A stretch of DNA of 35,217 nt, taken from positions 1-35,217 of the IMG/VR virus record IMGVR_UViG_3300032246_000094; one strand, 5' to 3'. The notes beneath the pieces are model-generated. The model did not search any database and was not told the DNA's origin. It was given only the letters and a program-made list of their open reading frames with translations. Every line of letters begins with the position of its first letter. Position 1 is the first letter of the stretch. The DNA is from a virus. The translations under genes and the position numbers were made by a program. Of the stretch, positions 1 to 35,217 are shown piece after piece.

Positions 1-123
1 TAGTAAATGGGCTAAAGGTAGTGATGGTCCATCAGGAAATGAATGTGGTTTGTTTGTGGCTCATAAAGTTTATGAAAACCATCCATCAGATAGTCGAGTA
101 AAAGAAATGGGTGAAATTTGCCA
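1..123. repeat. Terminal direct repeat, left copy (assembly overlap)
   Basis: Bases 1-123 are identical to 35095-35217. Joining them makes a circle of 35,094 bp and restores one uninterrupted methyltransferase reading frame. A repeat this short inside a coding gene is best read as assembler overlap on a circular or circularly permuted genome, not as a biological terminal repeat. Confidence 0.95.
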
Positions 124-463
124 AACAGTTACTAGCACTTGGGGAATGGGTGGTGGAAACATACCTTTTGTGCAAAATGTTGTTGGTTCTTCAGAAATTA
201 GTGGAACATTGAGGGCAAACCCAGGTAGCGGTTGGAGAAGTAATGGAACTCCAGTAGAAGCTGTAGCAATACAAAACATGGCAGTTCGTAGGCTTACTGA
301 AGTTGAATGTGAAAGATTGCAAGGTTTTCCTGATAACTACACCAACATTAAAGAAAACTGCCCTAGTGGCGCAAGATACAAAGCATTAGGTAATTCAATG
401 GCTGTTCCTGTAATGAAATGGATTGGCAATCGGATAAATGAGTATGAAAGAGGAAACATATAA
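2..463 (+). CDS. DNA cytosine-5 methyltransferase, C-terminal part
   Basis: This is the 3' part of the methyltransferase that starts at 34448; the two parts share one frame across the junction, giving 369 residues in total. This part holds the end of the variable target-recognition region and the closing motifs: RLTEVECERLQGFPDNYT (motif IX-like) and ALGNSMAVPV (motif X, the GNS loop that completes the S-adenosylmethionine pocket). The frame is already open at base 2, so the first ATG at 50 is internal and should not be called as a start. The next gene starts at 438 inside its last codons. Confidence 0.9.
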   Translation, partial: SKWAKGSDGPSGNECGLFVAHKVYENHPSDSRVKEMGEICQTVTSTWGMGGGNIPFVQNVVGSSEISGTLRANPGSGWRSNGTPVEAVAIQNMAVRRLTEVECERLQGFPDNYTNIKENCPSGARYKALGNSMAVPVMKWIGNRINEYERGNI

Positions 464-635
464 ACACCAATGCGCTGTTCGCCAACTTATTAAATGGCGT
501 AGGACTTGGGGCTTAAAAGCCTTTAGGGAATATATGCACAAATATAAAGAAAAACTAGATTGGAAATTAATTCGAGATTTTGAGGATCAATGGGTAAAAG
601 GTAACAGGGCTGACGAAAAAGGAGATTGGCGATGA
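438..635 (+). CDS. Small conserved phage protein (65 aa)
   Basis: Basic, aromatic-rich small protein beginning MSMKEETYKHQ and ending KGDWR. It overlaps the methyltransferase end by 26 nt, which suggests translational coupling. No convincing Shine-Dalgarno precedes ATG 438, and ATG 444 (MKEETYKHQ) is an equally good start. The layout (Y-H-Q-C near the N-terminus, a W-R-R core, an N-R-x(3)-KGDWR end) resembles a small phage protein family of unknown function that I have seen in betaproteobacterial phages. No catalytic motif is visible. Confidence 0.75.
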   Translation: MSMKEETYKHQCAVRQLIKWRRTWGLKAFREYMHKYKEKLDWKLIRDFEDQWVKGNRADEKGDWR

Positions 636-964
636 ATTTAGAACAACTTACTGAAAATAGGGTGGAAGAAGCCTTAATAAAGCTATCTTCCACAGATGAG
701 AGTCATGCGGCATGGGCAGGGCAAGTTAAATACCTTGAGGAAGGCTTAAAACAAGCCAAGAGCCATTCTTTTCTACTAGCTGATGGCACAGTAGCCGAGA
801 GAGAAGCAAAAGCCGTAGCGAGCCTTAAATACGCTGAAGCGGTTACAGTTTGGACTAATGCTTTAAAAGAATTTAAGCGTATAGATAACGAAAGAAATCA
901 CGAAATGCGGATTATTGATATATGGCGCACTCTTTCAAGCAATCGGAGGCAGGGAAATGTTTAA
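632..964 (+). CDS. Hypothetical helical phage protein (110 aa)
   Basis: Start chosen at ATG 632 because GGAG at 621-624 lies 7 nt upstream; the TTG two codons earlier is poorly placed. The protein is mostly charged helix with heptad-like stretches (residues about 10-95), consistent with a coiled coil. No known domain is recognised. Its first codons overlap the end of the preceding gene, and the following membrane-protein gene starts at 957, 8 nt before its stop. It is therefore part of a tightly packed early operon. Confidence 0.75.
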   Translation: MNLEQLTENRVEEALIKLSSTDESHAAWAGQVKYLEEGLKQAKSHSFLLADGTVAEREAKAVASLKYAEAVTVWTNALKEFKRIDNERNHEMRIIDIWRTLSSNRRQGNV

Positions 965-1178
965 AACATTGGGAATTATTTTAATAATTATTGGTATTTA
1001 CCTTGGGTGCATGGTTTACAAGGATGTTTATGAAACCCATGTTTATAAGTGTTCTGACTTAGATTTGCCAATAGATGTAAGGCAAAAATGCCGTCAGTTA
1101 GTAAAACAGCCAAAGATGGATGAAAAAGGCTGTGTAGTACAACAAACGCCAACTGGCGATTTAAAAACTTGTGGATAG
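957..1178 (+). CDS. Small membrane-anchored protein (73 aa)
   Basis: ATG 957 follows GGAGG at 945-949 at good spacing, so I prefer it to upstream in-frame codons. Residues about 5-22 (LGIILIIIGIYLGCMV) form one transmembrane helix or signal anchor. The remaining 50 residues are polar with four cysteines (about 32, 45, 60 and 72) that could form disulfides if the tail faces the periplasm. No family recognised. It overlaps the preceding gene by 8 nt. Confidence 0.75.
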   Translation: MFKTLGIILIIIGIYLGCMVYKDVYETHVYKCSDLDLPIDVRQKCRQLVKQPKMDEKGCVVQQTPTGDLKTCG

Positions 1179-1187
1179 GAGAAAGTA

Positions 1188-1361
1188 ATGAGAGATTATT
1201 CTTTGCCGTATTTGGTTTTAAACAGTTTGCTAAAGAAATATCACGACTGTATGTTAAATAACAATACACATCGTGCATACGAAATTGGCTCTGAAATTGT
1301 TGAAATGTCTTTAGTCCTACAGGATATAGCCCATGATAAAGATAGACCTAACACCATCTGA
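1188..1361 (+). CDS. Small hypothetical protein (57 aa)
   Basis: ATG 1188 is preceded by AGGAGAAAG at 1178-1185, a good ribosome binding site. The product (MRDYSLPYLVLNSLLKKYHD... ending DKDRPNTI) is predicted helical, with no recognised domain. Its last 29 nt overlap the start of the next gene at 1333. Strong ribosome site, snug fit in the operon and protein-like composition argue that it is real. Confidence 0.7.
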   Translation: MRDYSLPYLVLNSLLKKYHDCMLNNNTHRAYEIGSEIVEMSLVLQDIAHDKDRPNTI

Positions 1362-1818
1362 AATTCAAATGGCTTCAATGGTTGGCTGTCAAAGGGCTAT
1401 TGAAAACATTCAAAATAAAGACTTTAGAAGTAGGTCTGGTGAAGCACAGCATGATTTATTTGGAAGGATGATTAATGGCGCATTAGCAGAAGCCGCATTA
1501 GCCAAACATCTAAATAAATTTTGGTCTAAAGGCGTAAAAGGTGGTGCTGATGTGGATAATGTGGATGTAAGATGTACGCATTACCATAATGGTGACCTTG
1601 AAATGCACACTTGGGACAAGGATGATAGAAAGTATTATCTTTTAACTGGTATGTTAGGCTCTTACATATTGCGTGGTTGGATATGGGGCAGAGATGCCAA
1701 AAAGCAAGAATATTGGAAAGTAAAACAAACTGGGCGTGATCCGCAATTTTGGGTTCCTCAATCTGCTTTAAATGATAATACTTTCGAACCACAAGAAAAA
1801 CATTGGTTAGATGACTAA
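1333..1818 (+). CDS. Phage protein with possible PD-(D/E)XK-like fold
   Basis: 161 aa. The central part has an acidic residue before a beta-hairpin (VDVRC about residue 77), then a DKDDRKYYLLTG strand and a GWIWGRDAKKQEYW segment, ending in FWVPQSAL. This order matches a common phage hypothetical family (an A-E-A-A-L-A-K helix, a VR strand, a D-x-D-D strand, GWI-x-G-x-DAK, and FVPQSAL). The pattern recalls restriction-endonuclease-like folds, but I cannot point to a certain catalytic E-x-K, so nuclease activity is inference. It overlaps the upstream 57-aa gene by 29 nt and the Ref-like gene downstream by 8 nt. Confidence 0.7.
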   Translation: MIKIDLTPSEIQMASMVGCQRAIENIQNKDFRSRSGEAQHDLFGRMINGALAEAALAKHLNKFWSKGVKGGADVDNVDVRCTHYHNGDLEMHTWDKDDRKYYLLTGMLGSYILRGWIWGRDAKKQEYWKVKQTGRDPQFWVPQSALNDNTFEPQEKHWLDD

Positions 1819-2080
1819 AGCAGATAAACTACGATTTAAAAAAATTGCAGATATAGGTTGCATATTATGTTACACGCAAGATAACCCTGGAACACCTTGT
1901 GAAATCCACCACATCAGAAGAACAGGCAAACGAGCCACAGCCCCAACCATCGGACTCTGTCCAACTCACCATAGATTCGATTTGGGTATTCACCACCTTG
2001 GGCGTAGAGCTTGGGAATCAACTCACTCAACGACAGAGGAACAATTATTGGAAATTACAAATGGATTGCTAAATGTCTAG
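1811..2080 (+). CDS. Ref-family HNH nuclease (RecA-dependent nuclease-like)
   Basis: 89 aa. Visible motifs: DIGCILC (residues about 14-20), CEIHHIRRTGKR (about 30-41), GLCPTHHRFDLGIHHLGRRAWE (two segments around residues 48-69). These are the Cys/His zinc site and HNH active site of the phage P1 Ref family, which nicks or cuts DNA at RecA-made displacement loops and enhances recombination. P1 Ref has a long N-terminal extension that is missing here, so this is the short core form common in phages. It sits in the early replication and recombination operon and overlaps neighbours on both sides by 8 nt. Confidence 0.85.
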   Translation: MTKADKLRFKKIADIGCILCYTQDNPGTPCEIHHIRRTGKRATAPTIGLCPTHHRFDLGIHHLGRRAWESTHSTTEEQLLEITNGLLNV

Positions 2081-2216
2081 CTGGCTAATCATTTTGACAG
2101 GAGTAATCTATGCCTACATTGCTATTGAACAACTCTTTAAAGGCAATACTGGAATGGCTATCACATATTTTGGATATTGCGTTGCAAATGCTGGGCTTGT
2201 GATGTTAGCCAAATGA
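2073..2216 (+). CDS. Two-helix small membrane protein (47 aa)
   Basis: ATG 2073 lies inside the end of the Ref-like gene (8-nt overlap). The product has two hydrophobic helices, about residues 3-19 (WLIILTGVIYAYIAIEQL) and 28-45, joined by a short FKGNTGM turn. Similar tiny double-spanning proteins occur in other podoviruses, with no assigned role. It overlaps the next gene by 4 nt (ATGA). A membrane role is all that can be inferred. Confidence 0.7.
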   Translation: MSSWLIILTGVIYAYIAIEQLFKGNTGMAITYFGYCVANAGLVMLAK

Positions 2217-2329
2217 GCTTTAAGGTATATACAGCAGATGGATGGCATATAGCTTGGTTTTACACTATAGACCAAGCAATACAGTCAATGCTTAATAATC
2301 CTACACATCATTATCATCGAAATTCTTGA
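2213..2329 (+). CDS. Very small hypothetical protein (38 aa)
   Basis: Begins with the ATGA overlap at 2213 and ends at TGA 2327-2329. Sequence MSFKVYTADGWHIAWFYTI... ends in a His-rich tail (THHYHRNS). Support is mainly the 4-nt stop/start overlap typical of this operon; the product is unrecognised. It is the last gene of the early rightward run before the inverted protease/phosphoesterase pair. Confidence 0.5.
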   Translation: MSFKVYTADGWHIAWFYTIDQAIQSMLNNPTHHYHRNS

Positions 2330-2354
2330 CAATAAATTTTTAAAACTTTACAAA
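2326..2354 (+). promoter_or_regulatory. Weak sigma70-like promoter pointing into the inverted module
   Basis: Perfect TTGACA at 2326-2331, 17-nt spacer, TACAAA at 2349-2354 (four of six matches). Transcription from it would run antisense to the SprT-like gene. The -35 lies over the stop codon of the preceding gene, so chance is possible. Confidence 0.25.
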
Positions 2355-2360
2355 AAAATG

Positions 2361-2371
2361 TGTAATGTATT
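2361..2371 (+). repeat. 11-bp inverted repeat, left arm
   Basis: TGTAATGTATT. The reverse complement AATACATTACA occurs at 3731-3741. The two arms bracket the leftward SprT/phosphoesterase pair exactly: one touches the protease stop codon and the other lies in the start region of the module. Confidence 0.5.
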
Positions 2372-2719
2372 CTACAATTCGTGACCGTCAAAACCAAGAC
2401 ACGACCCAACAAGCATTTTGCGCCTTTTAAAGGTAGCATCATGCAAATTCCATTTACCAGACTTGTGCCTAGAACAATGGACCATTTCATGGGCCATAGA
2501 ACGGACTACGGTATCATAAAAGCCGCATCTAGCTTTGGATATGCAAAATATATGTTGTTTGCTTAAAGATTCATCATATTCATAAGTAGCCATAACACTA
2601 TGGTCATCAACTATTAAAAATCGACATAATTCACTAGGCGGCAAGTCCCATTTAGTAAACGGTTCGCACTTGGCAAGCGTTAAATAAATTGCTTCAAGAA
2701 CTTTTGGAGTAATTTTCAT
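2372..2719 (-). CDS. SprT-like zinc metalloprotease
   Basis: 115 aa. The active-site helix is SMAHEMVHCSRHKSG, with HEMVH at residues 77-81 and a third probable ligand H93 in WNLHDATFKRR. This HExxH-x(11)-H layout is that of the SprT/Spartan family, whose cellular members cleave DNA-crosslinked proteins. The preceding segment (residues 28-62) matches the family beta-sheet lead-in. No C-terminal zinc ribbon is present; phage versions often lack it. It is the second gene of a leftward pair, starting with a 4-nt ATGA overlap (2716-2719) with the phosphoesterase stop. Substrate unknown; removing proteins from phage or host DNA is an inference. Confidence 0.85.
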   Translation of the reverse strand: MKITPKVLEAIYLTLAKCEPFTKWDLPPSELCRFLIVDDHSVMATYEYDESLSKQHIFCISKARCGFYDTVVRSMAHEMVHCSRHKSGKWNLHDATFKRRKMLVGSCLGFDGHEL

Positions 2720-3705
2720 ACTTTATTGATACAGCCCCTAAATTCAAATTCATCTTCACCAGAAACCATAATTAGTTCTGGCATCAACATTCTGCCATTT
2801 TCCCATGACAAAAGAACGAATCCTGAACGCCAATCGGTAGGGGCATCTTCTGTATAGTGAATAAAGGCTTCAGATTTAGGGTCTGCTAGGCATCCAGTTT
2901 GAACGCCCCATCTGGTTCCATTGGAATCTGTCAATGGCATCGCAGATAGGTTATGGGTATGCCCAGTTATGTAATTTAAGCCGCTATTCAAAGTATTGGC
3001 TCTGCCACCATTAAATCCACCTTTCCATCTATGTTTGATGCAAGTATCTTCATTTACATAGAAGCTCCAACACGATTTCCACATAGGAAAATGGTCTTTA
3101 AGGGAAAACCCTAATACACCTTCATAAGTTGTAATACCTGAATTAGATAAAAAAGTTTCAAACCTGGCATCATGATTGCCTAAAGTCCATATAAGTTCAG
3201 TATTTTTTGATGCGGCTTTTTCTATTTCTGTCATAAAGAATTGGCAAGCCTCAAGTTCTTCTTTAACAGTTGGAGTTTGGCTCCAATTAATTCTAGGATG
3301 GCGGCTTGCTTGGGAACCGTCAAATATATCTCCATTAGCTACGATGGCTTTAATATCAGGTTTGAACGCTTTTATGATGGCTAAAAGGGCTTTAAATGCA
3401 GTTGTTGTTTCGTCTGGTTGAAAATGGGCATCTGAAAATACAACAACTTTGCCTTTTTCTATGTCCATTCCACGCCTTACATTGCCATGCGTTTGCTGTA
3501 TTTTTTTAGTTGGACTAAATCTTTGGTCATTAAATGTTATTAATTCGATGCCGTATCTAGTTTCTAATGTTCGTCTACGATTGTAAATAGACCTTAGTGA
3601 CATACCATGTTTTGATGAAAAGCCGTAAGGACTTCCAATGGCTTTCCATTCTTTTATAAATTCTTCATCTGTAAGATAATAGCTAGTCATAAAAGCCTTA
3701 TTCAT
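2716..3705 (-). CDS. Calcineurin-like metallophosphoesterase
   Basis: 329 aa from ATG 3705; a TTG at 3747 in the same frame would overlap the start of the next gene and is less likely. Metal-binding motifs appear in order: SDAH (91-94), NGDIFD (124-129), GNHD (176-179), a KH pair (about 224-225) and GHTH (248-251). These are the full set for a two-metal phosphoesterase. Residues 10-55 form a separate N-terminal helical part with RSIYNRRRTLETRYG, which looks DNA-binding (HTH-like). Substrate could be DNA ends, nucleotides or phosphoproteins; the sequence does not say. Co-translated with the SprT-like protease. Confidence 0.88.
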   Translation of the reverse strand: MNKAFMTSYYLTDEEFIKEWKAIGSPYGFSSKHGMSLRSIYNRRRTLETRYGIELITFNDQRFSPTKKIQQTHGNVRRGMDIEKGKVVVFSDAHFQPDETTTAFKALLAIIKAFKPDIKAIVANGDIFDGSQASRHPRINWSQTPTVKEELEACQFFMTEIEKAASKNTELIWTLGNHDARFETFLSNSGITTYEGVLGFSLKDHFPMWKSCWSFYVNEDTCIKHRWKGGFNGGRANTLNSGLNYITGHTHNLSAMPLTDSNGTRWGVQTGCLADPKSEAFIHYTEDAPTDWRSGFVLLSWENGRMLMPELIMVSGEDEFEFRGCINKV

Positions 3706-3730
3706 ATAAAGTGTGTAAATACTAACCTCA

Positions 3731-3741
3731 AATACATTACA
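3731..3741 (-). repeat. 11-bp inverted repeat, right arm
   Basis: AATACATTACA, the reverse complement of 2361-2371. It lies in the 41-bp gap between the divergent phosphoesterase and VRR-NUC-like genes, so it may instead be part of a promoter or operator. Confidence 0.5.
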
Positions 3742-3746
3742 AAACA

Positions 3747-4037
3747 ATGACTTACTATAAAAAGCGTGTCGATGAGAACCAATCGCTAATAATAAATACT
3801 TTTATAGCGTTAGGTGCATCTGTATTAAATTTATCTAGAGTTGGTCAAGGCTGTCCTGATTTATTGATAGGTTATAAAGGAAAACATAGCATCTTGGTTG
3901 AAGTAAAGGCAAATGAACGCAAACCTTACACAGAGCCCCAGGTAAAATTCATGCAAAATTGGCGTGGCGGAGCAGTCTGCAGAATTGATTCAGTTGATGC
4001 CGCAATTAGATTGATTAAAATGCTTGACATGGAATAG
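3747..4037 (+). CDS. VRR-NUC / PD-(D/E)XK nuclease-like protein
   Basis: 96 aa. The active-site pattern is clear: GQGCPDLLIGYKG (PD at 37-38) then ILVEVKANE (E52, K54), that is PD-x(13)-E-x-K, the VRR-NUC and Holliday-resolvase-like layout. The tail (EPQVKFMQNWRGG... IDSVDAAIRLIK) follows the usual family ending. Such small phage proteins are usually annotated as endonucleases or junction resolvases, which would suit trimming of branched DNA before packaging. First gene of the long rightward run; its upstream control region is only the 41-bp divergent gap. Confidence 0.85.
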   Translation: MTYYKKRVDENQSLIINTFIALGASVLNLSRVGQGCPDLLIGYKGKHSILVEVKANERKPYTEPQVKFMQNWRGGAVCRIDSVDAAIRLIKMLDME

Positions 4038-4051
4038 AATCAACATAAAAT
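4024..4051 (+). promoter_or_regulatory. Predicted sigma70 promoter for the virion module
   Basis: TTGACA at 4024-4029, 16-nt spacer, TAAAAT at 4046-4051 (5 of 6 matches). It overlaps the last codons of the nuclease gene and would start transcription near 4058, ahead of 4097. A near-palindrome CTGCGATATTGCAG at 4059-4072 follows at the predicted start and could be an operator or short hairpin. Confidence 0.5.
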
Positions 4052-4096
4052 TAACAAACTGCGATATTGCAGACTTTTTAGCTAAAAGGATTAAAA

Positions 4097-4306
4097 ATGA
4101 CATACGGTACAACAGGCGCAAAGATTCCAGCCGCTACTTCTTCTGATAAATCAGGCGAAAAAATGGAAAAGATTAAAGGTGGCGTTGCAATGGGTATGGA
4201 AGATGCTACTGGCTCTGACAAACTATTCAATACAGGTCGTACAGCAGGAGTTTGCTACGATCATAAGCGTAATTCATACGCTAAAGAAGACGCAAACCAA
4301 AAATAA
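4097..4306 (+). CDS. Small hypothetical protein (69 aa)
   Basis: ATG 4097 follows AAAGGATTAAAA, a fair ribosome site. The product is Gly/Lys/Asp-rich and looks flexible (MTYGTTGAKIPAATSSDKSG... GVCYDHKRNSYAKED). No domain recognised and no hydrophobic segment. It is the first gene after the predicted promoter and is separated from the next gene by a stem-loop. Confidence 0.7.
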   Translation: MTYGTTGAKIPAATSSDKSGEKMEKIKGGVAMGMEDATGSDKLFNTGRTAGVCYDHKRNSYAKEDANQK

Positions 4307-4314
4307 GCGGTAAA

Positions 4315-4337
4315 TAGGGAAGCCTCACACTTCCCTA
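4315..4337 (+). other. Stem-loop without U-tract in a 62-bp gap
   Basis: TAGGGAAG (4315-4322) pairs perfectly with CTTCCCTA (4330-4337) around a 7-nt loop. It is followed by CTACC, not by T residues, so it is a poor intrinsic terminator. It may be an RNA-processing, stability or attenuation element. Confidence 0.5.
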
Positions 4338-4368
4338 CTACCTAACCAAATAGTAATCGGAGAACTAA

Positions 4369-4605
4369 GTGGCTATACAAAACGATAAAGAAAATTGTAT
4401 TTCTTGTCGATTTTTTTCTTTAGGCGATAGAAGTATGGGTGTCTGCCAAAGATACCCAGCATCCGTAAACACATCAAGCAATGGTTGGTGTGGCGAATGG
4501 GCATTTCAAATTAGCCTATCTTTAGATGCAATGGTTCAATCAATTACTGATCCTATTGAAAGCTCCGAACCTAAAAAAGGCAGAGGAAGGCCCAAAAAAG
4601 CATGA
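4369..4605 (+). CDS. Cys4 zinc-motif small protein with AT-hook-like tail
   Basis: 78 aa starting at GTG 4369, chosen because GGAG at 4359-4362 is 6 nt upstream and no ATG precedes the cysteine motif. Residues 10-43 contain CISC ... GVCQRYP ... WCGEW, four cysteines as in small phage zinc or metal-binding proteins. The C-terminus KKGRGRPKKA resembles an AT-hook, which would favour minor-groove DNA contact. Role unknown; DNA binding is inference. Overlaps the GroES-like gene by 4 nt. Confidence 0.75.
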   Translation: MAIQNDKENCISCRFFSLGDRSMGVCQRYPASVNTSSNGWCGEWAFQISLSLDAMVQSITDPIESSEPKKGRGRPKKA

Positions 4606-4916
4606 AACTCAAGCCATTACTAGACAAAATCGTTGTTAAACCTGATGTTAGAGAACTTTCTAGCATTATCTATGTCAATAACCGAGAAGTTGAGAACATG
4701 GGTACGGTCATAGCCGTAGGGCCTGGCAAGAAGTTACCTAATGGTCGCAGAGAAGATATGCCTGTAGAAGTAGGAGCTAGAGTACGCTTTGGCACTATGA
4801 ATGATGATCTAGGCGAGGAATACCTTAAATACTTTAAATACGAAGAAGATGGCACTAAATACTTAGTGATGTCTTGGCAGGATGTGTGTTTTATTGAAGA
4901 AAAGGAACTAGCATGA
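4602..4916 (+). CDS. GroES-like co-chaperonin
   Basis: 104 aa. It begins with the Cpn10 signature KLKPLLDKIVVKP, followed by GTVIAVGPGKKLPNGR, the PVEVGARVRFGT segment and the closing YLVMSWQDVCFIEE strand. GroES seals the GroEL folding chamber; phages such as T4 (gp31) and several podoviruses bring their own version to fold the major capsid protein. The mobile loop (residues about 18-33) reads ELSSIIYVNNREVEN and contains the hydrophobic SSIIYV that would contact GroEL. No GroEL is encoded, so it would act with host GroEL. Starts with ATGA overlap. Confidence 0.85.
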   Translation: MKLKPLLDKIVVKPDVRELSSIIYVNNREVENMGTVIAVGPGKKLPNGRREDMPVEVGARVRFGTMNDDLGEEYLKYFKYEEDGTKYLVMSWQDVCFIEEKELA

Positions 4917-5233
4917 CTGAGATTGACATAGTAGATGGAACGCCTTTATTTGAAAAAATCATGGCGCATTTTGGCTGGTACAAAGCTAAAAAGGTAGATT
5001 TGCAAGTAGAAAAAATGGAAGCAAACTATACATTTATCATTAAAGATGAATTAAAGCCTGAATCACAATGGCAATTTCCAGTTGATAAATCCAACCTTAA
5101 AAAGCCAGCAGGAAAAAAACCTATATCACCAGCTACTAAAGCTATATGGGACAAAAATTTTAAAGCTGAAGATGTAGCTAAAGCATTAGATAAACAAGCA
5201 CCAAAGCCTAGAAGGAAAAGAAATGGCAATTAA
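4913..5233 (+). CDS. Hypothetical protein (106 aa)
   Basis: Starts by ATGA overlap with the GroES-like gene. The N-terminal 55 residues look globular (GTPLFEKIMAHFGWYKAKK). The C-terminal half is Lys/Pro-rich (KKPAGKKPIS ... APKPRRKRNGN) and probably disordered and nucleic-acid friendly. No family recognised. Confidence 0.7.
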   Translation: MTEIDIVDGTPLFEKIMAHFGWYKAKKVDLQVEKMEANYTFIIKDELKPESQWQFPVDKSNLKKPAGKKPISPATKAIWDKNFKAEDVAKALDKQAPKPRRKRNGN

Positions 5234-5387
5234 ACCTGGACTCTATGCCAATATCCATGCAAAACAGGCTAGGATTGCAAAAGAGAAGGCAGAAGGCAAG
5301 CCTGTAGAGAAGATGCGTAAACCTGGCACTAAAGGCGCACCTACAGCCAAAGCATTTAAAGAATCAGCTAAGACTGCGAAGAAATAA
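5223..5387 (+). CDS. Small basic protein (54 aa)
   Basis: ATG 5223 is preceded by GAAGGAAAAG and overlaps the previous gene by 11 nt. The sequence starts MAIKPGLYANIHAKQARI and continues with EKMRKPGTKGAPTAKAFK. The LYANIHAK-x-x-RI ... EKMRKPG-x-KGAPTA pattern recurs in many podovirus genomes beside terminase and portal genes, without known function. Very basic, so a DNA or capsid-interior role is conceivable. Confidence 0.75.
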   Translation: MAIKPGLYANIHAKQARIAKEKAEGKPVEKMRKPGTKGAPTAKAFKESAKTAKK

Positions 5388-5662
5388 TGGCTACTAAACA
5401 CGATAAACCGATTCCACATAAGACTACTGGTAAGGGTAAGACATACAACCCTACAGATAAAGGTGCTGGCATGACTGCTAAAGGTCGTGCTGAATACAAC
5501 GCAAAGAATGGTAGTCACCTAAAAGCCCCTGCCCCAAATCCAAAAACAGAGAAAGATAAAGGTCGTAAAGCATCTTTTTGTGCAAGGATGGAAGGCGTAG
5601 TAAAGAAAGCCAAAGGCCCTGCGGAAAGAGCCAAGGCATCACTCAAGAACTGGAATTGTTAA
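5387..5662 (+). CDS. Small basic phage protein, DUF6321-like
   Basis: 91 aa, starting at TAATG overlap. Contains the conserved block GAGMTAKGRAEYNAKNGSHL, a Pro-rich linker, then KASFCARMEGV and AKASLKNWNC. The pattern KGR-x-x-YN ... LK-x-P ... SFCARM belongs to a widespread family I know as DUF6321 (name from memory). Strongly basic (about a quarter Lys/Arg). Neighbours are equally small basic proteins between GroES and terminase; function unknown. Confidence 0.8.
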   Translation: MATKHDKPIPHKTTGKGKTYNPTDKGAGMTAKGRAEYNAKNGSHLKAPAPNPKTEKDKGRKASFCARMEGVVKKAKGPAERAKASLKNWNC

Positions 5663-5663
5663 T

Positions 5664-5813
5664 ATGCCACTCAAAAAATCAGCAAGCCCTAAAGCGTTCA
5701 AAGAAAACATTAAAACTGAAGTAAAGGCTGGTAAACCAGTAAAACAAGCAGTAGCTATTGCATATTCAGAAGCAAGAGCCGCTAAGAAATCATTAACGAA
5801 AGGCAAAAAATGA
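5664..5813 (+). CDS. Small basic protein, DUF6496-like (49 aa)
   Basis: Sequence MPLKKSASPKAFKENIKTEV ... GKPVKQAVAIAYSEARAAKK. The AF-x-x-NI-x-x-E-x-x-x-GKP-x-KQAVAIAY-x-x-R block is a recurrent phage motif of unknown function. It starts 1 nt after the preceding stop codon and overlaps the next gene by 4 nt. Third basic small protein in a row. Confidence 0.75.
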   Translation: MPLKKSASPKAFKENIKTEVKAGKPVKQAVAIAYSEARAAKKSLTKGKK

Positions 5814-5974
5814 CCCTAGACCTAGAATTAGACGAAATCAACTATATCCTGCAACAAGTAGGCAAAGCTCCATTTGCTGAATGTGCTCAACTGATTAACA
5901 AGATTCATATGCAAGCACAGCCACAGTTACCAGCTAAAGAAGAAGCTGAAGTAGTAGAGGTTGTAGCTGAATAA
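5810..5974 (+). CDS. Small acidic protein before terminase (54 aa)
   Basis: Starts at ATGA overlap. Sequence MTLDLELDEINYILQQVGKA ... PFAECAQLINKIHMQAQPQL with an acidic EEAEVVEVV tail. It resembles small phage proteins with a helix pair (L-x-x-LG-x-x-PF-x-x-V-x-x-LI-x-KI) often found just before terminase. Function unknown. Confidence 0.7.
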   Translation: MTLDLELDEINYILQQVGKAPFAECAQLINKIHMQAQPQLPAKEEAEVVEVVAE

Positions 5975-5980
5975 GAAATG

Positions 5981-6039
5981 TGCTTAAATAATAGGCAACA
6001 ACTGCTTAAAAATTAGGCAGAGTGCTTAAAAAATAGGCA
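5981..6039. repeat. Three 17-bp dyad repeats upstream of terS (candidate packaging or operator site)
   Basis: Copies: TGCTTAAATAATAGGCA (5981-5997), TGCTTAAAAATTAGGCA (6003-6019), TGCTTAAAAAATAGGCA (6023-6039), spaced 22 and 20 bp, about two helical turns. Each is itself an imperfect dyad, TGCYTA-N5-TARGCA. They fill most of the only gap between the small-protein cluster and terS. Such an array suits binding of a protein such as small terminase or a regulator. Confidence 0.75.
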
Positions 6040-6053
6040 AATGAATCAAATAT

Positions 6054-6344
6054 ATGACTATTGAATCAACACCTTCTGTTGGAGCCCCAAAAGGCAATGA
6101 CAATGCAAGAAAAGGCAAGCTCTTTTATGGAGAGTTGCGTAAAGTGCTTGTGCAGAACGATGCTTTGAAGCTCAGAGCTATTGCTGAGAAGCTGGTGGAT
6201 GCGGCACAGGAAGGTGAGCCTTGGGCTGTCAAGGAGATCATGGATAGGATGGATGGCAAAGCCCTTCAAGCTACTTCTATTGAGAATCCTGATGGCACAG
6301 CTATTACTGGAATCCAAGTAACTTTTGTAAAACCAAGTGAGTGA
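6054..6344 (+). CDS. terS: Terminase small subunit
   Basis: 96 aa. The N-terminus GAPKGNDNARKGKLFYGELR and the following IAEKLVDAAQEGEPWAVKEI ... MDRMDGKALQ match a common podovirus TerS-like family that precedes the large terminase. TerS binds the packaging-start site and hands DNA to TerL. No good Shine-Dalgarno precedes ATG 6054, while three dyad repeats lie 15-73 nt upstream, so autoregulation is possible. It overlaps terL by 8 nt. The protein is shorter than P22 gp3 (162 aa). Confidence 0.78.
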   Translation: MTIESTPSVGAPKGNDNARKGKLFYGELRKVLVQNDALKLRAIAEKLVDAAQEGEPWAVKEIMDRMDGKALQATSIENPDGTAITGIQVTFVKPSE

Positions 6345-7614
6345 AGAAGTCAGTCAAGCCATTGCCCAGGCTGAGTTTCCTGAGAAGCTCTCAATTCTAT
6401 TTGATTCGGCTCGCTACAAAGTTCTTTATGGTGGGCGAGGCGGTGCTAAGTCTTGGGGCATTGCTCGTGCTTTGCTTATCATTGGAGCTAAAAAACCTAC
6501 TCGAATCTTATGTGCTCGTGAGTTTCAGACATCTATCAGGGACTCAGTTCATAAGCTGTTAAGTGATCAAATCATAGCAATGGGCTTGACCCAATTTTAT
6601 GAAATAACACAAAATGCCATCAGAGGCTCAAATGGCACAGAGTTTAGCTTTGTAGGCTTAAAAAACAATGTCAGCAATATTAAAAGCTATGAAGGTTGCG
6701 ACATCTGTTGGGTAGAGGAAGCTCAAACTACATCAAAATTAAGCTGGAATGTGCTAATTCCTACTATTCGTAAGGAAGGCTCTGAGATATGGATTAGCTT
6801 TAACCCAGAGCTTGAAACCGATGAAACTTACCAGCGGTTTATAGTCAATACACCTGAAAACTGTATTGTTCAACGCATTAATTGGTCAGACAATCCTTGG
6901 TTCCCTGAAACATTGCGGCTTGAAAAGGATGCTTTATTTGTCAGGGACAGAGAAGCCTACAACACCGTTTGGGAAGGTGTATGCCGTCAGACTGTAGATG
7001 GAGCTATTTTTGCTAAAGAAATGCAACAAGCAGAGTTTGAACAAAGAATTACTAGGGTTCCCTATGATCCAGTTAAGCCTGTATTGGCTGTATTCGATAT
7101 TGGTTGGGCTGATGCTACGGCTGTATGGTTCGTTCAGTTCATAGGCATGGAAACTAGGTTAATTCGTTATTATGAAACAACACAAACCACAATTAGCCAA
7201 ATTCTAGCTAAGATGCAGACTTTTGGTTATGTTTATGACACTTTGTATTTGCCGCATGATGCCCAAAATAAGACTTTAGCCGCCAATGGCAGAAGCATTG
7301 AGGAAATCGTTAGAGCCGCTGGATACAATGTCCGCATCATAGAACGCACACCTATTGCCGATTCAATCAATGCCGCTAGGACAATATTCCCTAAATGCTA
7401 TTTTGATAGAGAAAATACGCATGAAGGATTACAATGCCTTAGACATTATCGCTACGATGTGAACCCTGATACAGGCAACTTCAGTCAAAAGCCTTTACAC
7501 GACAATTACAGTCATGGAGCCGATGCTTTCAGATATATTGGTTTAATGATTAATGAGCCAAAGCAGTACAAGAAAAAACAAATAAATTACCAAACAAGTA
7601 GCTGGATGTCTTAA
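6337..7614 (+). CDS. terL: Terminase large subunit
   Basis: 425 aa from GTG 6337. ATPase domain: Walker A GGRGGAKS (32-39) and Walker B DICWVEEA (122-129, catalytic E127 or E128), with the coupling motif near SFNPE (154-158). RNase H-like nuclease domain: FDIGWADA (D254, D259), LPHDA (D308) and HGADAFRY (D396). This is the Terminase_3/PBSX-type motor that cuts concatemers and pumps DNA into the prohead through the portal. Length and motif order are complete. Confidence 0.95.
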   Translation: MSEEVSQAIAQAEFPEKLSILFDSARYKVLYGGRGGAKSWGIARALLIIGAKKPTRILCAREFQTSIRDSVHKLLSDQIIAMGLTQFYEITQNAIRGSNGTEFSFVGLKNNVSNIKSYEGCDICWVEEAQTTSKLSWNVLIPTIRKEGSEIWISFNPELETDETYQRFIVNTPENCIVQRINWSDNPWFPETLRLEKDALFVRDREAYNTVWEGVCRQTVDGAIFAKEMQQAEFEQRITRVPYDPVKPVLAVFDIGWADATAVWFVQFIGMETRLIRYYETTQTTISQILAKMQTFGYVYDTLYLPHDAQNKTLAANGRSIEEIVRAAGYNVRIIERTPIADSINAARTIFPKCYFDRENTHEGLQCLRHYRYDVNPDTGNFSQKPLHDNYSHGADAFRYIGLMINEPKQYKKKQINYQTSSWMS

Positions 7615-7644
7615 ACTACTGAAAATATGATATAAGGACAATCT

Positions 7645-9726
7645 ATGGGTATCTACGATTCAGACTACGATGAAACTGGCGATGAAGGCATCATTGACCA
7701 GGCTAAACAATTCTTAAACTTCTGTTCAGATAATGACTCCAATAATCGCATGGAGGCAATGGAAGATTTGAAGTTTGCTGGTGGTGACCAATGGCCTGTA
7801 GAGATACAAAATAGCCGTTTATTAGAATCTAGACCCTATTTAACCATTAACAAGATTGATGCTTATTGCCGTCAAATAGCTAATAGCCAACGCCAACAGC
7901 GACCAAGAATCAAGTGTCATGGCGTTAATACGCAATCTGATGCAAAGATAGCTGATTTAATTACAGGCATTTGCCGCCATGTAGAGGAACAAAGCGATGC
8001 TGATGCCGCTTATGACAATGCTTTTGATTTTGCTGTTCGTATGGGTTGGGGCTACTGGCGTGTTACAACTGACTATGTTCGACCAGACTCTTTCGACCAA
8101 GAAATTTACATCAAGCGTATTGAAAATCCATTTATGGTTTATTTCGATCCTAATAGCAATGAGCCTGATGGTTCAGATGCAGAAAAGTGCTTGATTACTG
8201 AGGTTGTAAGCAAAGAAGCCTTCCGTAAGATGTACCCTGATGCCGAAACAGATGCAGGGTTTACACCTAGAGGAACAGGCGATAGCCAATCAGAATGGAT
8301 CACCAAGGAAGATATTCGCATTGCTGAATACTTCTACACAGAATACAAGCACACAAAATTAGTGCTTTTAAGCGATGGCACTACTGTTTATGAAGATGAA
8401 ATGCCTAGCCAAGATATGATGTTGCAAGCTGGTATTTATGAAGTAAGTCGCAGAATTACAGTTAAAAAACAGATTAAATGGGTCAAGCTAACTGGTATGC
8501 AAATCCTAGAAAAGCGTGATTGGGCTGGTAAATACATTCCAGTTGTGCCTGTTTATGGTCAGCAGTTGGTAGTTGATAGCAAGAAGAAGAAGTTTGGTCT
8601 TACTCGCATGGCTAAAGACCCACAAAGAATGTATAACTTCTGGTCTACAGCATTGACAGAGTCCGTAGCTCTTGCTCCTAAAGCAAAGTGGTTACTAGCT
8701 GAAGGTCAAGATGAAGGCCATGAAGATGAGTGGACACAAGCCAACATCAAATCTATGCCTGTATTGCGTTATAAGCAAACAGATAGCGAAGGTAGACCAG
8801 CAGGAGTTCCTACAAGACTTCAGCCAGAACCTCCTCCAACAGGCATTACTACAGCATTACAAGGCTTAAATGCAGATTTAATGGCAGTCGTGGGTATTTA
8901 TGACCCATCTATGCTTCCACAAGGAAATCAGTCAGGAAAGGCTATTCAAGGTCAGCAACAACAGACCGACATGACCAATTTCCATTATTACGACAATTTA
9001 ACTCGTTCTATCAAGCAAACTGGGCGCATTATCCTTGACCTTATTCCTAGCGTTTATGACAAAGAACGATGCCTACGCATCATTGGTGATGACGGCAAAG
9101 GTGAGATGGTTATGGTAAACCAGCCATCTGTTGATGAAATGGGCGTTGAAACATTGCTAAACGATGTAACCGTAGGTGAATATGATGTAGTGATGGAAAC
9201 AGGTCCTGGCTATAACTCTAAACGCCAAGAAGCCGTAGATTCTATGATTCAAATGCTACAAGTAGACCCACAGTTAATGCAACAAGCTGGTGATTTGGTG
9301 TTCCGCAACATGGACTTTCCAGGTGCTGACATTATTGCTGATCGTTTGGCGGCGGCTAATCCATTGGCTCAAATTGACGATAAATCTGATGTTCCGCCAC
9401 AAGTTCAAATGCAGTTGGCTCAAAGCAAGCAAATTATTGAGCAATTACAAAAAGAACTTCAGGCTATGCAGATGGACATGAAATATGGTGCTTCTGTTAA
9501 ACAACAGCAAGAAGAAGCCGCTACTGCTCGTAAGAAAATGGAAGTTGATGCTCGTATGTCAGATTCTCAAATGCAAGTTGAAGCTAAAGCACACGATACA
9601 GTTATTGATAATGAAACAAGACTTGAAATTGAACGCATGAAGGCTAGATTAGCGTTTATTTTGTCTAAAATTGACCAAACATCAGAAAAAGCGGCAGATG
9701 TAGAAGCAATCGAAAGAGCTATTTAA
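7645..9726 (+). CDS. Portal protein, P22-like
   Basis: 693 aa (P22 gp1 is 725). Diagnostic N-terminal stretch: DNDSNNRMEAMEDLKFAGGD, then QWP and the PYLTINKIDAYCRQIANSQR motif with RQQRPRIK. The C-terminal third (about 580-690) is Gln/Lys-rich helix (QMQLAQSKQIIEQLQKELQ) like the helical barrel of P22 portal. The dodecamer forms the DNA channel and binds terminase, scaffold and gp4-like protein. ATG 7645 follows AAGGACAATCT. Confidence 0.95.
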   Translation: MGIYDSDYDETGDEGIIDQAKQFLNFCSDNDSNNRMEAMEDLKFAGGDQWPVEIQNSRLLESRPYLTINKIDAYCRQIANSQRQQRPRIKCHGVNTQSDAKIADLITGICRHVEEQSDADAAYDNAFDFAVRMGWGYWRVTTDYVRPDSFDQEIYIKRIENPFMVYFDPNSNEPDGSDAEKCLITEVVSKEAFRKMYPDAETDAGFTPRGTGDSQSEWITKEDIRIAEYFYTEYKHTKLVLLSDGTTVYEDEMPSQDMMLQAGIYEVSRRITVKKQIKWVKLTGMQILEKRDWAGKYIPVVPVYGQQLVVDSKKKKFGLTRMAKDPQRMYNFWSTALTESVALAPKAKWLLAEGQDEGHEDEWTQANIKSMPVLRYKQTDSEGRPAGVPTRLQPEPPPTGITTALQGLNADLMAVVGIYDPSMLPQGNQSGKAIQGQQQQTDMTNFHYYDNLTRSIKQTGRIILDLIPSVYDKERCLRIIGDDGKGEMVMVNQPSVDEMGVETLLNDVTVGEYDVVMETGPGYNSKRQEAVDSMIQMLQVDPQLMQQAGDLVFRNMDFPGADIIADRLAAANPLAQIDDKSDVPPQVQMQLAQSKQIIEQLQKELQAMQMDMKYGASVKQQQEEAATARKKMEVDARMSDSQMQVEAKAHDTVIDNETRLEIERMKARLAFILSKIDQTSEKAADVEAIERAI

Positions 9727-9737
9727 TCGGAGAAAAT

Positions 9738-9923
9738 ATGCCTACAGTAACAAGTCATAACAGAGAAGAATGGATTTTGCGAGAAATGGCTCGCAGATCT
9801 GGCAAAAAGTATCAGCCAGAGGAAAAGAAAAGCATTTATGAAACTATGGATGCCAAAGAAATAAAAGAACACGAAACTATGCTTCAAAAAGCAAAAGAAG
9901 CGTTACAATCTGACGAAGAATAA
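9738..9923 (+). CDS. Small hypothetical protein (61 aa)
   Basis: Ribosome site CGGAGAAAAT is directly before ATG 9738. Charged, helical, lysine/glutamate-rich product (REEWILREMARRSGKKYQPE). It lies between portal and scaffold, where P22-like phages often carry a small accessory gene. No family recognised. Confidence 0.7.
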   Translation: MPTVTSHNREEWILREMARRSGKKYQPEEKKSIYETMDAKEIKEHETMLQKAKEALQSDEE

Positions 9924-9924
9924 A

Positions 9925-9953
9925 TTGACATTTATTTTCCATTAGTTTAAAAA
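9925..9953 (+). promoter_or_regulatory. Predicted sigma70 promoter upstream of scaffold and coat
   Basis: Perfect TTGACA at 9925-9930, 17-nt spacer, TAAAAA at 9948-9953 (4 of 6). It lies in the 61-bp gap before the scaffold gene and just after the previous stop codon. An extra promoter here would raise scaffold and coat output. Confidence 0.5.
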
Positions 9954-9984
9954 TGAATTATATAAATCAGGAGCTTGAGAAATC

Positions 9985-10890
9985 ATGGCCGATACAGAAG
10001 TAAGAGAAGCATCAAATGTAGTGACAAGTAGTAATGCGGCAGACTTTTATGCAGAAAGATTAGGTTTAGCGGAAGTTCAAGAGGAGCCTGTGGCTGAAGA
10101 AATACCTTCAGAGCCAGTAGCCGAAGAAGAACAACTGAGTGAGCCGATAGCAGAGGAAGAAGCTACTGAGGCAGAAAAGCCAAAAGACAAGTTAGAAAAG
10201 CGATTCTCTAAAGTTACTAAAAGGGCGCAGGAAGCTGAAGCTCGAGCAGAACAGTTAGAGGCTCGTTTAAGAGAAGTAGAGGCAAAGGCAAATCCGCAAA
10301 CAATAGCCCAAACAGCTAATGTGAACGATAAGCCACAAGCAAGCCAGTTTGATGATGCTTTTGAATATGCAGAAGCGTTGGCAGAGTGGAGTGCTGAAAA
10401 GGCGTTAAAAGATAGAGATATTGCAGAATCACAGCGTAAAGCTGAAGAAGAACGGAACAAGGTTTTAAAATCTTGGAACGAAAAGGTTGATAAGGCAAAG
10501 AAGGAAATGCCTGATTTTAATGATATTGTGTCTAGTAGCACCGTAGTAGTAAGCGATGCAATTAGAGATGCAATTTTAGAATCAGATGTTGGCCCTCAAA
10601 TCCTGTATCAAATAGCTTCTGATGATGATTATGCAGAGTCTTTAACTTCAATGCCAGCCATTAAAGCTCTTAAAGAAATTGGTCGATTGGAAGCAAAGTT
10701 TGAGGCAGAGTTAGAAGCAAAGCCAAAAGCCGTAGCGAAAACTGTTTCACAAAGTAAAGCACCAGCCCCTATTAGCCCTTTGAAGGGTGGTAAATCCGCT
10801 GGAGCAGATGTACTTGTGGACACCAATGGTGAATTCTACGGTTCGTATGCTCAATGGAAAGCCGCCAGATTAGCTAATCGGATACGCTGA
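9985..10890 (+). CDS. Scaffolding protein
   Basis: 301 aa (P22 gp8 is 303), directly between portal and coat as in P22. Residues 25-60 are very acidic repeats (EEPVAEEIPSEPVAEEE). Residues 60-105 form a clear coiled coil (KRAQEAEARAEQLEARLREV), and residues 140-170 another charged helix. The C-terminus (KSAGADV ... YAQWKAARLANRIR) is basic, like the coat-binding helix-turn-helix end of scaffold. Identification rests on position, length, composition and this end. Ribosome site AGGAG precedes the start. Confidence 0.85.
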   Translation: MADTEVREASNVVTSSNAADFYAERLGLAEVQEEPVAEEIPSEPVAEEEQLSEPIAEEEATEAEKPKDKLEKRFSKVTKRAQEAEARAEQLEARLREVEAKANPQTIAQTANVNDKPQASQFDDAFEYAEALAEWSAEKALKDRDIAESQRKAEEERNKVLKSWNEKVDKAKKEMPDFNDIVSSSTVVVSDAIRDAILESDVGPQILYQIASDDDYAESLTSMPAIKALKEIGRLEAKFEAELEAKPKAVAKTVSQSKAPAPISPLKGGKSAGADVLVDTNGEFYGSYAQWKAARLANRIR

Positions 10891-10919
10891 TAAACCTAAT
10901 TTTTTTGGAGATTTAAACC

Positions 10920-12194
10920 ATGAGTAATACTCTATTAACTATCTCGAAGATCACCAACGAAGCGTTGATGGTCCTCGAAAACGAATTAACATTTTCAAGC
11001 CAAGTAGACCGTAACTATGACGATCAGTTCGCTGTCGTGGGTGCTAAGATTGGCGCAACCGTCAATGTACGCCGTCCAGGTCGTTTCATTGGTACTACAG
11101 GCCCTGCATTGAATGTGGAAGATTTGAACGAAACTAGCGTTCCAGTTACCCTTTCTACCCAGTTCCATGTGGATACACAATTCACCACGCAAGACTTGGC
11201 TTTGTCTTTGGATATGTTCTCTGACCGTATTCTAAAGCCAGCAGTTGCGGCTATTGCTAACAAAATCGACTTTGACGGCACAACAATGGCAACATTGAAC
11301 ACAGCTAACATCGTTGGTACTGCTGGTACGCCTCCAACTGGCTTGCTAACTTACCTCAATGCACAGGCTTTCCTTGATTCTGAAGGTGCTCCTCGTGATG
11401 GTAAGCGTTCTTGTATCGTTGAGCCGTTCACATCTGCAACCATTGTAGACAGCTTGAAAGGTTTGTTTGTTCCAACAGCACAAATCTCTAGCCAGTACAC
11501 AAAAGGTTTGATGGGTCGTGATAGTTCAGGTATGGATTGGAAACTTGACCAAAACATCGTTTCACAGACTTTTGGTAACTTCTCCGCTTCTACTGTTACT
11601 GCTTCTGTTGCTACTACAACTGCTACTGGTTTCTTGACATCTGGTTGGGCTTCTAGCTCTACAATCACTTTGACAGCCGCCAATACTGGTACTATCAACT
11701 TGAACGCTGGTGATACATTTACTATCGCTGGTGTTTATGCAGTAAACCCACAAAACCGTCAAGCCTACGGCACAAACAGACTGCGTTCATTCGTAGTTAA
11801 GTCTGCTGTTTCAGTAGCTTCTGGTTCAAGCGTTTCTGTAACCGTATCTCCTGCTGTTATCAGCGGTGGTCAGTTCCAGAATGTGACAATTCCTACAACT
11901 TCAGCAACTGCCGCTGTTACCTTCTTTGCAAGCCAGTACAATGCAAGCGGTAATGGTATCGTTTCTCCACAGAATATCGTAATGCACAAAAATGCGTTTA
12001 CTTTGGCTATGGCTGACTTGGAATTGCCTGAAGGCGTTCATTTTGCTGGTCGTGCAAGCGACAAGGAAATTGGTCTTTCAATGCGTGTGGTTCGCCAATA
12101 CACCATTAACAACGATTCGATTCCGACTCGTGTTGATGTCCTGTACGGTTGGGCTCCTTTGTACCAAGAACTTGCTTGCCGAGTTGCGGCTTAA
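10920..12194 (+). CDS. Major coat protein, P22 gp5-like
   Basis: 424 aa (P22 gp5 is 430). N-terminal ISKITNEALMVLENELTFSS and then VDRNYDDQFAVVGAKIGATV with VRRPGRF are typical of the P22 coat family (HK97 fold). The segment around residues 215-330 is Thr/Ser/Ala-rich beta and corresponds to the inserted I-domain region. The C-terminal VRQYTINNDSIPTRVDVLYG completes the fold. Strong ribosome site TTTGGAG. Third positions are richer in C than in neighbouring genes, as expected for a highly expressed protein. A terminator follows at 12199. Confidence 0.93.
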   Translation: MSNTLLTISKITNEALMVLENELTFSSQVDRNYDDQFAVVGAKIGATVNVRRPGRFIGTTGPALNVEDLNETSVPVTLSTQFHVDTQFTTQDLALSLDMFSDRILKPAVAAIANKIDFDGTTMATLNTANIVGTAGTPPTGLLTYLNAQAFLDSEGAPRDGKRSCIVEPFTSATIVDSLKGLFVPTAQISSQYTKGLMGRDSSGMDWKLDQNIVSQTFGNFSASTVTASVATTTATGFLTSGWASSSTITLTAANTGTINLNAGDTFTIAGVYAVNPQNRQAYGTNRLRSFVVKSAVSVASGSSVSVTVSPAVISGGQFQNVTIPTTSATAAVTFFASQYNASGNGIVSPQNIVMHKNAFTLAMADLELPEGVHFAGRASDKEIGLSMRVVRQYTINNDSIPTRVDVLYGWAPLYQELACRVAA

Positions 12195-12198
12195 TAAC

Positions 12199-12222
12199 GG
12201 AGGGGCGAAAGCCCTTCCTTTT
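12199..12222 (+). terminator. Intrinsic terminator after coat gene
   Basis: GGAGGGGC / GCCCTTCC form an 8-bp stem (one G-U pair) with a GAAA tetraloop (12199-12218), followed by TTTT. It starts 5 nt after the coat stop codon and probably gives partial termination, setting coat output above downstream genes. Confidence 0.85.
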
Positions 12223-12246
12223 AACTTAAATTAAAGGAAACTAATC

Positions 12247-12687
12247 ATGGCAAATCCAGGCCCAGCAGTAACTACTTCAGCCCATCCAAGTAATGTCACA
12301 ACTAATCAAGCATTGCGTGTTTTGGGTATTTTAAAAGGCGTGAATGTTAATGCCGCAAGTGGAAGTTTCTTCCCATTGCCTATCATTAATAGCTCACAAT
12401 ATCAGCCAACTTTGTTAATTGTTGCTAACTCTAACAATGCTGGTGCTAATACAGGTACTTTGACAAGTTTGGTATTAGGAATTACCACTACTGGTAACGG
12501 CACTCCAACTTCATTGTTTGGTGCTATTACAGCTTCTCAATTAGCTACTACTGCTGGTGTAAGCCAAGTAGCCGCTAGTGCAGTAGTTACTTCTTATACC
12601 CAACAAAATCTATATGTAAATATTGCAACTACTACTGCTGTAACAGGCACAGTTGATGTATATGTTTACGGCTACGATTTTAGCTAA
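12247..12687 (+). CDS. Probable head decoration or accessory structural protein
   Basis: 146 aa, Ala/Thr/Ser/Asn-rich, apparently all-beta (TLLIVANSNNAGANTGTLTS, TTTAVTGTVDVYVYGYD). No cysteine, no signal peptide. It lies between two intrinsic terminators directly after coat, so it forms its own expression segment, as decoration proteins often do. No family recognised; the decoration role is inference from place and composition. Confidence 0.7.
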   Translation: MANPGPAVTTSAHPSNVTTNQALRVLGILKGVNVNAASGSFFPLPIINSSQYQPTLLIVANSNNAGANTGTLTSLVLGITTTGNGTPTSLFGAITASQLATTAGVSQVAASAVVTSYTQQNLYVNIATTTAVTGTVDVYVYGYDFS

Positions 12688-12709
12688 TACCCTGAAGTAA
12701 AAGGAAAAG

Positions 12710-12737
12710 GCCACGCCCAAAAAGTGTGGCTTTTTTT
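12710..12737 (+). terminator. Intrinsic terminator after decoration-like gene
   Basis: GCCACGC (12710-12716) pairs with GTGTGGC (12724-12730) with one G-U, loop CCAAAAA, followed by seven T (12731-12737). A classical rho-independent terminator. Confidence 0.92.
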
Positions 12738-12748
12738 CTTTAATATCT

Positions 12749-12754
12749 TATAAT
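12749..12754 (+). promoter_or_regulatory. Possible -10 element restarting transcription before 12783
   Basis: Perfect TATAAT at 12749-12754, directly after the terminator and 28 nt before the next start codon. The 17-nt upstream position has no recognisable -35, so promoter activity is uncertain; a phage activator could help. Confidence 0.35.
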
Positions 12755-12782
12755 GATTTAACCTTATTTAAAGGAAAAAACT

Positions 12783-13106
12783 ATGTCTAAAACCACATTA
12801 ACTCGTGGCAATATTTTAGCGGCTACTATTGTTCAAGTTACATTACCTTCTACTACTATTGCAGGAACAACATCAGATGTGACAATTACTGTTCCAGGCG
12901 TTTCACCTAATGACTTTGTGCAAGCTCAATTTGATGGTGCTTTAGTAACAGGAATTTCTATTGGAAATGCCTACACTACCACAGCAAATCAAGTTGTAGT
13001 TCGTTTAGTAAATTCTACTGGCGCATCTGCAACTCAAACTGCTGGAACTTTGTTGTTAAAAATCAATACTTGTGAAGATAGTCCAATACCTTCTAATGTA
13101 GTTTAA
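12783..13106 (+). CDS. Beta-rich structural protein (107 aa)
   Basis: Sequence pattern ITVPGVSPNDFVQAQFDGAL ... TANQVVVRLVNSTGASAT then TAGTLLLKI suggests a small beta-sandwich of the kind found next to head and fibre genes in podoviruses. Ribosome site AAAGGA upstream. It follows the second terminator and heads the tail-fibre block. Function (decoration or fibre adaptor) is inference. Confidence 0.68.
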   Translation: MSKTTLTRGNILAATIVQVTLPSTTIAGTTSDVTITVPGVSPNDFVQAQFDGALVTGISIGNAYTTTANQVVVRLVNSTGASATQTAGTLLLKINTCEDSPIPSNVV

Positions 13107-13116
13107 GGAGCTAAAA

Positions 13117-13449
13117 ATGGCTTACGATTCAGCTTTTAGCCCTTTTGGGCCTACTTATCTTGTAAGCACATCTGCCGTTCAAGTTAAAGCATTAAGCAAC
13201 TTTAACCCTACCTCTTATAGAATTTATAATATAACTGGTGGTATTGTGCGTGTTGGATGGGCTCCACAAGAACCTTTTGATGCAAGCGTTACGCCTACGG
13301 TGACTACGCCTGTAGCAACTGGTACGCCTTATGTATTGTCTATTCCAGCAAATACAGTAGCGGTATTTAGTGGAATTCCTCCTAATGCTTGGTTTATTTC
13401 AAATACAGCTTCAAGCCTTGAAATTACTCCAGGAGAAGGAAAACTTTAA
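13117..13449 (+). CDS. Beta-rich structural protein (110 aa)
   Basis: Ribosome site AAGGAG with 6-nt spacing. Sequence MAYDSAFSPFGPTYLVSTSA ... YRIYNITGGIVRVGWAP ... IPANTVAVFSGIPPNAWFIS looks like a single beta domain. The IPANTV-x-VFSG-IPPNAWF motif is seen in small virion proteins of marine and freshwater phages. Its stop overlaps the start of the long fibre gene (TAATG), suggesting joint assembly. Confidence 0.68.
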   Translation: MAYDSAFSPFGPTYLVSTSAVQVKALSNFNPTSYRIYNITGGIVRVGWAPQEPFDASVTPTVTTPVATGTPYVLSIPANTVAVFSGIPPNAWFISNTASSLEITPGEGKL

Positions 13450-15875
13450 TGGCAAATCCAGCTAATTCTACCGTTCAGAATCTACTTCCTGTTCAGGCTT
13501 ATTTTAATGAAGATAAAAGTTTTAATACTTTTATAGGCCAAGGAATACCTTTTTATGCGACTGCTAATCCTATTCAATCAGGATTAACCATTACTAATAG
13601 CACGATTAACAGCACCACTATTGGCGCATCTGTGCCTTCAACTGGTGTATTTAGTAGCGGTCAAGTAAATGCAACTCCTGTAAGTAATACAGATATTGCA
13701 AATAAACTTTATGTAGATACTGTAGCGGCAGGATTAAGCTGGAAACAGCCTGTAGCAGTAGCAACTCTTACAAATATTACTTTGTCAGGATTGCAAACTA
13801 TTGATGGCTATACAACGCTTGCTGGTGATAGAGTTTTGGTTAAAAACCAATCTACAGCCGCAAACAATGGTATTTACATAGCCGCTAGTGGTGCATGGGC
13901 TCGTTCTGAGGATGCAAATACTTGGAATGAATTAATCGGTGCTATTACTTTTATTGAATACGGAACTCAAGCGAGTTCTGCTTATTATTGCTCTGCACAA
14001 CCAGGTGGCACATTAGGCGTTACAGCGGTAAATTGGTCTAATTTTAGCGTTTCGGCTACCTATACTGCTGGTACAGGCTTAACCTTAACTGGCTTTAGTT
14101 TTAGCATTACCAATACTGGCGTTAGCGCAAACACTTATGGATCAGCAAGTGCTGTTCCTGTTATTGCAGTAAATGCACAAGGTCAGATTACATCAGCCAC
14201 AACTACAAACATTGCTATTGCCAATACACAAGTTTCAGGGCTTGGCACAATGTCTACGCAAGCGGCTAGTGCTGTAGCTATTACAGGCGGTACGCTTGAT
14301 GGCGTAACTATTGGCGGTACAACTGCTGGTGCAGTAACAGCAACAACATTTACAGGCGCAGGAACAGGATTAACTGGTACTGCATCTAGCCTTTCTATTG
14401 GCGGTACTGCGGCAAGAGCAACTAATATTGCTGGCGGTGCGGCTGGTTCTGTACCTTATCAATCAGGCGCAAACACAACAGTATTTTTAGCGGCGGCAAC
14501 CAATGGTCAGGTATTAACATTAGCATCTGGAGTCCCAACTTGGGCTACTCCTACAACAGGAACGGTTACTTCTGTTAGCGGTACTGGTACAGTAAATGGA
14601 ATTACTTTAACTGGTACAGTTACTTCTAGCGGAAGTATTACATTAGGTGGAACATTAGGTGGCATTGCTAATAGCCAATTAACTAATAGTTCTATTACCT
14701 TTGGCGCAACTGCGGCGGCTTTGGGTACTACAGTAAGTGGCTTTAATGGTGTAACGATTGGTGCTACAACAGCATCAACAGGCGCATTTACTTATTTATC
14801 TACAAGTAGCTCTACAAGCACAACGCCAGTTTTAGGTTTTAACGCATCAAATTGCAATTTAGCATTAGGTGGAACAATTTCAGGTTCTTATTTGCAATCA
14901 GTTATGCAAAATAAGAGTGGAACTGCTGGAGCATCTACAAACTGGGCTATAAGCAATGATTTAGGTACAGATAGCACCTATTATGGTGAATTCGGCATGA
15001 ATTCATCTGTATTTAGTGCATCTACTCCTTCTGATTTTTTCTCGATTAATAATGGAGTTTATTTTTCAGGCCACGATGGTGATATATCTGTTGGCTCTGG
15101 AAATGGATTTAAGACTTATTTGGCTTGGGGAACTACTGGTCAATCAGCCCATGTAATCAACGCTACTGGTGCTATCGGCTTATCTACTAATTTAGGAACT
15201 ACTCCTGCTTTAAGTGGTACAACTGGTTTTGGTACATCAGGACAAGTATTAACTTCTGCTGGTTCTAGTGCGGCTCCTACTTGGACAACGCCTTTTGCTG
15301 GTTTAGCAATTACCGATGACACAAGCACCAATGCAACTCGTTATTTAACGATTACAAGCGCAACAAGCGGTTCTATTACTGCGGCTAATACTAGCTCTAC
15401 CAAACTAAGTTTTAACCCTTCTACAGGGCTTTTAAGCCTTATCTCAGCTACTATGGCTGGCACTTCTAGTGCTTATGGATTTAAAACGCCTAATATTGCA
15501 GAGCCTACAACTGTTTCAGCAACAGCGGCTACAGGCACTATTAACTATGATGTAACCACGCAATCAATTCTTTATTACACCAGCAATGCTTCTGCAAATT
15601 GGACTGTAAACTTTAGGGCATCAAGCGGCACATCATTAAATACATTAATGACCACGAATGACACCATAGCGGTAACATTTATGGTTACTCAAGGTACTAC
15701 AGCGTATTACAACTCTGCCGTAACTATTGATGGAAACTCTGTAACTCCAAAATGGCAAGGTGGAACTGCTCCAACTAGCGGAAATGCAAGCGGTATTGAT
15801 GTTTATAACTATGTCATTACCAAAACAGCATCTGCAACATTTACAGTATTAGCCTCAGTAACTCAATTTAAATAA
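13449..15875 (+). CDS. Long tail fibre protein (808 aa)
   Basis: The N-terminal region (1-60) has LPVQAYFNEDKSFNTFIGQG. Residues about 80-205 hold a recurrent fibre module: DIANKLYVDTVAAGLSWKQP, LSGLQTIDGYTTLAGDRVLV, KNQSTAANNGIYIAASGAW, RSED. The rest is Thr/Ser/Gly/Ala repeats typical of beta-structured fibre shafts, with motifs such as ATNGQVLTLASGVPTW and GTVNGITLTGTVTSSGSITL. Serves host attachment outside the virion. No catalytic or intramolecular-chaperone motif seen. Confidence 0.85.
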   Translation: MANPANSTVQNLLPVQAYFNEDKSFNTFIGQGIPFYATANPIQSGLTITNSTINSTTIGASVPSTGVFSSGQVNATPVSNTDIANKLYVDTVAAGLSWKQPVAVATLTNITLSGLQTIDGYTTLAGDRVLVKNQSTAANNGIYIAASGAWARSEDANTWNELIGAITFIEYGTQASSAYYCSAQPGGTLGVTAVNWSNFSVSATYTAGTGLTLTGFSFSITNTGVSANTYGSASAVPVIAVNAQGQITSATTTNIAIANTQVSGLGTMSTQAASAVAITGGTLDGVTIGGTTAGAVTATTFTGAGTGLTGTASSLSIGGTAARATNIAGGAAGSVPYQSGANTTVFLAAATNGQVLTLASGVPTWATPTTGTVTSVSGTGTVNGITLTGTVTSSGSITLGGTLGGIANSQLTNSSITFGATAAALGTTVSGFNGVTIGATTASTGAFTYLSTSSSTSTTPVLGFNASNCNLALGGTISGSYLQSVMQNKSGTAGASTNWAISNDLGTDSTYYGEFGMNSSVFSASTPSDFFSINNGVYFSGHDGDISVGSGNGFKTYLAWGTTGQSAHVINATGAIGLSTNLGTTPALSGTTGFGTSGQVLTSAGSSAAPTWTTPFAGLAITDDTSTNATRYLTITSATSGSITAANTSSTKLSFNPSTGLLSLISATMAGTSSAYGFKTPNIAEPTTVSATAATGTINYDVTTQSILYYTSNASANWTVNFRASSGTSLNTLMTTNDTIAVTFMVTQGTTAYYNSAVTIDGNSVTPKWQGGTAPTSGNASGIDVYNYVITKTASATFTVLASVTQFK

Positions 15876-17416
15876 TGCCTAGACTATCCAAAATCGGAGC
15901 CGCTTCATTAGCCGCCTTTGGTTGGACTTATGAAACATCTATTCCTATTTCAGCTAGTTATTTAATATTAGCTGGCGGAGGTGGCGGCGGTTACTATGGT
16001 GGTGGTGGAGGTGCTGGTGGTTATCAAGTAGGCACAACAAATATATATGCAAATTTAACTTATACGGTAACTATTGGTGGCGGAGGTTCTGCTGGAGCAT
16101 CAGGTTCAGTAAATGGAGGACAGGGTACAAATTCACAATTTGGTACTTTAACCGCATCTGTTGGTGGTGGTTATGGAGCAGGAACTACATTTCCAACTGC
16201 AAATAATGGCGGAAATGGTGGTTCAGGAGGCGGAGCTTCAACTGGTTCAAGCACTCTTGGAGGCCCAACTGGTTCTGGTGGTACAGGAACATCTGGTCAA
16301 GGTACTGCTGGTGGTGCGGCTTATACTGCTCCTGCTAGTGCTTATTCTGGATTTGGTGGAGGTGGCGGAGCAACTTCTGCTGGTTCTGCCGCAACAATTT
16401 CGGCTTCTGGCAATGGTGGCGGAGGTACTGCATCTTCAATCAGCGGTGCATCAGTAACTTATGCTGGCGGTGGCGGCGGTGGAGCAGATTCTCGTGGTAC
16501 TTCCGCTGGTTCTGGTGGTTCAGGTGGCGGTGGAACAGGAAGCCAAACAACTGGTTCAAATGGTTCAGTAAATACAGGAGGCGGTGCTGGTGGCGGTGGT
16601 TATAACGGAAGTGTATTAGGAAATGGTGGTTCTGGCGGTTCAGGAATAATTATTGTTTCTTACGCTGGAAACCAAGTATTTTCAGGTGGTACTGTAACTT
16701 CAAGCGGTGGAAATACCATACATTCCTTTACAAGTAGCGGAAGCCTTAAAGGTAATGTTACTTATGGCGGTAACTTTGTTTACGCATCTAGTCAATTTTT
16801 ATCTATTGCTGACAATGCCGCATTAGAACCAGGAAGCTCTGATTTTTGTATTGAAGGATGGTATTACCCAACTTCTTTTGCTAATAACTTAGTATTAATA
16901 GGAAAAAGAGCAAATACAACTGCTGTAGGTTCTTATATCATATATGCTGGTTCAGGCGGTGGAGCATTAACTTTTTATGCAAGCTCAAATGGTTCTACTT
17001 ATTTCTTAGCTGGTACAACCATAGGAACAGTAACTCTTAACCAATGGAATTATTTTTCTGTATATAGAAGTGGTAATAATTGGTATGGAACAGTTAATGG
17101 AATTGTAACTTTAATGGCTACAGATGCCAGCGCAATTTATAATAATGCAGAAGCAGTACGAATTGGCGGAGATTCTAATGGTAATTATGCCAATGGTAAT
17201 ATTTCCAATGTTCGGTTAGTCACAGGAAGTGCTGTTTATGGAGCATCTAACTATACTCCGCCAACAAAACCATTAACTGCAATTAGTGGAACACAATTAT
17301 TAACATTACAAAACAGCACAATTATTGACAACAGCACAAACGCATTTACCATTACAAATAATGGTACTGTAACAACAACTATAGTTTCTCCTTTCTCATT
17401 ATCAACAGGATTATAA
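15875..17416 (+). CDS. Glycine-rich adhesin with LamG-like domain (513 aa)
   Basis: Residues 29-265 form a glycine-rich domain that opens with SYLILAGGGGGG and closes with GGSGIIIVSYAG, the frame of the phage Gly-rich tip domain. Polyglycine sheets of this kind form the receptor-binding tip of T-even phage S16. Residues about 300-500 look like a concanavalin/LamG lectin-like fold: QFLSIADNAALEPGSSDFCI, EGWYYPTS, LNQWNYFSVYRSGNNWYGTV, and NGNISNVRLVTGSAVY. This probably recognises host surface sugar or protein. TAATG overlap with the fibre gene. Confidence 0.85.
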   Translation: MPRLSKIGAASLAAFGWTYETSIPISASYLILAGGGGGGYYGGGGGAGGYQVGTTNIYANLTYTVTIGGGGSAGASGSVNGGQGTNSQFGTLTASVGGGYGAGTTFPTANNGGNGGSGGGASTGSSTLGGPTGSGGTGTSGQGTAGGAAYTAPASAYSGFGGGGGATSAGSAATISASGNGGGGTASSISGASVTYAGGGGGGADSRGTSAGSGGSGGGGTGSQTTGSNGSVNTGGGAGGGGYNGSVLGNGGSGGSGIIIVSYAGNQVFSGGTVTSSGGNTIHSFTSSGSLKGNVTYGGNFVYASSQFLSIADNAALEPGSSDFCIEGWYYPTSFANNLVLIGKRANTTAVGSYIIYAGSGGGALTFYASSNGSTYFLAGTTIGTVTLNQWNYFSVYRSGNNWYGTVNGIVTLMATDASAIYNNAEAVRIGGDSNGNYANGNISNVRLVTGSAVYGASNYTPPTKPLTAISGTQLLTLQNSTIIDNSTNAFTITNNGTVTTTIVSPFSLSTGL

Positions 17417-17418
17417 AA

Positions 17419-17826
17419 ATGACATATTTTGCAAAATGTGAAAATACTCTTGAAGCTAATAAATTTTTGGTATCCGAAGTAATTCGTGCAGACCAAGATT
17501 TTGTTAATAACTTACAAGGTTATTGGGTTCAAACAGATTACAACACTTATGGAAATGTGCATTATGCACCTTCTCCTCCTGCTGAACCTGGTACTCCTGA
17601 TGGCGGAACACCAATTAGGGCTAATTACGCTGGAATTGGTTATACGTTAGATAACAATTACACAGTTGATGGCTTGGTGGGTGTTTTTTATGCTCCACAA
17701 CCTTATCCATCCTGGACATTAAATACTTCTACTTTTCTTTGGGAAGCCCCAGTTCCTTATCCTACAGATGGTGGAGCTTATGTTTGGAATGAAGCAACAC
17801 AATCTTGGGTAGCAATTCCAGCTTAA
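17419..17826 (+). CDS. Small tail-fibre-associated protein (135 aa)
   Basis: Begins MTYFAKCENTLEANKFLVSE and ends with YVWNEATQSWVAIP, an aromatic WNEATQSWV motif found at the end of many phage and cyanophage fibre-associated proteins. The middle is Pro/Gly/Tyr-rich. No start ribosome site is obvious; it lies 2 nt after the adhesin stop and is probably coupled. Located between two Gly-rich adhesin genes, so it may be a fibre tip cap or chaperone; unproven. Confidence 0.7.
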   Translation: MTYFAKCENTLEANKFLVSEVIRADQDFVNNLQGYWVQTDYNTYGNVHYAPSPPAEPGTPDGGTPIRANYAGIGYTLDNNYTVDGLVGVFYAPQPYPSWTLNTSTFLWEAPVPYPTDGGAYVWNEATQSWVAIPA

Positions 17827-17838
17827 TAAGGATAAATC

Positions 17839-18972
17839 ATGGCACAGCTAGTATTTCAATCTGTTTCAGGCGGTACAACTACTTTAAACGGTACAAATAC
17901 TGCTGGAACATACAATTTAACAGTTCCTGCGGCAAATGGAACACTTCTTTATCAAGATACATCTGGAAACATCACATTTGAAAATGTAACAGTTACAGGT
18001 CTTTTAAGCATTACTGGTACAAGTGCATTTAAATTACCAGTAGGAACTACAGTTCAAAGACCTACTCCTGCGGCTGGTCAAATTCGCTATAACACCGATG
18101 GCGGCGGTCTTTATGAAGGATATTTACCTTCAGTTTCTGCTTGGTATAAATTTACTATGGCTCCTGAAGGCCAATACACTATGCAATATTTAGTTATTGC
18201 TGGCGGTGGCGGAGGCGGTGCTAGTGCTGGAGGAGGTGGTGCTGGAGGATTATTAACTGGTAGCGCAACTGTTATTCCATCAACTCTTTACACCGTAACC
18301 ATTGGTGGTGGTGGAGCAGTTAGCACTAATGGAACAAATAGTAGTCTTTCTTCAATAGCTACTGCATTTGGTGGAGGTGCTTACTCTGGAGGTTCTGGTG
18401 GTAGTGGAGGTTCAGGCGCAGGTGGCGTTGGTGGCAATGAATCAGGTGGAGTTGCACAACCAGGTGGTGCAGGAACAACTTATCAAGGAAACGCTGGTGG
18501 TTATGGTGGTTACCATGAGCCAGGAAATGTAAGTACAGGCGGTAGCGGAGGCGGTGGTGGTGCTAGTGCAGTTGGAGTTGCTGGTTCAGCATCAGTAGGC
18601 TCTAGTAATGGTAATGGCGGTGCTGGTGGTGCTGGTTATGCTTCTGCTATTACAGGAACGATTGTTACTTATGCTGGTGGTGGTGGTGGCGGTGCTGGCG
18701 GTGGCGGTGCTACTGGTGGTTCTGGTGGTGCTGGTGGTGGCGGTGCTGGTGGCGGTGGCACAAGTGCTGGTACTGCTGGATCTGTTAATACTGGTGGCGG
18801 CGGTGGTGGCGGTGGCTATGGCGGAAACGGTGCGGCTGGTGGCTCAGGACTTGTCATTCTTTCTGTTCCTTCAACTAACTACACAGGCACAGTAACTGGT
18901 TCACCAACTGTAACTACAAGCGGTGCTAATACTATTATGACTTTTACTATCTCTGGTACATATACAGCATGA
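17839..18972 (+). CDS. Second glycine-rich tail adhesin (377 aa)
   Basis: N-terminal 100 residues are a beta-rich attachment part (GGTTTLNGTNTAGTYNLTVP, AAGQIRYNTDGGGLYEGYLP). Residues about 115-350 are a glycine-rich domain framed by MQYLVIAGGGGGG and GGSGLVILSVP, paralogous to the domain in the 15875 gene but longer and without a LamG end. It ends with a short beta tail (TIMTFTISGTYTA). Probably an alternative or additional receptor-binding tip. Ribosome site AAGGA upstream; ATGA overlap with the next gene. Confidence 0.83.
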   Translation: MAQLVFQSVSGGTTTLNGTNTAGTYNLTVPAANGTLLYQDTSGNITFENVTVTGLLSITGTSAFKLPVGTTVQRPTPAAGQIRYNTDGGGLYEGYLPSVSAWYKFTMAPEGQYTMQYLVIAGGGGGGASAGGGGAGGLLTGSATVIPSTLYTVTIGGGGAVSTNGTNSSLSSIATAFGGGAYSGGSGGSGGSGAGGVGGNESGGVAQPGGAGTTYQGNAGGYGGYHEPGNVSTGGSGGGGGASAVGVAGSASVGSSNGNGGAGGAGYASAITGTIVTYAGGGGGGAGGGGATGGSGGAGGGGAGGGGTSAGTAGSVNTGGGGGGGGYGGNGAAGGSGLVILSVPSTNYTGTVTGSPTVTTSGANTIMTFTISGTYTA

Positions 18973-19280
18973 TTACTTATCAATGGAAAGTGCTTGATAT
19001 TAATGCAGAAGGCGAAACAATCGTTTCTGTTAAATATCAAGTTACTGCCAAAAATGAAACTAATACAGTAATTACTGAAGGAAATTGGGTCTTTAAAGAT
19101 AAAAGTCATTTTTTACAAGATCAAACTACTGAAAAAGATGTAATCGCTTGGATACAAAACGAATCAATAATTGATGAAAAGTGCATTATCGAACATAATT
19201 TAGCTAATCAATTAAGCGCAATAGAACCAGTAGCGTTAAAAAAGCCTTGGGTTCTTCCTACTTTTACAGTAAAAATTTAA
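18969..19280 (+). CDS. Hypothetical tail-region protein (103 aa)
   Basis: Starts with ATGA overlap. Sequence MITYQWKVLDINAEGETIVS ... KNETNTVITEGNWVFKD looks like a compact beta domain followed by a short helix (EKDVIAWIQNE). This small architecture is common after phage fibre genes; it may be a fibre chaperone or adaptor. No confident family name. Confidence 0.68.
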   Translation: MITYQWKVLDINAEGETIVSVKYQVTAKNETNTVITEGNWVFKDKSHFLQDQTTEKDVIAWIQNESIIDEKCIIEHNLANQLSAIEPVALKKPWVLPTFTVKI

Positions 19281-19289
19281 CGGAATATT

Positions 19290-20489
19290 ATGAGCAAGCC
19301 AATAGACATTATTAGCAGAGCCCTTAAAGACATTGGCGCATTAGAAGCTGGTGAAGTTCCAACGCCTGAAGCGGCTCAAGATGGCTTAGAAATGCTAAAT
19401 GACCTTATTGACCAATGGTCAAATGAAGGCATGATGGTCTACAATGTGACCGAAATTGTGTTTCCAGTTATTTCAGGACAAACTCAATACACCATTGGAC
19501 CTGATCCTAGTACAGCAAACTATATTGGTGCGGCTATTACTGGCACAATTTCAGGAAAAATTTTGACAGTTCAAGCGGCTACTTCAGGTGCGGTGGCATT
19601 AGGGCAAACCCTTAAAGGTATAGGCATTAATGGCGTAGGCACTAAAATTGTTGAGTTTTTAACTGGTGCTGGTGGAAATGTTAATGAAGCTGGTACATAT
19701 AGACTTAATTTAGACTCAACTACTCCTGCTCCTGCTTTTACAGCTTCTATATCAGGGACAACCCTTAATGTAACGGCTATTGCTACTGGCTATCTAGGTG
19801 CTGGTGCAATAATTACTGGAACTGGCATACCAGCAAACACGACCATAACATCCGTTATAAGCGCATCAGGCGGAGTTGGTACATACACTATTAGTACCAG
19901 TTTAAGTCTTGGTAGCAGGGCTATGACGGCTACAATAACACCTATTCCTATTACCCTTTACTATCAAAAACCACTAGGTATTGATTCAGCTTTTGTTAGG
20001 GTAAACACTACCAGCAATGGACAGCCTATTTATGGCGGTGGTTTGGATTACCAAGTAAGCATATTAGCCCTTGAAAACTATAATCAAATTGGTTTGAAGA
20101 CCTTAAATGGCCCTTGGCCTAAAGCCTTGTATTACAACGCTGGCGCAGAGTCAGGCAATTTAACTTTATGGCCTAATCCTTCACAAGGTGAAATGCACCT
20201 TTTTACATCAACAATTTATAGCACTTATGATGATTTGTACGAAGAATTAGCGTTTCCACAAGGTTATGCAATGTGTTTGCGTTGGAACTTAGCTGAAAGG
20301 CTAATGCCGATGTATGGCAAAGTTAATACTACGCAAATTCAAATGATTAATGCTTATGCCGCACAAGCTAAAGCTACTTTAAAACGCACAAATATGAAGC
20401 CTGTACAAGTTGCTAGTTTTCCTGATGCGATGCTTTCAGGTAAAGCTAAAGATGCTGGTTGGATTCTTAACGGTGGGTTTACAGGATAA
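19290..20489 (+). CDS. Tail accessory factor, P22 gp4-like, with inserted domains
   Basis: The 399-aa protein opens with IISRALKDIGALEAGEVPTP and EMLNDLIDQWSNEGMMVYN, the helical ring part of P22 gp4 (166 aa), which closes the portal. Residues about 81-216 are two tandem beta-rich insert copies (see repeats), after which the gp4 core resumes: LYYQKPLGIDSAFVRV, LALENYNQIG, LWPNPSQG, and AMCLRWNLAERLMPMYGK. P22 gp4 also has muralytic activity; I see no catalytic motif to support it here. Product joins portal to the gp10-like hub. Confidence 0.88.
   Translation: MSKPIDIISRALKDIGALEAGEVPTPEAAQDGLEMLNDLIDQWSNEGMMVYNVTEIVFPVISGQTQYTIGPDPSTANYIGAAITGTISGKILTVQAATSGAVALGQTLKGIGINGVGTKIVEFLTGAGGNVNEAGTYRLNLDSTTPAPAFTASISGTTLNVTAIATGYLGAGAIITGTGIPANTTITSVISASGGVGTYTISTSLSLGSRAMTATITPIPITLYYQKPLGIDSAFVRVNTTSNGQPIYGGGLDYQVSILALENYNQIGLKTLNGPWPKALYYNAGAESGNLTLWPNPSQGEMHLFTSTIYSTYDDLYEELAFPQGYAMCLRWNLAERLMPMYGKVNTTQIQMINAYAAQAKATLKRTNMKPVQVASFPDAMLSGKAKDAGWILNGGFTG
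19530..19937 (+). repeat. Two tandem copies of a beta-rich insert domain in the gp4-like gene
   Basis: Residues 81-149 and 150-216 share the pattern ISG-x-x-LxV ... G-x-x-LGxxIxGxGI ... I-x-x-x-x-G-x-GGxGTY. Best copy: FTASISGTTLNVTAIATG followed by LGAGAIITGTGIPANTTITS and GGVGTYTIS. The same unit occurs twice more in the next gene. Confidence 0.75.
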
Positions 20490-22474
20490 TGGCTGAATTT
20501 GGATTTGTAGGCGCATCCTACACAGCCCCTTCTATCTATCAGGATGACCAAGAATGTATTAATTGGCGACCTGAAATAGACCCGACTAAAGCACAAGGTG
20601 AAAGAGGTATTGTTGCTCTTTATCCTACGCCAGGTCTTACGCTATTAACAACATTTCCTAACAAACAAGTTGTAAGAGGATTAAGAACTATATCTTCTGG
20701 TGGGTCACAGCTTATAGCCGTATGTGGCCCTTATGTTTATGCCGTATCTTATAATTTTCAAACAACCATTATTGGTCAATTATTAACAAGTACAGGACAA
20801 GTAAGCATTACAGACAATGGCATTAATGTTTACATAGTAGATGGTGCAAATCGCTACACATGGTTGATTAAACAGCCTAATACAACATCTTTTACAGGCT
20901 ATATTTCAGGAACTACTTTAAATGTAACCACAACTCCTGTAGGCAATATAACTGTTGGATCACAACTTTTTGGTATTGGTGTTGCTACAGGAACGGTAGT
21001 TGTAAGCGGTTCAGGTTTTTTATGGACTGTAAATAAATCACAAAATGTAAATTCACAGACTTTATCCACAGTTAATTCAGCTTGTATTTTTACAGGCTCT
21101 ATAGCAACTGCTAGTTCTATAACAACTCTTACAGTTTCTGCCATTACATCTGGTTCTTTATCTGTTGGTGAAACTATTATTGGTACTGGAATTTTAGACA
21201 ATACCATTATTACTGCATTAGGTACTGGTACTGGCGGAGTAGGAACATATATATTAAATCCTGTGGCACAAACTGTTTCATCAGAAACAATGTATGCACA
21301 ACAATTCAGTATTTTACCTAGTACAGATGGCGCATTTACTGGTGGCGGCGTAGTAGATGTAAATGATAATTACTTTATTTACACAAGACCTAATACCCAA
21401 CAATTTGCCGTTTCAGACCTTTTGAGCCCTATTACTCAAGGATTAAGTTTTGGTAGTAAATTTACTTCTCCTGATAACTTGGTGTCATTAATTGCTAATA
21501 ATGGTCAATTATTCTTATTGGGTGAAAAATCATCAGAAGTATGGAATGACCAAGGAACTACACCAGTTGCTTATCAAAGAATTCCAGGCTCATCTACACA
21601 ACAAGGCATTATTGCTCCATTTTCAGTTGCTAGAGTTGGTAATTCTTTTGCTTATGTATCGCAAAACATTCGTGGACTTAATCAAGTTGTATTAATGAAT
21701 GGTTATGTTCCACAGCGTATATCAACTCATGCTGTAGAAAATACCCTTTTAGATCAATATACTGCTGATGCTGTAGCTTATACATATCAGCTAGAAGGCC
21801 ATGAAGTTTATGTAGTTTCATTTCCTAGTATTGATATTACTTGGGCTTATGACTTTACAACCCAGCTTTGGCATAAATGGTTATGGGTAGATACCTATGA
21901 TAAATACCATCGCCATCGTAGTAACTGTGCGGCAGTTTTTCAAGATTTAGTTGTTGTTGGAGATTGGGAAAATGGCAATCTTTATCAATTAGACCAAAAT
22001 AATTACACAGACAATAATACTTCTATACGCAGATTGCGTAGAGCTCCTCACATAACTACTGACCTACAACGCCAGTATTTTGATGAATTACAGCTTCAAT
22101 TTCAGCCTGGCGTAGGAATACAAGGTTTTTCTAGAGATAGAAACATTTATTTAGGAAGCCCCTATTACATTTCAGCTAATGGGTCTTTAATTATTGGCTA
22201 TCAAGATGTCGATGTTTTGGGTAATGCTGATCAAATTCAAGTTACAGATGTTCTTTATAACCCTAAAGCTATGCTTAGATGGTCAAATGATGGTGGATCT
22301 ACTTGGTCTAAAGAATATTGGCAAAACATTGGTCAGCAAGGTAAATACAAAAACAGGGCTATTTGGCGTAGGCTAGGTATGTCTAGAGATCGTATTTTTG
22401 AAGTTGTAGTTAGTGACCCAGTTAAGGCAGTTATTGTTTCTGCAAACCTTAAAGCTAGTTCAGGAGATAACTAA
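20489..22474 (+). CDS. Tail hub protein, P22 gp10-like, with inserted domains
   Basis: 661 aa (P22 gp10 is 472). Core of the packaged-DNA stabilisation family: GFVGASYTAPSIYQDDQECI, NWRPEIDP, ALYPTPGL, VRGLRT, then ITQGLSFGSKFTSPDNLVSL, LLGEKSSEVWNDQG, AVENTLLDQYTADAVAY and WHKWLWVDTYDKYHRHRSN. Repeated beta blades fit a propeller hub that plugs the tail and carries the needle and spikes. Residues 134-272 are two insert copies of the same domain as in gp4, which explains the extra length. TAATG overlap with the previous gene. Confidence 0.9.
   Translation: MAEFGFVGASYTAPSIYQDDQECINWRPEIDPTKAQGERGIVALYPTPGLTLLTTFPNKQVVRGLRTISSGGSQLIAVCGPYVYAVSYNFQTTIIGQLLTSTGQVSITDNGINVYIVDGANRYTWLIKQPNTTSFTGYISGTTLNVTTTPVGNITVGSQLFGIGVATGTVVVSGSGFLWTVNKSQNVNSQTLSTVNSACIFTGSIATASSITTLTVSAITSGSLSVGETIIGTGILDNTIITALGTGTGGVGTYILNPVAQTVSSETMYAQQFSILPSTDGAFTGGGVVDVNDNYFIYTRPNTQQFAVSDLLSPITQGLSFGSKFTSPDNLVSLIANNGQLFLLGEKSSEVWNDQGTTPVAYQRIPGSSTQQGIIAPFSVARVGNSFAYVSQNIRGLNQVVLMNGYVPQRISTHAVENTLLDQYTADAVAYTYQLEGHEVYVVSFPSIDITWAYDFTTQLWHKWLWVDTYDKYHRHRSNCAAVFQDLVVVGDWENGNLYQLDQNNYTDNNTSIRRLRRAPHITTDLQRQYFDELQLQFQPGVGIQGFSRDRNIYLGSPYYISANGSLIIGYQDVDVLGNADQIQVTDVLYNPKAMLRWSNDGGSTWSKEYWQNIGQQGKYKNRAIWRRLGMSRDRIFEVVVSDPVKAVIVSANLKASSGDN
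20888..21304 (+). repeat. Two copies of the same insert domain in the gp10-like gene
   Basis: Residues 134-197 (FTGYISGTTLNVTTTPVGNI, VGSQLFGIGVATGTVV ... NVNSQTL) and 200-272 (FTGSIATASSITTLTVSAI, SVGETIIGTGILDNTIITAL, GGVGTYILNPVAQTVSSETM). Together with the two gp4 copies, four related units sit in two adjacent tail genes. Confidence 0.72.
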
Positions 22475-22710
22475 TGGCTAATCAAATTTACGCTGGTACT
22501 ACCATAAATCCATTGCCACAAACTGACTTTTTAGAGGAAAATACTAAAAGACCATCTAGGGCATGGATTCAATTTTTTCTTGGGCTATTAAATCAAACAT
22601 CTTCAGCGACAGCAACTGCTGGAAGTGCTACTTTGCCAGCCAACCCTGCTGGTTTTATGAATGTTTATGTTAATGGTAAACCCTATAAAGTGCCTTATTA
22701 CAACCTATGA
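22474..22710 (+). CDS. Small tail-module protein (78 aa)
   Basis: Starts by TAATG overlap. Contains PSRAWIQFFLGLLNQTS and TAGSATLPANPAGFMNVYVN then GKPYKVPYYN. This PSRAW-x-x-F-x-GLLN ... TLPA-x-PAGF pattern recurs after gp10-like genes in many podoviruses. Its place matches that of a needle or plug component in P22, but it lacks the coiled coil of gp26. Role unknown. Confidence 0.75.
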   Translation: MANQIYAGTTINPLPQTDFLEENTKRPSRAWIQFFLGLLNQTSSATATAGSATLPANPAGFMNVYVNGKPYKVPYYNL

Positions 22711-23057
22711 GTTTAGAACAATTACTTAAAGAAAATTTAGGTCGGTTTGATACCGATCTAAATACTATTCATCATTTTTCTGACAATTTGTATGCAAAAG
22801 AAATGCGTATAGCTAAAGGCTATATGGCTCTAATGCACAGTCATAAATATGGACATTTAAGTATTTTGGGCAAAGGCAAAGTTTTAGTTAAGACCGATGA
22901 TACTTTTGCGGAATATGAAGCTCCTGCTTGTGTAGAAATTCAAGCTGGAGTACATCATTCCATAGAAGCATTAGAGGATTGTATTTGGTTCTGTATTCAT
23001 TCAACTAATGAAACAGATGTCAATAAAATTGATGAAGTTTTAATAAACGAGGTTTAA
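22707..23057 (+). CDS. Cupin-fold protein (116 aa)
   Basis: Metal-type cupin motif 1 at KGYMALMHSHKYGHLSILGK (H44, H46, H50) and motif 2 at EIQAGVHHSIEALEDCIWFC (H83/H84). The KEM-x-I-x-x-GY ... H-x-H-x-YxHLSIL ... AGVHHSIEAL pattern is the phage-type cupin. Cupins bind small molecules or sugars or act as enzymes; in phages they often sit in tail modules. ATGA overlap with the preceding gene. Whether it is a virion part or an enzyme is unknown. Confidence 0.8.
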   Translation: MSLEQLLKENLGRFDTDLNTIHHFSDNLYAKEMRIAKGYMALMHSHKYGHLSILGKGKVLVKTDDTFAEYEAPACVEIQAGVHHSIEALEDCIWFCIHSTNETDVNKIDEVLINEV

Positions 23058-23058
23058 T

Positions 23059-23955
23059 ATGGCAATAGGTGCAGCGATAGCCGCAACAGTTGGGGCGCAA
23101 ATTGTAGGTAATATAGTGCAAGGTGCTATGCAAGGTTCGGGTGCTCAACAAGCATCTCAACAGCAACAGCAAGGTTTTGCAAACGCACAAAAAGCCATAG
23201 ATACAAACTATGGAAATGCACAAAACCTATTATCAAATCAATATAACATTGCACAACCATACATTACAAGCAATTATGGTAATGCTATTGCTGGTTTTGC
23301 TCCTTATCAACAAGCTGGTTCTACTGCCGCAAATGAGCTTAATAATTTAATTAAAAGTGGCTATGCTTCACATCAATTTAATACACAAGACCTTTACAAC
23401 GGACTTTCGCCTAATTATGAGTTTCAATTAAGCCAAGGGCAAAGAGCCGCTAACCAAGCAAATAATGCTACTGGCGGTTTAGTTGGCGCAAACGCACAAC
23501 AAGCACTACAAAACTATACTCAAAACTTTGCTGGTAACGCTTATCAAAATGCGTTTACAAATTATCAAAATCAAAGAAATAACATATTTGGTAATATTCA
23601 ACCAGTAGCTAATATGGGCCTTGCCGCAACAGGAAAAGTTGGAGATTTATATGCAGGACAAGGTAATGCTTTAGCTGGTCTTGCTACTGGATATGGCCAA
23701 ACTGGTGCTAATCTTTATGCAAATCAAGGCAATGCACAAGGTCAATTAGCCATTGGTTCTGCAAATGCACAAGCGGCTGGTACACAAGCACAATACGATG
23801 CCTATGGTAATGCTATTGGTGGCGCAGGAAACAACATAAGCAATTATATGTTGCTAAGCAGTATGCTTAATAAGCCTGCTGGCGGCGGTGGTGGTGGCGG
23901 AGCAGTAGTTGCGCCTAATGGAAGCAATATTCCAACAACTGTCCAAGTGGCATAA
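23059..23955 (+). CDS. DNA transfer (ejection) protein, Gln/Ala/Asn-rich (298 aa)
   Basis: N-terminus MAIGAAIAATVGAQIVGNIV is a hydrophobic Ala/Gly helix, as in P22 ejection proteins that pass through the portal. Then SNYGNAIAGFAPYQQAGS and LSPNYEFQLSQGQRAANQAN, NATGGLVGANAQQALQNYTQ, and NAYQNAFTNYQNQRNNIFGN, a family block common to podovirus DNA transfer proteins. The C-terminus has a poly-Gly run (AGGGGGGGA). First of three ejection genes; it should be released into the host with the DNA. Confidence 0.78.
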   Translation: MAIGAAIAATVGAQIVGNIVQGAMQGSGAQQASQQQQQGFANAQKAIDTNYGNAQNLLSNQYNIAQPYITSNYGNAIAGFAPYQQAGSTAANELNNLIKSGYASHQFNTQDLYNGLSPNYEFQLSQGQRAANQANNATGGLVGANAQQALQNYTQNFAGNAYQNAFTNYQNQRNNIFGNIQPVANMGLAATGKVGDLYAGQGNALAGLATGYGQTGANLYANQGNAQGQLAIGSANAQAAGTQAQYDAYGNAIGGAGNNISNYMLLSSMLNKPAGGGGGGGAVVAPNGSNIPTTVQVA

Positions 23956-23964
23956 GGAAGAATT

Positions 23965-25296
23965 ATGGCAGATTTAAATACAGTTCAAAGTTTTGCACCA
24001 ACCAATTTTAATGTTGAGCCTGTTGTAAGGCGCAATCAACAGCCAGGTGCTAATACTCCATTAAGTATGCTGGAGCTTGCTAATACTGCTCGTTCATTGA
24101 CTTCTTTGCAAAAAGAACAGGCATTGTTGCAACCAAGCATTGAACAAGGTATTGCACAATCTAAAAAAGCGCAACTTGAATATCAGCGTGAAAACTACAC
24201 TATTGCCAATAGCGCATTGGCTGGCTTAGAAAGTTCTAAATCTTTAAAAAGCAATGATGTTGAAGGCGTTACAAAAGAATATGAAGCTACTCATGATTGG
24301 TTAAAAAGCATGGGTGTAAGCGGTGATGGTAAGTTTTATGAACAAGGAAAAAATTTCTTAAAAAACAAAGATTTAGAAGGTTATAAAAACCATCTTTCTA
24401 ATTTAAGAAATCAAGCTACACCTATTACAACTCAATACCAAGCAAATTTGCCACAACTTACAACAGTTGGTGGTCAGCCTGCATTGTTTAATCAAGCTCA
24501 AGGAGAAGTTTCTCCTGTCGCTGGAGTTACTCCTGCTGTTCAACAGCAAGCTTCTGTACAGCCTAATGTGCAAACACAGCCTGTATCAGAAAGCGCACAA
24601 CCAGTTCAATTAACTTATCCAGTAAGAAAAGCTGGCGAACCTTATGCGGCTGGACCATCAGAGGTTGCAGATAGAGAAGTTGGCGTTGCGTATAAAAATA
24701 ATTTAATTAGCCGTCAGCCACAAATGGCTACAGAGCGCAGAAATCTTGATGAAACAATCAAAATTGCACGCCAATTAGAAGATTCTCCTTGGTATGAACC
24801 AACTAGCGGTGTGGCTGGTGCGGTCAGAAGAAAAATTGCAACCTATTTAGGCGATCCTACTTATATTGAATTAAGCAAAAACTTAGCAAATACAACTTTA
24901 AGCAATATGCAAGCATTAGGTTTAAGAACTGATGCAGATAAAACTCTTAGCTCTGCGGCTAATGGTGATTACACTTATCCGCCTGAAATTCTTATTAAAA
25001 TTGCAAATCGTGCTAAAGCTGACATGACTAATATTGATATGCAAGCTAATGCCGCTAAAAACTTTTCAGATAAATTTGGCGATAACAACATGAACGCATT
25101 TAAACAAATGTGGTCTAAAAATGCAGATACTAAAGTTTTTGAAATTATTAATATTTCAAAAGACCCTGCATTAAGTGCAGAAGCTAAAGCAAAAGAAGTT
25201 GATAAATTATTAGGCCCTAAAGATTCACCAGCTAGAAAAGAATACAATCAAAAGTATCTTAATATCATGAAAATGACACAAACTGGAACCTTATGA
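23965..25296 (+). CDS. Putative internal virion / ejection protein (443 aa)
   Basis: Largely helical with a Gln/Pro/Val-rich linker (residues about 150-215, QQQASVQPNVQTQPVSESAQ). N-terminal SMLELANTARSLTSLQKEQA suggests a helical bundle; the C-terminal half has RRNLDETIKIARQLEDSPWY and TLSNMQALGLRTDADKTLSS. Ribosome site AAGGAAG. Place and composition match the second ejection protein of P22-like phages (gp20/gp16 class), but no specific family is recognised. Confidence 0.72.
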   Translation: MADLNTVQSFAPTNFNVEPVVRRNQQPGANTPLSMLELANTARSLTSLQKEQALLQPSIEQGIAQSKKAQLEYQRENYTIANSALAGLESSKSLKSNDVEGVTKEYEATHDWLKSMGVSGDGKFYEQGKNFLKNKDLEGYKNHLSNLRNQATPITTQYQANLPQLTTVGGQPALFNQAQGEVSPVAGVTPAVQQQASVQPNVQTQPVSESAQPVQLTYPVRKAGEPYAAGPSEVADREVGVAYKNNLISRQPQMATERRNLDETIKIARQLEDSPWYEPTSGVAGAVRRKIATYLGDPTYIELSKNLANTTLSNMQALGLRTDADKTLSSAANGDYTYPPEILIKIANRAKADMTNIDMQANAAKNFSDKFGDNNMNAFKQMWSKNADTKVFEIINISKDPALSAEAKAKEVDKLLGPKDSPARKEYNQKYLNIMKMTQTGTL

Positions 25297-27566
25297 TGGA
25301 TGATGTTAGCTCATTGATTCTTGGCGGCTCTACAAAACCATTAGGAGGTAAACCTAGTGGGGCAGAGCCTATTTCGGCTGAAGATTTATCACATCCTAAT
25401 GTTAGAAAAGCGTTGCAATACATTAACGCTTATGAAGGCAAACCAAAAGCAAATCAAATGTTTGGTTACAAAGAATTTAATGATTTATCAAAGCATCCAA
25501 ACATAAAAATACCTTTTACAAATAAAGGTGATGTAACTACTGCGGCTGGAAGCTATCAAATTCTTGCTCCTACTTGGGAAACACAAGCAAAAAAATTAGG
25601 CTTGCAAGATTTTAGTCCTGAAAACCAAGAAAAAGCGGCTGTAGGTATTTTGAAAGATACTGGGGCTTTAGATGCTTTGAAATCAGGTGATTTTGAAAAA
25701 GCCAAAAAATTAATGGGTACGCAATGGGCTAGTATTCCTGGCTCTACCATTGGCAAGTCTACTGGGCAAATTCCTAAATTAAATGAACAACATGAACAAA
25801 TATTGTCTGCTGGCGATGATGTATCTAATTTAATTCTTGGCACATCTCCATCAAAAGAAACTGCAAAAACAGAAAATAAACAACAAGGATTTTTTCAAGA
25901 ACTTAAAAAGCCTTTAAGTGAAATGTCTTATGAAGGATTTAAAAAAGAATCTATTTTAGCCCCTGCTATTGAATACACAGCGGCAAGTTTAAATTTACCT
26001 GGTTTTACTGAACAAGATAAACAATCGGCACAAGAAAAACTTATTGCCAAAGGTAAAGGTGCTTTAAAAGGTGCGGAACAATTTATTAGAAGCCCTGTAG
26101 AAACAGCAAAAGCCATAGGTACACAAATAGTAGAAAACCCTGGCAAGTTTATTGGCGAAAGTATTAAAGGTACTGTTTATGATCCTGAATTAGCCGTAAT
26201 TCCAGCTAGTGTTGTTACCAAACCAATACAAAAAGGCATTACAAAAGCTGGTGAAGTTATTTCTCCAGCAGTTAAAGGCATAACAGAACAGTTTGCTAAA
26301 AAAGAACCAACAATGGCAGGCGTTGGTGCGGCTGAAGTTCCTATTGTTAAAAATAGGATTGAAAGAGCTAGAGAGCTTCCAATTCCTATTGAGCTTTCAA
26401 AAGATCAAGCAACTCGTAATCCTGCTGATGTTCGTTTTGCTAGAGAAACAGCTAAAGACCCAGTTTTGGGCGGAGAGTTACAAGCTAAATATGCTGATGA
26501 CAATGCAAAAATTCAAGCAAACTTAGATAAATTTGTTTTTGATACTGGCGCAGAATTTAGTGGAGCCGCACCTGGTGAATTAGGGCAAATGCTTTTTAAT
26601 ACTGTTGCACCAGCTAAAAAAGCTAGATATTCAGAAGTTCAAAATTCTTATGATGTAGCTAGAAACGCTGGTGAAATGAATGAATTGTTGCCAATAAAAC
26701 CATTAAAAGATTTTGTAACAGACAATTATTCTGCTTCAAAAAATGCCACAATTTTGCAAAGTTTAAATAGCGAAATTAAACGCCTTTCTAAAGGTGGAGA
26801 AGTAAGTATTAATGATTTAGAAGAAATTAGAAAAATGGCTGGTGTTTTAGCCCAATCTTCAGGTCCTGATTCTTTTTATGGAAAAAAAGCCATAAAACTA
26901 ATGGACAAAATGACAGAAGGTAAGGGCGGAGATTTATACAAAAATGCTAGAGCTTTAAATACGGCTTACATGAAAGAGTTTGAAAATACTCCAGCATTAA
27001 GTCAAATTACAGCTATGAAAAAAGGCGGCCAAGAACGAGTTGTTGCCATTGAAAGTCTTGTAGATAAAACTTTGTTTCAAGGTCCAGGTGAACGAGTTAA
27101 GCAATTATTTGGTTCTTTAGAAAAAATGGGGCCTGAAGGTCAAAAAATGACCCAAGAATTGCGTGGCGCAGTTGCTCAAAAAATTAAAGATGAAGCAACC
27201 AAAGGTGTCAATCGTGATATTAATGGTAAACCTTACACATCAACTGATGCTCTAAATAAAATTATTACGGATTTAGACAAAAGCGGAAAATTAGAATTTA
27301 TTTTTGGTAAAAAAGGTGCTGAACAATACAGAACTTTAAATGAAGTTACTAAAGACCTACAAACCGTTCCTGTTGGCACAACTAATCCATCGGGTACTGC
27401 TTCAAGCCTTATGGCTTTAGCCGCAGAAATGGGTTTACAAGGTGCTGTAACTGGAGTTCCTATACCAGTTGCTACTATTGGTAAATTTTTATATAACAAA
27501 CGCCAAACAAAAAAACAATTAAATAAAGTTAATGAATTTGTAAATTACGGCAAGGAACAAAAATGA
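25293..27566 (+). CDS. Ejection protein with N-terminal lambda R-like transglycosylase domain (757 aa)
   Basis: Residues about 33-165 match the lambda endolysin R fold (GH104): INAYEGKP (probable catalytic E48), YKEFNDLSKHPNIKIPFTN, TTAAGSYQILAPTWETQAKK, LGLQDFSPENQEKAAVGIL, GALDALKSGDF and WASIPGSTIG. This domain cuts glycan strands to let DNA cross the wall. The rest is long helical ejection-protein sequence (two LILG repeats near 7-11 and 181-184, charged helices, AAEMGLQGAVTGVPIPVATI near the end). Starts at ATGA overlap; an in-frame ATG follows at 25296. Confidence 0.85.
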   Translation: MMDDVSSLILGGSTKPLGGKPSGAEPISAEDLSHPNVRKALQYINAYEGKPKANQMFGYKEFNDLSKHPNIKIPFTNKGDVTTAAGSYQILAPTWETQAKKLGLQDFSPENQEKAAVGILKDTGALDALKSGDFEKAKKLMGTQWASIPGSTIGKSTGQIPKLNEQHEQILSAGDDVSNLILGTSPSKETAKTENKQQGFFQELKKPLSEMSYEGFKKESILAPAIEYTAASLNLPGFTEQDKQSAQEKLIAKGKGALKGAEQFIRSPVETAKAIGTQIVENPGKFIGESIKGTVYDPELAVIPASVVTKPIQKGITKAGEVISPAVKGITEQFAKKEPTMAGVGAAEVPIVKNRIERARELPIPIELSKDQATRNPADVRFARETAKDPVLGGELQAKYADDNAKIQANLDKFVFDTGAEFSGAAPGELGQMLFNTVAPAKKARYSEVQNSYDVARNAGEMNELLPIKPLKDFVTDNYSASKNATILQSLNSEIKRLSKGGEVSINDLEEIRKMAGVLAQSSGPDSFYGKKAIKLMDKMTEGKGGDLYKNARALNTAYMKEFENTPALSQITAMKKGGQERVVAIESLVDKTLFQGPGERVKQLFGSLEKMGPEGQKMTQELRGAVAQKIKDEATKGVNRDINGKPYTSTDALNKIITDLDKSGKLEFIFGKKGAEQYRTLNEVTKDLQTVPVGTTNPSGTASSLMALAAEMGLQGAVTGVPIPVATIGKFLYNKRQTKKQLNKVNEFVNYGKEQK

Positions 27567-28108
27567 CAGTCTTACTATCGCCTATTGGCAACTCAATGAC
27601 ACCTTTTATGGGTTTAGATAACTTGCCTTTGGCTGGTGGTCTGTTATATACCTATCAAGCTGGAACTACTACTCCATTAGCTACCTATACTGGCGTTGAT
27701 GGGCTTATTGCTTGTCCAAATCCTATTGTTCTAGGAGTTAATGGAATAGCACCAACTCCTATTTGGCTGTTAAGTACCTACAATTACAAGTTTGTATTGG
27801 CTACATCTGCCAATGTAACTTTATATACTTATGACAACATTTCAGGTATTCCTGGTGCTGGATCAGTAGTCAATGTTCCGTCAGGCGGAATTATTATTTG
27901 GTCAGGTTCATCTACTTCAGTACCATCAGGTTATGTTTTATGTAATGGTCAAAGCGGAACTCCTGATTTGCGTAATAGCTTTGTAATTGGTGCAGGAAGT
28001 TCTTATACAGTAAACAACACAGGCGGCTTTGTATCTTCTGGCGTAATGACAAGTGCTGGTTCTAATACTCCACTCTATTACGCATTAGCGTACATAATGA
28101 AAACATAA
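27563..28108 (+). CDS. Tail fibre with collar-type C-terminal domain (181 aa)
   Basis: N-terminal part: PFMGLDNLPLAGGLLYTYQA, GTTTPLATYTGVDG, NPIVLGVNG, PIWLLSTYNYKFVL, a frequent short-tailed-phage fibre domain. C-terminal part: VPSGGIIIWSGSSTSVPSGY, VLCNGQSGTPDLRNSFVIGA, which is the phage tail collar motif (W-x-G-x-x-x-x-x-P-x-G-[FYW]-x-x-C-[DN]-G, then PDLR). Probably a short fibre or cap with a receptor role. It is separated from the main fibre block by the tail and ejection genes. Confidence 0.82.
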   Translation: MTVLLSPIGNSMTPFMGLDNLPLAGGLLYTYQAGTTTPLATYTGVDGLIACPNPIVLGVNGIAPTPIWLLSTYNYKFVLATSANVTLYTYDNISGIPGAGSVVNVPSGGIIIWSGSSTSVPSGYVLCNGQSGTPDLRNSFVIGAGSSYTVNNTGGFVSSGVMTSAGSNTPLYYALAYIMKT

Positions 28109-28335
28109 TGGACACTATCATGGCTGACAATGATAAGTTTGATATGTTCAAGTTTGGTGGACTTGTAAATCAGGTTGAAAATTTACAAGCAAAAGTAGAT
28201 GATATGGACAAAGACATAAAATCGTTACTAGAGTTAGCCAATAAAAGTCGTGGTGGTTTTTGGATGGGTATGGCTATCGTTTCTGGTATTAGTGGCGTAA
28301 TTAGCTTTTTTGCTGGTCTATATCACGCAAAATGA
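28108..28335 (+). CDS. Membrane protein of the lysis cassette (XhlA-like, 75 aa)
   Basis: An N-terminal charged coiled coil (VNQVENLQAKVDDMDKDIKS) is followed by one transmembrane helix (about 51-71, GFWMGMAIVSGISGVISFFA). This layout matches small holin-associated proteins such as XhlA. Starts at TAATG overlap; ATG 28120 is an alternative start. Its place ahead of holin, spanins and endolysin supports a lysis role. Confidence 0.7.
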   Translation: MDTIMADNDKFDMFKFGGLVNQVENLQAKVDDMDKDIKSLLELANKSRGGFWMGMAIVSGISGVISFFAGLYHAK

Positions 28336-28535
28336 GGCGCACAACTAAAGGAGCTATGCACTCAAAAACCATGTGGTTTTCGCTTGCTATGGTTATTTTA
28401 GGTGTGGTTTACGATAACTTTTCTTATTTACAAGATGTAATAAATCCTAAGTATTATGGCTCTATATTGATATTTATAGGAATCGTATGTGCGGTACTTA
28501 GGTTTTATACCACTATGCCATTGGAAGAAAAATAA
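28332..28535 (+). CDS. Probable holin (67 aa)
   Basis: Two hydrophobic segments, about residues 14-30 (MWFSLAMVILGVVYDNF) and 41-58 (YGSILIFIGIVCAVLRFY), charged tail PLEEK. The pattern MHSKTMW-x-S-x-x-x-x-x-LG ... YG-x-x-L-x-x-IG-x-x-x-A-x-LRF-x-TT-x-PL recalls a phage holin family (DUF7940 as far as I recall). A second ATG at 28356 gives MHSKTMWF, the usual family start, and the first ATG adds the basic MRRTTKGA, like the two-start lambda holin. Confidence 0.75.
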   Translation: MRRTTKGAMHSKTMWFSLAMVILGVVYDNFSYLQDVINPKYYGSILIFIGIVCAVLRFYTTMPLEEK

Positions 28536-28948
28536 TGTTCCCTTTACCATTATCGACATATATTATGATTGCCCTATCTGTTGCCGCATTAGGCGGTATT
28601 GGCTATGGTAAATATGAGTCTGCAAAGTATGATACTTATGTAGCTAAAGCAGAATTAGCGGCTAAAGAGCAAGAAATGATTAACCAAGCAAAAGCCAAAG
28701 AAGCCAACCAAGTAACAGAAAAGGTAAAAAATGACTATCAAAACAAGCTCAATCTTATTAAGTCTACTTATGGTGGGTTGCGCCTCTCCAGTAGCAGTCA
28801 AACAGGCACAATTTCCAACACCACCAGCGCAACTGATGGCACAGCCACCGACCCACAATTTATTGTTAAATGTGCTATCACCACGCAACAACTAGAATCA
28901 TTGCAAGCGTGGCTCAATGAACAAATAGGTATTTTTAATGCTAAGTAG
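28535..28948 (+). CDS. i-spanin, Rz-like (137 aa)
   Basis: N-terminal transmembrane anchor (residues about 8-25, YIMIALSVAALGGIGYG) and then a periplasmic coiled coil (YVAKAELAAKEQEMINQAKA). These two parts make a typical Rz inner-membrane spanin. The Rz1-like gene is contained within it in the +1 frame (28731-28895). The C-terminal QQLESLQAWLNEQIGIF is another helix. Starts at TAATG overlap and overlaps the endolysin by 11 nt. Confidence 0.85.
   Translation: MFPLPLSTYIMIALSVAALGGIGYGKYESAKYDTYVAKAELAAKEQEMINQAKAKEANQVTEKVKNDYQNKLNLIKSTYGGLRLSSSSQTGTISNTTSATDGTATDPQFIVKCAITTQQLESLQAWLNEQIGIFNAK
28731..28895 (+). CDS. o-spanin, Rz1-like lipoprotein, embedded in the i-spanin gene
   Basis: 54 aa read in the +1 frame relative to the i-spanin. 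ATG 28731 follows AAGG at 28721-28724. The signal peptide (MTIKTSSILLSLLMVGC) ends in a lipobox with C17, so the mature protein would be an outer-membrane lipoprotein. It is short and proline-rich (FPTPPAQL, AQPPTH), as o-spanins are. Full embedding resembles the lambda Rz/Rz1 arrangement. Together with the i-spanin it fuses inner and outer membrane in the last step of lysis, and it shows that the host is Gram-negative. Confidence 0.88.
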   Translation: MTIKTSSILLSLLMVGCASPVAVKQAQFPTPPAQLMAQPPTHNLLLNVLSPRNN

Positions 28949-29537
28949 TGATAAGTTAATTGCTTTAGGTATAGATACAAAATGGTTAAAAGTTTTAGAA
29001 TTTACTTTTGCCAAGTACCAAATAAACACACCTACAAGACAGGCGGCTTTTATTGGGCAATGCCAACATGAATCAAACAACTTCCGAACTTTGGAAGAAA
29101 ATCTACATTACTCAGCCGATGCACTTATGCGTGTTTGGCCCAGTAGATTTCCTAATATCGATGTGGCTAATAAGTATGCAAATGATCCTGAAAAGATAGC
29201 TAATAAAGTTTATGGCGGCAGAGCAGACCTTGGCAATGTGGAAGATGGCGATGGTTGGAAGTTTCATGGCAGAGGCGTTATACAGCTCACAGGGCGTTCT
29301 AATTACACAGTATGTGGCGATGCTATAGGACAACCATTAACAAGCAATCCAAGCCTTCTTTTAGACCCTGAATGGGCTTGTTTATCTGCTGGATGGTTTT
29401 GGAACAAGAAAAACCTTAATTCTTTAGCTGATATTGAGGATTGGACCACAATGACACGAAGAATAAATGGCGGAACAATAGGTTTAAGCGATAGAATAAA
29501 CAAAATCCATAAAGCTATGGATATTTTAGGAGCATAA
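28938..29537 (+). CDS. Endolysin, GH19 chitinase-like
   Basis: 199 aa. Glycoside hydrolase 19 motifs: RQAAFIGQCQHESNNFRTLE (probable acid E45, second E53/E54), LHYSADALMRVWPSRFP, YANDPEKIANKVYGGR, DLGNVEDGDGWKFHGRGVIQ then LTGRSNY, and the C-terminal WTTMTRRINGGTIGLSDR. It cleaves glycan strands of peptidoglycan. No signal peptide is seen, so export would rely on the holin. Its start lies inside the i-spanin end (11-nt overlap). Confidence 0.92.
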   Translation: MLSSDKLIALGIDTKWLKVLEFTFAKYQINTPTRQAAFIGQCQHESNNFRTLEENLHYSADALMRVWPSRFPNIDVANKYANDPEKIANKVYGGRADLGNVEDGDGWKFHGRGVIQLTGRSNYTVCGDAIGQPLTSNPSLLLDPEWACLSAGWFWNKKNLNSLADIEDWTTMTRRINGGTIGLSDRINKIHKAMDILGA

Positions 29538-29538
29538 A

Positions 29539-29685
29539 ATGCGTGAAGAAAAAGAATCTAAAGCAATGCAAAAGCGTGAAAACAAAGAAATGCTTATGTT
29601 ACGCAATGGCATCTTTGAAGTTAAAAGAGAATTAAAAAAGCATGAGAAAGAGCCTATGAATAAGGCTCATCCTATGAAGAAATAA
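29539..29685 (+). CDS. Small charged protein (48 aa)
   Basis: Starts 1 nt after the endolysin stop codon. Lys/Glu/Met-rich helical product (MREEKESKAMQKRENKEMLM ... KEPMNKAHPMKK). Unrecognised. Its stop codon is inside the 5' arm of the structured element at 29682-29777. No clear ribosome site apart from AGGAGC near 29529-29534. Confidence 0.6.
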   Translation: MREEKESKAMQKRENKEMLMLRNGIFEVKRELKKHEKEPMNKAHPMKK

Positions 29686-29777
29686 CGGCATCAATTTGGC
29701 AACTACATCTTATAAGGTGGAAAGCCGAAAAACACCTTATTTGTTGCATCCTTGATTGTCGGCTTAACTGCCGTTAT
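29682..29777. ncRNA. Candidate pseudoknotted structured RNA between converging operons
   Basis: All pairings are Watson-Crick. Outer stem ATAACGGCA (29682-29690) with TGCCGTTAT (29769-29777), 9 bp; TCAA (29691-29694) with TTGA (29752-29755); GCAAC (29699-29703) with GTTGC (29743-29747); inner hairpin ATAAGGTG (29712-29719) with CACCTTAT (29733-29740), 8 bp and a 13-nt loop. The loop segment AAGCCGA (29722-29728) pairs with TCGGCTT (29759-29765), a 7-bp pseudoknot. No U-tract follows. Without G-U pairs, the same fold is possible on either strand. It spans the whole gap and both stop codons. A bidirectional terminator or 3'-end protector is most likely. Confidence 0.65.
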
Positions 29778-29962
29778 ATAAGCTGTATTACTGGCTTTTT
29801 ATATTCCACATGATCTAATGCCGCTTGCCAGGCTTGTGTCCAAAGCCGTAAAGCATTAGAACCTTCATAAAAGAAATCAGGATAGAGTGCAAAAAACGCT
29901 TCTTCGCAATCATCTGATGGCACTTTCATATTTCCGCCAAACGGAACATTTTCTTCTGTCAT
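29774..29962 (-). CDS. Small hypothetical protein (62 aa)
   Basis: Last gene of the leftward operon. Starts with ATGA overlap at 29959-29962. Sequence has EAFFALYPDFFYEGSNALRL and WTQAWQAALDHV, aromatic and helical, a type often seen among small phage proteins of unknown function. Its stop codon TAA is part of the 3' arm of the structured element. Confidence 0.7.
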   Translation of the reverse strand: MTEENVPFGGNMKVPSDDCEEAFFALYPDFFYEGSNALRLWTQAWQAALDHVEYKKPVIQLI

Positions 29963-30177
29963 TTAATCCTCACTACTTTATTGCGTTTTAGAACATTTTC
30001 GTATTCTACCCTTGCTTTATCATCCAAAGAGCGCAAAGGCAATTCTTGAAAATAACGGAACTTTTCTTGGTACTTTGCTTGTTCACTAGGCCTAATCCAG
30101 CCGTAATGTTTGGCCCATCGTTCTTCAATATCAGTACCAGCGGCAGTCCAAATATGTTCGTTTAAATTTCTAGACAT
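29959..30177 (-). CDS. Small hypothetical protein (72 aa)
   Basis: Start at ATG 30177, which lies inside the end of the preceding 52-aa gene (8-nt overlap). The in-frame GTG at 30189 is less likely. Product MSRNLNEHIWTAAGTDIEER ... WAKHYGWIRPSEQ is charged and helical and unrecognised. Confidence 0.68.
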   Translation of the reverse strand: MSRNLNEHIWTAAGTDIEERWAKHYGWIRPSEQAKYQEKFRYFQELPLRSLDDKARVEYENVLKRNKVVRIK

Positions 30178-30328
30178 TTGTAATCTCACTTTCTTTTATA
30201 AAAGCATCAGCAATCTTAAAAGCTCTTTCTACAGCTTGTTGGTCCCAATCTTTAGTTGTTATATCAAACTTCCAATCGTGAGCAATCATTAACCGTAAAA
30301 GCTGAAATGCGTATTGATCTCTAGTCAT
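30170..30328 (-). CDS. Small hypothetical protein (52 aa)
   Basis: ATG 30328 to TAG 30170. Product MTRDQYAFQLLRLMIAHDWK ... KIADAFIKESEITNV is helical. It starts 1 nt downstream of the cysteine-rich gene's stop codon and overlaps the next gene by 8 nt. Unknown function. Confidence 0.65.
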   Translation of the reverse strand: MTRDQYAFQLLRLMIAHDWKFDITTKDWDQQAVERAFKIADAFIKESEITNV

Positions 30329-30329
30329 A

Positions 30330-30479
30330 TTAAAAACAATTTGTATTGCAGTTGCCGTTGTAACAACAAGTAGTGCAAACTACCATTTTTCCGCCATAAT
30401 TTACTGTTTGAGTTGTGCAGTTGGCATAGGCCAAAGTAGCAACCATTGATAGCCAAATAGCTAGTGCAATCTTTTTCAT
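30330..30479 (-). CDS. Secreted cysteine-rich peptide (49 aa)
   Basis: ATG 30479 follows AAGGATTTATT. Residues 1-19 are a classical signal peptide (MKKIALAIWLSMVATLAYA) with an AYA cleavage site. The mature 30 residues contain seven cysteines: NC, VVCTTCCYNG and NCNTNC. Not a lipoprotein (no lipobox). In the periplasm it would fold with disulfides or bind metal. A secreted peptide in a recombination operon is odd; exclusion of superinfecting phage or an envelope effect is possible, but there is no direct evidence. Confidence 0.75.
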   Translation of the reverse strand: MKKIALAIWLSMVATLAYANCTTQTVNYGGKMVVCTTCCYNGNCNTNCF

Positions 30480-30488
30480 AATAAATCC

Positions 30489-30743
30489 TTAAAAGGGAAT
30501 GTTTTCATCAAGGTTAGCCAAGTCTTTAGTTGGAGCACCTGGGGCTTTATCATCGGGAACATTAAGGTAACACCATAGCGTTCCTTCTTTGAGTCCTAAC
30601 AAAGGAATCATTTCTAATTTCATCATTAAGTCACCTTTTTTGGTTTCCGTAACAATGCCAATCGTTTGATAACGCTTTTTGTTTGCTCCAGCTTGATCTA
30701 CATACTCCGATACAGCCGCTTTTACATAATATTTAATAGCCAT
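30489..30743 (-). CDS. Putative single-stranded DNA-binding protein (84 aa)
   Basis: ATG 30743 overlaps the stop of the exonuclease gene (TGATG). The beta-rich body (YYVKAAVSEYVD, RYQTIGIVTETKKGDLMMKL) suggests an OB fold. It ends in DLANLDENIPF, very like the acidic DDDIPF tail by which bacterial SSB recruits partner enzymes. It follows exonuclease and annealing protein genes, where phages often carry SSB. Short for SSB (E. coli has 178 aa), so the call is inference from tail and context. Confidence 0.65.
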   Translation of the reverse strand: MAIKYYVKAAVSEYVDQAGANKKRYQTIGIVTETKKGDLMMKLEMIPLLGLKEGTLWCYLNVPDDKAPGAPTKDLANLDENIPF

Positions 30744-31357
30744 CACATACCTTTCATTAATTTAACTTCTACTTCCACTTCATCAAGAAACTGCTTAATT
30801 TGTTCTTCCATTTCCGCAATGTAATCGTTTTCACGCATTACACGCTTAATAAATAACTGACTCCGTTCTGGCATCCTTGGGTCATAAGATACAAAGTCGC
30901 ACCAATCTCTACCAGTACAAGCCATCTGCGCTTGCATCTGAATATAGTATTTATGGGGCGGCCCATCTTGTCTTATATAAGACCAATGAGTTGCTGAGTT
31001 AGGGCATTTTATTTCCACAAGACCATTATCATTAACAAGGCCATCAGGACTGCAACCAAACCAAGCAATGCTAGGATGCTCAACAAACCCAACTTGGTCC
31101 ACGAAGTTACCTGAAGCAACCTCATAAGCAACCCTAGCTTGGGCTTCGTGGTCTTTTCCCCATTGCATTGCATCATTGGTAAATCCTTCTTCAATTTGCC
31201 CAGTTGTTCTTTGAATAGCCAACTTGATTAGGTAATTGGCTCGAGAGGCTGACACGCCTGTTTTGGTTTTAGCTAATAGATCAGCTACACCACTAGCCGT
31301 AACCTTGCCTAAACGCAGTTTTAACCATTCCTCAGTACCTTGTTCAACTTTAGCCAT
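30743..31357 (-). CDS. YqaJ / lambda-type exonuclease
   Basis: 204 aa from ATG 31357. Motifs: VEQGTEEWLKLRLGKVTASG (N-terminal E-W-x-x-LR-x-G-x-VTAS), MQWGKDHEAQARVAYE (catalytic E and H side), GCSPDGLVNDNGLVEIKCPN (D of SPDG, then E-I-K) and YYIQMQAQMACTGRDWCDFV. These make up the PD-(D/E)XK 5'-3' exonuclease that resects ends to give 3' single strands for the annealing protein. No ribosome site is near ATG 31357, while GGAG in the HNH gene end suits an in-frame ATT at 31396 (13 codons more). Confidence 0.92.
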   Translation of the reverse strand: MAKVEQGTEEWLKLRLGKVTASGVADLLAKTKTGVSASRANYLIKLAIQRTTGQIEEGFTNDAMQWGKDHEAQARVAYEVASGNFVDQVGFVEHPSIAWFGCSPDGLVNDNGLVEIKCPNSATHWSYIRQDGPPHKYYIQMQAQMACTGRDWCDFVSYDPRMPERSQLFIKRVMRENDYIAEMEEQIKQFLDEVEVEVKLMKGM

Positions 31358-31398
31358 TTGAGCCGCTTCTCTGTCAGATGTCGTAAATGTAGTAATTT

Positions 31399-31866
31399 TT
31401 AGCTCCTGTTATTTGCTTGTTGTTTAGGTGTAGCCCATCTGCAATTAGACGGTTCATAATTTCCATTGTTGTCAATTCTGTCTAAAGAATAAATATCAGA
31501 TGGTTTTTTACCCATATTTTTAATAAAACTTGAAAAATCAAGCCATTCTTTACAAACTGTAATTCCACGACCAGCATATCTATGAAACTTTATAGCTGTT
31601 GAATAATGAGTTCTAGATAACATTGATGACCAAGCCTGATACTCAGAAGTTCCATAACCATTGTGTTTTATGGCTCTTTGTTTAACAAGTTCATTTCTTA
31701 AACAACCACAAGATTTTTGCCTATTTGAATTTAATGTCCCAGTTCTTACCTGGCATTTATTTCCGCAATCACAAACGCATTTCCAAAGCAAATGTTTGTT
31801 TTGTCTACCAGCTAACCCTACAACAACAAGGCGTTCATATCGTTTGCCAATCATTTGTTGAGTCAT
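31399..31866 (-). CDS. HNH homing endonuclease
   Basis: 155 aa. Residues 28-56 hold a cysteine cluster (WKCVCDCGNKCQ ... KSCGCL), a zinc-ribbon-like DNA-binding part. The C-terminus has YAGRGITVCKEWLDFSSFIK, SLDRIDNNGNYEPSNCRWAT and PKQQANNRS, the HNH core with the usual DRIDNxGxYxPxNCRWAT motif. Such free-standing enzymes spread by cutting genomes that lack them. It lies between a 56-aa gene and the exonuclease and reaches to 41 nt before the exonuclease ATG. ATGA overlap at its start. Likely a late insertion. Confidence 0.9.
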   Translation of the reverse strand: MTQQMIGKRYERLVVVGLAGRQNKHLLWKCVCDCGNKCQVRTGTLNSNRQKSCGCLRNELVKQRAIKHNGYGTSEYQAWSSMLSRTHYSTAIKFHRYAGRGITVCKEWLDFSSFIKNMGKKPSDIYSLDRIDNNGNYEPSNCRWATPKQQANNRS

Positions 31867-32033
31867 TCTGCACCTTTAGTGTTTGGTATGTCGCTAACTG
31901 CCATATAAACTTGGGCAGTAACTTTTAATACATAAGCAAGGTCACTAGGGCTTAATTGACCAAGCAGTTGCAATATTTGGATAACTGCATTGTCATTCTC
32001 TAATGACTGAGGTTTAACTAATGTTTCAATCAT
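31863..32033 (-). CDS. Small helical hypothetical protein (56 aa)
   Basis: ATG 32033, TGA 31863-31865. Product MIETLVKPQSLENDNAVIQI ... LQLLGQLSPSDLAYVLKVTA is helical. ATGA overlaps on both sides (with the 76-aa gene and with the HNH gene) support that it is translated. Unrecognised. Confidence 0.65.
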   Translation of the reverse strand: MIETLVKPQSLENDNAVIQILQLLGQLSPSDLAYVLKVTAQVYMAVSDIPNTKGAE

Positions 32034-32260
32034 ATTTCACTAGCTTTCTTTAATAAAGCCCTAGCAAAGGTATAAATGTTGCAACCATCAGGGGCAAAGA
32101 ATTCATCTCTAATGTCTGATATTTCTTCATTAGAAAGTTCTTTTGTTGGGTGCGTATAAAGAGGCATCCAAGCATTAGGATATGCTTTTGGAAACTCATC
32201 ATCAAAAATAATTTTGTACTCGTCATTAACATTAATCCATGCGTAAGGTTGATCTTTCAT
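32030..32260 (-). CDS. Small hypothetical protein (76 aa)
   Basis: ATG 32260 chosen: it overlaps the stop of the 51-aa gene by 4 nt and has GGGGAAG upstream; the in-frame TTG at 32272 is less likely. Sequence QPYAWINVNDEYKIIFDDEF ... PNAWMPLYTHPTKELSNEEI. The P-x-AW-x-x-V ... W-x-PLYTHP-x-KELT/S pattern is widely seen in small phage proteins with no known function. Confidence 0.75.
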   Translation of the reverse strand: MKDQPYAWINVNDEYKIIFDDEFPKAYPNAWMPLYTHPTKELSNEEISDIRDEFFAPDGCNIYTFARALLKKASEI

Positions 32261-32412
32261 CTGCTTCCCCAAAGTTGTTTTTCAAGGTGTTGAATGTATT
32301 GATTGTTATGCTCCATGTGGCTCAATAACTTGTCATAAGCCAGCCGCCAATAATCAGCATCAGCAAGGGCTTTAGCAAGTCTTTCTTGAATTTCTAATTC
32401 ATCTAAGCTCAT
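32257..32412 (-). CDS. Small helical hypothetical protein (51 aa)
   Basis: ATG 32412 overlaps the annealing-protein stop codon by 4 nt. Product MSLDELEIQERLAKALADAD ... WRLAYDKLLSHMEHN is charged and helical, probably a coiled coil. Unrecognised; translational coupling on both ends supports reality. Confidence 0.65.
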   Translation of the reverse strand: MSLDELEIQERLAKALADADYWRLAYDKLLSHMEHNNQYIQHLEKQLWGSR

Positions 32413-32945
32413 GCCAGTTGCTCCTTTTTGGCATCCTTAGCTTTGGCAATCTTATCTACGGCAAATTTATTTTTTTTTACATCTTCATAAGCGCATACAT
32501 AAGCATTTTTAAGTTCATCAAGAGTTTTTACTTCTTCAAATCTTTTAATCCATGTATTAACTAACTCAGTTAAATCAACAACTTCTTCATCAGGCAAATC
32601 TTCACCAGCATAGATATATAAGCCAATACCAAAGAGTGATATAGTTTTAACTAGGCATCGCATCATTGCCGTATTCACATCCATAGCATTTGGATTAGGT
32701 ATAGCTTTGTTCCGAGAATCTATAACAGGCATCTGACAAGTCATAGACTTACCCATTGCGGTCACAGTACAAAACACCATAACCGATTCATTGAAGTAAA
32801 CAGGGTCACCAAATGTCCAGGTGGCGGTTGGGTCGTTCTGTAGAAGCTGGTCTACTGCCCAAGTCCAAGAAAGATAAGTAAAGCGGCCTTTCTTTTCTGT
32901 ATGTTCATTAACATTAATTAATCGTAATTCACTAAAAGTTTTCAT
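32409..32945 (-). CDS. Single-strand annealing protein, DUF1071 / Rad52-like
   Basis: 178 aa from ATG 32945, with AAGGAC 8-13 nt upstream. Motifs GRFTYLSWTWAVDQLLQNDP, VFCTVTAMGKSMTCQMPVID, NPNAMDVNTAMMRCLVKTIS and LFGIGLYIYAGEDLP follow the DUF1071 (SSAP) family of Rad52-like phage recombinases. It coats the 3' single strands made by the YqaJ-type exonuclease and anneals them, giving recombination and concatemers for packaging. The C-terminal 50 residues are a charged helical tail that could bind SSB. Confidence 0.88.
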   Translation of the reverse strand: MKTFSELRLINVNEHTEKKGRFTYLSWTWAVDQLLQNDPTATWTFGDPVYFNESVMVFCTVTAMGKSMTCQMPVIDSRNKAIPNPNAMDVNTAMMRCLVKTISLFGIGLYIYAGEDLPDEEVVDLTELVNTWIKRFEEVKTLDELKNAYVCAYEDVKKNKFAVDKIAKAKDAKKEQLA

Positions 32946-32954
32946 CACTTGTCC

Positions 32955-33257
32955 TTAATCGTATAAATTACCAGCACTTAAATCTTCTTCTGCATGGCGA
33001 GTTGCATAACCTTCTAAATATTCATAAGCCATACAAAATAGCTTACGACCTAGAGCTTCATAATCAATCGTAGGTTGTTGTAAGATTGCTTCTACAGCCT
33101 CACAATCTTCTTTTTTAGCTTCAGAAATAGCTTCAGCAAAGTGAGCGTATTCTTTAGGGTCATAGTCAGACTTCATAAGCTCTGCTATGCGATCAGCCAA
33201 TAAATCTGAATCATCATCTTGTGGCTCATAGTAAGCATCGTGGCGGCTCATTCCCAT
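32955..33257 (-). CDS. Hypothetical protein (100 aa)
   Basis: ATG 33257 follows GGAGG with 8-nt spacing. Acidic helical product: MSRHDAYYEPQDDDSDLLAD ... AEDDLSAGNLYD-type ending (RHAEEDLSAGNLYD). The same start (SRHDAYYEP-x-DDDSD) and ending appear in several podovirus early genes I recall, without known function. Separated from the annealing protein by 9 nt. Confidence 0.75.
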   Translation of the reverse strand: MGMSRHDAYYEPQDDDSDLLADRIAELMKSDYDPKEYAHFAEAISEAKKEDCEAVEAILQQPTIDYEALGRKLFCMAYEYLEGYATRHAEEDLSAGNLYD

Positions 33258-33258
33258 G

Positions 33259-33339
33259 TTAGATGCCTCCTACAAAGATTGCGGCTAATGTAATGCCAAG
33301 GATTACAACTCCTACCCATTCAAGTATTACTGTTTTCAT
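33259..33339 (-). CDS. Tiny membrane peptide (26 aa)
   Basis: ATG 33339 with GAAGGG about 9 nt upstream; TAA 33259-33261. Sequence MKTVILEWVGVVILGITLAA then IFVGGI is one transmembrane helix. It is the first gene of the leftward operon, 1 nt from the next start region. Similar tiny peptides occur at this place in related phages; role unknown. Confidence 0.6.
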   Translation of the reverse strand: MKTVILEWVGVVILGITLAAIFVGGI

Positions 33340-33375
33340 CTTTATTTCCCTTCATCACTTGTTGAACTAGATTCC

Positions 33376-33381
33376 ACTATA
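33376..33381 (-). promoter_or_regulatory. Possible -10 of the leftward promoter
   Basis: Reading leftward, TATAGT (5 of 6) lies 37 nt before the membrane-peptide start. TTGCAA at 33396-33401 is only 14 nt upstream, too near for an ordinary -35. A leftward promoter is needed here, but the exact site is uncertain. Confidence 0.35.
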
Positions 33382-33408
33382 CACTAAAACCCACTTTGCA
33401 ACACTAAA
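33381..33408. promoter_or_regulatory. Candidate operator: two direct repeats 20 bp apart
   Basis: ACACTAAA at 33381-33388 and 33401-33408, same orientation, 20 bp apart, so on one face of the helix. They lie over the presumed leftward promoter in the 139-bp divergent control region. The HTH protein encoded at 33479 is the obvious candidate binder. Confidence 0.45.
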
Positions 33409-33454
33409 TAAATAAATATTTTTACCTTGTTGTTTTTTTGTTAATTTGTGCTAA

Positions 33455-33460
33455 TATAAC
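33455..33460 (+). promoter_or_regulatory. Possible -10 of the rightward early promoter
   Basis: TATAAC (5 of 6) lies 18 nt before ATG 33479, with only weak -35 candidates (TGTTTT at 33431-33436, spacer 18) in a very T-rich tract. The leader would be very short, but TAGGAGAAGG gives a good ribosome site. Confidence 0.4.
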
Positions 33461-33478
33461 ACAACATTAGGAGAAGGT

Positions 33479-33679
33479 ATGGATATTTATTTGGAACTAA
33501 AAACCGAATTTGGCAGTCTTTATAGGCTTGCACAGCTATTGGGACTAAGGGAAACAGCGGTTTATCAATGGAAAGCTAGAACTAATGTTCCTATCAAACA
33601 CATACGAAAGATAGAGGAGCTATCTGAGGGCAGAATTACAAGAGAAATGCTTAGACCTGACATTTTTAATAAGGGTTGA
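33479..33679 (+). CDS. Cro/YdaS-like helix-turn-helix regulator (66 aa)
   Basis: Residues about 8-35 form the HTH: FGSLYRLAQLLGLRETAVYQ then WKARTNVPIKHIRKIEELSE. The G-S-x-x-x-x-A-x-x-LG-x-x-x-x-AV-x-x-W pattern with a following IP-x-x-x-x-x-x-IE is that of YdaS/Cro-type phage regulators. With no CI-like protein opposite, it probably represses one or both divergent early promoters. Its gene is the first of the rightward early operon. Ribosome site GGAGAAGG. Confidence 0.85.
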   Translation: MDIYLELKTEFGSLYRLAQLLGLRETAVYQWKARTNVPIKHIRKIEELSEGRITREMLRPDIFNKG

Positions 33680-33680
33680 A

Positions 33681-34451
33681 ATGCACTATTACCCACATAA
33701 CATTGGCGATTACCGCAAAGATACATCACATTTAACCTTGTTAGAACATGGAATCTACAGGCAACTCTTGGACAGTTATTATTTGGATGAAATGCCATTG
33801 AGCAATGATCTTGCCAAGCTAATGCGTTCGCATAGCGTTCGTAATGCGGATGAACAGCAAGCGTTACAAAATGTACTAACAGACTTCTTTGAATTGACTG
33901 AAAACGGCTACATTCATAAAAGATGTGAGGATATTATTGCTAAGTTTCATGGTAAATCTGAAAGTGCCAGGGCATCCGCAATGGCTCGTTGGGGCAGGCA
34001 GAATAAGGATTCAAATGCGAACGCATTACCAACGCAATCCGAAGGCAATGCTAACCAAGAACCAATAACCAATAACCATAAACCAATAACCAATAATAAA
34101 AACACTATCGCCAAACCTGAAGGTTTAGCGGATTTATTGTGGAAAGATTTTTTAATTCTTAGAAAAAGCAAAAAGTTACCAGTAACCCAAACAGCTTTTG
34201 ATGGCATAAAACGAGAAGCAAAGAAAGCCAATAAAACGCTTCCTGAAGTTATTCAAATTTGCTGTGAAAGAGGTTGGGGCGGTTTTAAAGCTGAATGGCT
34301 TGTAATCGAATCTTTAAAAACTCAAGACAAACCTATGCAGAAATGGGACTCAACTCTTGAAGGCGTAATGAATAAAGGCAAGGAATTAGGAATATTACCC
34401 AAACCAGGCGAAACCGAAGGGCAGTACAGGGAAAGGGTTAAGCAAGGATGA
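33681..34451 (+). CDS. Replication protein, YdaU / DUF1376-like (256 aa)
   Basis: Residues 1-90: MHYYPHNIGDYRKDTSHLTL, LEHGIYRQLLDSYYLDEMPL, VLTDFFELTENGYIHKRC, the DUF1376 (YdaU) winged-helix domain of phage replication initiators. A basic patch (SARASAMARWGRQNK) is followed by a flexible NQEPITNNHKPITNNK stretch coded by 7-bp repeats (candidate origin). The C-terminal 110 residues (WKDFLILRKSKKLPVTQTAF ... GWGGFKAEWL) may contact host helicase or loader. No helicase or polymerase is encoded. Overlaps the methyltransferase by 4 nt. Confidence 0.85.
   Translation: MHYYPHNIGDYRKDTSHLTLLEHGIYRQLLDSYYLDEMPLSNDLAKLMRSHSVRNADEQQALQNVLTDFFELTENGYIHKRCEDIIAKFHGKSESARASAMARWGRQNKDSNANALPTQSEGNANQEPITNNHKPITNNKNTIAKPEGLADLLWKDFLILRKSKKLPVTQTAFDGIKREAKKANKTLPEVIQICCERGWGGFKAEWLVIESLKTQDKPMQKWDSTLEGVMNKGKELGILPKPGETEGQYRERVKQG
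34053..34094. repeat. Six 7-bp tandem repeats, candidate replication origin
   Basis: AACCAAG, AACCAAT, AACCAAT, AACCATA, AACCAAT, AACCAAT in direct succession, followed by the AT-rich AATAAAAACACTATC. They lie within the replication gene, as the lambda origin iterons lie in gene O. Because 7 is not a multiple of 3, they do not reflect a simple repeated peptide codon by codon. Confidence 0.6.
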
Positions 34452-35217
34452 ACTATTTAAGCGTTTGTTCAGGCATAGAAGCCGCAACTGTTGCTTGGCA
34501 TGACATGGGTTGGAAACCATTAGCTTTCAGCGAAATAGAAAAATTTCCAAGTGAGGTTTTAAAACATCATTACTCAGATGTTCCAAATCTAGGTGATATG
34601 ACTAAATTTAAGGAGTGGGACTTTGGAACAACAAGATTGGATTTACTCGTTGGAGGAACACCATGTCAAGCCTTTAGTGTCGCAGGGCTTAGAAAAGGGC
34701 TTGAAGATCCAAGAGGAAACCTTGCCCTTACCTATGTTGCAATTCTTGATAAGTTTAGACCCAAGTGGTGCGTTTGGGAAAATGTGCCAGGTGTCCTCAG
34801 TTCAAATGGTGGAAAAGACTTTGGTTCCTTCCTCACAGCGTTGGGCGAACTCGGCTATGGGTGGGCCTACAGGGTGCTTGATGCTCAATACTTCGGAGTC
34901 GCACAAAGACGAAAAAGAGTGTTTGTTGTCGGATGTATTGGAAATTGGGAATCTGCCGCAAAAGTATTATTTGAGTCCGAAAGCCTGTCAGGGAATAATA
35001 AGAAGAGCAGAGGAAAGAAAGAAAAACTTGCCACCTCAATTAGAAAAAGCGTTGCATATGGTGGCTCAAACCCTGAATGTGCAGACACAGTAACTAGTAA
35101 ATGGGCTAAAGGTAGTGATGGTCCATCAGGAAATGAATGTGGTTTGTTTGTGGCTCATAAAGTTTATGAAAACCATCCATCAGATAGTCGAGTAAAAGAA
35201 ATGGGTGAAATTTGCCA
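34448..35217 (+). CDS. DNA cytosine-5 methyltransferase, N-terminal part
   Basis: ATG 34448 overlaps the replication gene stop (ATGA), with AAGGATG at the start. The frame is open to the window end and continues at base 2 (369 aa in total). Motifs: I LSVCSGIEAATVAWHDMGW (4-22), IV GGTPCQAFSVAG (catalytic C73), VI WENVPG (E111), VIII QRRKRVFVVG (153-162). Methylates cytosine C5, probably to protect phage DNA from host restriction. No cognate restriction gene is visible, so it is an orphan enzyme. Confidence 0.92.
   Translation, partial: MNYLSVCSGIEAATVAWHDMGWKPLAFSEIEKFPSEVLKHHYSDVPNLGDMTKFKEWDFGTTRLDLLVGGTPCQAFSVAGLRKGLEDPRGNLALTYVAILDKFRPKWCVWENVPGVLSSNGGKDFGSFLTALGELGYGWAYRVLDAQYFGVAQRRKRVFVVGCIGNWESAAKVLFESESLSGNNKKSRGKKEKLATSIRKSVAYGGSNPECADTVTSKWAKGSDGPSGNECGLFVAHKVYENHPSDSRVKEMGEIC
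35095..35217. repeat. Terminal direct repeat, right copy (assembly overlap)
   Basis: Exact copy of bases 1-123. All features in 1-123 and 35095-35217 should be counted once. Confidence 0.95.

Follow-up and report, generated by a model that had tools for sequence, protein, structure and literature searches.

Positions 29682-29777 of the window, by which we mean the whole stretch of 35,217 bases that was analysed, a P22-like phage record (portal, scaffold and terminase matches), carry a pseudoknotted element that almost certainly belongs to a real family of structured RNAs without a counterpart in Rfam. With the same near certainty, its RNA sense is the minus strand of the window, since wobble pairs, the orientation of upstream genes and a one-sided U-tract all agree on this strand.

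Structure of the element in the window

Every pair that the original prediction had drawn between 29682 and 29777, in a 9-bp outer stem, inner helices, an 8-bp hairpin and a 7-bp pseudoknot, was found where it had been placed, giving the four stems P1 to P4 plus the pseudoknot (Table 1). The claim that both stop codons lie in the outer arms was also confirmed: the 62-aa leftward gene ends inside the P1 5' arm (29769-29777) and the 48-aa rightward ORF ends, on the other strand, inside the P1 3' arm (29682-29690). When folded without the pseudoknot, the 96-nt stretch reached -25.5 kcal/mol on the plus strand (z -2.7; matched or bettered by 1 of 200 shuffles) and -23.3 kcal/mol on the minus strand (z -2.0; matched or bettered by 7 of 200); such single-sequence folding energies are moderately unusual and would, alone, be weak evidence for a structure. 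P2 with the internal loop and P3, and P4 with the pseudoknot, each comprise 13 layers in the window's type, and this equality in length suggests that they may be arranged as two parallel stacks.

Table 1. Coordinates of the element, of its parts and of the adjacent features in the window
Feature	Positions	Strand	Details
Whole element	29682-29777	minus	RNA 5' end at 29777; covariance-model score 106 bits; only one copy in the window
P1 5' arm (RNA sense)	29769-29777	minus	pairs with 29682-29690; 9 Watson-Crick pairs
Pseudoknot strand a, RNA AAGCCGA	29759-29765	minus	3 nt past P1 in RNA sense; pairs with 29722-29728
P2 arm, RNA UCAA	29752-29755	minus	pairs with 29691-29694
Internal loop strand GGAU (RNA sense)	29748-29751	minus	
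P3 arm GCAAC (RNA sense)	29743-29747	minus	pairs with 29699-29703
P4 arm, RNA AUAAGGUG	29733-29740	minus	pairs with 29712-29719; 8 bp in the window
Pseudoknot strand b, RNA UCGGCUU	29722-29728	minus	P4 apical loop
P4 arm, RNA CACCUUAU	29712-29719	minus	pairs with 29733-29740
P3 arm GUUGC (RNA sense)	29699-29703	minus	pairs with 29743-29747
Internal loop strand CAAA (RNA sense)	29695-29698	minus	
P2 arm, RNA UUGA	29691-29694	minus	pairs with 29752-29755
P1 3' arm (RNA sense)	29682-29690	minus	pairs with 29769-29777
U-rich stretch UUCUUCAUAG after P1 in RNA sense	29672-29681	minus	
Second, ordinary leftward terminator-like hairpin	29650-29668	minus	about 13 nt beyond the element, inside the 48-aa ORF; consensus scan
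Endolysin gene, late operon	28938-29537	plus	phrog_181 endolysin, E 2e-77
48-aa ORF, final late gene, converging on the element	29539-29685	plus	conserved downstream of the endolysin in relatives
62-aa leftward gene, 3' end abutting the element	29774-29962	minus	ORF list; conserved in 76 loci

Covariation across the five helices

Six pattern scans of IMG/VR, in which most patterns contained letters of the conserved core, yielded at least 176 distinct relatives of the element in at least 58 clusters at 80% identity. Covariation among homologues had been proposed as the check on the predicted fold, and it was found: compensatory changes occur in all five helices and, in an alignment of 56 sequences, 27 of the 31 pairs showed changes on both sides, with 91.5% of the cells paired. 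The covariation score of these 56 relatives was 0.603. Column shuffles gave 0.178, with none of the 500 scoring as high as the true alignment, and sliding the structure along the alignment never gave more than 0.136.

The pseudoknot helix was paired in 97.4% of the cells across the aligned relatives, and the family uses at least 35 different pseudoknot sequence pairs, at least 26 of them fully Watson-Crick (for example AAGCCGA/TCGGCTT, AACGGGG/CCCCGTT, AACTGGA/TCCAGTT and AAACTAC/GTAGTTT). P2 occurs in compensatory forms such as TGAA/TTCA and ACAA/TTGT, among others, while P3 is invariant in the window's group and takes the forms GTAGC/GCTAC, GTTGC/GCAAC and other pairs in relatives. The outer 6 bp of P4 are general across the family, all six with two-sided changes; P1 has a median length of 6-8 bp and its 5' arm diverges freely in sequence with the pairing maintained. 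We also observed a longer subtype in which an additional, AT-rich hairpin separates P3 from P4 (L181, L206, L175, L205, L193, L052 and L645).

Besides these variable helices, the family has a conserved core. In RNA sense, it consists of GUU-AA, with the AA in the pseudoknot, of GGAU/CAAA in the internal loop and of an apical loop rich in U. GGAUG is present in every cluster representative among the matches listed and was itself part of the search patterns. Because most patterns contained conserved letters, the last scan omitted CAAAU, and this strand was then found in 68 of the 74 pseudoknot-complementary matches listed from that pattern. The strings CATCC, TTAAC and AAAA were shared by the patterns and cannot be called invariant on present evidence.

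The RNA is read from the minus strand

Non-Watson-Crick cells were counted in P1, P2 and the pseudoknot, over inner pairs only and without the positions that the finder had fixed. In the plus reading, they amounted to 36 A.C versus 0 G.T among the matches listed, which correspond to G.U wobbles on the minus strand. Counted once per cluster, again among the matches listed, the ratio was 26 A.C to 0 G.T, for which the nominal p of 3e-8 is optimistic because the clusters are related to one another; when P3 and P4 were included, in a smaller alignment, the ratio was 33 to 11, a figure to which misaligned registers added some noise. The preceding gene was co-directional with the minus strand in 143 of 157 flank-complete elements among the matches listed, and at least 3 of the 14 exceptions were genes that the ORF caller had missed. 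On the minus strand, at least 5 T in 8 positions were found directly 3' of P1 in 57% of the listed relatives (background 11.5%), and the same test on the plus strand gave 22% of the listed relatives (background 15%); averaged over clusters among the matches listed, the values were 40% for minus and 20% for plus.

The proposal that both strands can form the same topology thus stands for the sequence of the window and falls for the family, whose wobbles fit the minus strand only. Likewise, a U-tract had been described as lacking, which is correct for the plus strand and incorrect for the minus strand, where P1 (9 bp) is followed by UUCUUCAU.

Genomic setting and neighbouring genes

The leftward set of genes beside the element in the window consists of the 62-aa gene and genes for a RecE-like exonuclease, an HNH endonuclease and a Sak-like annealing protein. 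Two protein searches gave about 150 loci, among which otherwise aligning junctions were seen with and without the element: it was found in 33 of the 59 distinct endolysin-to-62-aa intervals and it is absent from L013, where the 48-aa stop runs directly into the 62-aa gene. In those junction loci that carry it, the stems and the pseudoknot vary in concert, and the stop codons in the window's group are mostly no more than a few nt from P1. The second hairpin (29650-29668; GAGCC...GGCTC, then T-rich) recurs in many relatives. Elsewhere in the window, a metallo-phosphoesterase gene (2716-3747, minus) lies on the strand opposite to its neighbours, and two genes (15875-17416 and 17839-18972) both match phrog_2295, of unknown function, perhaps through a duplication.

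The original prediction assigned the element to the gap between converging operons, which was not supported by the family: of the 157 flank-complete elements among the matches listed, 90 have a co-directional and 65 a convergent gene next downstream. Individual gene contexts may be wrong because ORFs were called by length only. Some of the co-directional genes have their start codon 0-23 nt past the element, and in L513, L520, L531 and L568 a tRNA-Asn starts 2-3 nt past it in RNA sense. Some copies are followed by promoter-like sites, such as TTGATT-17-TATAAT in L164. Near-palindromes resembling AGGGTAAACACCT recur beside promoter-like sites just behind the element (L164, L525 and L555) and are possibly repressor operators. 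Among the matches listed, a U-tract was seen in 75% of the elements before a distant co-directional gene, in 56% before a convergent gene and in 34% where a gene starts within 45 nt.

The genes upstream of the element are mutually unrelated (exonuclease-like, YqaJ-like recombinase/nuclease, PPK2, FkbM-like methyltransferase and small unknown proteins). A gene for a PPK2-family polyphosphate kinase directly precedes the element in the leftward operon of L038, L046, L052 and L118. A broad model run on 34 whole records matched 28 of them, with exactly one copy in each (28/28).

Searches for known families

The expectation that the element belongs to no known family was supported by the members searched. 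At the gathering level of Rfam 15, no family was matched by the window element or by the elements of 19 further loci, and the relaxed level gave only chance-like fragments for the window, L164 and L017. The Rfam models of twister, pistol, hatchet, hammerhead and HDV ribozymes did not match these three sequences, and none of them matched the 19 further loci at gathering level. RT-3 RNA (RF03068) resembles the element at 33 of 148 positions on the plus strand (GGCAAC ... GGAAAGCCGA); we rejected it as a chance match, at 16.5 bits and E 0.066 versus a threshold of 40.5, which is partial, on the wrong strand, made of different pairs and not seen in L164 or L017. A riboswitch or 5' leader was rejected as well, because the downstream gene is convergent in 65 of 157 cases among the matches listed (about 40%), which leaves no co-directional gene to control behind these elements.

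BLAST of the elements against INPHARED phages and PLSDB plasmids gave short chance matches only, and a model search of seven INPHARED phages chosen as relatives of the window gave none. No element was found in 401 bacterial genomes of one betaproteobacterial family, in a search run without a positive control, and, of the matches from one loose pattern scan of genome contigs, those put through a model search proved to be chance. A literature search that covered few subscription papers retrieved no description of such an element. One contig that carries the pseudoknot element, L683, also carries a Betaproteobacteria-1 RNA (RF02932, 93 bits) at 3553-3676 on the plus strand, and this co-occurrence is a hint of betaproteobacterial hosts.

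GOLLD RNA is a conserved structured RNA from lake metagenomes that is tied to phages and tRNAs; the element differs from it in size, at about 95 nt, and has an unrelated fold.

Discussion

Our tentative preference, at somewhat less than even confidence, is that the element serves the leftward transcript as a 3'-UTR module that would form or protect an RNA 3' end; this activity, like the part played by the conserved core, is inferred. Read-through from the preceding gene would place the element in the leftward 3' untranslated region, where P2, the GGAU/CAAA internal loop and P3 would stack in the minus-strand fold and P4 would fold back, in a predicted arrangement that lets its U-flanked loop pair beside P1. 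The folded domain may then draw both arms of P1 together, and P1 with the U-rich stretch could act as an atypical intrinsic terminator or as a barrier to 3'-exonucleases that fixes the end of the mRNA. Elements immediately followed by a gene or a tRNA often lack the U-tract, and there the module might only mark or protect the processed end of the upstream message. Such a module would account for the strand, for the place behind a stop codon and for the U-tracts, which are seen most often where ending a transcript would be useful. It resembles an intrinsic (Rho-independent) terminator in that a U-rich stretch often comes after its closing stem, P1, at the ends of transcripts, but P1 encloses an 80-nt conserved pseudoknotted domain, roughly half of the members are without a U-tract and the element is also found inside operons. 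Several observations speak against the 3'-UTR module: the U-tract is missing in about 43% of the listed members and in about 60% when averaged over clusters, four copies have a tRNA-Asn within 3 nt and several have a start codon 0-23 nt off, the conserved internal-loop letters would be unneeded by an ordinary terminator, the window has a second terminator-like hairpin beyond the element, and a generic 3'-end device that occurs just once in every matching record would be unusual. Such a module does not alone account for the conserved core and the single copy, which would better fit a trans-acting RNA or a ribozyme.

A trans-acting small RNA, cut from the 3' ends of operon mRNAs and directed at a host or phage protein or RNA, is possible, and we consider it on the unlikely side. 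It requires one copy per genome in merely a transcribed spot, which agrees with the single copy in 28 of 28 matching records, with the many unrelated neighbours (PPK2, YqaJ-like nuclease, FkbM-like methyltransferase and others) and with a presence that differs between close relatives. Like bacterial and phage small RNAs derived from 3'-UTRs, the element lies behind a stop codon with a folded body and a frequent U-rich end, and the U-tract with the closed P1 resembles the 3' end of a small RNA. Unlike them, it has no conserved exposed stretch that we recognised as a base-pairing seed, so that a small RNA of this kind would need to bind a protein, and its own promoter is not evident because the preceding gene often abuts the element. 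A self-cleaving ribozyme of a new small class, separating the cistrons of phage transcripts, seems quite unlikely to us. Its size, pseudoknot, conserved loop letters and transcribed orientation, together with the lack of a gene association, are what small ribozyme classes look like in comparative searches, and hammerheads are known from the intergenic regions of phages PaP3 and Bcep176 (PMC3088659). Small phage ribozymes (hammerhead, PMC3088659; pistol, PMC4604425; twister) are likewise compact, conserved and structured intergenic RNAs, but none of the Rfam models of these classes, nor any other Rfam ribozyme family at the thresholds used, matches the element; furthermore, no cleavage site can be proposed and the enrichment of U-tracts behind P1 would be unexpected from self-cleavage. 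More broadly, we regard it as rather unlikely that the element represents a new class of RNA machine widespread among phages. Such a machine could be a new self-cleaving ribozyme, or else a terminator responsive to a ligand or protein, in which a pseudoknotted sensing domain would control whether the terminator stem closes at an operon's end.

That the element is a mobile or selfish DNA element inserted into gene gaps appears improbable. Its presence in 33 of the 59 distinct endolysin-to-62-aa intervals, with absence from the rest, and its scatter over unrelated gene contexts would fit mobility, but we recognised no terminal or target-site repeats by eye, the orientation is strongly tied to transcription (143/157, among the matches listed), each matching record has one copy, and the covariation of the pseudoknot with one-sided wobbles points to a function as RNA. 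Termination of both converging operons by one bidirectional element is the reading that we find hardest to credit, at a very low probability: the element does lie exactly between both stop codons in the window, with a perfectly complementary P1, but wobble pairs and U-tract enrichment are essentially one-stranded and most of the listed flank-complete relatives lie away from convergent junctions. The proposal that the element stops both transcripts is disfavoured because its U-tracts and wobbles are one-sided, and the companion proposals, protection of 3' ends and a separate small RNA, are candidate functions with regard to the leftward transcript alone.

The element represents a structured RNA that is abundant in environmental phages and has no match in Rfam, and it is testable at once, with its strand, helices, pseudoknot and conserved core defined and two covariance models in hand. 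Since each genome has a single copy and the gene contexts are many, it does something that phages repeatedly keep: it may end or protect their transcripts, or act on the host.
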